DNA from: Rickettsiales bacterium
GTDB lineage: Bacteria; Pseudomonadota; Alphaproteobacteria; Rs-D84
Assembly (NCBI GenBank): GCA_031283185.1
Contig: JAITCH010000009.1
Location: 65,190 to 129,189 of the forward strand
Length of the DNA stretch: 64,000 bases
Reading direction: 5' to 3'
The notes beneath the pieces were generated by a model. The model did no database searches. It worked only from the letters and a program-made list of their open reading frames with translations, and had not been told where the DNA came from. Each line of letters starts with the position of its first letter. Positions within the stretch are counted from its first letter, which is position 1. The position numbers and the translations under genes are program-made. Shown piece after piece: positions 1-64,000 of this stretch.

Positions 1-153
1 AACTTTCTAAAACCGCTTTCAGCGGACTTTGGCTATTTTTCCTTGTTTTTATTGCATAACCTTTACGCGGGTTTTGATGGCTTTTTGTGCGTAAAGGGAT
101 ATTAAAAGCCACGCCGCCCTCACATTTTGCACAGAAAAAAACAGGAAAAGATT

Positions 154-1551
154 ATGCAAACAGACATATATAAATACACGCCGGAATTGGCCAAGATGGC
201 CGCCGCGCCCACGCTTAAAAATCATTACGATACCGCATTTCGGAATATCAACGCCATCAGCGCGGCGGATTTCCCAGACCGCCCGCTGATGCTTGAATGT
301 ATATACAACGAAGCCCGCCGGTTGTATCGGGATGCGGTCGCGCTTGATGTTGTGAATCAGTTGATTGAATTTCCGGTGGCGGAAACCGGGACGCATATCA
401 GTTTTACAAAGCGCAAGAATCAGAACGGCGACGCACCGATGATAAAAAATGTTTTGCTGTCGGCGGCGTATAACGCATCGCGTGGCTTGGATATGCACAT
501 TTCGTTTTCCGGGTCGAATATAAAGTTGTCGAACGACGACGCGCCGGGTCATATACAGATCGGGTCGCAGATTATTCCGATCGCATCGCGCAAGACGCTG
601 AACCAGAATTTCGCATATGGCTTTCCAAAGTTGGATAAAGAATTTTTGAATGTTAATTTACTGCACGCCGTGGAATATAAAATGATGTGGAATTCAATGA
701 CGAATGAGGAAAGGTCGGCGAACACAAAAATCGCCAGCCTATTCCAGGGGCAAATTTCCGATTACGCGTCGTGGACAAGGTTCGTGCAGAATGTTAAGTT
801 TTCCAAAAATGTTGCGGATATGTCCGCGCGGGTTTTGCAGGATTATCCATTGTCGGACAGGACGGGCTTTTCGTGCGATAAGATTCGTGATGAATATGAT
901 CGCCTGTTGGCGGCGAATGAAGACGCGCAGGACATTTCAGATTGCGCGGCGTTTCAGACTTCGTTTGCGCTGTCAAAAATTTTAAGACCGCTTAATGTGA
1001 ATCAAATAACTTTGGACTTCACGAAGATTGCGCGGCGATTCATAGAGCGCAGCCGCGAGAATCCAGAATCTCCATTCACCCGCGCAATCGCCGACCCAGA
1101 ATTTATCAAGGGGCTTGAACGCGCATTTTGGATTGGAAATAGTGCGAAGATTGATGAAGAAACAAATATGCCGGGCAGCGCGATTATGATGGCGGCGTGC
1201 TTGTTTTCGGGACTTGTTCCACACGGCGGCCGTTTGCAGTCAATATATGGCGCGGATGTCCGTGATGCCGTGGCGAAATTTTGCCGCGGGACAGAAATGG
1301 CGGATGCGGTTCGTTTGATGCCTGTTGAAACTATGTTCACGCATAGATATAAATTGATGAATGGCGACAAGAATCTGGAAGCATTGGATTTGGAAGATTT
1401 GCACGCGGACGATCGCGCGGTGTTGTTGTCGTCTGTGCTTGGACGAAGCGGACAGAGTGTTGCGGAATACGCTGCTGAAACGGGCGCGCCGTCATTGTCG
1501 GAAAACACGAAAATGATGATAGAGAATCATTTGAATCAAAGGTGCAGATAA
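154..1551 (+). CDS. hypothetical protein, ~465 aa
   Basis: Long ORF; start taken at internal ATG (MQTDIYKYTPELAK) behind 'acaggaaaag' RBS-like sequence; no family recognised. Confidence 0.65.
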   Translation: MQTDIYKYTPELAKMAAAPTLKNHYDTAFRNINAISAADFPDRPLMLECIYNEARRLYRDAVALDVVNQLIEFPVAETGTHISFTKRKNQNGDAPMIKNVLLSAAYNASRGLDMHISFSGSNIKLSNDDAPGHIQIGSQIIPIASRKTLNQNFAYGFPKLDKEFLNVNLLHAVEYKMMWNSMTNEERSANTKIASLFQGQISDYASWTRFVQNVKFSKNVADMSARVLQDYPLSDRTGFSCDKIRDEYDRLLAANEDAQDISDCAAFQTSFALSKILRPLNVNQITLDFTKIARRFIERSRENPESPFTRAIADPEFIKGLERAFWIGNSAKIDEETNMPGSAIMMAACLFSGLVPHGGRLQSIYGADVRDAVAKFCRGTEMADAVRLMPVETMFTHRYKLMNGDKNLEALDLEDLHADDRAVLLSSVLGRSGQSVAEYAAETGAPSLSENTKMMIENHLNQRCR

Positions 1552-1552
1552 A

Positions 1553-2173
1553 ATGTATAAGTTGAAAAAAATATCAGGCGAAAGATTTGTCGTAAATTTG
1601 TTTTACGCCAGCACGCAGAATCATTTTTATAAAGATATGTATTCGCAGTTTGGATTAAGTGATGCGCTTGTCTTGCCGGAATTGCACGACCGATTGATGA
1701 TGCTTGCGCCAAAATTGCAAGAACTTGGACTGCGGCTTTTTGTGTATGACGCATATCGGCCGGTTGCAGCGCAAAGGTTTATGTATGATACCGCGCCGGA
1801 AAATCTGCGGGCATATATTGCACGACCACCGACAAGCGAGTCAAAGAACGCGCTTCATACGCGGGGCGCGGCATTGGATTGTTTTCTTGTAAGGGAGGAT
1901 GGAACGCCGTTGAAATTCCCAAGCGCGCCGGACGCATTTTTTAATGGTTGGGAAAAAGACAAAAATTATGATGAATATCTGAAACGGGCGCATTGTGATT
2001 TTTATGATGCGAACTTGCCCGCGGAGATATTTCAGAACCGCGCCCTACTCCAAGACTTGATGCGCGAAATTGGATTAAATCCGTTATCATCGGAATGGTG
2101 GCATTTCTCATTACCTAACGGCGGCGAATATCCAATCATCGAAGACCTGTCTGTCGTAGAAGTCCTAGATTAA
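1553..2173 (+). CDS. D-alanyl-D-alanine dipeptidase (VanX/DdpX family)
   Basis: VYDAYRPVAAQRFM, SxHxxGxALD-like 'HTRGAALDCFL', 'SEWWHFSL' motifs of M15D peptidases. Confidence 0.85.
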   Translation: MYKLKKISGERFVVNLFYASTQNHFYKDMYSQFGLSDALVLPELHDRLMMLAPKLQELGLRLFVYDAYRPVAAQRFMYDTAPENLRAYIARPPTSESKNALHTRGAALDCFLVREDGTPLKFPSAPDAFFNGWEKDKNYDEYLKRAHCDFYDANLPAEIFQNRALLQDLMREIGLNPLSSEWWHFSLPNGGEYPIIEDLSVVEVLD

Positions 2174-2246
2174 AAAGTCCCCTTCGCTGGCGAAGGGGTG
2201 TCGCGCCGTAGCGAAGCGAAGGCGGACGGGGTAGTGGTAATAATCT

Positions 2247-2402
2247 CAAAAAACATTAGGGGTGTCGCAACGGCTTGATAGGCCGTCCAATACCAAGGAA
2301 ACCCGACCTGCGGTGTATTGTATATACATAAAGTGTTGGGTTTCCGAAGTGTAGTGGGCGGAAATATCAAGTCGGGATGAAAAACACCCCTTATGTTTTT
2401 TG
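2247..2402. ncRNA. Long-hairpin element, subtype G copy 1 (putative structured RNA / terminator-based element)
   Basis: CAAAAAACAT...ATGTTTTTTG and GGGGTG...CACCCC outer helix; TCGCAACGGC...GATGAAAAA loop motifs; homologous to 48992..49146. Confidence 0.6.
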
Positions 2403-2412
2403 ACCTTACCCC

Positions 2413-2901
2413 TTAACTGCAATCTTCATCCGACCAACATTCTGATTGCGTGGCAAAGATGACTTGCCACTTTCCATCCTTTTCCCGCCGCAAATACACT
2501 GACACATTGTTTGCGTCTTTAAGCGACATATCAATTTTTTCCAACTTCCCGTTTTCAGCATTCATAACGCAGGACTTGTCGTCTGCGATCGTGCATACAT
2601 TTTTGCGCCGGTTGACATACATATCAACGATTGCGTATTTATAGTCTTGCCCGCCAAGGTGAGCCATTGCATTTTTCATATTCTGCGAGTATTTCACACC
2701 GACTTTTTTGCACAGGTCGGCATCGTCTCGAATGACACAGGCGATGATGGTGTCAAAGACGCATATAGGGTCGTCATTGCGCCCGACGCATTCGCCGGTT
2801 GCTGGGATCATTCGCACTACGCGTTCTGCGAATAAAGGTTCTGCGGCACTTGCTGCGCCGGTCATAAGCATAGCGAAAATCGCAAACAATAATTTATTCA
2901 T
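2413..2901 (-). CDS. hypothetical exported protein
   Basis: ORF with signal peptide (MNKLLFAIFAMLMTGAASAAEP). Confidence 0.65.
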   Translation of the reverse strand: MNKLLFAIFAMLMTGAASAAEPLFAERVVRMIPATGECVGRNDDPICVFDTIIACVIRDDADLCKKVGVKYSQNMKNAMAHLGGQDYKYAIVDMYVNRRKNVCTIADDKSCVMNAENGKLEKIDMSLKDANNVSVYLRREKDGKWQVIFATQSECWSDEDCS

Positions 2902-3916
2902 TGAATAATACTCCTTCTGTATTGATGACTGTGTTGCTGCCTTTTATCAGTTCAAAGTGGATATGTTGCGGAATATCTTTTCCATAGTAATGTTTAATGT
3001 CTTGGGAATATCCGATTATATCACCTGCATTAACGCGGTCTTTGTATTTCAGATTTGATTGGACATAAAGTATGCGGCTTTTGGTTCCGTTGTCATTGCG
3101 GATTTCGACAAGTTTAAGGTTGCTGCGTCCGCCATAAACTGGGGCGATTCTGACGACCTCGCCCGAGAATAAGGCGGGCATAGCGGTATTGATTGGCATT
3201 TCGTGTCCTTTCACGAAAAGGTCTGTGCCGAGGTGGTCTCGCGCGCCGTGGTCGCGTGATGCGCCGAGATGTCCGCTTCCACCACCGCTTTTTTCTGTGC
3301 GGATGGTAAAGCCGTATTGTGCGGCGATTTGTTGTGCGTGGCCGACATCGGACAGGCGAAGTGCAGAGATGTCTTGAACATTCCAAACGCTGTGGTTGCT
3401 GCGCCCGTGAAGTTGTGTCAGATGGAGTGCGGAATAAGAAGATGGCTCGGATGGACGCGGGATGACGATTGCCTTGCCGATGTCGGGTATGGAGATGCCG
3501 CCTTCGACCATATTTCCGATAAAGCCGTCTGGTGCGCGCCCGGATTTTTGTTGTGCGATTGCGCGGCGGACGGAGTCTGCGGATACTTTGACTTTTCGGC
3601 AAATGGATTCGTCGAGTTCGCCGCGCCCGCCATAGAATACGACCATAATTGGGCGCACCATTGCGAGGACTGCGAATAGCAGACACAGGTTGCGAAGGTT
3701 ATTCATAATTTTAATTTTCGCGCCACGGATCATAGAGATTGCCCAACCTGCCAAAAGCAGTCCGGCCATTATGTAAAGGATGACTTGGAAGTTATCAAAG
3801 AATTCGAACGCGGATCGGACGAAACAGGATTGATCGGATATGATAAGTGTATCGCCGATTAATTCTGCGTTAATTCCGTTTTCATAAAGGTGCCGAACTA
3901 ATTCATCATTGGTCAT
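2894..3916 (-). CDS. M23-family metallopeptidase-like membrane protein
   Basis: TM segments; C-terminal HLGTDLF ... HIHFEL motifs typical of LytM/M23. Confidence 0.7.
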   Translation of the reverse strand: MTNDELVRHLYENGINAELIGDTLIISDQSCFVRSAFEFFDNFQVILYIMAGLLLAGWAISMIRGAKIKIMNNLRNLCLLFAVLAMVRPIMVVFYGGRGELDESICRKVKVSADSVRRAIAQQKSGRAPDGFIGNMVEGGISIPDIGKAIVIPRPSEPSSYSALHLTQLHGRSNHSVWNVQDISALRLSDVGHAQQIAAQYGFTIRTEKSGGGSGHLGASRDHGARDHLGTDLFVKGHEMPINTAMPALFSGEVVRIAPVYGGRSNLKLVEIRNDNGTKSRILYVQSNLKYKDRVNAGDIIGYSQDIKHYYGKDIPQHIHFELIKGSNTVINTEGVLFNE

Positions 3917-4014
3917 AAATTATAGTCCACTAATTCCCCTCTCATGTGGAGGGGTGTCGCGCCGTAGCGAAGCGTAGGCGGACGGGGTGGTTGGTGCTTC
4001 CCCAATCTCCACAC

Positions 4015-4695
4015 TCAAAAAATATCTCTTAACGCAGGCGGCAACTCAAACTCGCTGTCGCCGTCGTTGGCGGGCTCGCTGTCATTCCAGTCAAAAAGAG
4101 AAGGTCCATTAACTTCGACCTTTGCTTTTCTTCCACGGCGAAAACTGAGGATATTTTTGAATTCGGAAAATCCGCGGGCGGTTTTTGATGCGAGGCTTTC
4201 GTTAATTTTATCCCAGTCATTTGGATTTATTGCGACCATTTCCTTGGCCAGGTCTTGAACAGATTTTGGAAATGCTGTTGTAGCGGCTGGGTCTTCGTTT
4301 GCGATGTCTTGGATTGGGGGAACATCGCTAAGGATTTCTTCCAAGTCATCGGAATTCTTAACCACCCTCACCGGCATCTCGTCATCCTCTGGCTCAAAAG
4401 TCCCCTTCGCTGGCGAAGGGGTGGCGGCGACAGCCGCCGGGGTAGTGGTAATAACCGGCGAAGACAGATTTCCCAAAATAGACTTTTTTCCAGCCGGGGC
4501 GGCAACTGAACTTGCAGCCCGCACGGCGACATTCTGGGCGACTTCGGCATCGCTAGCGTCTTCATCGACTGGCATAGCGAACAGCAACACATCGCTACCC
4601 AGTTTCAGTTGGCGGCGAATGTCGTCCATTGCGCGCTTTATTTCTGCGGGCTGGAAGAATTGCCCACCTGATATATATATGATTTTAGTTTTCAT
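4015..4695 (-). CDS. hypothetical acidic protein with in-frame repeat insertion
   Basis: ORF; in-frame TTTPAAVAATPSPAKGTFE peptide derives from a type A hairpin repeat. Confidence 0.55.
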   Translation of the reverse strand: MKTKIIYISGGQFFQPAEIKRAMDDIRRQLKLGSDVLLFAMPVDEDASDAEVAQNVAVRAASSVAAPAGKKSILGNLSSPVITTTPAAVAATPSPAKGTFEPEDDEMPVRVVKNSDDLEEILSDVPPIQDIANEDPAATTAFPKSVQDLAKEMVAINPNDWDKINESLASKTARGFSEFKNILSFRRGRKAKVEVNGPSLFDWNDSEPANDGDSEFELPPALRDIF

Positions 4696-4775
4696 TTAAG
4701 ATTATCCGCATATAGTTTTAACATTATATCATATTTTATTTGACTTAGGGCTAAAATTTTTCCAAATTAAGGGCT

Positions 4776-4991
4776 ATGAGAGAAATCAAGACAGAAATTT
4801 TATCGGAACTAGACGACCTAGAAATGGCGATTGCGGCGCGGCTATTGGTTGCAAAGCGTTCGGAACCCCAGCAAACTGACCTAGAAACGGCGATTCTCAG
4901 TCGTCAGGTTCAGTCGCTGCGGGCGGCGAACGCGCGGGCGAACGCATATATTGGCGAGGCGTTAGTGTTATTGAAAAAGGGGAAGAAATGA
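4776..4991 (+). CDS. small coiled-coil protein upstream of zapA
   Basis: ORF overlapping zapA start; coiled-coil composition. Confidence 0.6.
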   Translation: MREIKTEILSELDDLEMAIAARLLVAKRSEPQQTDLETAILSRQVQSLRAANARANAYIGEALVLLKKGKK

Positions 4992-5281
4992 GCACGGTCG
5001 CGCTAAAAATAGCGAATAACACATATGCGATTGGGTGCGAAGACGGACAGGAATCGCGTCTGATAGAGTTATCAAGGGTTGTGGATGCTCGGGCTCAGCA
5101 GATATTGGATCAGATTGGGGATTTACCGGACGAGACATTGCTGGCGACTACTTGCGTAGTTTTGGCGGATGAATTATCTGGCAAAGCGGGGGCGGACACG
5201 GGGACGGCGGCGAACGATACGGATTTGGAAGAAATCCTTGCTCGTATCAAACGCATCGCCAAATCCCTATCCAGCAAATAA
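4988..5281 (+). CDS. zapA: cell division protein ZapA
   Basis: VALKIANNTYAIGCEDGQESRLIELSRVVDARAQQI is ZapA-like. Confidence 0.8.
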   Translation: MSTVALKIANNTYAIGCEDGQESRLIELSRVVDARAQQILDQIGDLPDETLLATTCVVLADELSGKAGADTGTAANDTDLEEILARIKRIAKSLSSK

Positions 5282-5360
5282 AAGTCCCCTTCGCTGGCGA
5301 AGGGGTGGACTGCGAAGCAGGACGGGGTAGTGGTAAATCGGCAAACAAAGGAGGATCAAA

Positions 5361-5732
5361 ATGATTTTAGGAACAGGCGTAGATATAGCTGTGTGCAGCA
5401 GGTTTCTTGATTGGACGGACTTCAAAAAGGGTCGGATTTTCACAAAGAAAGAATTAGACTTCGCGGCAGAAGATAATTGCAACGAAGAAAAGCACTTGGC
5501 GAAATTCTGGTGCGCGCGCGAAGCGTTTGTAAAGGCACTCGGCACGGGGTTTGATAAGGGAATTGCGTTCACGGATGTATCGGTTTTGCACGATGACGCG
5601 GGCAAGCCGGAATTGCTGGTTGCGGGCGAAGCGCGGAAATGTTTGCTTGCATTGGATAAGGACGCAAAGACATTTTTGTCCTTGGCGGATGACGGCGATT
5701 ATGCAATTGCGAATGTCATAATAGAGAAATAA
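5361..5732 (+). CDS. acpS: holo-[acyl-carrier-protein] synthase
   Basis: MILGTGVDIAVCSRF; FTKKEL; LAKFWCAREAFVKALGTGF motifs. Confidence 0.92.
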   Translation: MILGTGVDIAVCSRFLDWTDFKKGRIFTKKELDFAAEDNCNEEKHLAKFWCAREAFVKALGTGFDKGIAFTDVSVLHDDAGKPELLVAGEARKCLLALDKDAKTFLSLADDGDYAIANVIIEK

Positions 5733-5736
5733 AAAT

Positions 5737-6468
5737 TTAATAATCTGCGGAAATGAAATAAAGTCCGCAGGCTGGCGCAGTTTGTCCAGCCGCCGCGCGA
5801 TTTTCGGCGGCAATAATTTCGTTAATTTCCAATGGTTTCCCCAGGCCAATATCTGCCAGGGTTCCGACCATATTGCGAACTTGATGGTGCAGGAACGAAC
5901 GCGCAGAAAAATAGAAACTGACTACATCGCCGTTCTGTTCAATACGCGCGGCGTCCAGGGTTTTAATTGGGGACGCGGCTTGACATTCGCTTGATCGGAA
6001 TGAATTAAAATTGTGGTGGCCGATTAATTTTTTTGCCTCAGTTGACATTAAATCCAAATCCAAAGACCTTGGAATCCACCACGCGCGATTTGCCATCAGG
6101 CGCGATGGTGCGCGGCGGCACAGGACATCATATCTGTAATGACGCGCCCGCGCCGAAAACCGCGCGTGAAAATCGGCATTAACTTGTTCCGCTAGCAGCA
6201 CTGCGACCGGCGAATCTTTCAGATAAAAATTGAGTGCGCCGCGCAAAGTGTCAGCGTCTGTTTCTTTTACAATATCAAAATGTGCAGGCATTGCGATCGC
6301 ATGAACGCCAGCGTCGGTGCGACCTGCGGCGACTGGTTCGACTCGTTCACCGCAAAAACCAAAAATTGCATCGGATAACAGGGCTTGCACGGATTGACCA
6401 TTATCTTGCGATTGCCATCCGACCAAGTTTGTTCCATCATATTCAATAAGGACTTTCCACCGCGTCAT
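5737..6468 (-). CDS. truA: tRNA pseudouridine(38-40) synthase TruA
   Basis: YDGTNLVGWQ, AAGRTDAGVHA, FLHHQVRNMVGTL motifs. Confidence 0.95.
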   Translation of the reverse strand: MTRWKVLIEYDGTNLVGWQSQDNGQSVQALLSDAIFGFCGERVEPVAAGRTDAGVHAIAMPAHFDIVKETDADTLRGALNFYLKDSPVAVLLAEQVNADFHARFSARARHYRYDVLCRRAPSRLMANRAWWIPRSLDLDLMSTEAKKLIGHHNFNSFRSSECQAASPIKTLDAARIEQNGDVVSFYFSARSFLHHQVRNMVGTLADIGLGKPLEINEIIAAENRAAAGQTAPACGLYFISADY

Positions 6469-7265
6469 TCCCAGCTTCCCTTGTGTCCGTTGATGAATGC
6501 GGAAAAATCCATTTCTTTTTTACCAGCCGGATGAACGCGCAAAACTTCCAACTTGCCGTCATTCAGCCGCGTTTCGGTTATTTTCAGGTCAACTCCGCTG
6601 TGCCTCGCGCGCACGGGATATGCACGAACCATATTGTGCATCCGCACCGGGTCGGAAAAGTCCGCGACCAACATTTCCTTTGTTATTTTTCTCGTCATAG
6701 TTGGTTCGCCGATTTGTTTTACGCCCGGAAATTTTTCAGGCGCGGATAGGTATTCCAAAACCATTTCGGTTGAAATTTCTGATATGCGTTTTTTCAATTC
6801 GGATTTTTGTTCGTCTTTGCCGATGGACATTTTGCGACAGATGAAAATATCTCCGTCATCAAGCCCTTCACCCATTTTAATCAGACATACGCCGGATTCG
6901 GTATCGCCATTCATAATCGCGCTGACGAACGGGGACGCGCCGCGATATTTCGGCAGCAGACTGGGGTGAAGATTTATGCAGCCCATCTTCGGGGCGGATA
7001 AAACCGCGGCGGGTAAAATTACGCCGTATGCTGCAACCAATGCAATGTCCGCATTCAGATTCTGAAACGCCACGACATCCTCTGCGGCGCGAAAATTTTT
7101 CGGGACAAAGACGGGAATGGAGTGTTTGTTTGCCCAAATTTCCGCGGAAGATTCCGGGCGCGTATAAACTGCGGCTACCTCGTGTCCATTGGCGCGAATG
7201 GCTTCAAACACGGGCATTGACCAGTCGGAATCGCCCATCGCGCTGGACATCAGAATGATTTTCAT
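6465..7265 (-). CDS. fmt: methionyl-tRNA formyltransferase
   Basis: AAYGVILP, NLHPSLLPKYRGASP motifs; next to def. Confidence 0.93.
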   Translation of the reverse strand: MKIILMSSAMGDSDWSMPVFEAIRANGHEVAAVYTRPESSAEIWANKHSIPVFVPKNFRAAEDVVAFQNLNADIALVAAYGVILPAAVLSAPKMGCINLHPSLLPKYRGASPFVSAIMNGDTESGVCLIKMGEGLDDGDIFICRKMSIGKDEQKSELKKRISEISTEMVLEYLSAPEKFPGVKQIGEPTMTRKITKEMLVADFSDPVRMHNMVRAYPVRARHSGVDLKITETRLNDGKLEVLRVHPAGKKEMDFSAFINGHKGSWE

Positions 7266-7771
7266 TTCTGCGCCTTTTTAACCTTGGACAGAATCATCAT
7301 CCGGCGGAGTCCGCTGATCTTGTCGATGAACAGGACTCCGTCTAGGTGATCGTATTCGTGTTGAATGATGCGCGAAGGGATTCCCTCGAAAATTTCATTA
7401 TGTTGATGACCGTTTTCATCTGTCCATTTAACGCGCACGGATTCTGGTCGGACGACATCTGCGAATACGGGACCCTTTGTTCCCAGCACTGACAGACAGC
7501 CCTCTTCCATTGTAATTTTTTCATCCGAAAAATCGGACAATTCGGGATTGATCATTTTGACCACATCGGCACCGATGCGCGCAACGAACATTCTTTTGTT
7601 CAATCCGACTTGCGGCGCGGCAAGCCCTGCGCCGTCATTGGCGAACATTGCGCGCTCCATATCGGACAGGATTTCGCGCAACTCGTCGTCGACGAATTCA
7701 ACCCACAATGCCGTTTCACGAAGCACTGGATTGCCCACCTGAAAAATTTCCAAATCATTCTTCATATTCAA
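7262..7771 (-). CDS. def: peptide deformylase
   Basis: GAGLAAPQVG, EEGCLS, QHEYDHLDG motifs. Confidence 0.96.
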   Translation of the reverse strand: MNMKNDLEIFQVGNPVLRETALWVEFVDDELREILSDMERAMFANDGAGLAAPQVGLNKRMFVARIGADVVKMINPELSDFSDEKITMEEGCLSVLGTKGPVFADVVRPESVRVKWTDENGHQHNEIFEGIPSRIIQHEYDHLDGVLFIDKISGLRRMMILSKVKKAQK

Positions 7772-8870
7772 CTGCTATTTTTTTGTTGGATGCGATGCCG
7801 CTTTTGTCGCGGATTTTCTCAAACCAGCCGGATATGTTGCCTTTTCCGGCGGATAATTGCCCTAATGCCTCGTCATACGCTTTTTGCGCGCCGTCAAGCC
7901 GTTTGCCGACATCCGCAAAATTTTCTGTAAATCCGACATATTTTTCATAAAGTTTGTTGACCATATCGACGACGATTTCTATATTTTTATCGCGCTTATC
8001 TATTTTCAGCATCGTGTCGATTGTCCGCATCATCGGGAACAGCAGAGACGGCGTGGCAAGCGCGACATTGTTCTTGAAAGAGTATTGATATAGTTCCGGG
8101 TCTTCTTCCAACGCCGCCAAATAAGAATGTTCTAATGGCATAAACATAAAGACATAATCCAGTTGCGAATCTTTTAATTTGTTCTGATATTCTTTATCGC
8201 CAAGTGTATCAATGTGTTTTTTTGTTGCCGCGACAAATTCACGAATATATTTTTTCTTTTCTGATTCGTCTTCGGAATTTGCATATTTCATATAACTTTC
8301 CAATGACAATTTGGAATCAATTACAACGCGCCGATTGTTCGGCAAGTTCAGGACATAGTCGGGGCGGACGCCGGATCCATCTTCACCGCGTGCGAAAACT
8401 TCTTTGGAATACTCGCGCCCTTCAACGAATCCCAGGATTTCAAAGATCCGTTCCAATTGGAATTCGCCCCAGTTTCCCTGCTGTTTTTTGTGTTTTAACG
8501 CGTTCGCTAAATCCGCGGCTTCTTTTTGAAGCGCGCCGGATTGTGCAATCATCGTTTTCATTTGTTCTGCAAAACTGATTTTATTTTCGGCAGTTTTTTC
8601 CAATACATCTTTGATTTGTTTTTGTAATGGGTCTAATACAACGCATAATTTTTCTTGTTGAGTTTCAGCGACAGATTTTTTTTGATGTTCTAAAAGTTCT
8701 GCGGAAATCAGTTTGAATTGGTCAAACATCTTGGAATGGACGGCGCGATTTTCCGCTTCTAATGTTGCCTTTTGTTGCAACACCACTTCATAGCGATGCT
8801 GCGAATACAGCCGCCCGATTAAAACTCCGATAACAAAGCAGACGATGCCTGCAATTATTATTTCAGTCAT
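7755..8870 (-). CDS. rmuC: DNA recombination protein RmuC
   Basis: GNWGEFQLERIFE, PDYVLNLPNNRRVVIDSKLSLESY motifs. Confidence 0.92.
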   Translation of the reverse strand: MTEIIIAGIVCFVIGVLIGRLYSQHRYEVVLQQKATLEAENRAVHSKMFDQFKLISAELLEHQKKSVAETQQEKLCVVLDPLQKQIKDVLEKTAENKISFAEQMKTMIAQSGALQKEAADLANALKHKKQQGNWGEFQLERIFEILGFVEGREYSKEVFARGEDGSGVRPDYVLNLPNNRRVVIDSKLSLESYMKYANSEDESEKKKYIREFVAATKKHIDTLGDKEYQNKLKDSQLDYVFMFMPLEHSYLAALEEDPELYQYSFKNNVALATPSLLFPMMRTIDTMLKIDKRDKNIEIVVDMVNKLYEKYVGFTENFADVGKRLDGAQKAYDEALGQLSAGKGNISGWFEKIRDKSGIASNKKIAVEYEE

Positions 8871-10621
8871 AAATCAAATTCCCTGGCGTAAATTTTTGAC
8901 CGCATTGTCAAAATGAATTCGTCTAGTTGTATTCCGTTCATTTGTTTATTGTCGCGGGTGCGGATTGATATGGTTCCATCGGCCATTTCTTTATCGCCAA
9001 GGACGAACATATATGGGATTTGCATCAATTGTGCATCGCGGATTCGTTTTTGCATACTATCGGAAGAATAACTTTTTTCGATACGGAATCCGCGGCTTGA
9101 TGTAAATACAGCCGACCGCGAAAGTTTATCCGCGATTTCGTCTGCATATTTTTGATGCGCTTCGGATATGGGGATGATGACCGCGTGGACGGGCGAAATC
9201 CATAATGGCAGTTTGCCCGCGAATTGTTCTATTAGAATTCCGATGAATCGTTCCAGGCTGCCGAACAAAGCGCGATGAAGCATTATGGGACGCTTTTTCT
9301 CGCCATCTTTATCGACATAATTTATATCAAATCGTTCCGGCAAATTCATATCGAATTGCAGGGTGCCGCATTGCCAGTCGCGCCCGATTGCATCCTTCAA
9401 TACGAATTCCAATTTGGGTCCGTAAATCGCGCCTTCACCCGGGAACAATTCGAAATCGTATCCGCCGGCTTTAAGGGCGTTGGCGAGTGCCGCTTCGGAT
9501 ATATCCCAAATTTCATCACTGCCCAATCGTTCGGCTGGGCGAGTGGAAAGTTTTATGCGAACATTGTTAAATCCGAAATCTTTGTAAATATCCATTATCA
9601 GTTTTATGACTTTGACACATTCTGTTTCGACTTGTTCTTCGGTGCAGAATATGTGTGCATCGTCCTGGGTGAATTCGCGCACGCGCATAAGACCGGCTAA
9701 CGCGCCCGAAGATTCGTATCTGTCCACCTTGCCGAATTCGGAAATTTTCATCGGCAGATCGTGGTGTGATTTTATGCCTTGTTTGAAGACCAACATTCCG
9801 CCCGGGCAACTGACGGGCTTGGCTGCAAATTCGCCGTCTTCATCACGGACTTTTGCATAGTATATGTGCGCGGCATACATTTTCCAATGACCCGAAGTTT
9901 CAAACATCTTGCGAGAGCATAGGGACGGAGTGTTGATTTCTTGGTATTCTTCACCTTCTTGCCGGTCGCGCATATATTTGACCAATTCTTGAAATATCGT
10001 CCAACCTTTGGGATGCCAGAAAACATTGCCCGGGGCATATTCGGGATCAAAGTGAAACAGGTCAAGTGCGGCACCGATCTTGCGATGATCGCGTAGCGCG
10101 GCCTCTTCCATAAATTTCAAGTGCGCGTCCAATTCGTCTTTGGTGGCGAACGCGTCAACATAGATTCGTTGCAGCATTTTATTTTTGGAATCGCCTTTCC
10201 AATATGCGCCGGCCAGGGTGCGAATCTTGAACGCATCTTTCGGGAGTTCTTTTGATGAAGCAGCGTGCGGACCACGGCATAAATCGACAAAGTCGCGGAA
10301 TTTATAAATGCTGACATTTGCATCCGGGATTTCATTGATCCATTCTAATTTGTATGGTTGATCGGCGAACAATTCGCGCGCTTCGGATTTGGAAATAGTT
10401 TTTTGTTCAAAGCGACCATCGGACTTTATCAAGTCGCGCATTTCTTTTTCTATTTTCGCAAAGTCTTCCGGGACAAAGCGGTGGTCGGTATCAAAGTCGT
10501 AATAGAATCCATTTTCGATGGCGGGGCCGCCTGCGAATTTGACACCCGGGAAAAGTTTCTGCACTGCGGCGGCGAGTATGTGCGCCAACGAGTGCCGAAT
10601 AATTTCTATATCATAAGACAT
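8867..10621 (-). CDS. thrS: threonyl-tRNA synthetase (no TGS domain)
   Basis: Editing domain HSLAHILAAAV; class II motifs; anticodon-binding domain; begins directly at N2 domain. Confidence 0.95.
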   Translation of the reverse strand: MSYDIEIIRHSLAHILAAAVQKLFPGVKFAGGPAIENGFYYDFDTDHRFVPEDFAKIEKEMRDLIKSDGRFEQKTISKSEARELFADQPYKLEWINEIPDANVSIYKFRDFVDLCRGPHAASSKELPKDAFKIRTLAGAYWKGDSKNKMLQRIYVDAFATKDELDAHLKFMEEAALRDHRKIGAALDLFHFDPEYAPGNVFWHPKGWTIFQELVKYMRDRQEGEEYQEINTPSLCSRKMFETSGHWKMYAAHIYYAKVRDEDGEFAAKPVSCPGGMLVFKQGIKSHHDLPMKISEFGKVDRYESSGALAGLMRVREFTQDDAHIFCTEEQVETECVKVIKLIMDIYKDFGFNNVRIKLSTRPAERLGSDEIWDISEAALANALKAGGYDFELFPGEGAIYGPKLEFVLKDAIGRDWQCGTLQFDMNLPERFDINYVDKDGEKKRPIMLHRALFGSLERFIGILIEQFAGKLPLWISPVHAVIIPISEAHQKYADEIADKLSRSAVFTSSRGFRIEKSYSSDSMQKRIRDAQLMQIPYMFVLGDKEMADGTISIRTRDNKQMNGIQLDEFILTMRSKIYAREFDL

Positions 10622-10676
10622 TTGGAATTCCTTTTTTTATTGTTTTTATTTTACCTTAAAATTTCATTCTTGCAAC

Positions 10677-10703
10677 AAAAAAAGCCCGGGCGAACCCGGG
10701 CGT
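10677..10703 (-). terminator. rho-independent terminator of rplQ
   Basis: GCCCGGGTTCGCCCGGGC followed by T-run on the minus strand. Confidence 0.8.
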
Positions 10704-10723
10704 TATTACCTGTTGAAGGATAA

Positions 10724-11254
10724 TTAACTTCCCGAGGAGCGACGACGAATAGTCGGTGCTTTGGCTGCGCCCGATGTCGTTGCTTTTACCCCGGAATCCT
10801 TTGCGACCTTGGCGGCCGCGGATTTTTTCGCATCAGCCTTGGTATCGCCTTCCGAATTTTTAGCGACAACTTTCTGTCCTGCGGATTTGGCTGCGACATC
10901 GCGGTCAAGCAATTCAATGATTGCCATCGGCGCGGCGTCGCCATAGCGGAATCCGGCCTTTAATACACGGGTGTATCCACCCGGGCGGGATTTATAGCGC
11001 GGGGCGAGAATGGTGAAAACCTTTTTGACCAGGGTTTCGTCGCGTAGGAATTCGTTCAGTTTTCTGCGGTGAGCAAGGTCGTCGACCTTTGCCTTTGTTA
11101 TAATTTTTTCAACGATAGAGCGAAGGTCTTTTGCCTTTGGGAGCGTGGTTTTAATTTGCTCGCGTTCTATAAGTGCCTTGGCCAAGCCAAGGAATAGTGC
11201 TTTTCTCGCGTTATAATCGCGGTTAAATTTTCTACCAGACATTTGATGACGCAT
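10724..11254 (-). CDS. rplQ: 50S ribosomal protein L17 with Ala/Lys-rich C-terminal extension
   Basis: [21 protein letters not shown]...[27 protein letters not shown]. Confidence 0.97.
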
Positions 11255-11605
11255 ATTTCGCTCCTTTTAGTTTCCGCCCTTATTGTCATACCGGGGCTTG
11301 ACCCCGGTATCTTGCATTATAGGGATTGCGTTTTTGCCAAGACCTGACTTATCAGAATTCTTGAACATTAAATTAGGGGGATTTTAACCCCTGCCCCCCA
11401 AAAAGTCAAGTTTTATCGTCATCCCCGCGGAGGCGGGGATATATTGTAAGAGTCCCCTTCGCTGGCGAAGGGGTGCCGCCCGCAGGGCGGCGGGGTAGTG
11501 GTCAATAATAATTCCCCTCTCATGTGGAGGGGTGTCGCGCCGTAGCAAAGCGTAGGCGGACGGGGTGGTTGGTGCTTACCCACCCTCACCCATCATCCCG
11601 TCTTA

Positions 11606-12361
11606 TTAAAACTGCACCCCGAACTGAGTTCCGATAGTCCAGACGGAGTTCGCGGTTTCCCAGTTGCCACCCTTATATGTATTCTGCGTATCAAAACTAC
11701 GGGCGATATAAGGCATTATATCCACAGATTTGTTGACATTATATACAGCACCGATCCTGGCACTGGGCTTGCGTTGATAAAGGATGCCGTCTTTGCGGGA
11801 AGGCAAATCCATATAGTGGTCGTGCGCTGAAATGTTATAGAAAATATCTCCACGGATCGCCCAAGTTTTACCCAACTTATAAAGGCCTTGCAGGTTCATC
11901 AGCAAGTCATATTCCAACCAGTCAGAATAATAGTCCCGGTCGACAAAGCGGGCGGCGACATTAAAGCCCCAAGAAAATTTATCGCTGACATCGCCATAAA
12001 TATATGTGCCGATTGTCGGAACAATGTTGTCGGCGGACAATTCGTATTTCGCTATCAAGTCCATACCGAACCGGCGGTTGCTAGAAAGTTGCCAGTTGAA
12101 TCCGATTGCCGGGCGGGAAATGCTGCTTGGTTCATAGAAGACGAAAAGTTGATCCATTACGCCATAGTTGAGTGTCTGTGCGGTCGGGCCAAAAAAGGTT
12201 CCGTCTGTAATGCCTGCCTTGCTCGGCAAGTTATAGCCCAAGTTGATGCCGGCCAAAAATTGATTTGAACTCACTCGGTATCCCGGGTCAAGGGGTGTTC
12301 TGGCGGATGCCGCGCTTGCCACCATAACGGCGGCTATTGTTATTGTGATTAGTCTTTTCAT
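11606..12361 (-). CDS. outer membrane beta-barrel protein
   Basis: Signal peptide, alternating amphipathic strands, C-terminal aromatic (GVQF). Confidence 0.65.
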   Translation of the reverse strand: MKRLITITIAAVMVASAASARTPLDPGYRVSSNQFLAGINLGYNLPSKAGITDGTFFGPTAQTLNYGVMDQLFVFYEPSSISRPAIGFNWQLSSNRRFGMDLIAKYELSADNIVPTIGTYIYGDVSDKFSWGFNVAARFVDRDYYSDWLEYDLLMNLQGLYKLGKTWAIRGDIFYNISAHDHYMDLPSRKDGILYQRKPSARIGAVYNVNKSVDIMPYIARSFDTQNTYKGGNWETANSVWTIGTQFGVQF

Positions 12362-12416
12362 ATTGTTCTCCTTTGGTTGTTTTATTTATAAAAGTTTTGA
12401 CCTAGGAATGCAAGCC

Positions 12417-13205
12417 TTAAAACCTATAACTCAGTCCCAGACCGAACAAGACTTGGTCTTTTGCGAATGTTATTGGCGACTCGGCACCGACATTCACCAG
12501 GCGCAGATATTCGAATGCGATGTCCACCGACCAGGCTTTTGTTATAAAGTATTTTGCCAGCCCGCCGAAATCCCAACTTTTCAGCCCGCCCTTTGCGTTC
12601 CATTCTGGGAAACCCCACCTTTCGCCTTCGCGTTCTGTGATTCCGAAATAAGTTTGATTAAAGGCGCGGTCGCCCCAAATAAGGGTCGTGTATAGGGTCA
12701 GATTCAGTTTTTTATCCAGCAAGTCGTCGCGCCAAGTTGCACCGATATTGTAAGACGCGCCGGGGTTGTCGTTCGCCAAACCTTCGGTTATACGAAAGTT
12801 CAACATAAACGGGTCGATTTTATATATAGTATTCAATGTGGCGGTCGGCCGAATGCTTTTTATAAAGTCAATGGTTCCGAGGGATTCGCCCAGGTTTCGT
12901 TTTGCACGCCAGCGCAAAGCGGGCGCGAAGATCAGACTTCGTGAATCGTTGACCGGGATGTATGCGCCTGCTCCGCGCATAATGGATGCGAATAATGGAC
13001 CATATTGTAATTCCATCATCGGGAAATAGAAAGGCTCGTATTTGTTGGATCCTTCATATCGCGGAGAAATGAAGGCCATTGCTCCGACCGATCGTTCTTC
13101 CCATTTAAAGTATTCGATCATAGACGCCCGCGCCGGGAGGCAAAGTCCAAATAATATGGCAAAAATTATTGCTTTCATTTTCATCATAGTGTGATTATAA
13201 TCCAA
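12417..13205 (-). CDS. MipA/OmpV-like outer membrane protein
   Basis: Signal peptide; beta-barrel pattern; SPRYEGSNKYEPFYFPMMELQYG resembles MipA/OmpV N-terminus; C-terminal YRF. Confidence 0.65.
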   Translation of the reverse strand: MDYNHTMMKMKAIIFAILFGLCLPARASMIEYFKWEERSVGAMAFISPRYEGSNKYEPFYFPMMELQYGPLFASIMRGAGAYIPVNDSRSLIFAPALRWRAKRNLGESLGTIDFIKSIRPTATLNTIYKIDPFMLNFRITEGLANDNPGASYNIGATWRDDLLDKKLNLTLYTTLIWGDRAFNQTYFGITEREGERWGFPEWNAKGGLKSWDFGGLAKYFITKAWSVDIAFEYLRLVNVGAESPITFAKDQVLFGLGLSYRF

Positions 13206-13210
13206 AAATC

Positions 13211-14398
13211 ATGAATAGGAAGAAAATCTTTTTATGGGGTTTATATACATTTGCGAACTCGATTGTTTTCGTCAATTTCCTGGTTTATTTCTCGAAATGG
13301 CTGGTTATGGACGGCGGATTATCGGATATGGCGTATAATTTAGTGTTTGTGGCTGTGGCTGTTTTGCTGTTGTTTTCCGCGCCGTCTTTGTCGGCTCACG
13401 CGGACAAGTGCGGAAATCGGACGATTTTGCTAAACATTGCATCGGTCGGGACGATTTTGGCGTATCTGGCTGCCGCGCTTGCCGCATTATGGGGCGCGCC
13501 GGTGGTGCTGGCGTTTTTATTTTTGATTGCCGCACAATATTTTTTCCAAATGTCATATATATTTTACGACCCGCTTTTGAATGACTTGTCGGATAAAGAG
13601 CATCGCGGAAGCGCATCGGGCATAGGGCAGTTTTGTAGCGCGTCTGGAATGATATTTGGACTTGCGGCGTCATTGCCATTGGTGTCGGCGGGCGGAAGAC
13701 TTGCGCCATTGATTCCGTCTATTGTTGCGTTCACGATACTTGCATTGCCGATGATGTTGTTATACCGCGAAGATTGCGCCGTTCGGCAGAAAGAGAAAAT
13801 TAGGTTGGGTTTTGATTGGAAGAAATTCCGTGCATTTATATTAACTTCGGCTGCCGCGCCGATTTTGATTGCGTTCTTCTTTTATACGAATGCGTTGAAT
13901 ACGATTACGAATAATTATTCAATTTATGCGGGTCAGGTGCTGTCTATAACGGACGAGACGACTTCGGTTATAATGATAGTGGTTCAGATTGCGGCGGCAC
14001 TGGGGGCGTTGGCGATTGGCTTTGTCGGCGATAGGATTGGGATTCGCAGATGTTTGTTTGGGATATTGTGGACTTGGTTATTGCTGATTCCGATGATTGC
14101 ATCATCCAGTCAAATGTGGGTGTTTTTTGTGCTGGCAGGGATTCTAGGCCTGACAATCGGGGCAGGTTGGTCTGCGAGCCGAGCGTATATCAGCACGAAT
14201 TTGGAAGACGGACAGGTGGGCTATGGCTTTTCATTTTATACGATTTTCGACAGGTTTTCGTGTATGGTAGGACCGGTTATTTGGGGCGGGGTTTTGGCAT
14301 CCGGCGCGGGTTATCGCGCTGCAATGCTCTCAATGGCATTCTTTGTGGCAATGGGAATAATAATTCTTTTCCTCGGCACCCGCAAGAAGTTAAAATAA
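13211..14398 (+). CDS. MFS transporter (UMF1/Atg22-like)
   Basis: 12-TM pattern; LWGLYTFANSIVFVNFLVYFSKW start. Confidence 0.75.
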   Translation: MNRKKIFLWGLYTFANSIVFVNFLVYFSKWLVMDGGLSDMAYNLVFVAVAVLLLFSAPSLSAHADKCGNRTILLNIASVGTILAYLAAALAALWGAPVVLAFLFLIAAQYFFQMSYIFYDPLLNDLSDKEHRGSASGIGQFCSASGMIFGLAASLPLVSAGGRLAPLIPSIVAFTILALPMMLLYREDCAVRQKEKIRLGFDWKKFRAFILTSAAAPILIAFFFYTNALNTITNNYSIYAGQVLSITDETTSVIMIVVQIAAALGALAIGFVGDRIGIRRCLFGILWTWLLLIPMIASSSQMWVFFVLAGILGLTIGAGWSASRAYISTNLEDGQVGYGFSFYTIFDRFSCMVGPVIWGGVLASGAGYRAAMLSMAFFVAMGIIILFLGTRKKLK

Positions 14399-14403
14399 TT
14401 ATA

Positions 14404-14770
14404 TCCTTCCCAATTTTTTTGTCAGCCCCGCGCAGGCGGGGCTAGGGCTAAAAATCGCGGGCGTAGCCCGCCAAAATAATAATGTCATCCCGGGGCTTGA
14501 CCCCGGGATCTCGCCGAATAACTTTCCTGCCCCCGTTGCCGGGGGCGGGGCGGTCGCCTGTTATAGCGACCGGGGGTGGGGGTTTAATAAGTCATTGCCC
14601 GACTTGATCGGGCAATCCCGGCAAATAAAATTCCCCTCTCATGTGGAGGGGTGTCGCGCCGTAGCGAAGCGTAGGCGGACGGGGTGGTTGGTGCTTGTTA
14701 ATCGCACAAAAGTCCCCTTCGCTGGCGAAACCATCTGTCGGCTTCGCCGCCGGGGTAGTGGTAATAAAAA
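14404..14770. repeat. intergenic hairpin-repeat mosaic (types C, E, C, B, linker, A)
   Basis: gtcatcccggggcttgaccccgggatct; ctgcccccgttgccgggggcggggcggtcgcctgttatagcgaccgggggtgggggt; B-linker-A block. Confidence 0.9.
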
Positions 14771-14876
14771 GCCGGGCGGGATCTCCGAATCCCGCCCGGA
14801 ACCCTTTTATCACTTTATTATTTCCGCACCCACCTCTACCATCCCGGTAGCATGGTATACCCTTTCGACCAAGATT

Positions 14877-17018
14877 TTATTTTTGCTTTTTTGGGAAATC
14901 AATCAAGTCGCCCAACACCCTTTCTACTACGGCCTCAGAAAAATGCTCATTAATAAATGCGGTTGATTTAAATGATATGTCTTCCAATGCCTTAAAATCG
15001 TTATATAGTTTGATCACCGCATTAGCAAATTTATCTGAGCTGTCTGCGATGGCAAGTATACCTGACGCAATACCTTCTGCACCAATGCTTGTGGTAACGA
15101 CCGGGACTTTGTTGTATATAGCCTCTATAATCTTTCCCTTGATTCCTGCACCATAGCGAAGCGGAGCCACTACCAGCCTGCATTTTTGGTAGTATTCATC
15201 CAATTCTTCATCAGACACATAGCCAGTGAAAATCACGCCGTCCCCATACAAATCCTGCACTTCTTTTTCTGGTTTTTTTCCGATAACATAAAATTCAAGG
15301 TCTGGGATTTTATTTTTTATATCTGGAAATATGTCTTTCAGAAACCATTTCACCGCATCAAGATTGGGACCATGCGACCCGCCGCAGAACATTATACCAG
15401 AGCGATTAGCAGGATTATATGATATTCCATTCTTTTTATCCGTGTCCAGAATATACAATGGCACCGCGACAGCCGGCACGCCCGGAGCCAACTTGTTCAC
15501 CTCGGGAATTTCATCTTTTGAATATGTTGCGACCGCATGTGACCCGGTCATCGCCTCAATCTCCCAAGCCTTATGTATTTCGGCACTTTTTAACGCACAA
15601 GGATCTTTTGTGATTTCGAAATTACGCTGTTCACGGACACAATGTATGTCCACCGCTTGATATATAATTTTGGCGCGAGTGTATTTACGAAGCAAAGGCA
15701 AATACCAATGCGCCACAGAAGGTCTGCAAAGATAAATACAATCAACAAATCGACCATTTTCACGCAGCCACATTAGGTCATCGGCATTTAATAGCACTTC
15801 AATTCCAAGTTGGCAAAGTTCATCGGCATATTTAATATACTCGTCGCCCTTAAATTTACTTTGCGGCATGAATTTCACATTAAAGCCGTGGCGATTGAAA
15901 AATTCCAAATACTGGCGTGCAGCTCTATCGCCGCAGTTGGTATCATGTTTGGGAACATTATTATCTATAAAGAGAAGCGTTTTCTTTGTTTTTGTGCGAT
16001 CGCGCCCCCAAAATTCCTGGCCGGACATACATTGTTGATTGTGCAACTCGTTTGTCCACTTTTTGATAAATTTCTCTCTATTGTTATTAATTAAAATTTT
16101 CGAGTTGTTATTATATGATATGTTATTAAAGTGGAAGACTTCTGATTTTGGCTGGACGACTACTTTGAATCCGCTTTTTCGCACACGAAACGCGAAATCC
16201 ACATCTTCAAAATATGCTGGACAGAATTCCTCGTCGAATCCGTTAAGTCTTGTCCATAGATCCCGCCTAACCATCAAGGCGCAGCCGGATATATAATCAA
16301 CTTCTTTGACATATTTGACTTCATCCGAGTTGCGTTTCCATCCATAGCCAAAATTCCAAATATCGCAATTTTGATAGACAATTCCGCCGCATTCTTGTAC
16401 AGATCCCGATACATTCAAAATCTTTGATCCGACAGCTCCTATCAATTGGTCGGCATCAATCGTTTTAACAAGCGAACTCAGCCATCCCTCGATCATAATC
16501 ATATCATTATTGACCAGCATTATGTAATCGCCTTTGGCATACTTTGCCGCATTGTTGCAGTTTTTAATAAAGCCAAGGTTCTTTTTATTTTGAACATGAA
16601 TGATATTTTCTATGTATTCTGAAATGTTTTTCGTTCTATCCGAAGAATTATCATCCGCAATTATTACTTCATAATTCGTATCTTTAGTGTGTGCAAGTAT
16701 GGAATACAGGCAGGCACGGGTATATTTATATTGATTATAGACTGGCATAATTATTGATACTTTGGGATTTTCACAACGGGCAAAGCTAAACTTTTTCGGA
16801 ACGCGTTCTCGTGGCATCGCCGTCCTTTTTTTATCATAAACATTATTCTCTATCATTCTGCCTTGTCCACGAGGACTCAATTTGCGTTTGCTTATTCTAA
16901 TTCCCATAAAATAAGTTTCAACAGCATTGATTGATTTTTTCTTCATCAGATATGGCAAACCAAAGAAATAATATCTCTTGTCTCCGTCCATACAACTTTT
17001 TTTCCCAAACAATTTCAT
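14877..17018 (-). CDS. two-domain glycosyltransferase (GT2 + GT4-like)
   Basis: PKVSIIMPVYNQYKYTRACLYSIL...IIADDNSSD (GT2); C-terminal APLRYGAGIKGKIIEAI..PVVTTSIGAEGI (GT4). Confidence 0.85.
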   Translation of the reverse strand: MKLFGKKSCMDGDKRYYFFGLPYLMKKKSINAVETYFMGIRISKRKLSPRGQGRMIENNVYDKKRTAMPRERVPKKFSFARCENPKVSIIMPVYNQYKYTRACLYSILAHTKDTNYEVIIADDNSSDRTKNISEYIENIIHVQNKKNLGFIKNCNNAAKYAKGDYIMLVNNDMIMIEGWLSSLVKTIDADQLIGAVGSKILNVSGSVQECGGIVYQNCDIWNFGYGWKRNSDEVKYVKEVDYISGCALMVRRDLWTRLNGFDEEFCPAYFEDVDFAFRVRKSGFKVVVQPKSEVFHFNNISYNNNSKILINNNREKFIKKWTNELHNQQCMSGQEFWGRDRTKTKKTLLFIDNNVPKHDTNCGDRAARQYLEFFNRHGFNVKFMPQSKFKGDEYIKYADELCQLGIEVLLNADDLMWLRENGRFVDCIYLCRPSVAHWYLPLLRKYTRAKIIYQAVDIHCVREQRNFEITKDPCALKSAEIHKAWEIEAMTGSHAVATYSKDEIPEVNKLAPGVPAVAVPLYILDTDKKNGISYNPANRSGIMFCGGSHGPNLDAVKWFLKDIFPDIKNKIPDLEFYVIGKKPEKEVQDLYGDGVIFTGYVSDEELDEYYQKCRLVVAPLRYGAGIKGKIIEAIYNKVPVVTTSIGAEGIASGILAIADSSDKFANAVIKLYNDFKALEDISFKSTAFINEHFSEAVVERVLGDLIDFPKKQK

Positions 17019-17196
17019 AATTTATGTCCCCTATTAATTTTTCAATTAATGAGTTTAACATTAAATATCGATGTTTGGAATAAAAAAATTGAGGACATAA
17101 TTCTAAAACTTATTTTGTTATAACCTGTTATTCTTTTTAATTTCAATTTTGCCGCTGGGATATGTATAATTCCAAGATAAAAGGAATTAAAGCAAA

Positions 17197-17997
17197 ATGA
17201 TCCATTCAACCGCTATCGTTCACAAAAACGCCATCATCGGTCAAGATGTCGAAATCGGCGCATACTGCATAATCGGCGACCAAGTTAAACTCGGCGACCG
17301 CGTCATCCTTAAATCCCATGTCGTAGTCGAAGGTCCCACCGAAATCGGCGAGGACACAATCATCTATCCCTTCGCCGCCATCGGCACAAAAGGGCAAGAC
17401 CTGAAATTCCAAGAAGACGACCAAATGTCCGGCGTCAAAATCGGCAAGCGCAATCGCATCCGCGAATATGCCACCATTCAACAAGGAACCCCCGCATCAA
17501 AGGGCACAATCGTTGGCGATGACTGCCAGATTATGATCAACGCCCATGTCGCCCACGACTGCATCCTTGGCAACAACATCATCCTTTCCAATGTCGTGCA
17601 ACTCGCCGGTCATGTGGAAGTCGAAGACTTTGCAATCGTATCCGGGATGGCCGCCGTCCACCAATTCTGCCGCATCGGAAAATACGCGATTGTCGGCGGC
17701 GTCAGCGGAGTCGCAAACGATGTTCTGCCTTATAGTATCTCGGACGGACGGCCTGCGATTTACAAGACCCTGAACCGCGTGGGACTTTCGCGCCACGGAA
17801 TCGGCAACGATGATATGCACGCAATTTATGAAGTCTACAAAGCGTTGTTCGACAAGTCTGATATTACAAGTTCAGTTGCAAGCCGATTGAAAGAAATTCG
17901 GAAAAAGGTAAAGGATAGTCCGTATGCAATGGACGCGCTTGATTTTATAGAGAATCGGTCGAAGCGCGGCGCAACCGATTTTTCTAAACGCGAATGA
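17197..17997 (+). CDS. lpxA: UDP-N-acetylglucosamine acyltransferase
   Basis: Hexapeptide repeats; VVEGPTEIGEDTIIYPFAAIGTKGQDLKF; HVAHDC. Confidence 0.95.
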   Translation: MIHSTAIVHKNAIIGQDVEIGAYCIIGDQVKLGDRVILKSHVVVEGPTEIGEDTIIYPFAAIGTKGQDLKFQEDDQMSGVKIGKRNRIREYATIQQGTPASKGTIVGDDCQIMINAHVAHDCILGNNIILSNVVQLAGHVEVEDFAIVSGMAAVHQFCRIGKYAIVGGVSGVANDVLPYSISDGRPAIYKTLNRVGLSRHGIGNDDMHAIYEVYKALFDKSDITSSVASRLKEIRKKVKDSPYAMDALDFIENRSKRGATDFSKRE

Positions 17998-19094
17998 ACA
18001 ACAAAATCAAAATTTTCATAATGGCTGGTGAAGCATCTGGCGATGTGCTTGGCGCGTCAGTTATGCGTAGTTTCGGCAATCAAGCAGAATTCCGCGGCAT
18101 CGGCGGAATGAATATGACTTCGGCGGGACTTAAATCAATTTTCCCAATGGCCGATTTGTCCGTTATGGGATTGTCCGCAGTTATCGCAAGAATTTGGACA
18201 TTGCTCCGCCGTATTCGGCAAGCCGCAGACGCAATTAAAAAATGGAATCCCGATGTCGTGCTGTCCATAGATTCGCCCGGCTTTGCCAAGGCAGTCGCAA
18301 AAAAAATCGGCAAGGGCAATGGCGCGAAACTTTATCATTTTGTTGCGCCGCAGGTATGGGCTTGGCGTGCCGGACGCGCGAAAAAATTTGCGAAACTATT
18401 TGATCGGCTTTATTGCTTTTTTGATTTCGAAGTTCCGTATTTTACAAAGTTCGGTTTGCCGACAATTCCAGTCGGTCATCCTATTGCGGACGGAGAAATC
18501 AGAAACTTCATTGGTCGGAAACGCGACAATAAAATGATCGCGCTTTTGCCCGGTTCGCGCCCGGCAGAAGTCGCAGCGCATATGCCGTTATTGGGCGCGG
18601 TTGCGGAAAATTTTCCAGGATATAAAATTATGGTTCCTGTCGCCGACCCAGTTCGGGCACAAGTTGTAGCGGCTGCGAAATCATGGAATGCAAAGCCGAT
18701 TTTCGCCGCCAGTCAAAACCGATATTCTGTTTTCGCCGATGCCGCATTGGCAGTGGTGGCAAGCGGAACGGCAAGCGCGGAACTGGCGGTGCTTCATACC
18801 CCGGCAGTGGTGGTTTATAAGACGAGCGCGCTGACATATTGGGGATTTCGTCTGGTATCAAAAATCAAATTTGTTTCATTGGTGAATATAATAATGGGGC
18901 GGAAAATTTATCCTGAATTTTTACAGCATAACGCGACTGCAAATAATGTTATTATGTCCGCGCATAAAATTTTGGATGATGATGCTGTGCGCGAAAAGAT
19001 GATTTCAGAATTAGAATCGGCGGATAAAATTTGGTCGCTGGGCGGCCTTCCCGCAAGCGACATCCTCCGCGATGATTTAATAAAATCTTTATAG
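17994..19094 (+). CDS. lpxB: lipid-A-disaccharide synthase
   Basis: MAGEASGDVLGASVM; HFVAPQVWAW; PVGHPIAD; LLPGSRPAEV. Confidence 0.96.
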   Translation: MNNKIKIFIMAGEASGDVLGASVMRSFGNQAEFRGIGGMNMTSAGLKSIFPMADLSVMGLSAVIARIWTLLRRIRQAADAIKKWNPDVVLSIDSPGFAKAVAKKIGKGNGAKLYHFVAPQVWAWRAGRAKKFAKLFDRLYCFFDFEVPYFTKFGLPTIPVGHPIADGEIRNFIGRKRDNKMIALLPGSRPAEVAAHMPLLGAVAENFPGYKIMVPVADPVRAQVVAAAKSWNAKPIFAASQNRYSVFADAALAVVASGTASAELAVLHTPAVVVYKTSALTYWGFRLVSKIKFVSLVNIIMGRKIYPEFLQHNATANNVIMSAHKILDDDAVREKMISELESADKIWSLGGLPASDILRDDLIKSL

Positions 19095-19116
19095 TTCCCC
19101 ACCCCGGATCAACAGG

Positions 19117-19242
19117 CTCAAAAGTCCCCTTCGCTGGCGAAGGGGTGCGCCCGAAGGGCGCGGGGTAGTGGTAAAAAATTCCCCGCCAATGGTGGCGGGG
19201 TGTCGCGCCGTAGCAAAGCGAAGGCGGACGGGGTGGTTAGAT
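19117..19242. repeat. type A + type B hairpin repeats
   Basis: CCCCTTCGCTGGCGAAGGGG...GGGGTAGTGG then CCCCGCCAATGGTGGCGGGG...GGGGTGGTTAG. Confidence 0.9.
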
Positions 19243-19261
19243 AATAAAAACTTCCCTACCC

Positions 19262-20878
<1,617 letters not shown>

Positions 20879-20888
20879 TTATTTCTCC

Positions 20889-21173
20889 TTATAGTATTCC
20901 TAAAATATCTTTTTCTTTAATGATTACAAAGTCTTTTTCATCCAGTTTTATTTCAGATGCAGATCCGGCCCATTTAGCGAATAGAACGACATCGCCGACT
21001 TTGACGGACATTGGAATTTTGGTTCCGTTTTCATACGCGCCCTCACCGATTGCGATGACTTTACCACGCGATGGTTTTTCTTGGGCGTTGTCAGGGATAA
21101 TTATTCCGCCTGCTGTTTTTGATTCTTCTTCTAGACGGCTTATTAAAACGAAATCGCCAAGTGGTTTCAGCAT
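20889..21173 (-). CDS. groS: co-chaperonin GroES
   Basis: LKPLGDFVLISRLEEESKTAGGIIIPDNAQEKPSRGKV. Confidence 0.98.
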   Translation of the reverse strand: MLKPLGDFVLISRLEEESKTAGGIIIPDNAQEKPSRGKVIAIGEGAYENGTKIPMSVKVGDVVLFAKWAGSASEIKLDEKDFVIIKEKDILGIL

Positions 21174-21244
21174 AATTTTCTCCTTGTTTTTAAGACATAC
21201 TGGAAATATAGTGGAAGTATGAAAAATTTCAAGGGGTAAAAACT

Positions 21245-21592
21245 ATGTTTGATAATAATTATGATAGGAATAATGTCTTTGCCAAAATCATTCGTGGCGA
21301 ATTGCCATGTGATAAGGTTGCTGAATCTGAACACGCGATTGCGTTTCGGGACATTCATCCGAACGCGCCGTTTCATATTTTGGTCGCGCCAAGGGGGCCA
21401 TATGTGAACGCATATCATTTTATTCGCACGGCGAGCGCGGCGGAACAATTAGATTTCTGGAAGTTGGCAGCGGATGTTGCGGATATGGCCAATGCGGATG
21501 GATTTAATGGCGTTATGAATACGGGAAAATCGCACGGACAGGCTGTTCCACACTTTCATTTACATATTTTATCAGGTAAGAAACTTTTCTGA
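21245..21592 (+). CDS. HIT family protein
   Basis: NVFAKIIRGELPC; HGQAVPHFHLHIL. Confidence 0.93.
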   Translation: MFDNNYDRNNVFAKIIRGELPCDKVAESEHAIAFRDIHPNAPFHILVAPRGPYVNAYHFIRTASAAEQLDFWKLAADVADMANADGFNGVMNTGKSHGQAVPHFHLHILSGKKLF

Positions 21593-21673
21593 TTATTAAG
21601 TTGACCTTAGAAAATTTGGGTCTATAATCAATGCCCAAGGGGCAGAGAGAGCCAACTTAAAAAGGTCAAAGAA

Positions 21674-22744
21674 ATGAAATTAATTAATGCTCATCTTCAC
21701 GCCCGCGAAGACCACACAGCCGAATTTCGTGAGGTAATGCCAATATATACCACTGATTCCGCCGGGATTTATATGATGAATTTCCCAAAACCATTGGAAC
21801 TTGACGATGTCAAGGCTGCGGTTCATTATTGTGCGAAGTATGAAAATGCGATATTGAACGCGGCGCGCGCGGCTGGAAATCCAAAGCACTTGCCGTTGCT
21901 GATGATCGTGTTGAACGAAACGATGACGCCTTCTCAGTTAGGAAAATTTATTGAACGCGCCCGCGCGGATGGTCTGGGCTTGGCCGGGTTCAAGTTATTT
22001 TCCAAAGGGCAAAGCACGAATGCGGGATACGCGCCGACATTGGAACAAGCCAAAGGTCTGATTGATGTTTTGGAAACCGAAGAAGTTCCGCTCGCGCTTC
22101 ATATGGAGGATCCAGACGAACCGAACGCATCGCTGAAAGAAGAGGCTGCGATTAGCAAGACCTTGAAACAAATAGTGCACGATGGCCATCGCGTCCGCAA
22201 ATTGAAAGTATCGTTGGAACACATTTCGACTCGCGCGGCGATTCAGGCTGTTACAAAATACAACCTCAACTATACGATAAATCCGGCGCATATGTGGCTG
22301 TGTCAGGAAGATTTCGAGATAACGGATTTGTCTGCGGCGGAAGAAACGCTCAGCAAAAAATATCCGTTCTTTTTCTGCAAACCGATTTTGCAGACGATGA
22401 GGAACCGGGATCTACTTTGGGACATTTTTGCGGCCGATCAGTCTGGGCGTTTGATGCCTGGAACGGATAGTGCGCCGCACGACCGCGCGAAAAAGACAGG
22501 GGACAAACCGATGGCGGGGATATTTATGGGCGGCACATTTGACGCCTATATGAAGTCCGCTACTTGGGAGGGTGCTGCGCCTTGGCTTGCGAAAAGATTG
22601 GAAAAACTTTCTAAAAACGCGGCGGAGTTTTATAATATGAATTGGGATGATTTGGTGGATGCCAAAAATCCGAATTACGAAGCCCTTGATCGCGTGGTAG
22701 ATGTTCGGACATTGTCGATTAAAACACAGCGTGGCGGCAGATGA
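21674..22744 (+). CDS. pyrC: dihydroorotase (PyrC type)
   Basis: INAHLHARE; KLFSKGQSTNAGY; LALHMEDP; GTDSAPHDRAKK. Confidence 0.9.
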   Translation: MKLINAHLHAREDHTAEFREVMPIYTTDSAGIYMMNFPKPLELDDVKAAVHYCAKYENAILNAARAAGNPKHLPLLMIVLNETMTPSQLGKFIERARADGLGLAGFKLFSKGQSTNAGYAPTLEQAKGLIDVLETEEVPLALHMEDPDEPNASLKEEAAISKTLKQIVHDGHRVRKLKVSLEHISTRAAIQAVTKYNLNYTINPAHMWLCQEDFEITDLSAAEETLSKKYPFFFCKPILQTMRNRDLLWDIFAADQSGRLMPGTDSAPHDRAKKTGDKPMAGIFMGGTFDAYMKSATWEGAAPWLAKRLEKLSKNAAEFYNMNWDDLVDAKNPNYEALDRVVDVRTLSIKTQRGGR

Positions 22745-24024
22745 AGTCTGAATCGCCTGAATTTTTCAGCGGCGATTGGGCTAAAACGGATGCGGCGAAT
22801 CTGGCGGCGATACGACAGGCATATGACGATGGCAAGATAAATTCGGATGCCAAAGAATATCTGGAATTATTGTATTCGGACGGGATGCGTTGGTTTTTCC
22901 GTGCGTTCAAGTTGCTGGGTCGATATTTGGGCCCTCCAAAGCACAAAATTTTAAGATATAATTTTGAAACTTTGTCAGCGGATACTACGCATCTTAAAAT
23001 CAGTGATATTAATCCGTTGCATAATTATATAGTGTATCACCGCCTTGATCAGGATCCTGTTCGTAATCAGTTTTTCGGGATGAGCAAGGCCGGAAGGGTT
23101 GACCTGTTGGTTTCCAGTATAATTACTATGTTGATTTCTTCGCAGAAAAAAGTTGCTCGTGCTATTGAAAAGGTTTCCTTAGATTCCAGATATTATCGGG
23201 AACACGCGATTGCGATTGCATCGGCCCGTGAACGCGCGAAATCGGACGCAGAGTTTGATGAATTGACCAGAAAGATAATTCCGCCGTATAAAAGATTGAA
23301 AGATGTTTATCGCGTGAAGTGCTTGTTTGACATTATGCCTCAACTGCGAGCATTTGTGAATGGGCTTACCAGTTCAATGCCGGATAGGATCATTGCGGCA
23401 TATGACAAATTTTATAGTCATAAGAATCAGCGCAATTACCGCGATTCCAAGATTATCATAGACATTGGGCAGAACGGGGTGGTTATACCGCTTGAAATAA
23501 TTTGCCAGGTTCGGACATTTTTTGATTTTGAAAATGCTTCGCATGACATTTATGTTGCGTATCGCAAGGGGAATCAAAATTTATGGGATAATACGGGCAT
23601 ATCGAAATTGCACGAAGCGGGTGTGTGGTCGTATAATGAAGTGGTGTGCGATTGCACGCGCCAGTTGTTTGATCGGATTGGCTGGAACATATTGTATAAT
23701 CAGAATAATGACATTTTTGAAAGTTTGTTTGATGGTTTTCCGCGTAATAATATCGCGCATTATCCACGGAGTTTGATTGATTCTATTAACGCGAAACTTG
23801 CCGAGAATATAGAAAGCGGAAATTTTGCGATTGAGAATGCCCCGCGAAGGATGTCGAATACAGAGTTAATGTTGATATTTGAATATATGGCGGCGTTTGT
23901 GTTAAGTGCGGCGATGCCATATGCGAATTCGATGCATAATGTAGCGGGCGATACGATGCCGACCAAGTTCTTTAATTTTGTTATGGCGGAATTAAGCGAG
24001 TATTATAAAACGCTTGCAAAGTAG
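22741..24024 (+). CDS. hypothetical protein with divergent RelA/SpoT-like region
   Basis: ATGA overlap with pyrC; YKRLKDVYRVKCLFDIMPQLRAFVNGL...RNYRDSKIIIDIG..GVVIPLEIICQVRTFFDFENASHDIYVAYR pattern. Confidence 0.5.
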   Translation: MKSESPEFFSGDWAKTDAANLAAIRQAYDDGKINSDAKEYLELLYSDGMRWFFRAFKLLGRYLGPPKHKILRYNFETLSADTTHLKISDINPLHNYIVYHRLDQDPVRNQFFGMSKAGRVDLLVSSIITMLISSQKKVARAIEKVSLDSRYYREHAIAIASARERAKSDAEFDELTRKIIPPYKRLKDVYRVKCLFDIMPQLRAFVNGLTSSMPDRIIAAYDKFYSHKNQRNYRDSKIIIDIGQNGVVIPLEIICQVRTFFDFENASHDIYVAYRKGNQNLWDNTGISKLHEAGVWSYNEVVCDCTRQLFDRIGWNILYNQNNDIFESLFDGFPRNNIAHYPRSLIDSINAKLAENIESGNFAIENAPRRMSNTELMLIFEYMAAFVLSAAMPYANSMHNVAGDTMPTKFFNFVMAELSEYYKTLAK

Positions 24025-24100
24025 CGGATTATTGTTATAATGCGTGTATGAACGGCATTCGCCGTTTGAATCTCACTTATATTTATCAAAAGGAAATACT

Positions 24101-25366
24101 ATGTTGGTCAAAGACCTGAAATCCAAGTCTGCAAAAGATTTGTTGGTAATTGCTGAATCTGCGGGCATTGAAAGCCCATCGCAACTAAACGCGCAGCAGC
24201 TGAGATTTGCTATTGCCAAAACGGCGATACTTGCCGAGCCGGATGTTAGACATATTGGCGAAGGCGTTCTGGAAAGAATGCAGGACGGGTTCGGATTTTT
24301 AAGACAGCCAGAGGCGAATTATTTGGCAGGACCCGATGACATTTATGTGAATCCGGGATTGATCAGGCAGTATGGTTTGCGGACGGGGGATTATGTCCAG
24401 GGCGCGATTTCTGCGCCGGCGGATGGGGAAAGGTATTTGGCACTCAGCGATGTTTCGATGGTGAACGGGTTAAAGCCCGAAGAAATTTTCCACCGCGTTT
24501 CGTTTGATGATATGACGCCGTTATACCCGGATGAAATGTTAAAAATGGAAACGGAGAATGATGCCGAAAAAGGGCGCAGTCTAGCGGCACGCGTTATTGA
24601 TTTGATTTCGCCAACGGGCAAGGGGCAGCGGACATTGATAGTTGCACCGCCGCGAACTGGTAAAACCGTTATGTTGCAGAATATCGCACATTCCATTGCG
24701 ACTAATCATCCGAAAGTCAAATTGATTGTGTTGTTGATTGACGAACGACCAGAAGAAGTTACCGATATGCAGCGCACCGTCAAGGGCGAGGTTATATCAT
24801 CGACATTTGACGAACCTGCGACACGCCATGTCCAGGTTGCGGAAATGGTTATTGAAAAAGCGAAACGATTGGTAGAGGGCGGCGAAGATGTGGTGGTGTT
24901 GTTGGATTCCATTACAAGACTTGGCCGTGCTTATAATACCGTCGTCCCAAGTTCGGGCAAGGTTTTGACGGGCGGCGTTGACGCGCACGCGCTTCAAAGA
25001 CCGAAAAGATTTTTTGGTGCGGCGCGAAATATCGAGAACGGCGGATCGCTGACGATTATCGCAACGGCGTTGATTGATACTGGATCGAAAATGGACGAAA
25101 TCATATTCGAAGAATTTAAGGGCACGGGAAATTCGGAAATCATATTGGATCGCAAATTGTCAGATAAACGCGTTTATCCTGCGATTGACATTACTAAATC
25201 CGGCACGCGTAAAGATGACTTGTTGGTGGATAAAGCGACCTTATCCAAGATGTGGGTATTGCGCCGTATTATCAATCCGATGGGAACATTGGAAGCGATG
25301 GAATTCTTGCTTGATAAAATGCGGACGACTAAGAGCAATGTTGATTTCTTCAATTCAATGAATTAA
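24101..25366 (+). CDS. rho: transcription termination factor Rho
   Basis: [51 protein letters not shown]. Confidence 0.98.
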
Positions 25367-25377
25367 TTTCATAAAAT

Positions 25378-25480
25378 TCCCCGCCAATAATAATGTCATC
25401 CCGGTGCTTGACACCGGGATCTCGCCGAATAAAAATTCCCCGCCAAGGGTGGCGGGGTGGACGCGAAGCGGACGGGGTGG
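25378..25480. repeat. type C and type B hairpin repeats
   Basis: gtcatcccggtgcttgacaccgggatctcg (covarying stem); CCCCGCCAAGGGTGGCGGGG..GGGGTGGTTCG. Confidence 0.88.
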
Positions 25481-25486
25481 TTCGAC

Positions 25487-25723
25487 TTACTTCTTCTTCC
25501 CAGCCTTTTTATCCAACTCAGCCATAATTTTATCTTTGTTCGGCAGGAAAAAGTCCAACACAGCCCAAACGACGGCGGTAAGACCCATTATGAAAGATCC
25601 TGCGAAAAGGGATACGACACCGATTGCGCGGATGGCTTGCGAATTTTTACCTGGTCTAACGACGGCGATCAGGATACCGAGTGCGCCCATAAGGCCGGAA
25701 AGTGTTACGATTATTTCATCCAT
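25487..25723 (-). CDS. small membrane protein
   Basis: Two TM segments and Lys-rich tail. Confidence 0.5.
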   Translation of the reverse strand: MDEIIVTLSGLMGALGILIAVVRPGKNSQAIRAIGVVSLFAGSFIMGLTAVVWAVLDFFLPNKDKIMAELDKKAGKKK

Positions 25724-25804
25724 AATAAACTCCTTTTTGTTTATGGAGATATTATATCATATCTAATATACATACCCAAACGGATAACTTTCCCCTACAT
25801 TATT

Positions 25805-25912
25805 AATTCCCCTCCAAGGTGGAGGGGTGTCGCGCCGTAGCGAAGCGTAGGCGGACGGGGTAGTGGTCAATGTCATCCCGGTGCTTGACCCCGGGATCTT
25901 GCCGACTAAAAA
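25805..25912. repeat. type B/A chimera and type C hairpin repeats
   Basis: cccctccaaggtggagggg ... ggacggggtagtggtc; gtcatcccggtgcttgaccccgggatctt. Confidence 0.88.
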
Positions 25913-25972
25913 TCCCTCTTCCCAAAAACTTTAATTTGATTTTTATGATATATGATGTAAAATGCGGCTGTT

Positions 25973-26049
25973 GCGCCCGTAGCTCAGCTGGATAGAGCAA
26001 CAGATTTCTAATCTGTGGGTCATAAGTTCGAATCTTATCGGGCGCGCCA
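25973..26049 (+). tRNA. tRNA-Arg (TCT)
   Basis: Cloverleaf: GCGCCCG acceptor, loop TTTCTAA, TTCGAAT T-loop, encoded CCA. Confidence 0.95.
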
Positions 26050-26131
26050 ACATAAAAGTGAAACTCCTTGACTTTTGCGTGTGCGTGTCGTATTCTCGCC
26101 CCACGATAATTCAAGTTCAAAAGGATTCAAA

Positions 26132-26446
26132 ATGGGCAGACTTTGCGAAGTAACGGGCAAAAAAACCGAAGTTGGTATGAATGTTTCGCATTCTCACCGC
26201 AGGACGAAACGCACTTTCAAACCGAATTTATGTGATTTAAGATTCAAGAGCGAGGCACTCGGGCGCGAATTTTCATTGCGTTTATCTGCGGCTGGACTTC
26301 GCACATTGGTAAAGCACGGCGGCTTGGACGAATATGTGCAAAGCAAGCCGATTTCGCGCTTGACTCCGGAGATGGCGGCGATAAAGAAAGCGATTGCGAA
26401 AAAGACTGCCAAGACTGCGACCAAGGCGAAGGCGAAAGCGAAATAA
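26132..26446 (+). CDS. rpmB: 50S ribosomal protein L28
   Basis: MGRLCEVTGKKTEVGMNVSHSHRRTKRTFKPNL. Confidence 0.95.
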   Translation: MGRLCEVTGKKTEVGMNVSHSHRRTKRTFKPNLCDLRFKSEALGREFSLRLSAAGLRTLVKHGGLDEYVQSKPISRLTPEMAAIKKAIAKKTAKTATKAKAKAK

Positions 26447-26455
26447 CAAGAAATT

Positions 26456-26540
26456 GGGCGAGTGGCGGAACTGGTAGACGCAGCAGACTCAAAATCTGCC
26501 GCCGAAAGGTTTGGGGGTTCGATTCCCCCCTCGCCCACCA
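26456..26540 (+). tRNA. tRNA-Leu (CAA)
   Basis: GGGCGAG acceptor, loop CTCAAAA, long variable arm, encoded CCA. Confidence 0.95.
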
Positions 26541-26583
26541 AAACTCAGCAATTACCTTCCATCGCATCCTTGCGATGCACACA

Positions 26584-26615
26584 TTAAAAAATCCGCTAAT
26601 AACGCGGATTTTTTG
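26584..26615. terminator. bidirectional rho-independent terminator
   Basis: AAAAAATCCGCTAATAACGCGGATTTTTT. Confidence 0.8.
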
Positions 26616-26633
26616 TGTGTTTATACGCTCGGA

Positions 26634-26658
26634 TTCGATTCCCCCCTCGCCCACCAAA
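26634..26658 (+). repeat. 25 bp direct duplication of tRNA-Leu 3' end
   Basis: TTCGATTCCCCCCTCGCCCACCAAA identical to 26518..26542. Confidence 0.9.
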
Positions 26659-26662
26659 TCTA

Positions 26663-26925
26663 TCGTCATCCACGCGCCCGGGGTCCCCACGAACTTGTTC
26701 GTGGGGTGGGGATGGCGGGGATCTCAAATTGTATAATGCGAATAAATTCCCCGCCAATGGTGGCGGGGTGTCGCGCCGTAGCGAAGCGTAGGCGGACGGG
26801 GTGGTTGGTGCTTGATAATCGCACAAAGTCCCCTTCGCTGGCGAAGGGGTGCCCGCAGGGCGGGGTAGTGGTAATAAGTCATTGCCCGACTTGATCGGGC
26901 AATCTCGGCAAAATAAACTCCCCTC
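26663..26925. repeat. intergenic hairpin-repeat mosaic (nested C, B, linker, A, C)
   Basis: cgtcatccacgcgcccgggg[tccccacgaacttgttcgtgggg]...; B-linker-A composite; gtcattgcccgacttgatcgggcaatctcgg. Confidence 0.88.
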
Positions 26926-26942
26926 CTACTGAGGGGATTTTT

Positions 26943-28133
26943 TTACCTACAATAAGAAAAACTGCCATATCTGCTGTTAATAATCACTTCGCGGCGATCA
27001 TTTTTCGCAGGCTTTACTTCACCAATAACTTCTGCATCAACACCAAGTTTTGTTGAAATATATACAATCTCGCTCGCAACATCCCGATCAGGAGTATAAA
27101 TTTCCATTCGGTGTCCCATATTGCAATCTTCAAACATAGATTCCCAGCCTATTTTCGCCTCGGATTGAACTATCTTAAATACCTCTGGCGTTTCAAACAT
27201 TCTGTCTTTCACGACGCGCATCGGACGCGACAAATACCTAAGGACTTTGGTCTGTCCGCCGCCGCTGTTATGAACTATTCCAGAAATCGCCGCCGCGCCA
27301 ATACCCTTGTCGAGCATTTTCTTTATAACCGGCGCATAAGTCCTGGTTGGCGATAGCACAAGTTTGCCCAATGTAGTAAGCGAGCCATCGCTACATCTGA
27401 TGGAGTCCGTCAGATTCCGCGTGCCGGTGTAAGCGTTGGATTTTAATTTGCTTTCATAACTTTCAGGATATTTATAACTATACTTGCAGCTGAAAACTTT
27501 GTGCCGCATCAGGGTCATACCATTGCTGCCGCTGCCGCCGTTAAATTCGGTTTCATAATCCGCGCGCCCGGACGAAGCGAGCCCGACGATCAAATCGCCT
27601 TCTTTAATTCGCCCGTTATCAATGACATTTTTTTCCTGCATCCGGCAGTGCATAGAGTTATTTACTACGAGTGTCGGGGTAAGATCTGGCACATCGGCTG
27701 TTTCGCCGCATTGCCCGACGATGTCGATGCCATATCCGCGAAGCATTTCCAAGAATGAATTTTCGCCATTCACCAGTTCATGCACAACTTCGCCCGGAAT
27801 GCGGAAAGTATTTCGGTCTAAATTTGCGGATAACATAATGTAGCCCGTCAAGCCGCCGACACACGCGATGTCGTCCAGATTCATAACGATGGAATCTTGC
27901 ACAACGCCTTTCCAAACGGACATATCGCCGGTTTCGCGCCAATAGATGTAGGCCAGCGAAGCCTTAGTTCCCGCGCCGTCAGAGTGCATAAATTCCACCC
28001 AGCCGGGCTGCCCGCGCATCTGGTTAATTTTGCAGAATGAATAAGGATAAAGTCCTTTATCGTTATCTTTGGTTGCAGCGTGAACATCTTCTTTTTTGGC
28101 GGAAACGCCGAGGTCGGAGTAAGCTTGGCTCAT
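26943..28133 (-). CDS. purM: phosphoribosylformylglycinamidine cyclo-ligase-like (AIR synthase)
   Basis: MSQAYSDLGVSAKKEDVHAA; HSDGAGTKASLAYIYW; DDIACVGG; GQCGETADVPD; C-terminal HNSGGGQTK; start at internal ATG. Confidence 0.8.
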   Translation of the reverse strand: MSQAYSDLGVSAKKEDVHAATKDNDKGLYPYSFCKINQMRGQPGWVEFMHSDGAGTKASLAYIYWRETGDMSVWKGVVQDSIVMNLDDIACVGGLTGYIMLSANLDRNTFRIPGEVVHELVNGENSFLEMLRGYGIDIVGQCGETADVPDLTPTLVVNNSMHCRMQEKNVIDNGRIKEGDLIVGLASSGRADYETEFNGGSGSNGMTLMRHKVFSCKYSYKYPESYESKLKSNAYTGTRNLTDSIRCSDGSLTTLGKLVLSPTRTYAPVIKKMLDKGIGAAAISGIVHNSGGGQTKVLRYLSRPMRVVKDRMFETPEVFKIVQSEAKIGWESMFEDCNMGHRMEIYTPDRDVASEIVYISTKLGVDAEVIGEVKPAKNDRREVIINSRYGSFSYCR

Positions 28134-28191
28134 ATTTATGGCTCCTTTATATAGTATGAAGTTTTGCACAAAATTGTTAGAAGTCAAGCCA

Positions 28192-29112
28192 TTAAATCGC
28201 AAGCGCGGCCGCGATATAAAGCGCGAAAATACCCAGATAAATCACCCCGCCCATCCGCGAAATTTTGCGATTATAAAGCAAACTGAACATCAGCGCGGCG
28301 ACAGACAGCAGCATAACCCATATATCCAAACTTTGAATGTGCTCGTTGACGCCAAGGTCTGCCACTAACGCGCCCGCAGAAATTATCAACATAATGTGCA
28401 TTAAATTTGACCCGATGATATTTCCGATTGCGATCTGCGGACGGCGATGGATGGCGGCTGTCAGGGTAATTAATAATTCTGGCGTGGATGTTCCAGGCGC
28501 GACTATTAATATACCGGCGAGTGTTTCGTTAAGTTCATTCATATCAGAGACTATTTCCAGCGCATTCATAAAATAAATACTGCTGAAATATGTTGCGGCG
28601 ATTCCGGCGATGACCAGCGCGAAACTGGCTGTTATTTTCCAAGATTGTCCGCTCAATTCGGGCGATGATTTATTGTTTTGCATTTTATATTTTAGAATCA
28701 TATATGCAGCGAATAGTGCCAAGAGTATTGCGGCTTCTGCTTTACCAATCGGCGGGAAGAATAACATAATTGCCGCCACGATTGATACCACACATATAAA
28801 GATTAAATCGGTTAAATGTTTTCGACCATCCATTATTATCGGATGGATTAGCGCACCGAGCCCAAGAACAAAGAACACATTAAAGATATTTGCTACGATG
28901 TTAGTTGTGATTACTAATTCGCCCATATGGCGCACGCCGGAGATTATGGATATTAATAATTCGGGCAGAGATGTTCCGATACCGATGATGACGACGGATA
29001 TGATAAATTCGGAAACGCGAAGGCGATGGGCGATTGCGATGCACCCGCGGACGAGCCAGTTTGCGCCGATCATCATTGCAGATAAACTAAGGATCAAATA
29101 AACCCAATGCAT
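28192..29112 (-). CDS. calcium/sodium antiporter (CaCA family)
   Basis: Two alpha-repeats: GIGTSLPELLISI and VAPGTSTPELLITL. Confidence 0.88.
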   Translation of the reverse strand: MHWVYLILSLSAMMIGANWLVRGCIAIAHRLRVSEFIISVVIIGIGTSLPELLISIISGVRHMGELVITTNIVANIFNVFFVLGLGALIHPIIMDGRKHLTDLIFICVVSIVAAIMLFFPPIGKAEAAILLALFAAYMILKYKMQNNKSSPELSGQSWKITASFALVIAGIAATYFSSIYFMNALEIVSDMNELNETLAGILIVAPGTSTPELLITLTAAIHRRPQIAIGNIIGSNLMHIMLIISAGALVADLGVNEHIQSLDIWVMLLSVAALMFSLLYNRKISRMGGVIYLGIFALYIAAALAI

Positions 29113-29169
29113 AATCGGGATTATAATTATTCCCGACTCATTATCCCATCGGACACTATTCCCCTACAT

Positions 29170-29505
29170 TATTAATTCCCCTCCACTGGCTCAATAGTCC
29201 CCTTCGCTGGCGAAGGGGTGGACGGCGCAGCCGGACGGGGTAGTGGTAATAAAAACGGCACCTTCGGTGCCGTCATCCCCGCGAAGGCGGGGATCTCAAA
29301 TTGTAAAATGCCGAATAATTTTCCTGCCCCCTCCAAGGTGAAGGGGTGTCGCGCCGTAGCGAAGCGTAGGCGGACAGGGTAGTGGTCATAAGTCATCCCC
29401 CGGCTTGACCGGGGGATCTCGGCAAATAATTTTCCTGCCCCCTCCAAGGTGGCGGGGTGTCGTGCCGTAGCGAAGCGTAGGCGGACGGGGTGGTTAGACC
29501 CCTCT
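29170..29505. repeat. intergenic hairpin-repeat mosaic (A, C, B, C, B)
   Basis: Successive CCCCTTCGCTGGCGAAGGGG, cggcaccttcggtgccg, cccctccaaggtg, gtcatcccccggcttgaccgggggatctcgg elements. Confidence 0.9.
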
Positions 29506-29521
29506 TCCATCTTACTTTCTG

Positions 29522-30238
29522 CTATCTCCCCTTCCCATTAAACTCACTAAAAAACTTTCGCCCATTGCGAACATCCGGGATTATGGTATTACACCCGTGC
29601 ATAACTTCCCCCAATCCATTTTTGCATAATAATTCTCTGATCCGGCGTGCAATATCCACCATATCTAATTTTGCGCCAAATAGTTCGGCTTCCATAACGG
29701 CGGGATAAAGGGCGTGTTCGTGCGCCAAGCCGATGGCCTTTAATGTATCCAGTTCAATGTTTGGCGGGATGTTAAAGCCGATTTGTGCGATGATTTGCCC
29801 GCCATCAACATCGGGGGATACTTTGTGAATTGTGCAGCCGGTTCGCGTGTCGCCATTGGTCAGGGCATCGGAGTAAGCGTCTAAACTGCCCTTGTAGTTA
29901 AAGGGGAGGATGCTTGGGTGAATGTTCAGCATATTGTTGTTTTCGGTAATGTCGGAAGGGATGATTTTCATATATCCGGCTAGCATAATAAGGTCGAATT
30001 TAGGCGCGGCGTCTAAAAAGTCAAGCAGAGAGCAGGACAAGTATCCTTTACCGATAGTGGGCAGATGGTAAGTTTGGACAAACAAGCGGTTCATTTTGTC
30101 ATAGACGCCGGCCTTGTCTGGACTGCGATTGCAACCTGCGGTAAAGTTGATGGGCAAAGCCTTGCGGCGAGCATATTGAACAATTGCTTCTGCATTTGAT
30201 CCATTCCCGGATGCCAAGATAAGGATTTCTTTTGTCAT
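29522..30238 (-). CDS. purN: phosphoribosylglycinamide formyltransferase
   Basis: LASGNGSNAEAIVQY; NIHPSILPFNYKGSLDAY; GCTIHKVSPDVDGGQIIAQ. Confidence 0.93.
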   Translation of the reverse strand: MTKEILILASGNGSNAEAIVQYARRKALPINFTAGCNRSPDKAGVYDKMNRLFVQTYHLPTIGKGYLSCSLLDFLDAAPKFDLIMLAGYMKIIPSDITENNNMLNIHPSILPFNYKGSLDAYSDALTNGDTRTGCTIHKVSPDVDGGQIIAQIGFNIPPNIELDTLKAIGLAHEHALYPAVMEAELFGAKLDMVDIARRIRELLCKNGLGEVMHGCNTIIPDVRNGRKFFSEFNGKGR

Positions 30239-30252
30239 TTATTTTAGTTTAT

Positions 30253-30329
30253 TGGTCGGGGCGACACGGTTCGAACGTGCGACCCCTTGCACCCCATGCA
30301 AGTACTCTACCAGGCTGAGCTACGCCCCG
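30253..30329 (-). tRNA. tRNA-Pro (GGG)
   Basis: Reverse strand cloverleaf CGGGGCG...loop ATGGGGT...TTCGAAC...CGCCCCGACCA. Confidence 0.95.
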
Positions 30330-30425
30330 ACATCTGGCTATTATAAAGTCCCCTGCAAAAATGGCAAGGACAAAATACCCTGCTCCCTCTTGACTCGCCC
30401 TGCCATAAAAACCTATAATCCCTGC

Positions 30426-30791
30426 ATGGCGATTTACACTTCATATTTTGCATTCGCCCAGTGGGTTCCGTCGAAGCATTTGATTTCGATTGCGGGACGC
30501 GCTCCTGATGGATTTTCCGGCACATCGTATAAGAAACTTGCCCCAAAATACACTTGGTGGAAAAAGTGGAAGGAAGAAAACTTATCCGAAGAGTTTTACA
30601 AACAGAACTATAATGAATCCGTTTTGGGCGCGCTTGATCCCGCGCAGGTTTTAAGTGAGATTGGCGATGACAAGATTCTGTTGTGTTGGGAAAAGCCGGA
30701 TAAGTTTTGCCATCGACATCTGGTGGCGGCTTGGCTGGGCGCGGGGGTTAAAGAGTTGGACGAACACACCCGCGCTGCATTTCTCAGATAA
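30426..30791 (+). CDS. DUF488-like protein
   Basis: MAIYTSYFAF...LCWEKPDKFCHRHLVAAWL (DUF488 C-terminal signature). Confidence 0.75.
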   Translation: MAIYTSYFAFAQWVPSKHLISIAGRAPDGFSGTSYKKLAPKYTWWKKWKEENLSEEFYKQNYNESVLGALDPAQVLSEIGDDKILLCWEKPDKFCHRHLVAAWLGAGVKELDEHTRAAFLR

Positions 30792-30792
30792 A

Positions 30793-30856
30793 AATTCCCC
30801 GCCAATGGTGGCGTGGTGTCGCGCCGTAGCAAAGCGAAGGCGGACGGGGTGGTTAG
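30793..30856. repeat. type B hairpin repeat
   Basis: aattccccgccaatggtggcgtggtgtcgcgccgtagcaaagcgaaggcggacggggtggttag. Confidence 0.9.
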
Positions 30857-30875
30857 ATAAAAAGGAGCAAACAAA

Positions 30876-32504
30876 ATGGGCAAACAAAAGTATATATTTA
30901 TAACTGGCGGCGTTATGTCCAGCCTTGGCAAGGGGATTGTTGCTGCGACCGTTGCTGCGCTTCTAAAAGCCCGCGGTTTTAATGTGCGGAATCGCAAGCT
31001 TGATCCATATTTCAATGTTGATCCTGGCACGCTCAGCCCGTTTCAGCACGGCGAAGTTTTTGTAACCGACGATGGCGCGGAAACCGATTTGGACTTGGGA
31101 CATTACGAACGCTTTGCTGATACTACGGCAAAGCGCAAGGACTCGGTTTCATCCGGCCGCATATACTGGAATGTGCTGACGCGCGAACGCCAAGGGGGAT
31201 ACGGCGGACGAAATATCCAACTTATTCCAGAGGTTACGGACGAAGTCAAAAAATTTCTTGGCGGCGATTTATCGGCAGAGGATTTTGTAATATACGAGGT
31301 CGGCGGAACGATTGGCGAGGACGAGGGATTTGTGTTTGTCGAAGGCGTGCGCCAGTTCATTAATAATGTCGGCCGCGAAAACGCGATTTTGATACACCTT
31401 TCGTATGCCCCGTTTTACCGCCCGAGCGAAGAGGTCAAAACCAAACCGACTCAGCAATCCGTCCGAATGCTGATGGAAAAAGGACTGATTCCACACATTA
31501 TAATTGTCCGTTCGGAAAATCGCATAGCGGCGCAGGAAAAGAAGAAAATTTCAATGTTCTGTAATGTCAGTATTGACGATGTGGTGTCCGCGCCGGATGT
31601 GAAAAACATATATGAAATTCCATTAATTTATCACGATGAAAAATTGGACGATCGGATTTTGGCGCATTTTAATATGGATGCGAAAGAGCCGGATTTAACA
31701 GCCTGGCGCGACATTAATGCCGCCATAGACTCTGCGAAACGCGAAGTCATCGTTGGCGTGGTTGCAAAGTATTGCGGCTTTTCGGACGCGTATAAATCCG
31801 TGTGCGAGGCAATTGCTCACGCAGGAATTGCTAATAAGGTAAAGACGAAAATCAAATGGATTAATGCCGAAGAATTAGAGGGCAAAACGGATGCCGAAAT
31901 CGCAACGGCATTGACTGGGATAGACGCGATGATTGTGCCCGGCGGATTTGGTGTCCGCGGGGTAGAGGGGAAAATTGCGGCGGCGGGATACGCGCGGAAA
32001 AATAATGTTCCATACCTTGGGATATGTCTTGGAATGCAGGTGGCTGTTATAGAAATCGCGCGGAATCTGCTTGGGATTGCTAATGCGAACAGCACAGAGT
32101 TTGCAGAGGATTGCACACCAATCGTTGCCTTTATTAACGAATGGAAGCGCGAGGATGGCGGAACAGAAAAGCGGACCAAGGAAGACGATATTGGCGGGAC
32201 GCTGAGGCTTGGCGCATTCCGCACCATATTGGCGAAAGATTCCGTAGCATCAAAAATTTATGGCGGCGCGACAGAGATTTCGGAACGCCATCGCCACAGA
32301 TACGAAATCGACATATCTTATGAAAAGGCACTCTCCGACCACGGGGTTATTATCAGCGGCAAGTCGCCGGATGGGGCGTTGCCGGAAATTTTAGAAATTC
32401 CGAAACACAAGTTTTTTGTAGCGGGTCAATTTCATCCAGAGTTCAAGAGCCGTCCATTTCGTTCTGCTCCACTCTTTGACGCCCTCATAAAGTCCGCTCT
32501 ATAA
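30876..32504 (+). CDS. pyrG: CTP synthase
   Basis: KYIFITGGVMSSLGKGI; GICLGMQ; FHPEFKSRP. Confidence 0.98.
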   Translation: MGKQKYIFITGGVMSSLGKGIVAATVAALLKARGFNVRNRKLDPYFNVDPGTLSPFQHGEVFVTDDGAETDLDLGHYERFADTTAKRKDSVSSGRIYWNVLTRERQGGYGGRNIQLIPEVTDEVKKFLGGDLSAEDFVIYEVGGTIGEDEGFVFVEGVRQFINNVGRENAILIHLSYAPFYRPSEEVKTKPTQQSVRMLMEKGLIPHIIIVRSENRIAAQEKKKISMFCNVSIDDVVSAPDVKNIYEIPLIYHDEKLDDRILAHFNMDAKEPDLTAWRDINAAIDSAKREVIVGVVAKYCGFSDAYKSVCEAIAHAGIANKVKTKIKWINAEELEGKTDAEIATALTGIDAMIVPGGFGVRGVEGKIAAAGYARKNNVPYLGICLGMQVAVIEIARNLLGIANANSTEFAEDCTPIVAFINEWKREDGGTEKRTKEDDIGGTLRLGAFRTILAKDSVASKIYGGATEISERHRHRYEIDISYEKALSDHGVIISGKSPDGALPEILEIPKHKFFVAGQFHPEFKSRPFRSAPLFDALIKSAL

Positions 32505-32677
32505 AGTCCCCTTCGCTGGCGAAGGGGTGTCGCGCCGTAGCGAAGCGTAGGCGGACGGGGTAGTGGTAATAAGTCATCCCGGGGCTTGACCCCGGGATCT
32601 CGCATTATATTTTCCTGCCCCCTCCAAGGTGGATGGGTGTCGCGCCGTAGCGAAGCGTAGGCGGACGGGGTGGTTGA
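32502..32677. repeat. type A, C and B hairpin repeats
   Basis: Between pyrG and recF; first element starts at the pyrG stop codon. Confidence 0.9.
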
Positions 32678-32709
32678 CCTTTACCCATAACAAATTGTAT
32701 AGTGTTCCT

Positions 32710-33795
32710 ATGATCACGACCCTAACCCTTACGAATTTCCGCAATCACAAATCCGCGCGCATCAGCACCGGCGATGCCCGTCATATTATCGTCCACGGCG
32801 CGAACGGCGCGGGCAAAACAAATATACTCGAAGCCATCTCGTTTTTCGCGCCCGGCACTGGACTGCGTTCTGCCGAACCTGCGGACATTCCTGGCTTTGG
32901 CACAGCGGACGGCTTTGGCGTTCACGCGGAATTGGCATCGGGCGACACGATTGCGACGGCGTCCGGCCGCGGCGTGAAGATCAATGGCGAAGCCTCCGAT
33001 TTTGCCGCGCTGTCCCGCATTATAAAGCCGATATGGCTGACCCCGCGCGAGGATGGGTTATTTTACGGCGCGGCATCTGACCGCCGCATATTTTTCGATC
33101 ATCTGATTGGGACATTTTCGCCTGGGCACATTACGCATCTCGCGCAGTATACCAAGTTAATGGCGGAAAGGGGCGCGGCGTTAAGGGTGGGCGCAGACGA
33201 TAATTGGCTGGGCGCGATAGAGGAAAATTTGGCGGGCGCGGCGGCTGCGATTGCGGCCGAGCGGGTAAAATACGCGGCGGAATTGAATCACTTTTTTGGC
33301 GAAGAAAACGAATTTGGGGCAAACGCGCTGACGCTTTCGGGCTGGTTGGAAGACCGGTTTGTTGCGGGCGCATCGACGGGCGAGATAGAAACCGAGTGGC
33401 GAAAATATCTGGCGGACAATCGCGTGCTTGTGTCGGGAAGGCAGATTTTTGACGGCACGCATCGGACGGATTTTTTGGTGTTGAATATTGGATTGAACCG
33501 CCCGGCGCATTTGTGTTCGACGGGTCAGCAAAAGATGATTTTATTGTCGCTGGCGTTGTCGCATTCGCGGCTGGTCCGCGCGCTGACAGGGGTCGCGCCG
33601 ATTATATTGCTGGACGAAGTGGGTGCACATTTGGACACGGATGCGCTCGCACGATTTTTAAGCGCACTTGAAAAATTGGGGGTATCGGTTTGGATGACCG
33701 GGGTGTCTGACGAAGCATTTTTCGCCCTCCCCTCTACATTTTTTATAAAAGTCCCCTTCGCTGGCGAAGGGGTGCCGCCGCAGGCGGCGGGGTAG
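32710..33795 (+). CDS. recF: DNA replication and repair protein RecF
   Basis: LTNFRNHKSARI; HGANGAGKTNILEAISFF; LLDEVGAHLD; C-terminus and stop formed by a type A repeat. Confidence 0.93.
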   Translation: MITTLTLTNFRNHKSARISTGDARHIIVHGANGAGKTNILEAISFFAPGTGLRSAEPADIPGFGTADGFGVHAELASGDTIATASGRGVKINGEASDFAALSRIIKPIWLTPREDGLFYGAASDRRIFFDHLIGTFSPGHITHLAQYTKLMAERGAALRVGADDNWLGAIEENLAGAAAAIAAERVKYAAELNHFFGEENEFGANALTLSGWLEDRFVAGASTGEIETEWRKYLADNRVLVSGRQIFDGTHRTDFLVLNIGLNRPAHLCSTGQQKMILLSLALSHSRLVRALTGVAPIILLDEVGAHLDTDALARFLSALEKLGVSVWMTGVSDEAFFALPSTFFIKVPFAGEGVPPQAAG

Positions 33796-33802
33796 TGGTA
33801 AA
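33746..33802. repeat. type A hairpin repeat overlapping recF 3' end
   Basis: AAAGTCCCCTTCGCTGGCGAAGGGGTGCCGCCGCAGGCGGCGGGGTAGTGGTAA; supplies residues KVPFAGEGVPPQAAG and the TAG stop. Confidence 0.92.
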
Positions 33803-33815
33803 AAAGGAACACAAA

Positions 33816-34298
33816 ATGAAAAGAATCATTGGAATTGATCCGGGTCTGGTGCATACGGGCTGGGGGATCATAGAGGCTGAGGGGAACGCTCGCCGTTATG
33901 TGGCGTCTGGCGCAATACATCCGAATACCAAGGATCCATTGCCGGAACGACTGCTGACGATTTTTGATGAATTGCAGAAAATCGCAAAGGATTTTGCTCC
34001 GACCGAGGCTGCGATAGAGTGGACATTTGTGAACAAGAATCCGACCTCGACATTACTGCTTGGGCACGGCCGTGCGGCGGCGATTACTTCGCTGGCCAAG
34101 GCTGGGCTTAGTGTGGCGGAGTATGAACCGACGATTATCAAGAAAGCGATAGTGGGTAGCGGCTCTGCGGACAAGGATCAGATAATTCGGATGCTGACGA
34201 TTTTATTACCTGCTGCGAAACCGAAAACTGCGGACGAAGCGGACGCTCTTGCGGTTGCATTGACACACGCAAATACCTCTGCTATATTAAAGCGATAG
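33816..34298 (+). CDS. ruvC: Holliday junction resolvase RuvC
   Basis: RIIGIDPGLVHTGWGIIE; AIEWTFVNKNPTSTLLLGHGRAA. Confidence 0.95.
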   Translation: MKRIIGIDPGLVHTGWGIIEAEGNARRYVASGAIHPNTKDPLPERLLTIFDELQKIAKDFAPTEAAIEWTFVNKNPTSTLLLGHGRAAAITSLAKAGLSVAEYEPTIIKKAIVGSGSADKDQIIRMLTILLPAAKPKTADEADALAVALTHANTSAILKR

Positions 34299-34323
34299 AA
34301 AAACAATTCTCCTTTCGGGCTGT

Positions 34324-34433
34324 AAAGTCCCCTTCGCTGGCGAAGGGGTGGACGGCGCAGCCGGACGGGGTAGTGGTAATAAAAATTCCCCGCCAATGGT
34401 GGCGGGGTGGACGCGAAGCGGACGGGGTGGTTA
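34324..34433. repeat. type A + type B hairpin repeats abutting lspA start
   Basis: CCCCTTCGCTGGCGAAGGGG..GGGGTAGTGG and CCCCGCCAATGGTGGCGGGG..GGGGTGGTTAG. Confidence 0.9.
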
Positions 34434-34438
34434 GAAAA

Positions 34439-34951
34439 ATGCTATACAAACTACTTGGAATCTTAGGAATCATCATCGCCGACCAGGCGATAAAGACATA
34501 CCTTATATGGCTGCTTGCGCGGGATGTTGTGCTTGTTGCTCCGGGGTTAGAGTTAATTCCACAGCCAGTGTTGTTTGCGCGCGCGAATGAATTTTTCAAT
34601 TTGATATTCACATGGAATCCGGGGACAAGTTTTTCCATGTTGACCTCGGTTGGCGAAACTGCGCCGTGGGCGATTGCTGTGTTGACTGCTGCGATAATTG
34701 GCTTTTTGACTCACCGGCTTTTTGTTGGAAGGGTGGGGCGCATAGAGGACACTGCGCTTGTGCTGATAATTGGTGGCGCGCTTGGAAATTTGATCGACAG
34801 GATTCGGTTTGGCGCGGTGGTAGATTTCTTAGATTTTCATTGGGGGGTATGGCATTGGCCAGCGTTTAATTTTGCGGACATATTTATATGTCTTGGGATT
34901 GCGGTGTATTTTTATGGTTTGATCAAAAGGGATTGGTATGGGAAAAAATAG
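34439..34951 (+). CDS. lspA: lipoprotein signal peptidase
   Basis: IIIADQAIKTYLI; GGALGNLIDRIRFGAVVDFLDFH; FNFADIFICLG. Confidence 0.95.
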   Translation: MLYKLLGILGIIIADQAIKTYLIWLLARDVVLVAPGLELIPQPVLFARANEFFNLIFTWNPGTSFSMLTSVGETAPWAIAVLTAAIIGFLTHRLFVGRVGRIEDTALVLIIGGALGNLIDRIRFGAVVDFLDFHWGVWHWPAFNFADIFICLGIAVYFYGLIKRDWYGKK

Positions 34952-36338
34952 CGGATTAAAATTTTCTACGATAGTTTTAATTGGATGTGTGTTTGTAGTA
35001 TTGAATTGGCTGGTGTTGAAATTTTTCGCGCCCACGCCGGTGGTGGTGCAGACAGAACAAGAAATCACACAGACGATAAAGCCATCTGCGCCTGTGGTTG
35101 TCCGTGGGGAAGGCTATGAATTTACGCGGCGCGGCAACCGCATATCAAATATCAAGTTGGAAAAATATCTGGATGGCGGTGCGCCGGTAGAGTTGCTGGG
35201 CGGAGAGAACGAGTTCATAGAGTTCGGTGTTGTTGGGGCGGATTCCGCGATAACGATTGAGCCAGGCGAAAATTATATTACACGGATTAAGGTAAGCGGA
35301 ACTGGCACGCCGTATGCCAGAATTGTGCGTGGCGGCAATGGTGATAATACGATGCTTGCTGCGGCGGGCGGGGTTGTGAATGCTGGGGGACAGATCAAGC
35401 GCGAAAGTTGGTCTGGTATTGATGCCAAGGGCACGGCTTATGATTCCAGCGCATTTGTTGGATTTGAAGATCAGTATTGGGAGGTTGTAGTTGCGCCATC
35501 TGCGCCGGGTGTTGCGCGAATTAAAGAGGTCGGCAAAGATAAATTTCAGGCGGACATAACTGGATCGGCGGATTATAAAATTTACGCGGGCGCGAAAAAG
35601 CAAGATACATTAAATGCCGCGGCTGCGGAAATATCCGGGATAAACAGGACTATGGATTACGGATGGTTTTCATTTTTATCGCGGCCATTTTTGTGGTTGC
35701 TGACGGAGTTGCATAAGTTATTTGGGAATTATGGATTGGCGATAATTTTTCTGACATTGATACTTCGCGTGCTGATGATTCCGCTGACCAAGAAGTCGTA
35801 TAAGTCGATGGCAGCGATGCAAAAGATGCAGCCGGAGATGCAGCGGATTCAGAAACTTTATGCGGATGACAAGGCGAGGTTGCAGAAAGAGATGATGGCA
35901 CTTTATGCCAAGTCCAAGGCGAATCCGATGTCAGGGTGCTTGCCGATGTTGTTGCAAATACCGATATTTTTTGCACTTTATAAAGCACTTATCATTGCGG
36001 TTGATATGAGGAATTCGGATTTTCTGTGGATTCCTGATTTGGCAAGTGCGGATCCGACGAGCATATTTAATTTATTTGGGTTATTGCCGTTTTCGCCACC
36101 GACTTGGCTGCCGGTTATTGGAATTTTGCCAGTGCTGATGGGGTTATCAATGTGGGTTCAGCAGAAATTATCTGCGACTGCGAGCGCGAGTTCGGCTGTG
36201 CCGGGAATGCAAATTATGAAGTGGTTGCCGTGGATATTTGTTATAATGTTTGCAGGTTTGCCCGCTGGCTTGGTGCTTTATTGGACTATCTCAAACCTGT
36301 TCGGTTTGGCTCAACAGCAATACATTTCCCGCACATAA
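34938..36338 (+). CDS. yidC: membrane protein insertase YidC
   Basis: LHKLFGNYGLAIIFLTLILRVLMIPLTKKSYKSMAAMQKMQPEM. Confidence 0.96.
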   Translation: MGKNSGLKFSTIVLIGCVFVVLNWLVLKFFAPTPVVVQTEQEITQTIKPSAPVVVRGEGYEFTRRGNRISNIKLEKYLDGGAPVELLGGENEFIEFGVVGADSAITIEPGENYITRIKVSGTGTPYARIVRGGNGDNTMLAAAGGVVNAGGQIKRESWSGIDAKGTAYDSSAFVGFEDQYWEVVVAPSAPGVARIKEVGKDKFQADITGSADYKIYAGAKKQDTLNAAAAEISGINRTMDYGWFSFLSRPFLWLLTELHKLFGNYGLAIIFLTLILRVLMIPLTKKSYKSMAAMQKMQPEMQRIQKLYADDKARLQKEMMALYAKSKANPMSGCLPMLLQIPIFFALYKALIIAVDMRNSDFLWIPDLASADPTSIFNLFGLLPFSPPTWLPVIGILPVLMGLSMWVQQKLSATASASSAVPGMQIMKWLPWIFVIMFAGLPAGLVLYWTISNLFGLAQQQYISRT

Positions 36339-36339
36339 T

Positions 36340-36915
36340 GAAGCGGGCGCAGCCCGCCAAAATAATAATGTCATCCCGGGGCGACCCGTTGGGTCCCACC
36401 CGGCGAGCGAAGCGTAGCCAGTGGGAACGGGAGACCCCGGGATCTCGCCAAATAAATTCCCCTCCAAGGTGGAGGGGTGCCGGCTTTGCCGGCTGGGTGG
36501 TTGGTGCTTGTTAATCGCACAAAATTCCCCTTCGCACTTTTTTGTCAGCCCCGCCCACCCACCCGTCATCCCCGCGAAGGCGGGGCTAGGGCTTAAAACC
36601 GCGGGCGCAGCCCGCCAAAATAATAAGTCATTGCCCGACTTGATCGGGCAATCCCGGCCAAATAAAATTCCCCTCTCATGTGGAGGGGTGTCGCGCCGCA
36701 GCGAAGCGTAGGCGGACGGGGTGGTTGGTGCTTGTTAATCGCACAAATTCCCCTTCGCTGGCGAAGGGGTGCCGTGGCAACGCCACGGCGGGGTAGTGGT
36801 AATAAAACCAAAACGGCACTTTCAGTGCCGTCATCCCGGCGCAGGCCGGGATATTTGTAAAAAAATTCCCCTCCAAGGTGGAGGGGTGCCCGCAGGGCGG
36901 GGTGGTTGGTGCTTA
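36340..36915. repeat. large intergenic hairpin-repeat mosaic
   Basis: ~575 bp of successive/nested C, B, A and F (gcgggcgcagcccgcc) elements. Confidence 0.9.
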
Positions 36916-36936
36916 CCAACACTCCACCCTAATTCC

Positions 36937-37027
36937 TGGCGGATGGGGGGGGATTCGAACCCCCGATAGACTTGCGCCTATGCCTGATTTCGAGTCAGGT
37001 ACAATCAACCAGCTCTGCCACCCATCC
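36937..37027 (-). tRNA. tRNA-Ser (CGA)
   Basis: Reverse strand GGATGGG acceptor, loop CTCGAAA, long variable arm, CCA encoded. Confidence 0.95.
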
Positions 37028-37140
37028 GTGTGCCAGCAACCCTAACACGCCCCTGCTGAAAAGTCAATGGCTTCCGGCGCAATTCCCACTTTTTTCCCTC
37101 CCTAAAATATGATATAATGAAGTAAGTCTATGGAGGGGAT

Positions 37141-38631
37141 TTGAAGAAAATCTCATTGATTTTAGTCGGGATTTTAATGCCCGTTATGTCGGCTCATTCG
37201 CGTGAGGGCACGCCGCTTTATTATCAAAATTATGCCCCTCAGCAGAATTTCAATGTATATCAGAACCCGCGGAATCCGTATGCTCAGCCGGTTATGGTGG
37301 GCAATCAACCCAGTCGTGCGATTGTGGGTCAAAGTTCATCTTCACAGGTTATTGCGATCCCGCGCGACCGGACAAAGGATTGGCAGCAGTATATGACGCC
37401 GAACGGGGTGGCGTTGCAAAAGCCCACGGATTGGGAGGCTTACGCATTTACCGGCCGCCGCTTTTCCAACTTCCAGTTTGAAACGGGAGTGCAGTCAATT
37501 TTGAAGTGGGATGATATGGTGTGGAACGAATTGGGCGCAGGGTTGAAACGCGACTTCAAGATGCAGGATTACGATTTGTTTGCATTCGGCGAATATACGC
37601 AGGGGACATTTGTGTCGGCGGGCGGACATTCATACGATTACGATATGAAGCCTTACGACAATGCATATCCTGATGTTGGATTGTTTTATGTTTCAATGGG
37701 CGGTAGCGGCGGCGATACCAGTCGCATTCGGTTTGGACTTGGGGCAAAGAATGTGTTTGATGTGCAGGGCTGGAAGTTGTCGCCGGTTGTCGGCTATGAA
37801 ATTTTCAGACACAATTTAACAATGAAGGATCATGAATATCCGAATCCGGCGGTATATATTCCGATGTTGAATGAATATGGCGATTATATAATTGGTGATG
37901 TTAATGGCAATTATTATAGTTTGCCTGCTGGGAACGCGATACCAGACGGATATTATCAGGTATGTTTAGGGCCGGAAGACTTGGCGATTGCGGCCAGCCA
38001 AGCGAACGGCGCGCCACAGATAGACGCGAACGGCAATTTAATAATGATTGGCTATGATCCGTTGATAATGGGATATTTGCCGTGGGGTGTTGGTCCGGGC
38101 GAGTGTGTGATTATTGGTGGGGACGGAATGGTTGTGGTGTGGGGCACGACACATATTTATAATACTACTTGGACAAGTATTTATGTTGGATTGGAATTAG
38201 AAAAGCAAATGACTTATCAGGACAAGTTGCGGTTCTATGCACAGATAGCGATGCCGAATTATTCTTCGGACGGAATCTGGCCAAATCGCACCGACTGGCA
38301 GCAGAATCCCAGTTTCATAGATGCGGGTAATACTGATTCCACGGCCTACCGCCTTGAAATGGAATATACTTGGTTGCTGAACGAAAATTTGCATTTGAAC
38401 ATCAAGGCTGATACCGAATATTATTATGTCGGTGCGATACCCGGGACATTATTTGTGAACAAGTATTCGACTTATATTATTGATGATTATGGGCAATATG
38501 TTGTAGATCCTAATACGGGCTATCCTGTGTTAGAAACCGTTGCGGCGCATTCGGAACACATTCCTGATTCACTTCGTTATGCTCGCTGGCAATCTTTCGG
38601 CCTAAACATCGGCCTTAAATATACCTTCTAA
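37141..38631 (+). CDS. outer membrane beta-barrel protein (TTG start)
   Basis: Signal peptide, repeated amphipathic strands, C-terminal GLKYTF. Confidence 0.7.
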   Translation: MKKISLILVGILMPVMSAHSREGTPLYYQNYAPQQNFNVYQNPRNPYAQPVMVGNQPSRAIVGQSSSSQVIAIPRDRTKDWQQYMTPNGVALQKPTDWEAYAFTGRRFSNFQFETGVQSILKWDDMVWNELGAGLKRDFKMQDYDLFAFGEYTQGTFVSAGGHSYDYDMKPYDNAYPDVGLFYVSMGGSGGDTSRIRFGLGAKNVFDVQGWKLSPVVGYEIFRHNLTMKDHEYPNPAVYIPMLNEYGDYIIGDVNGNYYSLPAGNAIPDGYYQVCLGPEDLAIAASQANGAPQIDANGNLIMIGYDPLIMGYLPWGVGPGECVIIGGDGMVVVWGTTHIYNTTWTSIYVGLELEKQMTYQDKLRFYAQIAMPNYSSDGIWPNRTDWQQNPSFIDAGNTDSTAYRLEMEYTWLLNENLHLNIKADTEYYYVGAIPGTLFVNKYSTYIIDDYGQYVVDPNTGYPVLETVAAHSEHIPDSLRYARWQSFGLNIGLKYTF

Positions 38632-38635
38632 TTAT

Positions 38636-38892
38636 AATTCCCCGCCCTTTCTTTTGTCATATAGCGGGGTGGGGTCTCCTGACCCCACCCCGAACATTTT
38701 ATCACTTTATTATAACCGCACCCACCTCCCCTACTCGTCATCCCGGCGCAGGCCGGGATATTTGTAATAAGTCATTGCCCGACTTGATCGGGCAATCTCG
38801 GCTAAATAATCCCTACCCCCTTGAGGGGTGGGGGTTAAAAAATTCCCCGCCAATGGTGGCGGGGTGGACGCGAAGCGGACGGGGTGGTTAGA
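38636..38892. repeat. intergenic hairpin-repeat mosaic (D, C, C, E, B)
   Basis: gcggggtggggtctcctgaccccaccccgaacattttatcac etc. Confidence 0.88.
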
Positions 38893-38897
38893 CCAAT

Positions 38898-39776
38898 CTA
38901 CCCTATCTTCATTCTCAACTCTCTATATTTCTCACTCACAATCCCTTGTAATTTCTCCGCCAATTCTTTTCGGTCGCGCACCCCCGACAAATCCACAACG
39001 GGCAGGAAGTGATTTTCAACGATGCACCCGCCCTGCGCCATCATATATAAAGCCGCCGAAACTATATTGCGGGGCTTTGCCGCCTTGGCACCCTGCGTAA
39101 TTTTATCATTGTCGAAATAAGCCCAATTCTGCGCCAAATCGTCATCACTGATCAGCTGTCCATTTTTATATTTCCATATCTGGACATAAGGTTGTATAGA
39201 AACAATGAATTCCCCTCCAAGTTGGAGGGGTGCGCCCGAAGGGCGCGGGGTGGTTGGTGCTTCCACGAACTCTCCCCCTAATTGCCCCTCCATAAAATTA
39301 AAAAGCGAAGACTTAAATTCTTTTACATACGCGCCGTTTGTGGTGGTTCCCTCGGGGAATAAAGCGACAGGATATTTCATAACGGCCATAGTTTCTGCGA
39401 CTTCTTTTATAGAATCACGAACCTTACTTGGGCGACGATCGACGAATACAACACCAAGCGCGCCGATGATCCAACCCAGCACCGGCCACGAGCGCAGTTC
39501 GGCTTTTCCAAAAAACGAAACTTTGATAACGCTGGGCAGCGCGAATAATTCCAACCACCCGATGTGATTTCCGACAATCATAAGTGGTCGGACGGCGGCG
39601 ACTTCACCGACCTTGACCGAACGGAAACCCATAATACGGAACGATGTTGCCATAAATAGTTGAAGGACATTCACGCGCGCGTTTCGCGGCAGCATACCTG
39701 ATATAACGAACATTGGGGCGAATACGACTGCCCAAGATAGGAATGCAATAAATTTACTAATCGCCACAATTTTCAT
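38898..39776 (-). CDS. 1-acyl-sn-glycerol-3-phosphate acyltransferase (PlsC/OlsA-like) with in-frame repeat
   Basis: VGNHIGWLELFALP; LFPEGTTTNG; insert GGEFVEAPTTPRPSGAPLQLGGEF from type B repeat. Confidence 0.85.
   Translation of the reverse strand: MKIVAISKFIAFLSWAVVFAPMFVISGMLPRNARVNVLQLFMATSFRIMGFRSVKVGEVAAVRPLMIVGNHIGWLELFALPSVIKVSFFGKAELRSWPVLGWIIGALGVVFVDRRPSKVRDSIKEVAETMAVMKYPVALFPEGTTTNGAYVKEFKSSLFNFMEGQLGGEFVEAPTTPRPSGAPLQLGGEFIVSIQPYVQIWKYKNGQLISDDDLAQNWAYFDNDKITQGAKAAKPRNIVSAALYMMAQGGCIVENHFLPVVDLSGVRDRKELAEKLQGIVSEKYRELRMKIG
39209..39264. repeat. type B hairpin repeat inside plsC/olsA-like CDS
   Basis: aattcccctccaagttggaggggtgcgcccgaagggcgcggggtggttggtgctt. Confidence 0.92.
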
Positions 39777-39814
39777 TTTTTCATCCTTATATTACCCTAC
39801 CTCCGTCTCGGGCT

Positions 39815-40102
39815 GTAAAGTCCCCTTCGCTGGCGAAGGGGTGTCGCGCCGTAGCGAAGCGTAGGCGGACGGGGTGGTGGTCAATAATTCCCCGCCAATG
39901 GTGGCGGGGTGTCGCGCCGTAGCAAAGCGTAGGCGGACGGGGTGGTTGGTGCTTGTTAGTCGCAGAATAGTCGCCTTCGCTGGCGAAGGGGTGTCGCGCC
40001 GTAGCGAAGCGTAGGCGGACGGGGTAGTGGTCAATAATTCCCCGCCAATGGTGGCGGGGTGTCGCGCCGTAGCAAAGCGTAGGCGGACGGGGTGGTTAGA
40101 CC
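39815..40102. repeat. tandem A-B-A-B repeat array
   Basis: Two successive ~140-150 bp A+B units with near-identical sequence. Confidence 0.92.
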
Positions 40103-40108
40103 ACTCCC

Positions 40109-40984
40109 CTACTCGCTTTCCAGTTTCCCAGTCAGAATCAAGTTCGCCGCGAGTGCAAGTCCAACGAACGGCAGCTTTACGATTTTCGCAGTTGCTTTCA
40201 CCATACCATCGCTCAGGGCCAAATCATCAAACGCATCTTCCTTTCCAGCAAACCTTTTCTGATATGCCTTACTAATTTTCCGCGTTTGCATAGTGATGAA
40301 TACATCATAGCAGTTAAACGGCTCGTCCCAGTAAACGCCAAGGCCGAATTCCGCGCCAAGGCGCAAATAACCTTTCAGCAATGGCGGCATTTCTGCGAAT
40401 GCAAGGTCTTTATCGACATATTCTTCTGGTAGAATGTTCATGCGATCGAATTTTCCGGGTTTGACCTTCGCGCGGATAAAGGCGGGCGCGAGGTGCTTGT
40501 AGTAGATATAAGAGATTGCTTGTGCGGACGCGACTGGTTTCAGTCCAACGAACGAAGCGACTCCGAATACGAGTGCAATTTTGCGCCGCAGGATATAGTT
40601 GCCGAGTCCAATCCACAGCATATTTATTGCGATGGTCTCGCGGTATTTTTTCGCAACGCAGGCGCGGGAAAGTTCAGCGATGTTCCCGCGCGCTTTTTTA
40701 ATTTTGGAAATGTTGAATTCGTTTTCTGTGTAGAACCCGTCATATTTTTCAGCGATTTCGCGGGTTATAATGCGGTATGTGGCGACGACTTTTTTCTTGT
40801 GAACGACAATCATATAGTCTGCGTGGTTATCGTATATGTCGAATTCCTCTTGAAGTTTTTTCTGTTCATCAGAGGGTCTTGCACCTTCTTCCAAGACGAA
40901 TACTTTATATCGCAGTTTTCGGACTGCTTTTCGTTCTGCGGCCGACTTTGCGAGCCTGACTTCAAAATCACCAACTATCGCCAT
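40109..40984 (-). CDS. ornithine-acyl-ACP N-acyltransferase-like (OlsB/hemolysin-like GNAT)
   Basis: FEVRLAKSAAERKAVRKLRYKVFVLEEG; TYRIITRE; ELSRACVAKKYR; neighbours PlsC-like acyltransferase. Confidence 0.75.
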   Translation of the reverse strand: MAIVGDFEVRLAKSAAERKAVRKLRYKVFVLEEGARPSDEQKKLQEEFDIYDNHADYMIVVHKKKVVATYRIITREIAEKYDGFYTENEFNISKIKKARGNIAELSRACVAKKYRETIAINMLWIGLGNYILRRKIALVFGVASFVGLKPVASAQAISYIYYKHLAPAFIRAKVKPGKFDRMNILPEEYVDKDLAFAEMPPLLKGYLRLGAEFGLGVYWDEPFNCYDVFITMQTRKISKAYQKRFAGKEDAFDDLALSDGMVKATAKIVKLPFVGLALAANLILTGKLESE

Positions 40985-41044
40985 TTCAATCTCCTTAAAA
41001 ATCATAGCGGGTGGGGGTCTCCGAACCCCCACCCGAACATTTTC

Positions 41045-42022
41045 TTACCTTAATCTTTCCATTAATATCGCAACCGCCAGCGCATAGTTATTAGAGTTAT
41101 TCCATCGCTTAATTCGGTCAAAGTTATCATATGTCAGCCACGCGCGACCGCTTGCTCCATCGGGCGCGAATATTCCAGCGGACATATCGGATTTCGGTAG
41201 CGGACTTCCATCAACGCCGCGCACGCCTGCGGCTGACCAGGCATCAACGGACTTTTTATTTTTGACGCCCGCGGATTCAAAGTCGAATCCACGCGGCAGT
41301 TTGATTTCACGAACGACGCGCGAACTCTTGTCGAATTTCAGTTTATTCAGGAAGTTTGCGGCGGACATAATTGCATCGGCTTTGTTGTTGATGATGTCGA
41401 TTTTTCCGTCCGCGTTTCCGTCGACTCCGTATTGTTCCAGGGTAGAGGGCATAAATTGGAAATGCCCCATTGCGCCGGCCCAGGATCCGCGAATTTTGCG
41501 AACATCCAGTCGGGATTTTTCGGCTGTTTTCATCAAACTGATCAGTTGGTCGCGGAAGAACCCGCCGCGTCGCCCGTCATATATCAGCGACAGGAAGGCG
41601 TCGGTCAAATCGAATGACGCTTTATAATCGCCATAATTGGATTCCATTCCCCAAAAAGCGATAATTAATTGCCGCGGAATAGAGTATTTTTCTTCAACTT
41701 TATCAAGGATGGTTATATGTTCGCGCATCATTTTTTTGCCCAGTGATACGCGCTTGTCGTTGATCATTCGGTTCAGATATTCGTCGGCGGTTAATTTGAA
41801 TTCGGGTTGATTTCGGTCGCGCTGGATGACTTCCGGGACGAAGTTTGCATTTTGGATTACGGAGTTTATAACGGCGGGTGAAATTTTAGATTTAACGGCA
41901 AAGGCCTGAACATCGTGGAGAGTTTGGTTCCATCGGTTAGGGTCAAAGTCCTCACCTTCCGCGAGTACGGGTAGTATAAAGGTGCCGAGCACCACTGACA
42001 AAACCGCCTTATATATTTTCAT
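41045..42022 (-). CDS. lytic murein transglycosylase (MltB/SLT_2-like)
   Basis: AFWGMESNYGDY; GSWAGAMGHFQFMPSTLEQYGVDGNADGKIDI; start at internal ATG (MKIYKAVLSVVLGT). Confidence 0.9.
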   Translation of the reverse strand: MKIYKAVLSVVLGTFILPVLAEGEDFDPNRWNQTLHDVQAFAVKSKISPAVINSVIQNANFVPEVIQRDRNQPEFKLTADEYLNRMINDKRVSLGKKMMREHITILDKVEEKYSIPRQLIIAFWGMESNYGDYKASFDLTDAFLSLIYDGRRGGFFRDQLISLMKTAEKSRLDVRKIRGSWAGAMGHFQFMPSTLEQYGVDGNADGKIDIINNKADAIMSAANFLNKLKFDKSSRVVREIKLPRGFDFESAGVKNKKSVDAWSAAGVRGVDGSPLPKSDMSAGIFAPDGASGRAWLTYDNFDRIKRWNNSNNYALAVAILMERLR

Positions 42023-42030
42023 TTTATCCT

Positions 42031-42094
42031 CTAATTCCCCGCCAAGGGTGGCGGGGTGTCGCGCCGTAGCGAAGCGTAGGCGGACGGGGTGGTT
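42031..42094. repeat. type B hairpin repeat
   Basis: aattccccgccaagggtggcggggtgtcgcgccgtagcgaagcgtaggcggacggggtggttcg. Confidence 0.9.
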
Positions 42095-42156
42095 CGATTT
42101 TTCCCAAAATCTCACTCTATTTATGCTATAATACCATAAGAGAAGAGAGAAATTCA

Positions 42157-43089
42157 ATGAAAATCGGCATAATCGGGACTGGCAGTGTTGGTGGTGCGAT
42201 CGCGCGGGATTTGGTAAATTCCGGGCTGGCGACCGAACTTGCGCTACTGGACATAGACCAGACCAAGGCGATTGCGACTGCGGAAGATTTGACTCATGCG
42301 AGTGTTTTCGGGGCGGACATAAAGATTGCGGCTGGTTCTTACGCGAATCTAAAAAATTCTGACATCATAATAATCACGGCTGGCGCAAGGCAGCAGGAAG
42401 GCGAAAGCCGTGTAGATTTGGTGGAACGAAACACTCGGGCGATGCTGGACATTGTGCCGAAATTGATGCCGTATGTGGATAAAAGCAAGGTCATAATTAT
42501 TCCTGTTACGAATCCGCTGGATGTTATGACACAAGTTGTCCATAAGATTTCTGGCTTGCCTGCGGCGCGGGTTATTGGAACGGGGACGATCTTGGATTCT
42601 GCAAGGTTTCGTGCGCTTCTCGCTAAACATTTGGGTGTTTCGCACAAGTCGATTCATTGTTGGACGCTGGGTGAGCATGGGGATTCACAAATAGTAAATT
42701 GGACAGGTGCAATGGTGGGGGCGGTGCCATTGGTGGACTTTTGCGAACAGACGAAGATTCCGTTAACGGACGCCGTCAAGAAAACGATTGAGTATAAGAC
42801 GATTAATGCGGCGTATTCCATAATAAAGGGTCGGAATGCGACCTGGGATGGGATTGGCGCGGCGGCGACGGACTTGGTGCGAAGCATTGCATTGGACGAT
42901 CATCGGATATTGCCGGTGTCTATTACGACATCGGATTTCTTGCCGGAACCTGTGGCATTTTCATTGCCAAGGATAATAACGCGCGGTGGTGTTGCGGCGT
43001 CTATTTATCCGAAATTATCTTCGTATGAAAGTAAGTCTCTCCGCCAATCCGCCAAAAAGATCCTATCTCTCTACTCCTCCGTCAGTTAA
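42157..43089 (+). CDS. L-lactate dehydrogenase (LDH/MDH family)
   Basis: KIGIIGTGSVGGAIA; NPLDVMTQVV; GTGTILDSARFR; LGEHGDS. Confidence 0.85.
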   Translation: MKIGIIGTGSVGGAIARDLVNSGLATELALLDIDQTKAIATAEDLTHASVFGADIKIAAGSYANLKNSDIIIITAGARQQEGESRVDLVERNTRAMLDIVPKLMPYVDKSKVIIIPVTNPLDVMTQVVHKISGLPAARVIGTGTILDSARFRALLAKHLGVSHKSIHCWTLGEHGDSQIVNWTGAMVGAVPLVDFCEQTKIPLTDAVKKTIEYKTINAAYSIIKGRNATWDGIGAAATDLVRSIALDDHRILPVSITTSDFLPEPVAFSLPRIITRGGVAASIYPKLSSYESKSLRQSAKKILSLYSSVS

Positions 43090-43465
43090 TAAATAATTCC
43101 CCTCTCATGTGGAGGGGTGTCGCGCCGTAGCGAAGCGTAGGCGGACGGGGTGGTTGGTGCTTGATAATCGCACAAAATTCCCCTTCGCTTGATGTAGTCG
43201 CACAAAAGTCCCCTTCGCTGGCGAAGGGGTGGCACGAAGTGCCGGGGTAGTGGTAATAAAAAATAAATAAGTCATTGCCCGGCTTGACCGGGCAATCCCG
43301 GCCGCCGGGGTGGTTGGTGCTTGATAATCGCACAAAATTCCCCTTCGCTGGCGAAGGGGTGGACTGCGAAGCAGGACGGGGTAGTGGTCATAAGTCATCC
43401 CGGGGCTTGACCCCGGGATCTCGCCTTAGCGGGGTGGGGTCTCCGAACCCCACCCCGAACATTTT
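43090..43465. repeat. intergenic hairpin-repeat mosaic
   Basis: B, partial A, A, C, partial B, A, C, D elements in ~370 bp. Confidence 0.9.
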
Positions 43466-43507
43466 ATCACCTTTACTTTTACGCCTTCCCCTTTTATAAT
43501 ACCTTCT

Positions 43508-44314
43508 ATGAAACAACCGATTGCAATTATTTCTGGCGCATTGCGCCTTCCATTTCTTGTGCGGGACAGCCTGAAAAAACAAGGCTACGCGCCATATGTC
43601 ATCGGCTTAAAGAATTATGCTGATCCAAAATTGAAACCCGACCTAATGGTAAGGCTGGGCGCGGGCGGCGCGATATTCCGCGAATTAAAGAAGCGCGATA
43701 TAAAGCAGGTTATGTTTGTGGGCGCGATTGGACACCCAAAGTTTTCGGACATCAGACCAGACTTGTGGACATTTGGAATGGTGGCAAGGATTCTGACCCA
43801 AGATCGGGGTTATGATTCACTTGGGACGGCGTTGTTGCGCGAGGTTGAAAAAAAGGGTCTAAAAATTGTTGCGGCGCAGGATCTTTGTCCTGACCTTACA
43901 TTGCCAGCGGGGACACATACCAAGACCAAGCCGAACGCGCAGGACAAACGGGATATAGCGCGCGCAATAGAAGTATCAAAAATAATCGGCGCGGCGGATA
44001 TTGGACACGCGGCTGTGGTGGATAAACTTGTGCTTGGGGTAGAGGGTGCCGAAGGGACAAAAGGATTATTAGAACGCATTGCTATCCTCAAAAAGAAATT
44101 AAGCCCAAAGAAATCTGGTGTGCTTGCGAAGATGATAAAACCGGGGCAAGATTTACGAATTGATACTACGGCGATTGGGGCGGATACGATTAAAGAGGTT
44201 GCTGCGGCGGGCCTTCGCGGGATTGTTGTTGATGCAAAAAAGTGTTTAATAATTGACCGCGATGAAGTGATTAAGTTATCCAACAAACTCTCTCTTTTTC
44301 TCACCACCATCTAG
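43508..44314 (+). CDS. lpxI: UDP-2,3-diacylglucosamine pyrophosphatase LpxI (DUF1009)
   Basis: PIAIISGALRLPFLVRDSLKKQG; GAVGH-like VGAIGHPKFSDIRPD; TTAIGADTIKEVAAAGLRGIVVDAKKCLIID. Confidence 0.88.
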   Translation: MKQPIAIISGALRLPFLVRDSLKKQGYAPYVIGLKNYADPKLKPDLMVRLGAGGAIFRELKKRDIKQVMFVGAIGHPKFSDIRPDLWTFGMVARILTQDRGYDSLGTALLREVEKKGLKIVAAQDLCPDLTLPAGTHTKTKPNAQDKRDIARAIEVSKIIGAADIGHAAVVDKLVLGVEGAEGTKGLLERIAILKKKLSPKKSGVLAKMIKPGQDLRIDTTAIGADTIKEVAAAGLRGIVVDAKKCLIIDRDEVIKLSNKLSLFLTTI

Positions 44315-44317
44315 CGG

Positions 44318-44670
44318 CAGCGGGGTGGGGTCTTCCGACCCCACCCCGAACATTTTCTAATCGTCATCCCCGCGGCTTGTCGCGCCGTAGCGAAGCGTAG
44401 GCGGACGGGGTGGTTAGTGCTTGATAATCGCACAAAAGTCCTCTTCGCTTGATGTAGTCGCACAAAATTCCCCTTCGCTGGCGAAGGGGTGGACGGCGTA
44501 GCCGGACGGGGTAGTGGTAAAAAATTCCCCACCACCGAAACGGCACTTTCAGTGCCGTCATCCCCGCGAAGGCGGGGATCTCAAATTGTATAATGCAAAT
44601 AAATTCCCCGCCAAGGGTGGCGGGGTGTCGCGCCGTAGCAAAGCGTAGGCGGACGGGGTGGTTAGACCCC
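44318..44670. repeat. intergenic hairpin-repeat mosaic
   Basis: D, C with nested core, linker, A, C, B. Confidence 0.9.
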
Positions 44671-44757
44671 TCCCCCCTCTTCCATTTTCCCCTTTACTCA
44701 CCCCCCTGATTTTTTCTAAACTTCATAAAGAGAAGAATTGTATAGGGGGACACTCCA

Positions 44758-47700
44758 ATGTATTTAAGAAAAATCGGCTTATTTCTTGCCGCGATAATTA
44801 TGGCGATACCGGCGCATTCGGCGCAGACCTCGTTTCAGCAGGCGTCGCAGTTGCTATTGGCTGCGCGTCAAGGCAACGGGGCAGAGGTTCAGCGTCTGAT
44901 AGCGATGGGTGTGGATGTAAATTACCGCGATCCGTCCGGGATGAGTTTGGCTTGCACAGCGATAATGAATAACGATCGCGGCACGGCGCAGTTGTTGCAA
45001 AGTTTCGGTGCGGACGCATCGCGTTGCGATCAAGAGATTCGGAATTTCAGACGCGCTAATATAGAGCCTTCTCAGTCGGGGATATTTTCAGGGCTCAGCA
45101 GCACGCAAAGTATGGTTCTTGCGGCGGGCGGCGCGGCGTTGGGTGTTGGCGCATTGGGCTATTTGGCGGGACTTTATACGGATGGGAATAATAATCCGCT
45201 TCCGAACGAAAGCACTAATCGCCCGGGCCAGGGCGGCGGTGGCGGGACTACGCCCGGCGAAACGATAACGATTCCGAATGCGCCGAATAATTGCACTAAT
45301 TGCGCGGGCGATTGGGCAACGGCGCAGATAGCGGCATCGAATCCGGCGACCGCGGCCGGAAATTTTGCAAGGATGTCGGCCAGTGGCGCGCTTATAAATG
45401 CGGGCTTGGCTGCGAATCCACAGGTGGATTTAAGAAGTAATGACGCGTGGTGGCGGAACGGCCGGCAGAATTATTTATTGTTGAATAGTTATTATGATGC
45501 GAACGCGCGGGGATATTTCGGACAGAAGATCTTGCGTGTTGACGCCACTCGAAATCCTGTGGCATCAAGTCATTTCACGACTCAGATACCTGACACATTT
45601 GGCGGCCAGGTTGTGAATGCGGGCGCGCCGGTCAGCATTGCGCTGATAACGAATAGCGGAATAACGCGCAGCGGCAATTTAATGGACGAAACGATTTCCG
45701 GCGATGGCGATACTATGGCGGACATTGTTTATGCGAAGGTTAACGGCAATGGTGGAACGGCGACACCGACTCTTGAAGCCGCTGCTGCGAACAGGTATTG
45801 GAATTTGATTGTTAATCGGATGACTGGCGGCTTTGATAACGGCACTTCATCTGAAAGGCCTGGGTTTAATTTTGCATTAACGGCGTCGTTCGGGGATTTT
45901 TTAATGAAGTATGCTGGCGCAAATCCCAGCACTTGCACGGCAAGTGGTTGGACGGCGGGGAATTGCCCTGGGGTTTCATCGGCTAATTATACTGCGGCGT
46001 TGACGGCGTATCAGCAGGCGGCGTCAGTGTTTAATCAACGCAAGACTTTGGATTATTTCGCAGGCATAAATGATGCGGGCGCGACGGGTCAGGCATTGGC
46101 GAATTTCCAATGGAAATGGTATAGCAATTCTGCGAATCAAACTGATTTCATTAATCTTTTTTCTATTAACGGCACTCCGCCGACTGGCGCGTGCAGTCTG
46201 ACTGCCGTGCAATCCGGCACAAATTGCAATGGTATGGATGCGACAAGTTTTTTAATCGCGCAAAAGGCGTGGACATTATATAATGGCGGGACGATTGATG
46301 GCGATATATTGGCGGGCTTGACTTGGTGGCTGGGTGAAATTGGAATATCGAATCCGGCGGCATCTGCGGCGGTTATATTTGGATTGTATCAGAATCAAGA
46401 AAGTTTTTATGATGATTCATTGCTGGCGAAAATTTTAATCGGCAGATACGGACAGAATGACGATTGGCAGGGCGGCTATGTTCCGAATGCCCAGTTGATG
46501 GTTGTTAAAACTGGTAATGGCAAGGGTGTTGATGTAGACGGGAACGAAGTAGATATTGATTATACTAATTTCCGTGCGTTGCTTGCGGCCTTTGATACGG
46601 CGTCTAACCCTGGCACTAATACCAGCACATCGTTCAAGCCGACTATTTTGGCGAATGCGGCGTTGCCGACATTTTCCAAATTGACTGATACTGCGACTGC
46701 GGATGGCCTGCGCGGATTGATAATAAATAATCAGAATCAAACGGAACGCGAAAATGCATTTGGTAATGCCATAAATAAATATTATAACCAAGAAGACAAT
46801 GTTCGCACGCCGGGATTTGATGCGTTGACGCTTTTCAATAGGTATAATACTAATAATGATGCTACGCCTATGCTTATATTTGGCGCGGGTGATTATTCTG
46901 CGGGTCTTGGTCTGGGGCAGATTCAGACAGCGACATTTGAAAATCTGGCTCCGTGGATTTGGGCTGGATTAAAGCATTCGTTTATGACGGCGGTTGCGGT
47001 GCAGGCGGTGGACGGGACAAGCGGAATTGCATTGTCGGGGCTTGCTTCATATGATGCAGATTCGGCATTAAAAATTAGGTTATCGCAGTATTATGATCAG
47101 GACGGAGATTTATATCGTTCACGCGCTTGCGGTGTGGTTGCGGGCTTGGGCGTAGCGGGCGGGATTGATCCGTGGTGTTTTGCATCGCCGGGATTAACAT
47201 CGGAACAAGCGGTTGCAAGTTTGGCTGGAAATGTTGGACTGCTTTCGTCAGCGTTTAGTTATATGACTATGCGGCAGATATTCACGCTTATTGCTGTTTC
47301 ATCGGATAGATTGGCGATGACTGCGGCTGATTTGAAGGACAAATATGAATTGCCCGGTGAATATCAGTCAATGGTTGATGCGGGAATGGATTATAAAACC
47401 GTATTTGCCCAAGTGTTCGGCTATGGATTGGCGAATCTGCAACGCGCGACATTGCCCGGGTCCAAGGTTCATATATTAACGACTAATGGCAATATATTTT
47501 CAACAACCAACTCTGGTAATAATTCCAATACGGCGAGTTGGACTGCGCGCGCGGCGACATTGGGATTGCACCTGACCTCAGTCGGTTCTAATTTCATACA
47601 AAGCACGGGGTGGACGCCAAGTTTTGCATTCGGGACGCAACTTCACGGGATAAACGCGCCGATGTTTGATATATTGGAATCCGAAGACGGCACTATGTCC

Positions 47701-48729
47701 ATCCCGCGCATTTGGCATCAATCCGCGGATTTTGTAGCGATGCGTTCGTCCTTGGACCTGCTCGACAATTTCCAACAATTCGCAACTGACAGCCCGACTA
47801 TATACGACCACGAAGGTGTGAAAATTGGATTGTCGCAGGGATTGGATTACGAGAATAAATCATTTGTCCGCGATGCAACGCTTAACCTAGATAGCGATAA
47901 TTCGTTCGCCGATTTCAGTTATAAGAAATCATCCGCGAACCACAGGGACGGAGTTTTGGGGCTTGCTTCGGACACGACAAAAATGGGCGCGGGATTAAAA
48001 TCGGACGGCTTTTCATTTGGGGTAAGTGGATTTAACGGCACGATAAAAATCTCGGATGCATTGCTTGACCAAAGCAACGCGGATACCAAACAGAACCTTG
48101 GAAGAATCTATGGCGCACAACTGAATGCCGGATATAAAACTGAAACATTGCAGGCGACATTATCTGCCGGTTCTGCGATTGAATCAGATACGATACTCGG
48201 CGCATATGGGTCGGGATTGTTGGAACTCGGCGGCAGCAATTCAATCTTCGCCCGGTTTGATTTTAATAAGTCATTGCCCGACTTGATCGGGCAATCTCGG
48301 CCGCTTAAAATTTCCATATCATCCGAAGTCGCCCGCACCACTCCAAACAAGACGCAGAATTATGTCATAAATAATATGTCGGAATTTATTTCGACGGCGG
48401 CATCGGCGAAATTGGATTGGGGAAATTTGTCCGTTGGGGTAGCCTTGCCGCTTGCAGTGGTTCACGGAACAATGGATTATTTAGATGTGCAAATGTGGAC
48501 GGACGAAACGGAGGACGGGTATAAGTTAATGGTAGATGCCAGCCTTCATAATATCAATATGGCTAATTCTGAGCGCGAAGTTCGTCTGAATGCAGAGTAT
48601 AAATTGGAATTGGGAGAATTTACAACTGCGAACCTCGGCGCGATTTATCGCATTAATCCCAATAACACTGCCCAGTTCGGCAACGAGTCTATATTAATGC
48701 TCAAACTCTCCCATAAATTGGGAATATAA
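44758..48729 (+). CDS. autotransporter-like protein: ankyrin-like N-terminus, subtilase-like passenger, C-terminal beta barrel
   Basis: Signal peptide; LLLAARQGNGAEVQRLIAMGVDVNYRDPSGMSLACTAI ankyrin-like; VPNAQLMVVK and SLAGNVGLLSSAFSYMTMRQIFTLI resemble subtilase; barrel-like C-term. Confidence 0.7.
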   Translation: MYLRKIGLFLAAIIMAIPAHSAQTSFQQASQLLLAARQGNGAEVQRLIAMGVDVNYRDPSGMSLACTAIMNNDRGTAQLLQSFGADASRCDQEIRNFRRANIEPSQSGIFSGLSSTQSMVLAAGGAALGVGALGYLAGLYTDGNNNPLPNESTNRPGQGGGGGTTPGETITIPNAPNNCTNCAGDWATAQIAASNPATAAGNFARMSASGALINAGLAANPQVDLRSNDAWWRNGRQNYLLLNSYYDANARGYFGQKILRVDATRNPVASSHFTTQIPDTFGGQVVNAGAPVSIALITNSGITRSGNLMDETISGDGDTMADIVYAKVNGNGGTATPTLEAAAANRYWNLIVNRMTGGFDNGTSSERPGFNFALTASFGDFLMKYAGANPSTCTASGWTAGNCPGVSSANYTAALTAYQQAASVFNQRKTLDYFAGINDAGATGQALANFQWKWYSNSANQTDFINLFSINGTPPTGACSLTAVQSGTNCNGMDATSFLIAQKAWTLYNGGTIDGDILAGLTWWLGEIGISNPAASAAVIFGLYQNQESFYDDSLLAKILIGRYGQNDDWQGGYVPNAQLMVVKTGNGKGVDVDGNEVDIDYTNFRALLAAFDTASNPGTNTSTSFKPTILANAALPTFSKLTDTATADGLRGLIINNQNQTERENAFGNAINKYYNQEDNVRTPGFDALTLFNRYNTNNDATPMLIFGAGDYSAGLGLGQIQTATFENLAPWIWAGLKHSFMTAVAVQAVDGTSGIALSGLASYDADSALKIRLSQYYDQDGDLYRSRACGVVAGLGVAGGIDPWCFASPGLTSEQAVASLAGNVGLLSSAFSYMTMRQIFTLIAVSSDRLAMTAADLKDKYELPGEYQSMVDAGMDYKTVFAQVFGYGLANLQRATLPGSKVHILTTNGNIFSTTNSGNNSNTASWTARAATLGLHLTSVGSNFIQSTGWTPSFAFGTQLHGINAPMFDILESEDGTMSIPRIWHQSADFVAMRSSLDLLDNFQQFATDSPTIYDHEGVKIGLSQGLDYENKSFVRDATLNLDSDNSFADFSYKKSSANHRDGVLGLASDTTKMGAGLKSDGFSFGVSGFNGTIKISDALLDQSNADTKQNLGRIYGAQLNAGYKTETLQATLSAGSAIESDTILGAYGSGLLELGGSNSIFARFDFNKSLPDLIGQSRPLKISISSEVARTTPNKTQNYVINNMSEFISTAASAKLDWGNLSVGVALPLAVVHGTMDYLDVQMWTDETEDGYKLMVDASLHNINMANSEREVRLNAEYKLELGEFTTANLGAIYRINPNNTAQFGNESILMLKLSHKLGI
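48265..48303. repeat. type C hairpin repeat inside autotransporter CDS
   Basis: aataagtcattgcccgacttgatcgggcaatctcggcc -> NKSLPDLIGQSRP in frame. Confidence 0.92.
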
Positions 48730-48734
48730 TTTAA

Positions 48735-48990
48735 AGCGGGGTGGGGTCTCCTGACCCCGCCCCGAACATTTTCTCATCTTATTATTACCGCACCCACCTA
48801 CTCAACTCGTCAGCCCCGCGGCTTGTCGCGCCGTAGCGAAGCGTAGGCGGAAGGCGGGGCTAGGGCTAAAAATCGCGGGCGTAGCCCGCCAAAATAAATA
48901 AGTCATTGCCCGGCTTGACCGGGCAATCTCGGCCGAAAAAAAATTCCCATTCTCTATTTTTTTGTCATTCCCGCGTCAGCGGGTAATATC
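48735..48990. repeat. intergenic hairpin-repeat mosaic (D, nested C/F, C)
   Basis: Includes gtcagccccgcgg[cttgtcgcgccgtagcgaagcgtaggcgga]aggcggggct nested arrangement. Confidence 0.88.
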
Positions 48991-48991
48991 T

Positions 48992-49146
48992 CAAAAAATC
49001 CAACTTTGTCGCAACGGCGCGTCAGGCCGTCCAATACCAAGGAAACCCGACCTGCGGTGTATTGTATATACATAAAGTGTCGGGTTTCAGAAGTGTAGTG
49101 GACGGAAATGACGCGGCGGGATGAAAAACAAAGTTAGGATTTTTTG
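48992..49146. ncRNA. Long-hairpin element, subtype G copy 2
   Basis: CAAAAAATCC/GGATTTTTTG + AACTTTG/CAAAGTT outer helix; CGCGTCA/TGACGCG inner helix covaries with copy at 2247..2402. Confidence 0.65.
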
Positions 49147-49153
49147 TCCTTAT

Positions 49154-50896
49154 TTAACCCACCACCGCTTTTATGCGCCGCACCCCCGCCGCACTACTCT
49201 CTTCTTTTAATATCTTAAACCGCCCCAACTCAGCAGTATTCCCCGCGTGCGGCCCTCCGCAAATTTCTTTGGAAAATCCGCCCATAGTATAGACCTTAAC
49301 GACTTCGCCGTATTTCGCCTCGAACAAACCGATTGCTCCACCGGCCTTGGCATCCGCGACCGACATTTCTTCCATAATGATTTCAGCCCCGGCGGCGATG
49401 GCCTCATTGACTTTCGCCTCCACAAGCGCGATTTCGTCATCAGTCATCTTGCGATCGAACGAGAAATCAAATCTCAATCGTTCAGCTGTAATGTTTGATC
49501 CGCGTTGTGCAACGCCGTCCCCCAAAACCGCCCGCAAAGCAGAATGCAGCAAGTGTGTTGCAGTATGAAGTTTGGTGGTTTCATCGGAATGGTCGGCGAG
49601 ACCACTCTTAAAGACTTGCGATGTGCGCGACCGCTCTTTTTGTTCTGCCATTGCGGCATCAAATCCCGGCAGGTCGACGCCGATTCCGCGCTCGCGCAAA
49701 ATCTGTTCCGTCAGATCAAGCGGAAATCCATATGTGTCGTATAGTTTGAAAGCCGCCGCGCCCGGCAGGGTTTTCGCACCGCCAAGTCCCGCGACTTCTT
49801 TTTCCAGCAATTTCAATCCGCTGGTTAACATATCTTCAAACGCATCTTCTTCACGGCGGATTGTTTCGATGACGCGCGCTTGTTCACGCGCCAATTCGGG
49901 ATATGCGTCGCCCATCTCCGAAACCAACGCCGGGTAAAGCGCACTCAGCAACGCGCCCTTGTGCCCCAATACTTGACCTTGACGCATAGCGCGGCGCAGT
50001 ATGCGGCGGATGACATAGCCGCGTTCGGTGTTGGAAGGCTGAATGCCATCGGCGATTGCGAAACCGACCGCGCGAAGATGGTCGGAAATAATTTTGAACG
50101 CCGGGGTGTTCGCAGCCGTCTGTTGAACGCCGACTAAATCGGCCGTGGCATTTTTCAAAGCAACGAACAGGTCGGTATCATAGTTATCGTGCACACCTTG
50201 AAGCATTGCCGCCCATCGTTCCAGCCCGCCGCCGGTATCGACATTTTGCTTTGGCAAATCGGTTAATGCGCCATCAGTCCCGCGATCAAATTGCATAAAT
50301 ACATTGTTCCAAATTTCGATGAAGCGTCCATCATCTTCGGTCGGAGTGCCGGGAAGTCCGCCCGGAACATCATCTCCGTGGTCATAAAAAATTTCAGTGC
50401 AAGGACCGCAAGGGCCGGTATCGCCCATCGCCCACCAGTTGGGCTTGTCCAGACGGATTGCGTCTTTGCCGGTGATGCGTTTCCAAATTGCAGCGGCCTC
50501 GTCGTCGGAATCGTGAACTGTTACGACTAACTTTGCCGGGTCAATGTTCATTTCGCGGGTCAGCAAGTTCCAAGATAATTCAATCGCGCCTTCTTTGAAG
50601 TAATCGCCGAAAGACCAGTTGCCTAACATCTCAAAGAAAGTGTGGTGGCGGGAGTCAAAGCCAACATCTTCCAGGTCGTTGTGTTTTCCACCAGCCCTCA
50701 GACACTTTTGGGAATCGGCCACACGGGGCGCGGGCGCATCTTGAATACCTTGTAGAACTTTTTTGAATGGCACTACGCCTGCAACCGTGAACAGCAGCGA
50801 GTTATCGTCTGGCACGAGGGAGGCCGAGGGAACGATTTTATGTCCATTTTTTTCCATATAGTCCAAGAATAATTTTCTAATTTCATTAAATTTCAT
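49154..50896 (-). CDS. alaS: alanyl-tRNA synthetase, minimal form (580 aa)
   Basis: MKFNEIRKLFLDYMEKNGHKIVPSASLVPDDNSLLFTVAGVVPFKK; HTATHLLHSALR; CGGPHAGNTAELG; ends right after editing core. Confidence 0.93.
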   Translation of the reverse strand: MKFNEIRKLFLDYMEKNGHKIVPSASLVPDDNSLLFTVAGVVPFKKVLQGIQDAPAPRVADSQKCLRAGGKHNDLEDVGFDSRHHTFFEMLGNWSFGDYFKEGAIELSWNLLTREMNIDPAKLVVTVHDSDDEAAAIWKRITGKDAIRLDKPNWWAMGDTGPCGPCTEIFYDHGDDVPGGLPGTPTEDDGRFIEIWNNVFMQFDRGTDGALTDLPKQNVDTGGGLERWAAMLQGVHDNYDTDLFVALKNATADLVGVQQTAANTPAFKIISDHLRAVGFAIADGIQPSNTERGYVIRRILRRAMRQGQVLGHKGALLSALYPALVSEMGDAYPELAREQARVIETIRREEDAFEDMLTSGLKLLEKEVAGLGGAKTLPGAAAFKLYDTYGFPLDLTEQILRERGIGVDLPGFDAAMAEQKERSRTSQVFKSGLADHSDETTKLHTATHLLHSALRAVLGDGVAQRGSNITAERLRFDFSFDRKMTDDEIALVEAKVNEAIAAGAEIIMEEMSVADAKAGGAIGLFEAKYGEVVKVYTMGGFSKEICGGPHAGNTAELGRFKILKEESSAAGVRRIKAVVG

Positions 50897-51052
50897 TTCA
50901 TTCTCCTAAATTCCCCTCTTGGGGAGGGGTGGCACCGAAGGTGCCGGGGTGGGGAAATTCCCCGCCAATTGTATCGCGCTCAAAAGTCTCCTTCGCTGGC
51001 GAAGGGGTGTCGCGCCGTAGCAAAGCGTAGGCGGACGGGGTAGTGGATAATA
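50896..51052. repeat. B-type and A-type hairpin repeats upstream of alaS
   Basis: aattcccctcttggggaggggtggcaccgaaggtgccggggtgggg; CTCCTTCGCTGGCGAAGGGG...GGGGTAGTGG. Confidence 0.85.
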
Positions 51053-51144
51053 AAGTTGTCGGCTTTGCCGACTGAGCAACTCCACACTCCACACTCTATA
51101 TTATACTCATTGAAAAATCAAGAAACACTTATTATACTCTTCCT

Positions 51145-52104
51145 ATGGCGAAGACGACTTATATTATTACTGGACCCACGGCGAGCGGCAAAAGCGATTT
51201 TGCTCACGAACTTGCATTGCGTGCTAATGGCACGATTATCAATGCGGACTCGGTTCAGATATATCGCGGCCTAGAAACTCTATCTGCCTCCCCTCTAAAA
51301 AATTCCCCCTCAATAGATAACATTCCATATAAACTTTATTCCATAATTCGCCCACCTGAAAAAATGTCAGCGGGAAGATATGCAGAGTTGGCGCACGCCG
51401 AAGCGGCACAGGCGGACACACCAATTTTCGTTGGCGGCACGGGGTTTTATTTGTCGGCGTTAACGGATGGCTTTTCAGATTTGCCTGATGTGTCTCGCCA
51501 GTCGCAATTAATCGCCGAAGGCTTTGCGAACAAACACGCGGAATTGCAAAAATGCGATCCGGTGTTGGCGGCGAAATTGCATCCGAATGACACACAACGC
51601 CTGACCCGCGCGCTTTCTATATTCATTGAAACCGGCCAACCCCTATCTTCATTTCAACAATTCCCCGCCAAGGGTGGCGGGGTGTCCGGCTCCGCCGGAC
51701 GGGGTGGTTCGCTAATAAAAATCGCCATCCTTCCTCCACGCGCAGAACTATTAAAACGCGCTGCCGCCCGCCGCGAAACGATGTTGGCGAACGGCGCATT
51801 AGACGAAGTCAAAATGAACATATCATTTGATATAAAGGCGATTGGCTTCCGCGAGATTCGGTCATATTTGCGCGATGAAATCAGCCGGGACGAGATGTTG
51901 CGCTTATGGTCGATTGCCGATGCACAATATATAAAGAGACAATTCACCTGGCTCCGCAATAAGTTCTTGGCTCAAAAGTCCCCTTCGCTGGCGAAGGGGT
52001 GGACTGCGAAGCAGGACGGGGTAGTGGTTAATAATAATTCAAATCAAATAATCATTGATCACATACCAACATCAAAGGACATAGAAGATGTTCTCAGAAA
52101 ATGA
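51145..52104 (+). CDS. miaA: tRNA dimethylallyltransferase with two in-frame repeat insertions
   Basis: YIITGPTASGKSDFAHELA; NADSVQIYRGL; FVGGTGFYLSAL; inserts QFPAKGGGVSGSAGRGGS and AQKSPSLAKGWTAKQDGVVVN. Confidence 0.93.
   Translation: MAKTTYIITGPTASGKSDFAHELALRANGTIINADSVQIYRGLETLSASPLKNSPSIDNIPYKLYSIIRPPEKMSAGRYAELAHAEAAQADTPIFVGGTGFYLSALTDGFSDLPDVSRQSQLIAEGFANKHAELQKCDPVLAAKLHPNDTQRLTRALSIFIETGQPLSSFQQFPAKGGGVSGSAGRGGSLIKIAILPPRAELLKRAAARRETMLANGALDEVKMNISFDIKAIGFREIRSYLRDEISRDEMLRLWSIADAQYIKRQFTWLRNKFLAQKSPSLAKGWTAKQDGVVVNNNSNQIIIDHIPTSKDIEDVLRK
51660..51712. repeat. type B hairpin repeat inside miaA
   Basis: ttccccgccaagggtggcggggtgtccggctccgccggacggggtggtt. Confidence 0.92.
51971..52035. 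repeat. type A hairpin repeat inside miaA
   Basis: ctcaaaagtccccttcgctggcgaaggggtggactgcgaagcaggacggggtagtggttaataa. Confidence 0.92.
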
Positions 52105-54223
52105 TGTTGTCCGTGTTCTGCTGCCCCTGCCCCACACCGACGGCTTTGACTATTCAATTAAATTCCCCGGCCCCCTTATCCCCGGCGCCTTCGTCAATGT
52201 TCCATTTATGAACAAAACGATGACTGGGGTTGTAATGGGTCGTGGCTCTGCAAGCCTAGCGCCGGAAAAAATCAAACCGATTTCGGAAATTCTAAATATC
52301 GCGCCGCTCACACCCGCTGACATTGATTGGATTCAAAGGATGAGCGATTGGACAATGATGACGCAGGGTGCTGTGTTGCGCCTGATAATGAATGTAGAGT
52401 TCCGGGAAGAAAAAAGAAAATCGAAACCGCTTGCGATTCCGACATATAAAGACACGCAGAAAATCGTGCTAACTCCGGATCAAAAGACGGCGGCGGAACA
52501 GATCCAAGCGACCGATAAATTCAAGGTTCATTTACTGGACGGCGTAACGGGGTCTGGCAAGACGCAGGTATATTTTGATATGGCGATGCGATTTTACGAG
52601 GCTGGCAAGAATGTTTTGATTATGATGCCGGAGATTGCGCTAACGCAGCAGTTCATAAAGAAGTTCGAGAATAAGTTTGGTGCAGAGCCGCTTGTCTGGC
52701 ATTCCAATTTAACTCCATCCACCCGCCGCAAAATCTGGCGGCTAATAAACCAATCTCACTTCACGGATACGCGCTCAAAATTCCCCTTCGCTGGCGAAGG
52801 GGTGGACTGCGAAGCAGGACGGGGTAGTGGTAATAAAAAACAACTCCCCCCTTGCGGGGGAGTCGAAAAATCGCAAAACGATTTTTCGGTGGGGGGTATC
52901 GCAAACACCACGCAACCCTTGATATTAATAGGCACCCGTTCTGCCCTCTTCCTGCCGTGGAAAAATCTCGGGCTGATCATCATAGACGAAGAGCACGACT
53001 CGTCGTATAAGCAAGACGAAATGGGCAGTTATCACGCGCGCGACATGGCATTGCTGCGGGCGAAATTGCTGAATATCCCGGTGTGTTTGGCGAGTGCGAC
53101 GCCGTCGGTTGAAACGCTTCGGAATGTATCAAGCGGCAAATATTCTGTGTCTATTTTGCCTTCGCGCTTTGGCGGCGCGCAACTCCCCACCATCGAAATC
53201 ATCGATCTAAAAAATAACAAGTCATCCCCCGACTTGATCGGGGGATCTCGGCCGAATTTATCTCTCCCCTTAATCCAAGAAATCCAAAAAACCCTCACCG
53301 CGAAACAACAGACGATGTTATTTCTAAACCGCCGCGGATTTTCACCGGCGATATTGTGCGAAGAATGTGGACATACGCTGACCTGCCCGGATTGTTCAGT
53401 GGGGATGACATACCATCGGCGCATTGGAAAAATGTTGTGTCATTATTGCGGCCGAAGACAACCGATACCAAACATCTGCCCGGAATGCAAAAAGGGCGAA
53501 ATGAAAATGCAGGGCGCGGGGGTAGAAAAGATAGAGGCGGAACTCCGCGCAGTATTTCCGACCGCGCGAATTGAAATTTTATCATCGGATACATCGGGCG
53601 ACCTTGCGGGAATTATAGAGCGCATAGAGAAGCACGAAACGGACATAATTATTGGGACGCAGATCTTGGCCAAGGGGCACCATTTTCCGAACATAACATT
53701 GGTGGGTGTGGTGGATGCGGACGCCGGACTTTTTGGAAATGATTTTCGCGCGGCGGAAAAAACCTTTCAGCAGTTGTTCCAAGTATCTGGACGCGCGGGA
53801 CGGGGCTTGGCACCTGGACGGGTGATGTTGCAAACATATAATCCGACGCATCCAGTGCTGCTTGCGTTGCGGGATAATAAGCGGGAAGACATTATAAATG
53901 CGGAGTTAAAGAATCGGGAGGCTGCCAAGATGCCGCCATTTGGGCAGTTGATTGCGGTTATTGTTGAAAGCGACCGCGAGGATAAGTTAGAAAAATTCTG
54001 TGCAGAACTTCGTGCGACTGCACCGAACATCATTGGTGCGAAGATTGCAGGCCCTGTGCCAGCGGAAATGTATCAAATAAGGAATTGGTATAGGATGAGG
54101 TTTCTTGTGCACGGCGGCGAGCGCGATTTGTTGCAGCCGATAATAAGGAAATGGATTGGATCAGTTAAGTGCCCATCGAATACGCGCATTAAACTCGACC
54201 CGAACCCCCAAACTTTTCTCTAA
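52088..54223 (+). CDS. priA: primosomal protein N' (PriA helicase) with in-frame repeat insertions
   Basis: LLDGVTGSGKTQVYFD; IIIDEEHDSSYKQDE; Cys-rich zinc region CEECGHTLTCPDC; ends ...RIKLDPNPQTFL. Confidence 0.95.
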   Translation: MFSENDVVRVLLPLPHTDGFDYSIKFPGPLIPGAFVNVPFMNKTMTGVVMGRGSASLAPEKIKPISEILNIAPLTPADIDWIQRMSDWTMMTQGAVLRLIMNVEFREEKRKSKPLAIPTYKDTQKIVLTPDQKTAAEQIQATDKFKVHLLDGVTGSGKTQVYFDMAMRFYEAGKNVLIMMPEIALTQQFIKKFENKFGAEPLVWHSNLTPSTRRKIWRLINQSHFTDTRSKFPFAGEGVDCEAGRGSGNKKQLPPCGGVEKSQNDFSVGGIANTTQPLILIGTRSALFLPWKNLGLIIIDEEHDSSYKQDEMGSYHARDMALLRAKLLNIPVCLASATPSVETLRNVSSGKYSVSILPSRFGGAQLPTIEIIDLKNNKSSPDLIGGSRPNLSLPLIQEIQKTLTAKQQTMLFLNRRGFSPAILCEECGHTLTCPDCSVGMTYHRRIGKMLCHYCGRRQPIPNICPECKKGEMKMQGAGVEKIEAELRAVFPTARIEILSSDTSGDLAGIIERIEKHETDIIIGTQILAKGHHFPNITLVGVVDADAGLFGNDFRAAEKTFQQLFQVSGRAGRGLAPGRVMLQTYNPTHPVLLALRDNKREDIINAELKNREAAKMPPFGQLIAVIVESDREDKLEKFCAELRATAPNIIGAKIAGPVPAEMYQIRNWYRMRFLVHGGERDLLQPIIRKWIGSVKCPSNTRIKLDPNPQTFL
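52774..52900. repeat. type A repeat plus second palindromic element inside priA
   Basis: aaaattccccttcgctggcgaaggggtggactgcgaagcaggacggggtagtggtaataa followed by ctccccccttgcgggggagtcgaaaaatcgcaaaacgatttttcggtggggggt. Confidence 0.9.
53218..53255. repeat. type C hairpin repeat inside priA
   Basis: caagtcatcccccgacttgatcgggggatctcggcc -> NKSSPDLIGGSRP. Confidence 0.92.
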
Positions 54224-54246
54224 ATAAAAATCCCTTCTCCCTTTGC

Positions 54247-54319
54247 TCAAAAGTCCCCTTCGCTGGCGAAGGGGTGTCGCGCCGTAGCGAAGCGTAGGCG
54301 GACGGGGTAGTGGTAATAA
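54247..54319. repeat. type A hairpin repeat
   Basis: aaaagtccccttcgctggcgaaggggtgtcgcgccgtagcgaagcgtaggcggacggggtagtggtaataa. Confidence 0.9.
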
Positions 54320-54322
54320 TCT

Positions 54323-54474
54323 CAAAAAATCCGGCGGCATCGCAACGCCGAGGATAGAATGTCGAGTAGTGGTGAAAAAACGACGACGGAGTATGTATGG
54401 ATACTTCTAGGAGTTTTTTCGCCGCTAATCGGCATTATAGACCGGCGGCTGAAAAATGCCGCTAGGATTTTTTG
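54323..54474. ncRNA. Long-hairpin element, subtype H copy 1
   Basis: CAAAAAATCC/GGATTTTTTG; GCGGCA/TGCCGC; GGTGAAAAAAC/GTTTTTTCGCC; nearly identical to 59255..59406. Confidence 0.65.
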
Positions 54475-54482
54475 TCCTTATA

Positions 54483-54923
54483 TTACCCAATCAAAGCATA
54501 AATACGATTGGTCGCTTCCGACGCATCTGCTTTCGCACCGAATACTTTATCAAAGTTATCGTGCATCAGTGTTGCGAATTTATCCGCGTCCATTCCAACG
54601 ATTGCGGCGGCGGCGATCATTGATTCACCTTTTGTGCCGGCTGCGGCTTCCATTGCGAATGATTCATAATTGCCGTGGACATATGCGAAAAGTTCACGCC
54701 GATCGATACGCGCATTTTGTTTGCAGCCGAGGGTTCCTGTGGACATACCGAATGCCTGGTTCAGGAAGATGCCGTTGGTGAAAGACGCGCCGAGGTCAAA
54801 TATCAACCCGCGCTGTCCAGAGAAGATTACGGAACCGAGACCGCATCCTGGATTATCTGCGCGCGCGACGCTGATGGAACCTGCGACGATTGCTGCTGCG
54901 ATTATAATTTTATTTGCTTTCAT
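54483..54923 (-). CDS. DUF3015 family exported protein
   Basis: Signal peptide; NPGCGLGSVIFSGQRGL...TNGIFLNQAFGMSTGTLGC signature. Confidence 0.8.
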   Translation of the reverse strand: MKANKIIIAAAIVAGSISVARADNPGCGLGSVIFSGQRGLIFDLGASFTNGIFLNQAFGMSTGTLGCKQNARIDRRELFAYVHGNYESFAMEAAAGTKGESMIAAAAIVGMDADKFATLMHDNFDKVFGAKADASEATNRIYALIG

Positions 54924-55186
54924 TTCATAGTCTCCTTTTTTGGTTTGCTATAAATTCAGTATAAAGATTATACATTATATAACGCAATGAAATAATACAG
55001 AATGTATTCCTGAATTTTTTCTCTTGCAATTGGAGTAAAAATATGATATAGTATATCTATCAACGCTGATATATTGCCCGACCTTTTTGGCCGGCATTTT
55101 TATTTTCAATATCGATCAAAAGCGGGGTGGGGGATCTTGGGCCCCACCCCGAACATTTTATCACCCTATTATAAAAGGAACACGCT

Positions 55187-55438
55187 ATGCAACAAGATCT
55201 CACTTGGTGGATTCAAGTAATCGCCGTGCCATTAATTGGCGCGCTCACATTTTACATAATGAAGTTCAAGGCGCAGTGCGATCTGGCGATTGCGAACCTG
55301 CATAAGGAATTATCGGAGTATAAGTTAGATGTTGCGCGGACATACGCGTCGATTTCGTATATCAAGGATGTAGAGAATCGCCTAACGAATCACCTGCTTC
55401 GAATTGAACACAAACTAGAACAAGGAACCTCCAAATGA
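55187..55438 (+). CDS. small phage membrane/coiled-coil protein
   Basis: Single TM + coiled coil; ATGA overlap with lysis-like gene. Confidence 0.5.
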   Translation: MQQDLTWWIQVIAVPLIGALTFYIMKFKAQCDLAIANLHKELSEYKLDVARTYASISYIKDVENRLTNHLLRIEHKLEQGTSK

Positions 55439-56010
55439 TGAATGCACAAAATTCCCCTTCGCTTGTGTCGCGCTCAAAAGTCCCCTTCGCTGGCGAAGGG
55501 GTGCCGCGTAGCGGCGGGGTAGTGGTAAAAAATTCCCCGCCAATGGTGGCGGGGTGTCCGGCATCGCCGGACGGGGTGGTTAGACCCATCTCCACACACC
55601 CACACTTAACTCTCATCACAAACCACGACCTACCCCGCCGCGCATTGTGCCGTCTTGCGAGGATTATATACGCCGAGACCCGTGCGGAAAGCTTGGCAGA
55701 TGTAGAGGCTCTCGCATCAATGATTGCGAATATAAGGAAAAAGCAAGGCCGCGACTTGACCGAACTCTCCGAAGACCCGAATGCGTTTGAATGCCTTAAC
55801 CGCGCATCCGGCAGACACGCCGACTTGTTGATTCGCTACGAATCACCAGCATTGCAAATGTGTCGGCGCACATTGCAGCGCGCCTTGACGGGCGTGTTGC
55901 CGGACGGGGTAAGGGGCGCGACGAGGTTTCATCGGGCAGAGTTATTGCCGGAATGGGCGACTGCGATTGGCAGCATCCATGAAACTCCAAACTTGCATTT
56001 CTACATTTAA
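55435..56010 (+). CDS. cell-wall hydrolase (SleB-like), phage lysin candidate, N-terminal repeats
   Basis: RLARIIYAETRAESLADVEALASMIANIRKKQG...GATRFHRAELLPEWA; N-term encoded by A+B repeats. Confidence 0.7.
   Translation: MMNAQNSPSLVSRSKVPFAGEGVPRSGGVVVKNSPPMVAGCPASPDGVVRPISTHPHLTLITNHDLPRRALCRLARIIYAETRAESLADVEALASMIANIRKKQGRDLTELSEDPNAFECLNRASGRHADLLIRYESPALQMCRRTLQRALTGVLPDGVRGATRFHRAELLPEWATAIGSIHETPNLHFYI
55447..55585. repeat. A + B hairpin repeats inside the SleB-like ORF
   Basis: aagtccccttcgctggcgaaggggtgccgcgtagcggcggggtagtgg; aattccccgccaatggtggcggggtgtccggcatcgccggacggggtggttag. Confidence 0.92.
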
Positions 56011-56076
56011 TAATTCCCTGCCCCCTTGAGGGGCGGGGCGACAGCCCGTTATGTCTGTTGGGGGTGGGGGTTAAAA

Positions 56077-56271
56077 ATGAACATACAAAAACTTTTACGC
56101 GGGGGACAACTTCGCGGCCATCGCACATATATAATGTCTGTTGCGGGAATAATTTCCGCGATTGCATCATATCTCAGCGGCGAGACGGATATTTTCATAA
56201 CGATGCAGACGATATTCCCATTACTAGGCATATTTTTTCTGCGAATCAGCATAAAGGAGCAAAACCAATGA
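56077..56271 (+). CDS. small membrane protein, holin candidate
   Basis: Two TM segments, 64 aa, between lysin-like and scaffold-like genes; ATGA overlap. Confidence 0.45.
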   Translation: MNIQKLLRGGQLRGHRTYIMSVAGIISAIASYLSGETDIFITMQTIFPLLGIFFLRISIKEQNQ

Positions 56272-56882
56272 CCGAACAAACGAACATTCCAGACAAGTTC
56301 AAAACGAAAACGGGAGAACCGAACATAGAAGCGATTCTAAAATCATATTCAGAATTGGAAAAGAAATTAAGTTCACTTCCGATTGCGCCTCGGGACGCGA
56401 GTGAATATGACGCGCCGGGATTTGGCGAAGACGATGACAAGGTTCGCGCGCGGTTTGTAGAGATTGGTCTGACCAAGAAACAGGCGGATGAAGTGTGTCG
56501 TCTTGCGGATGATTTGCTGACCCCTGCTGTGCAAGATTTGTATGATAAACAGACCGAGGCGGCAGAGTTGTCCGCGCTGGAAAAGTTCTTTGGTTCAAGG
56601 GATGCGATGCACGGCGCATTGGCGGAAATCGAGGCGTTTGGCGCGAAATATCTACCCGCTGAGGCGTTTGAAAGTTTGTGTAGTTCGCATCAAGGGATTG
56701 AAAGTTTGTATAAGATGATGCAGAGTGCCGAGCCGAAGATAGCGGCGGAAAAAAATAGCGCGAGCGATCTGAGTGAATCTGATTTACGAAGATTGATGAA
56801 GGATCCGAAATACTGGCGTGATCACGATGCGGAATTCGTCCGCACCATCGACACCGGCTTCAAGAAATTATTCAGCGAATAA
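56268..56882 (+). CDS. phage capsid scaffold-like protein
   Basis: Acidic helical protein in gp9-like position upstream of major capsid gene. Confidence 0.5.
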   Translation: MTEQTNIPDKFKTKTGEPNIEAILKSYSELEKKLSSLPIAPRDASEYDAPGFGEDDDKVRARFVEIGLTKKQADEVCRLADDLLTPAVQDLYDKQTEAAELSALEKFFGSRDAMHGALAEIEAFGAKYLPAEAFESLCSSHQGIESLYKMMQSAEPKIAAEKNSASDLSESDLRRLMKDPKYWRDHDAEFVRTIDTGFKKLFSE

Positions 56883-56909
56883 AATTCTTCTTCACTTGTT
56901 AATCGCACA

Positions 56910-56978
56910 ATAGTCCCCTTCGCTGGCGAAGGGGTGTCGCGCCGTAGCGAAGCGTAGGCGGACGGGGTAGTGGTAATA
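56910..56978. repeat. type A hairpin repeat within prophage
   Basis: tagtccccttcgctggcgaaggggtgtcgcgccgtagcgaagcgtaggcggacggggtagtggtaataa. Confidence 0.9.
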
Positions 56979-57136
56979 AAAAAATTCAATCCAAATTTCC
57001 ACTCTGATAAAAAATCTTCTGAAAACTTTTTTTACGATTTTTGCATTTTTCTCTTTACTCAAAAATTATTTTATTATAGAATGTATGCAAGAGGGGACGA
57101 ATTACTTGTCGCCTTAAATAAAAAAGGAGAAAGAGA

Positions 57137-57352
57137 ATGTCTTTATTCTCGAAAAAACCGGCCGCGAAGAAAGTTGCAGTAAAGAAAGTTGCTGCAAAGA
57201 AACCGGCTGCGAAGAAAGTTGCAGTAAAGAAAGTTGCAGCGAAGAAACCAGCGGCGAAGAAAGTCGCGGTGAAAAAAGTTGCGGCGAAGAAAGTTGCTGT
57301 AAAGAAACCGGCTGTCAAAAAGGCGGTTAAGAAAGTTGCGAAGAAGAAATAA
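57137..57352 (+). CDS. histone H1-like Lys/Ala-repeat protein
   Basis: (KKPAAKKVAVKKVAA)n; RBS aaaaaggagaaagaga. Confidence 0.8.
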   Translation: MSLFSKKPAAKKVAVKKVAAKKPAAKKVAVKKVAAKKPAAKKVAVKKVAAKKVAVKKPAVKKAVKKVAKKK

Positions 57353-57372
57353 TTATATTTCTTTTTAACACT

Positions 57373-57403
57373 TAAAAAACTGGGCTCTCGCCCAGTTTTT
57401 TTT
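57373..57403 (+). terminator. rho-independent terminator after H1-like gene
   Basis: AAAAAACTGGGCTCTCGCCCAGTTTTTTTT. Confidence 0.9.
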
Positions 57404-57602
57404 ATTTACAACATAATCCCTGCCCCCTTCCGAGGTAGTGTAGAAAATTCCCTGCCCCCTTGAGGGGCGGGGCGGTCGCTTTTATGCGACCGGGGGTGGG
57501 GGTAATTTTTCCACACTCATTAATCCCCTTCAATAGCGAAACCATATGCCGCGGCTTTGCTAGGACACTCAAAACATCAATTCTAATAATAAAGACCGCA
57601 TT

Positions 57603-58373
57603 ATGACTAAAAACTTCTTTGCCGAACAATCTCAAAATTCAGAAATAAAAACTCAAATTGTTTTGGGCGTTTTCCAATTATGGCTAAAAGACACCCGCCG
57701 CGGACAAAACTTGTCCTATATTGATTTGTTTGCAGGTCCCGGCATTTATGAAGACGGCTCGCTGTCAACGCCATTGTGTATTTTGCAAGAAATATGTTCT
57801 CAGAAAAGCATTGCCAGAAAATTTAATGTTATATTGAACGACAAAAACATGGAAACATTGGCGAAATTACGGCGTGCAATCACGAACATACGAAATGCGA
57901 AATATATAAAAAGCTTGCTGACATCTAATAATGATGCGAATATCTTCGCGCCGGATAATACATCAAGTTTTGTGTTTATGGATCCTTGGGGCTGGAAGGG
58001 TATGAATTGCGGACGCATAAATAATATGTTGCAAAATCCGAATTGCGAAATTGCGATGTTGTTTAGTTTCAATCAGTTCAATCGGTTTATGAATTTTGAT
58101 AAATTTGATGGCTTGTTTGACGATTTATTTGACGCGATGGCGTTAAAGAAAATCCGCAAGTTTTGCGCGGCTAATACCAAATCAAGGAAAGAGCCGTTTG
58201 TGTTGAAAGAATTTATAAAAGGCATTGTTAAAAATCGCCCGAATTGTTATTGTCTTCCGTTTCGGTTCAAAATGAGCACAGCGGCGAAGACTAGTCATTA
58301 TGTAATTTTCATAATCCGGGATAAGGCGCGTGCCGAATTGGCGCAGCGGGTGCTTGAATCGTTCAGCGGTTGA
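57603..58373 (+). CDS. three-Cys-motif partner protein (TcmP-like)
   Basis: MTKNFFAEQSQNSEIKTQIVLGVFQLWLK..LSYIDLFAGPGIYEDGSLSTPL; FVFMDPWGWKG; paired with DUF5131 gene. Confidence 0.8.
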   Translation: MTKNFFAEQSQNSEIKTQIVLGVFQLWLKDTRRGQNLSYIDLFAGPGIYEDGSLSTPLCILQEICSQKSIARKFNVILNDKNMETLAKLRRAITNIRNAKYIKSLLTSNNDANIFAPDNTSSFVFMDPWGWKGMNCGRINNMLQNPNCEIAMLFSFNQFNRFMNFDKFDGLFDDLFDAMALKKIRKFCAANTKSRKEPFVLKEFIKGIVKNRPNCYCLPFRFKMSTAAKTSHYVIFIIRDKARAELAQRVLESFSG

Positions 58374-58388
58374 TGTTAGAATAAAGTT

Positions 58389-59138
58389 ATGAGTGAACAT
58401 TCTGATATTGATTGGACTAGTGCGACTTGGAACCCGTTGATTGGCTGCACGAAGTATAGCGATGGCTGCGCGAATTGCTATGCCAAGCCGATTGCGGAAC
58501 GGCTGCGCGATCAGGGAGTGCCCGGATACGAAAATGGATTTAATCCGACGATTTTGCCAAATCGCTTGGACATTCCGCTTCATTGGAAAAAGCCCAGATT
58601 GATTTTTGTAAATTCGATGAGTGATTTGTTTCACGATGCCGTGCCTACGGAATATATTCAGCAAGTATTTGATGCGATGAATCGTGCGGATTGGCATGTA
58701 TATCAGGTGCTGACGAAACGCTCACACCGAATGCGTGAATTGACGGAGAGCGGCGCGATAAAGTGGCTCCCGCATATATGGCCGGGGGTTACGATAGAGG
58801 CGGATAAGTATCGCGCCCGACTTGACGATCTGAAAGCCACAAAGGCACAGCATAAATGGCTGTCGCTTGAACCATTGATTGCGCCTGTGGAAAGATTGGA
58901 TTTAACGGATATTGATTGGGTAATTGCGTGCGGGGAATCTGGACGGAACGCACGGCCTATGAATTTGGATTGGGTAAGGAATATCCGCGATTGGACGCAT
59001 CAGCAGGGAAAATTGTTTTGGTTCAAGCAACTCAGTGCATTTGATGGCGGGGACATAAAATCCGCGCCTGCGATGTTGGACGGCAAAGTTTATAATGAAC
59101 GCCCTGCATTTCGTAGCGGCACCCCAAGTTTATTCTAA
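58389..59138 (+). CDS. phage Gp37/Gp68 (DUF5131) three-Cys-motif protein
   Basis: IDWTSATWNPLIGCTKYSDGCANCYA; IFVNSMSDLFHDAVP; WVIACGESGRNARPM. Confidence 0.9.
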   Translation: MSEHSDIDWTSATWNPLIGCTKYSDGCANCYAKPIAERLRDQGVPGYENGFNPTILPNRLDIPLHWKKPRLIFVNSMSDLFHDAVPTEYIQQVFDAMNRADWHVYQVLTKRSHRMRELTESGAIKWLPHIWPGVTIEADKYRARLDDLKATKAQHKWLSLEPLIAPVERLDLTDIDWVIACGESGRNARPMNLDWVRNIRDWTHQQGKLFWFKQLSAFDGGDIKSAPAMLDGKVYNERPAFRSGTPSLF

Positions 59139-59254
59139 TTTTTTTATTTACAAAATTCTCCGGACAATCCTAACCGACCCGGATATAAACCAGTGTGATT
59201 TCGGCGCATAGTTTTTATGCACAACCTTAATTCACACATTAAATAATAATCGTG

Positions 59255-59406
59255 CAAGAAATCCGGCGGCATCGCAACGCCGAGGATAGAATGTCGAGTA
59301 GTGGTGAAAAAACGACGACGGAGTATGTGTGGATACTTCTAGGAGTTTTTTCGCCGCTAATCGGCATTATAGACCGGCGGCTGAAAAATGCCGCTAGGAT
59401 TTCTTG
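59255..59406. ncRNA. Long-hairpin element, subtype H copy 2
   Basis: CAAGAAATCC/GGATTTCTTG: compensatory A-T to G-C change vs copy 54323..54474; remainder nearly identical. Confidence 0.65.
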
Positions 59407-59427
59407 TCTAAACAAAAGGAAACAAAA

Positions 59428-60246
59428 ATGTCAAATATAGAAACGGCTTTCGTAAAGCAGTTCGAAGCCGATGTCCACCTTGCGTATCAGCAAATGGGGA
59501 CGAAGCTTCGTTCAACCGTGCGTTCAAAGAACGGGATAATCGGCAGCTCGACGACTTTCCAAAAAGTCGGCAAGGGCTTGGCGAGTTCCAAATCTCGTCA
59601 TGGGATGGTGCCGGTTATGAACTTGAATCACGAACCTGTGGAATGTCCGCTGACGGATTATTACGCGGGCGATTGGGTTGACGCGTTGGATGAATTAAAG
59701 ACGAATATCGATGAACGGCGCGTGGTGGCATCAGCCGGGGCGTATGCGCTTGGACGCAAGACGGACGAACTTATCGTTAATGCATTGGCTGCGGCGAATG
59801 CGAATGTTGGCGATTATTCGACTGGGCTCACCAAGGATTTAATTCTTGCGGCGATAGAGCAGTTGAACAAGAACGATGTGCCGGACGACGGGCGGCGTTT
59901 TGCGGTTGTTGGCGTGCGTCAGTGGAATAACTTGTTATCGATTGAAGAGTTTATTTCCGCGGAATATGTTGGGGAAAGTCTGCCGTTTGTGAACGGGGCC
60001 GAGACAAAGAAGTGGATGGGCTTGGTGTGGGTGCTGCATAATTCGTTGCCGCTTGCGGGGGATGATCGTGATTGTTTTGTGTATCATTCGTCGGCGATTG
60101 GACACGCGTGCGGACAAGAGGTCAAGACGGATATAAGTTGGCACGGCGAGCGTGCGGCGCATTTCGTTTCGAATTCGATGTCGCAAGGTGCGTGTTTGAT
60201 TGATAATACGGGGATAGTGCGCGTTAAATGTAATGACGACGAATAA
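59428..60246 (+). CDS. phage major capsid protein-like
   Basis: MSNIETAFVKQFEADVHLAYQQMGTKLRSTVR...GRKTDELIVNAL; T7 gp10-like position. Confidence 0.75.
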   Translation: MSNIETAFVKQFEADVHLAYQQMGTKLRSTVRSKNGIIGSSTTFQKVGKGLASSKSRHGMVPVMNLNHEPVECPLTDYYAGDWVDALDELKTNIDERRVVASAGAYALGRKTDELIVNALAAANANVGDYSTGLTKDLILAAIEQLNKNDVPDDGRRFAVVGVRQWNNLLSIEEFISAEYVGESLPFVNGAETKKWMGLVWVLHNSLPLAGDDRDCFVYHSSAIGHACGQEVKTDISWHGERAAHFVSNSMSQGACLIDNTGIVRVKCNDDE

Positions 60247-60390
60247 CCCAATCCAACAAACAAAACTAAAATAAATAAACTTCAAAAAACTCTGCGCTCA
60301 TCTTTTTCTGCCCCCCATAGGGGGGCGGATGTCGTGGCTGCGCCGCGACAGGTGGGGGACAATGTTTTTTGTCTACAAAGGAGAACTACT

Positions 60391-60621
60391 ATGTCATTTA
60401 ATAAAAAGAATCTCTCAGTAATCGCTTATGCTAATGGCTTTACGATGTGGCATTATACATCTACTGATACGATTGCTGCGATGATTGGCGCGGATTATTT
60501 TCCCGAGACTTCGTTGTTAAAGACTGGCGATATGATGATTGCCCAGAATAAGAACGATGGGAAGATTGCGATCAGGTCGGTTCGCATTGTTGACGGGGTG
60601 CTTTTAACCGCCCTTCAATAA
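60391..60621 (+). CDS. small phage protein, unknown
   Basis: ORF with RBS aaaggagaa between capsid and tail tube genes. Confidence 0.55.
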   Translation: MSFNKKNLSVIAYANGFTMWHYTSTDTIAAMIGADYFPETSLLKTGDMMIAQNKNDGKIAIRSVRIVDGVLLTALQ

Positions 60622-60734
60622 AAAACATTCCCCTGCCTTATATACCCTGCCCCCTTGAGGGGCGGGGGAGGGGTGGGGGTTAAATAAAAAATTCCCCTCC
60701 ACCCCTCTATCATCTTACTTAAAAGGATCATCCA

Positions 60735-61259
60735 ATGACACAACTTGAACTCTGTAATCTTGCGCTGTTGAAACTGGGCGAGCAGCCCCTAGCGAATATG
60801 AATGAAGAATCTGCGCCGGCAAAACTTGCGCGCGCGATTTTTCCATCACTCAGGAATGGCTTACTCTGCCTTTATCCGTGGAACTTTGCGATTCAAGAAT
60901 TTGATTTGGTTCGAACATCCGGCGAATTTATTTTACCAAATGGTGTGTTGCGCGTGCTTGAAGTTTCTTCGGACAATTATAAAATCAACGGCCGAAAAAT
61001 AGTCTGTAATGCAGAACGATTAACGCTCAGGGCGATAATTGATCCGGGCGAAAACGCTTGCCCTGATTGGTTTTGCACATTGCTTGCGTCCAGACTTGCG
61101 TGTGAAATTTGTTTGCCGTTGACGGATAATCAGGCGATGCTGAAAAGCCTGGCGGAGCAATTTGAAACAGAGTTCAAGAATGCCAAGTTTATGGATAGCG
61201 CGAGCGCAAAGAATCCATCAGGCGTCAAAACATTTTCATTAATAGATCAAAGGTTTTAA
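60735..61259 (+). CDS. tail tubular protein A-like
   Basis: MTQLELCNLALLKLGEQPLANMNEESAPAKLARAIFPSLRNGLLCLYPWNFA typical of gp11-like proteins. Confidence 0.8.
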   Translation: MTQLELCNLALLKLGEQPLANMNEESAPAKLARAIFPSLRNGLLCLYPWNFAIQEFDLVRTSGEFILPNGVLRVLEVSSDNYKINGRKIVCNAERLTLRAIIDPGENACPDWFCTLLASRLACEICLPLTDNQAMLKSLAEQFETEFKNAKFMDSASAKNPSGVKTFSLIDQRF

Positions 61260-62977
61260 TGATGGCATCACTAAAATTTATTCAGACGAATTGCAATTTT
61301 TCATTAGGGTGGAGCGCGCCTGAATTTGCGATGCGCGGCGATATGAAGACTGCATCGGCATCGGTATCGCGCCTTGAAAATATGGATGTGCTGCCGTCGG
61401 GCGGCTTGGCGCGGCGCGCGGGGACACGGCAGATTTATAATACGCCGATCGCGGAGGATGCTGTGCTGGTTCCGTTTCATCTTGGCGTTGGGGAAGAGTA
61501 TTTACTGATATTGGGTGGAGGGCGACTTCGGATGTTTCTGAACGGGGCTGTTCAGCAAACGATTACTACTCCGTGGGCGGATACGGATTTAAAGAATATA
61601 CAATGGGCGCAAAGGGATCGCGCGATGATATTCACGCATCCTAATTTTCCTCCGCAAATTTTATCGCGGAAATCGTCGTGGAATTTATTGTCCATAGATT
61701 TCAGTTATCCGATTGTGAATGATATGACTCACATTCCGTTTTATAAATTTGATGGGGCGAACAATCCGTTCAGTGTAGCGGTCACAAGTTCTGGCGGAAC
61801 GCGGACGGCGCAGTTGACGGCGATCAAGGCGAATTGGACCGAGGGTCATGTTGGTGCCAAGATGCGGTTTGGCGGGATGGAGTGGTGGATTACGAGTTTT
61901 GTAAGTGCGACTTGTGTGAATGTTGCGACGAACAATGCTACGATTCCTGCGCCGACCACGCAGGTGACGAATTGGTCGGAAAGCGTGTGGAGCAACGCCT
62001 ATGGTTATCCGCGCGCGGTTTCCATTTTTCAGAACAGGCTGGTGTTTGCTGGGACGAGGACTCTGCCGAATTTTGTATGGATGTCCAAGACGGGCGAGGT
62101 TTATGATTTTGAAGCCGGGACTGGTCTGGATAATGATGCGATTGTGGCGTCGCTTCCCGCGCCTGCGCTTCATACGATTTCATCGGTTATATCGGCGGAA
62201 AACTTAGAGATTCTGACTGATATGGGCGAATGGAGCATCAAGGGCTCACCTGTTACGCCATCATCTTTCACGACCCGGAAACATACGAATATAGGGTCGA
62301 AGTTGGATAGATTTTTACCGCCGCAAAGGGTGGACGGCGCGACAATTTTCATGTCGAAAACCGGATGCGAATTGCGAGAGTTAAAGTTGGATAATCTGAG
62401 TGATACTTATAGTGCAGTTGACCTTGCGTCGTTGTCGCAGCATCTGATGAATGATCCGATTTCGATGACATATTCTCCGACTGAAAAACGATTGCTGATT
62501 GTTATGGCGGACGGAACGATTTCGGCATTGACCAAGGATGATAATTTGGAAGTGCTCGGCTGGTCGCAGTATAAAACTGATGGCGAGTTTAGATATGTTG
62601 TGATGTCTAATGATCGAATATATGCGGTTGTTAATCGGAATGGCGCGGCGAAGTTGGAAATGTTTGATCAATCGGTTTGGACGGACGGGCTTGCGAATTT
62701 TGCATTTGTTCATCGGGTGGAATCGTGGCCGATATTTTCTGACGGGACGCCTGCGCGATCGTTAAGGATAACGAAGATGCAGATGCGATTTATTGATACG
62801 ACAGCATTTACGATTCGTGTCGGACATAGCGAGCCTGAGATGATTTCATTAACGGACGCAGAGGTAGAAATAAATTCACTTGGCACGATAAAGAATTCCG
62901 AATCGGTGTGGGAGTTAAGCGGCACGACGCCCCTGACATTAATTTCCCTAACGCTTTCCGGCCGCCTCACAATATAG
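61259..62977 (+). CDS. tail tubular protein B-like
   Basis: SASVSRLENMDVLPSGGLARRAGTRQI; QNRLVFAGTRTLPNFVWMSKTGEVYDF. Confidence 0.8.
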   Translation: MMASLKFIQTNCNFSLGWSAPEFAMRGDMKTASASVSRLENMDVLPSGGLARRAGTRQIYNTPIAEDAVLVPFHLGVGEEYLLILGGGRLRMFLNGAVQQTITTPWADTDLKNIQWAQRDRAMIFTHPNFPPQILSRKSSWNLLSIDFSYPIVNDMTHIPFYKFDGANNPFSVAVTSSGGTRTAQLTAIKANWTEGHVGAKMRFGGMEWWITSFVSATCVNVATNNATIPAPTTQVTNWSESVWSNAYGYPRAVSIFQNRLVFAGTRTLPNFVWMSKTGEVYDFEAGTGLDNDAIVASLPAPALHTISSVISAENLEILTDMGEWSIKGSPVTPSSFTTRKHTNIGSKLDRFLPPQRVDGATIFMSKTGCELRELKLDNLSDTYSAVDLASLSQHLMNDPISMTYSPTEKRLLIVMADGTISALTKDDNLEVLGWSQYKTDGEFRYVVMSNDRIYAVVNRNGAAKLEMFDQSVWTDGLANFAFVHRVESWPIFSDGTPARSLRITKMQMRFIDTTAFTIRVGHSEPEMISLTDAEVEINSLGTIKNSESVWELSGTTPLTLISLTLSGRLTI

Positions 62978-63040
62978 CGGGGCGGGGTCTCCCTTAAATA
63001 GCGGGGTGGGGTCTCCCGACCCCACCCCGAACATTTTATC
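62975..63040. repeat. type D hairpin repeat between phage genes
   Basis: agcggggtggggtctcccgaccccaccccgaacattttatcaa. Confidence 0.88.
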
Positions 63041-63063
63041 AACTTAACCCAAAAGGAAAAACC

Positions 63064-63429
63064 ATGTCTCAATACTCAAACGAAATAAATGCACTTCTAT
63101 CCATAGCGACAAAAAAGGACAAGAAAGAAATCAAATCCGAACGCGCAAAGATTATGGCGGAACTCGCGGAAACTAATGCGCGGCGTGATAATTTGGTAAA
63201 AAAGGCTTTGGGCGCAGCGCGCGCGCAAATGGGCGCATCTGGCGCATCGGATGATACGGCAAGCGCGCGGGCGGTGTTGAAAAGGCTAGCGGAAGAAACG
63301 GCGGAATCTGATGACAAAAAGATAGATGCGGCGAATGACAAATTAGCATCACTGACGAAGAAATATAAATCGCGCCGCAAAAATTTGCTAAGTAGCGCGC
63401 TTAAAAAATCAGCCTTGGCGGCATTGTGA
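63064..63429 (+). CDS. phage protein, coiled-coil, unknown
   Basis: ORF with RBS aaaaggaaaaacc; Lys/Ala-rich helices. Confidence 0.55.
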   Translation: MSQYSNEINALLSIATKKDKKEIKSERAKIMAELAETNARRDNLVKKALGAARAQMGASGASDDTASARAVLKRLAEETAESDDKKIDAANDKLASLTKKYKSRRKNLLSSALKKSALAAL

Positions 63430-63430
63430 A

Positions 63431-64000
63431 ATGAAGCGCGAAAATTCCGCGCTTGAATTTATAGACGCGTGGAATGAATTGCTTGGGATGAAGACGCCGC
63501 GGCATCACGCGGATATGGCGCGATTTTTTGTGCGGACGATTTTCGGCGGCGGGCACCGCGGATTGATGATGTGTTTCAGACATTCGGGCAAGTCGTCTGT
63601 GGTGGGGATAATGACGGCGTGGCTGCTGACCGAAAGACCTGACGCACGCATTCTTATTTTGTCGGCGGAGCAAACACTTTCTTCTCGTATGGTGTCGCAT
63701 ATAAAGAATATCATAGAGAATCATCCCAAGTGCGAAGGGATGGTTCCGAATGTAAAAAAGGAATGGGCATCACATAAGATAACGATTGAACGACCCGTGG
63801 GGCCGCGCGAGCCATCGGTGATTTGCCAAGGGGTTCATGGGAACATTACTGGGATGAGGGCGGATTTAATTATATGTGATGATGTCGAAGTTCCGAACAC
63901 TTCAAACACGGCGCAGAAACGGGCGAATTTACGCGAAAGGCTTCGGGAATTAGATTTTATTTTATCACCTGGCGGGGCGATGTTATATCTCGGCACCCCC
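63431..64000 (+). CDS. phage terminase large subunit (truncated by window end)
   Basis: Read from sequence (not in ORF list): MKRENSALEFIDAWNELLG...MMCFRHSGKSSVVGIMTAWLL (Walker A) ... LIICDDVEVPNTS (Walker B). Confidence 0.85.
   Translation, partial: MKRENSALEFIDAWNELLGMKTPRHHADMARFFVRTIFGGGHRGLMMCFRHSGKSSVVGIMTAWLLTERPDARILILSAEQTLSSRMVSHIKNIIENHPKCEGMVPNVKKEWASHKITIERPVGPREPSVICQGVHGNITGMRADLIICDDVEVPNTSNTAQKRANLRERLRELDFILSPGGAMLYLGTP

What the first reader, a model, noticed from the sequence alone, without database searches (positions are those of the whole stretch)
48992..49146. Covarying long-hairpin element (subtype G): candidate undescribed structured RNA
Copies at 2247..2402 and 48992..49146 share sequence (GGCCGTCCAATACCAAGGAAACCCGACCTGCGGTGTATTGTATATACATAAAGTGT...) but differ in helices in a compensatory way. 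The inner helix is CTTGATA/TATCAAG in copy 1 and CGCGTCA/TGACGCG in copy 2, with 4 of 7 pairs changed on both sides. The outer helix is CAAAAAACAT..GGGGTG/CACCCC..ATGTTTTTTG versus CAAAAAATCC AACTTTG/CAAAGTT..GGATTTTTTG. The helix AAACCCGAC/GTYGGGTTT shows a G-U/G-C swap, and CCGTCC/GGRCGG likewise. Internal-loop motifs TCGCAACGG and GGGATGAAAAA are unchanged. Variable helices with invariant loops are a hallmark of selected structure.
Basis: seen in the sequence. Interest (0 to 1): 0.9.

Follow-up and report, generated by a model that had tools for sequence, protein, structure and literature searches.

The report
Strand-locked, covarying mobile DNA hairpin family

Summary
Both hairpins are at the stated coordinates (fold z -8.3 and -10.0). 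The window holds two further members, and the genome about 68. All three other species of the genus that were searched carry it (60, 41 and 30 copies); 21 genomes of other genera in the family and 16 of other families do not. In 68 rows from those species, 92% of paired positions stay paired and 44 of 49 pairs have double-sided changes. No Rfam family matches, HEARO included.

The interpretation "structured RNA" is only partly supported. Near-identical copies (98-99%) sit in unrelated flanks, with edges at the hairpin foot and no target-site duplication. Of 128 copies, 19 carry a 5'-arm remnant of an older copy just upstream, none downstream. Orientation is locked within each contig (66 of 68 in this genome) whatever the gene direction, and the genome's other hairpin repeats are locked too (5845:20). 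At 65 of 111 sites the 3' edge lies within 15 nt of the stop codon of an opposite-strand gene, so that gene's transcript would carry the weaker-folding antisense.

Best reading: a new mobile hairpin, propagated as a folded single DNA strand coupled to replication and working like REP/REPIN or IS200/IS605 elements, but lacking their defining foot, partner gene and symmetry. The enzyme and the fork polarity are unresolved.

The parts
48992..49146 (+). The element of the finding, a 155-nt hairpin between the convergent genes 44758-48729 (+) and alaS 49154-50896 (-)
   Evidence: 167 bits; neighbour identified as alaS
48992..49008 (+). Outer helix, 5' arm (CAAAAAATCCAACTTTG); sequence differs between copies
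   Evidence: sequence; 13 of 15 outer pairs change on both sides in other species
49129..49146 (+). Outer helix, 3' arm (CAAAGTTAGGATTTTTTG)
   Evidence: as above
49009..49016 (+). Conserved 5' internal-loop motif TCGCAACG; the first TC is invariant in A1
49118..49128 (+). Conserved 3' internal-loop motif GGGATGAAAAA; the GAAA part is invariant in A1
49018..49024 (+). Inner helix 5' arm CGCGTCA, pairs with 49109-49115
   Evidence: sequence
49109..49115 (+). Inner helix 3' arm TGACGCG
   Evidence: sequence
49147..49152 (+). 3' flank TCCTTA, next to the 3' end of alaS on the other strand. The flank motif TC[CA]TT recurs at most copies, and its TTA is often the stop codon (TAA) of the opposite-strand gene
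2247..2402 (+).
   Evidence: 169 bits
54322..54474 (+). Third copy, between priA 52088-54223 (+) and the gene ending near 54483 (-). The same junction holds a same-strand copy in two other species (L108:5183-5334, L116:14076-14229)
59255..59406 (+). Fourth copy, 97.4% identical to the third with unrelated flanks

Best explanation
A genus-specific, non-coding, ~155-nt mobile DNA element that works as a folded single strand. One strand of each copy folds into a long hairpin with at least three conserved asymmetric internal loops, which act as the recognition signature. Stem sequence is free to drift as long as both arms change together. New copies are made from this folded strand, most likely when it is exposed at replication forks, and are pasted in one fixed orientation relative to the fork, often over the 3' part of an older copy. 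Shown here: the covarying structure, near-identical copies at different loci with sharp edges, no target duplication, the orientation lock, older-copy 5' arms left upstream, and a preference for 3' edges abutting the stop codon of an opposite-strand gene. Inferred: the single-stranded intermediate, the coupling to replication, and the copying agent, which is either a Y1/HUH single-strand transposase acting in trans or transposase-free template switching between exposed hairpins.
For: Mobility: L128:1181 and L035:1073 are 99.4% identical over the element with unrelated flanks; in G001, L142:11316/L147:2137 are 99.3% and L108:18164/L109:14222 98.1% identical, again with edges at CAAAAA..TTTTTG. 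No target-site duplication (k=3: 24 observed, 23.9 reshuffled; k>=6: none). Orientation lock: 66 of 68 copies in this genome agree within their contig, as do the listed copies on multi-copy contigs of the three relatives; the other hairpin repeats of the genome are locked the same way, 5845:20 on 129 kb and 380:0, 804:0 and 758:1 on three other contigs. Nesting: 19 of 128 copies have a 23-52 nt same-orientation remnant starting at the 5' end of an older copy directly upstream, 0 downstream, 0 in shuffled flanks. Folded strand: sense folds better than antisense in 112 of 128 copies, Wilcoxon p 6e-18; G.T exceeds A.C 132:68 after removal of repeats. IS200/IS605 Y1 transposases insert into and excise from the lagging-strand template (PMC6006769), and compensatory stem changes are common in REPINs (PMC3116915).
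Against: No copying enzyme is tied to the family. The one REP-type tyrosine transposase in this genome is flanked by a different hairpin family, and none was found in the three other species that carry the element, although those genomes are 86-92% complete. The polarity relative to the fork is contradictory: third-position GC skew in this genome, G002 and part of G003, plus this genome's 16S and L2 genes, say leading strand; rpoB is opposite to the elements in 3 of 3 genomes and skew is reversed in G001. G.T does not exceed A.C in the outer helix of the relatives (11:19). No closely related strain was available to show an empty site, and gene conversion between resident copies could also yield near-identical pairs.
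Confidence: 0.52

Rival explanations
1. The elements are bidirectional transcription terminators or 3'-UTR RNA structures of the genes they follow; structure is kept because the RNA hairpin, with A- and T-tracts at its foot, ends transcription.
For: In 78 of 111 resolved copies the gene on the 3' side is on the opposite strand, and in 65 of these its stop codon ends within 15 nt of the element. Junctions with an element are convergent in 20 of 59 cases against 19 of 142 without. The foot carries A6/T6 tracts. The priA junction holds a copy in three species with wholly different stems.
Against: Genes on the other strand hardly ever have a reversed copy behind them (2 reversed copies of 68 in this genome), which a pure terminator would not require. 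The gene transcripts at those 65 sites would contain the weaker-folding antisense. A terminator needs no ~60-bp stem with several conserved internal loops. Enrichment between convergent genes is also expected of parasitic repeats (PMC3049150).
Confidence: 0.22
2. The compensatory changes come from template-switch correction of quasi-palindromes during replication, which makes hairpin arms match without selection for structure; the family is a neutral repeat.
For: In this genome other repeat families also contain variable perfect hairpins inside a fixed frame (for example GGGGTG[variable hairpin]GGGGTAGTGG). Older 5' arms left upstream fit polymerase switching within a hairpin.
Against: The asymmetric internal loops are conserved across four species instead of being made symmetric. 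G.T pairs persist, and more than A.C.
Confidence: 0.13
3. A polar chromosome signal, like KOPS: hairpins that mark replication direction for a segregation or replication protein.
For: Near-absolute orientation per contig in four genomes; roughly one copy per 12-27 kb; conserved loops suggest protein recognition.
Against: Many unrelated hairpin families in this genome show the same lock, which points to a shared insertion mechanism. The family is absent from sister genera. Copy positions are mostly not shared between species.
Confidence: 0.08
4. HEARO/IscB omega-RNA or another known Rfam RNA.
For: Length and an ATGA near the 3' side recalled HEARO (memory, a lead only).
Against: No Rfam family reaches gathering score at an element in the window or in the relatives scanned. 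The permissive scans list only scores far below cut-off and no HEARO.
Confidence: 0.01

Closest known systems
REPIN / REP elements with REP-associated tyrosine transposase (RAYT)
   Same: Short non-coding intergenic hairpins in many copies, predicted to move as folded single strands; compensatory stem changes are reported in REPINs (PMC3116915). A RAYT gene exists in this genome (NF047646, 80.0 bits against a cut-off of 80).
   Different: No GT[AG]G at the hairpin foot (0 of 128). ~155 nt with conserved internal loops instead of two inverted conserved REPs. Present in three species without a detected RAYT. One orientation per contig.
IS200/IS605 family and their derivatives
   Same: Orientation lock, no target duplication and hairpin recognition recall single-strand transposition on the lagging-strand template (PMC6006769).
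   Different: No transposase or TnpB inside the element; one continuous hairpin; no fixed target tetranucleotide established.
Pneumococcal SPRITE / BOX repeats
   Same: Terminator-like or tightly folded interspersed repeats enriched between convergent genes and thought to be non-autonomous mobile elements (PMC3049150).
   Different: Different sequence and structure; no strand lock or stem covariation of this extent was seen in the passages read.
MITEs moved by DDE transposases
   Same: Small, folded, non-autonomous, multi-copy.
   Different: No target-site duplication; stem sequence not conserved; orientation locked.

Membership tests
REP/REPIN (RAYT-mobilised) | GT[AG]G tetranucleotide 0-2 nt 5' of the hairpin foot | tested here: not met
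   0 of 128 copies, even within 6 nt; definition from PMC6006769
REP/REPIN (RAYT-mobilised) | Cognate RAYT gene in the genome, flanked by the repeats | tested here: not met
   One RAYT in this genome, flanked by a different hairpin family; none found in G001-G003, which carry the element
REP/REPIN (RAYT-mobilised) | Hairpin with compensatory stem changes | tested here: met
IS200/IS605-type single-strand mobile element | Orientation bias tied to the replication strand | tested here: inconclusive
   Orientation lock per contig is certain; leading/lagging assignment conflicts
IS200/IS605-type single-strand mobile element | No target-site duplication | tested here: met
IS200/IS605-type single-strand mobile element | Y1 transposase acting on the element | not testable with these tools
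   No transposase could be linked; a biochemical cleavage assay is needed
MITE (DDE) | Target-site duplication | tested here: not met
   Observed equals reshuffled for k=3; none for k>=6
Rfam structured RNA (HEARO and others) | Covariance-model score above the gathering threshold | tested here: not met
   permissive scans
Structured non-coding RNA gene | Covarying conserved secondary structure | tested here: met
Structured non-coding RNA gene | Transcription of the sense strand as a discrete RNA | not testable with these tools
   No expression data available

The most novel reading that the evidence does not exclude
A transposase-independent genetic parasite whose heritable identity is its folded shape. 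Copies spread by replication-fork template switching between exposed single-strand hairpins, overwriting the 3' part of older copies and leaving their 5' arms behind, so that dozens of same-shaped but differently spelled copies build up on one strand of the chromosome.
Probability: 0.18. Interest if true: 0.85.

Novelty: new variant of a known kind. Interest (0 to 1): 0.62.

Why it matters
In two of the three relatives hardly any 13-mer of the stretches read reaches five copies, apart from a CRISPR-like array, yet they hold 41 and 60 copies recognisable by structure. Sequence-based repeat finders would largely miss such a family. The near-absolute orientation lock, shared by unrelated hairpin families in the same genome, gives a natural record of strand-specific insertion and makes the coupling of small hairpin repeats to replication directly testable. 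It also warns that strong covariation among genomic copies does not by itself mean a functional RNA.

Tried and rejected
HEARO/IscB and every other Rfam family: no match. Y1 transposase as the obvious mobiliser: single copy in this genome, absent from the three relatives, flanked by another hairpin family. Presence outside the genus: a pattern scan of GTDB genomes returned 44 singletons in unrelated taxa, but the covariance model found no credible member in them, so they are chance; a viral-contig scan gave one 17-mer hit that the model does not confirm. DDE-type MITE: no target duplication. Extension of the hairpin into the flanks: pairing equals reshuffled flanks. Fixing leading or lagging strand by GC skew, 16S, L2 and rpoB: the indicators disagree. 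A resemblance of TCGCAACG..CGGGATG to a loop of 4.5S RNA was noted from memory and not pursued, since no SRP family was hit.

Full report
What is in the sequence. Each folds into one long hairpin, far more stable than shuffled sequence (z -10.0 and -8.3). The window contains two more members, 54322-54474 and 59255-59406, with more divergent inner stems.

Family size and range. A covariance model built from 33 copies of this genome finds about 68 copies in the 0.93-Mb assembly, 60, 41 and 30 copies in the three other species of the same genus that are held (G002, G001, G003), and none in 21 genomes of other genera in the family or 16 of other families in the order. A pattern scan of GTDB genomes gave only chance hits. 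The host is a reduced-genome alphaproteobacterium: its 16S rRNA is closest, at 81%, to alphaproteobacterial sequences on plasmids and chromids, and a sister species carries an alpha-type tmRNA.

Covariation. Within the genome, 37 of 49 predicted pairs show compensatory double changes. The stronger test uses matches from the other three species, which were not used to derive the structure: 92.3% of cells paired, 44 of 49 pairs with double-sided changes, 655 such cells against 174.8 in shuffles, and collapse to 38-46% pairing when partners are slid. The alignment was fitted to the model, and four of the 68 rows are antisense self-matches, so the figures lean slightly; the contrast with slid partners is nevertheless very large. 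The internal loops are conserved: TCGC opposite GAAAA, GAGGATAGA opposite TATAGAC, and CCAATACCAAGGAA opposite TTCCGAAGTGTAGTGG. No Rfam family matches.

It moves. Pairs of copies that are 99.4% (this genome), 99.3% and 98.1% (G001) identical over the whole element sit in unrelated surroundings, and identity stops at the hairpin foot CAAAAA..TTTTTG. Gene conversion between resident copies could also produce such pairs, so this is strong but not final evidence of insertion. There is no target-site duplication. Short flank motifs, AATAANCT before and TC[CA]TT after, recur in all species.

It is overwritten by its own kind. Nineteen of 128 copies have, directly upstream and in the same orientation, a 23-52 nt remnant that begins at the 5' end of another element; none has such a remnant of comparable score downstream, and shuffled flanks give none. 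A few copies carry a short right-arm remnant downstream (for example L017:5425 onward). New copies thus appear to replace the middle and 3' part of old ones.

It is strand-locked. Within contigs of up to 195 kb nearly every copy points the same way: 66 of 68 in this genome, and all listed copies on multi-copy contigs of the relatives. The many other hairpin repeats of this genome obey the same rule: on 129 kb of the window's contig, repeated 13-mers occur 5845 times on one strand and 20 on the other, and three further contigs give 380:0, 804:0 and 758:1. Genes lie on both strands, so gene direction does not explain the lock. Which strand this is relative to the fork could not be settled: GC skew, 16S and L2 suggest leading, rpoB suggests the opposite, and G001 has reversed skew.

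Where it sits. Of 111 copies with both neighbours called, 78 have on their 3' side a gene on the opposite strand, and in 65 of these the stop codon ends within 15 nt; the TTA of the flank TCCTTA is that stop codon in many cases. On the 5' side only 7 of 55 same-strand genes end that close. Genes were called by a simple codon-usage script, so individual boundaries may be off. At the priA junction three species have a same-strand copy with entirely different stems; next to alaS this genome and G001 do, while G002 and G003 do not. Other junctions differ between species, so there is both retention or re-use of sites and turnover.

Which strand folds. The sense strand folds better than the antisense in 112 of 128 copies (p 6e-18), and G.T pairs outnumber A.C 132:68 after removal of repeats (32:14 in the first set). 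This is concentrated in the inner helices; in the outer helix of the relatives it is 11:19. For most copies the abutting gene would transcribe the antisense, so the asymmetry argues against a 3'-UTR or terminator role as the main cause and fits a folded DNA strand. It does not exclude an independent sense transcript.

Reading. The combination of single-orientation spread, no target duplication, hairpin recognition and preserved shape is what single-strand transposition would give; IS200/IS605 transposases act on the lagging-strand template (PMC6006769), and REPINs show compensatory stem changes (PMC3116915). The family is not a REP/REPIN by definition: no GT[AG]G foot and no RAYT in three of four carriers. 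The single RAYT of this genome is flanked by a different hairpin family. The copying agent is therefore open: an unseen enzyme, a RAYT lost in the relatives, or template switching. Terminator function, neutral palindrome correction and a polar chromosome signal are kept as rivals with the odds given.

Verdict. The "structured RNA" label is only partly supported. It is a new family, best filed as a new variant of the hairpin-type mobile repeat, with the orientation lock as its most striking property.

Noticed in passing
window 1-64000 and the rest of contig C5 (L112-L115): About 20 families of interspersed hairpin repeats (for example GGGGTAGTGGT 49:0, GTCGCGCCGTAGC 57:0, GTCATnCC..CTTGA..ATC 38:0 on + against - over 129 kb) all lie on one strand, whatever the gene direction.
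   Followed up: partly
window, e.g. 43323-43393, 44453-44523, 52766-52836: Repeats with a fixed frame CCCCTTCGCTGGCGAAGGGGTG[...]GGGGTAGTGG hold a short hairpin of varying sequence, another case of matched stem change.
   Followed up: no
L038:1423-1920 (this genome, contig C7): A single REP-associated tyrosine transposase gene (NF047646, at the cut-off) flanked by the GGGTGGGGGTCTCC..GAACATTTTATCA hairpin family that is also in the window (about 38660, 43425, 48732, 62997): a likely REPtron.
   Followed up: partly
L118, about 17300-18300 (G003), and G002 contig C9: A CRISPR-like array with a 36-nt repeat, GTTATAGGTTGCTTTCCAAATCAGACCTGGTATAAT, directly downstream of priA in G003; the same repeat words occur in G002 C9.
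   Followed up: no
window 57137-57346: 15-nt tandem repeats coding a lysine/alanine-rich stretch (KKVA/KKPA units), like histone-H1-type tails.
   Followed up: no
window 44758-48729 and 61259-62977: Large ORFs (1323 and 572 aa) with no NCBIfam or Pfam match.
   Followed up: no
window 49154-50896: Alanyl-tRNA synthetase of only 580 aa, matching the short PRK01584 form.
   Followed up: no
L024:1, L025:1, L029:1, L030:1, L036 end (contig ends of this genome): Several contigs end inside copies of the element, so the assembly breaks at it and the copy count is a lower bound.
   Followed up: no
G001 contigs C3, C4, C8, C1: Third-position GC skew is reversed relative to element orientation, unlike in this genome.
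   Followed up: partly
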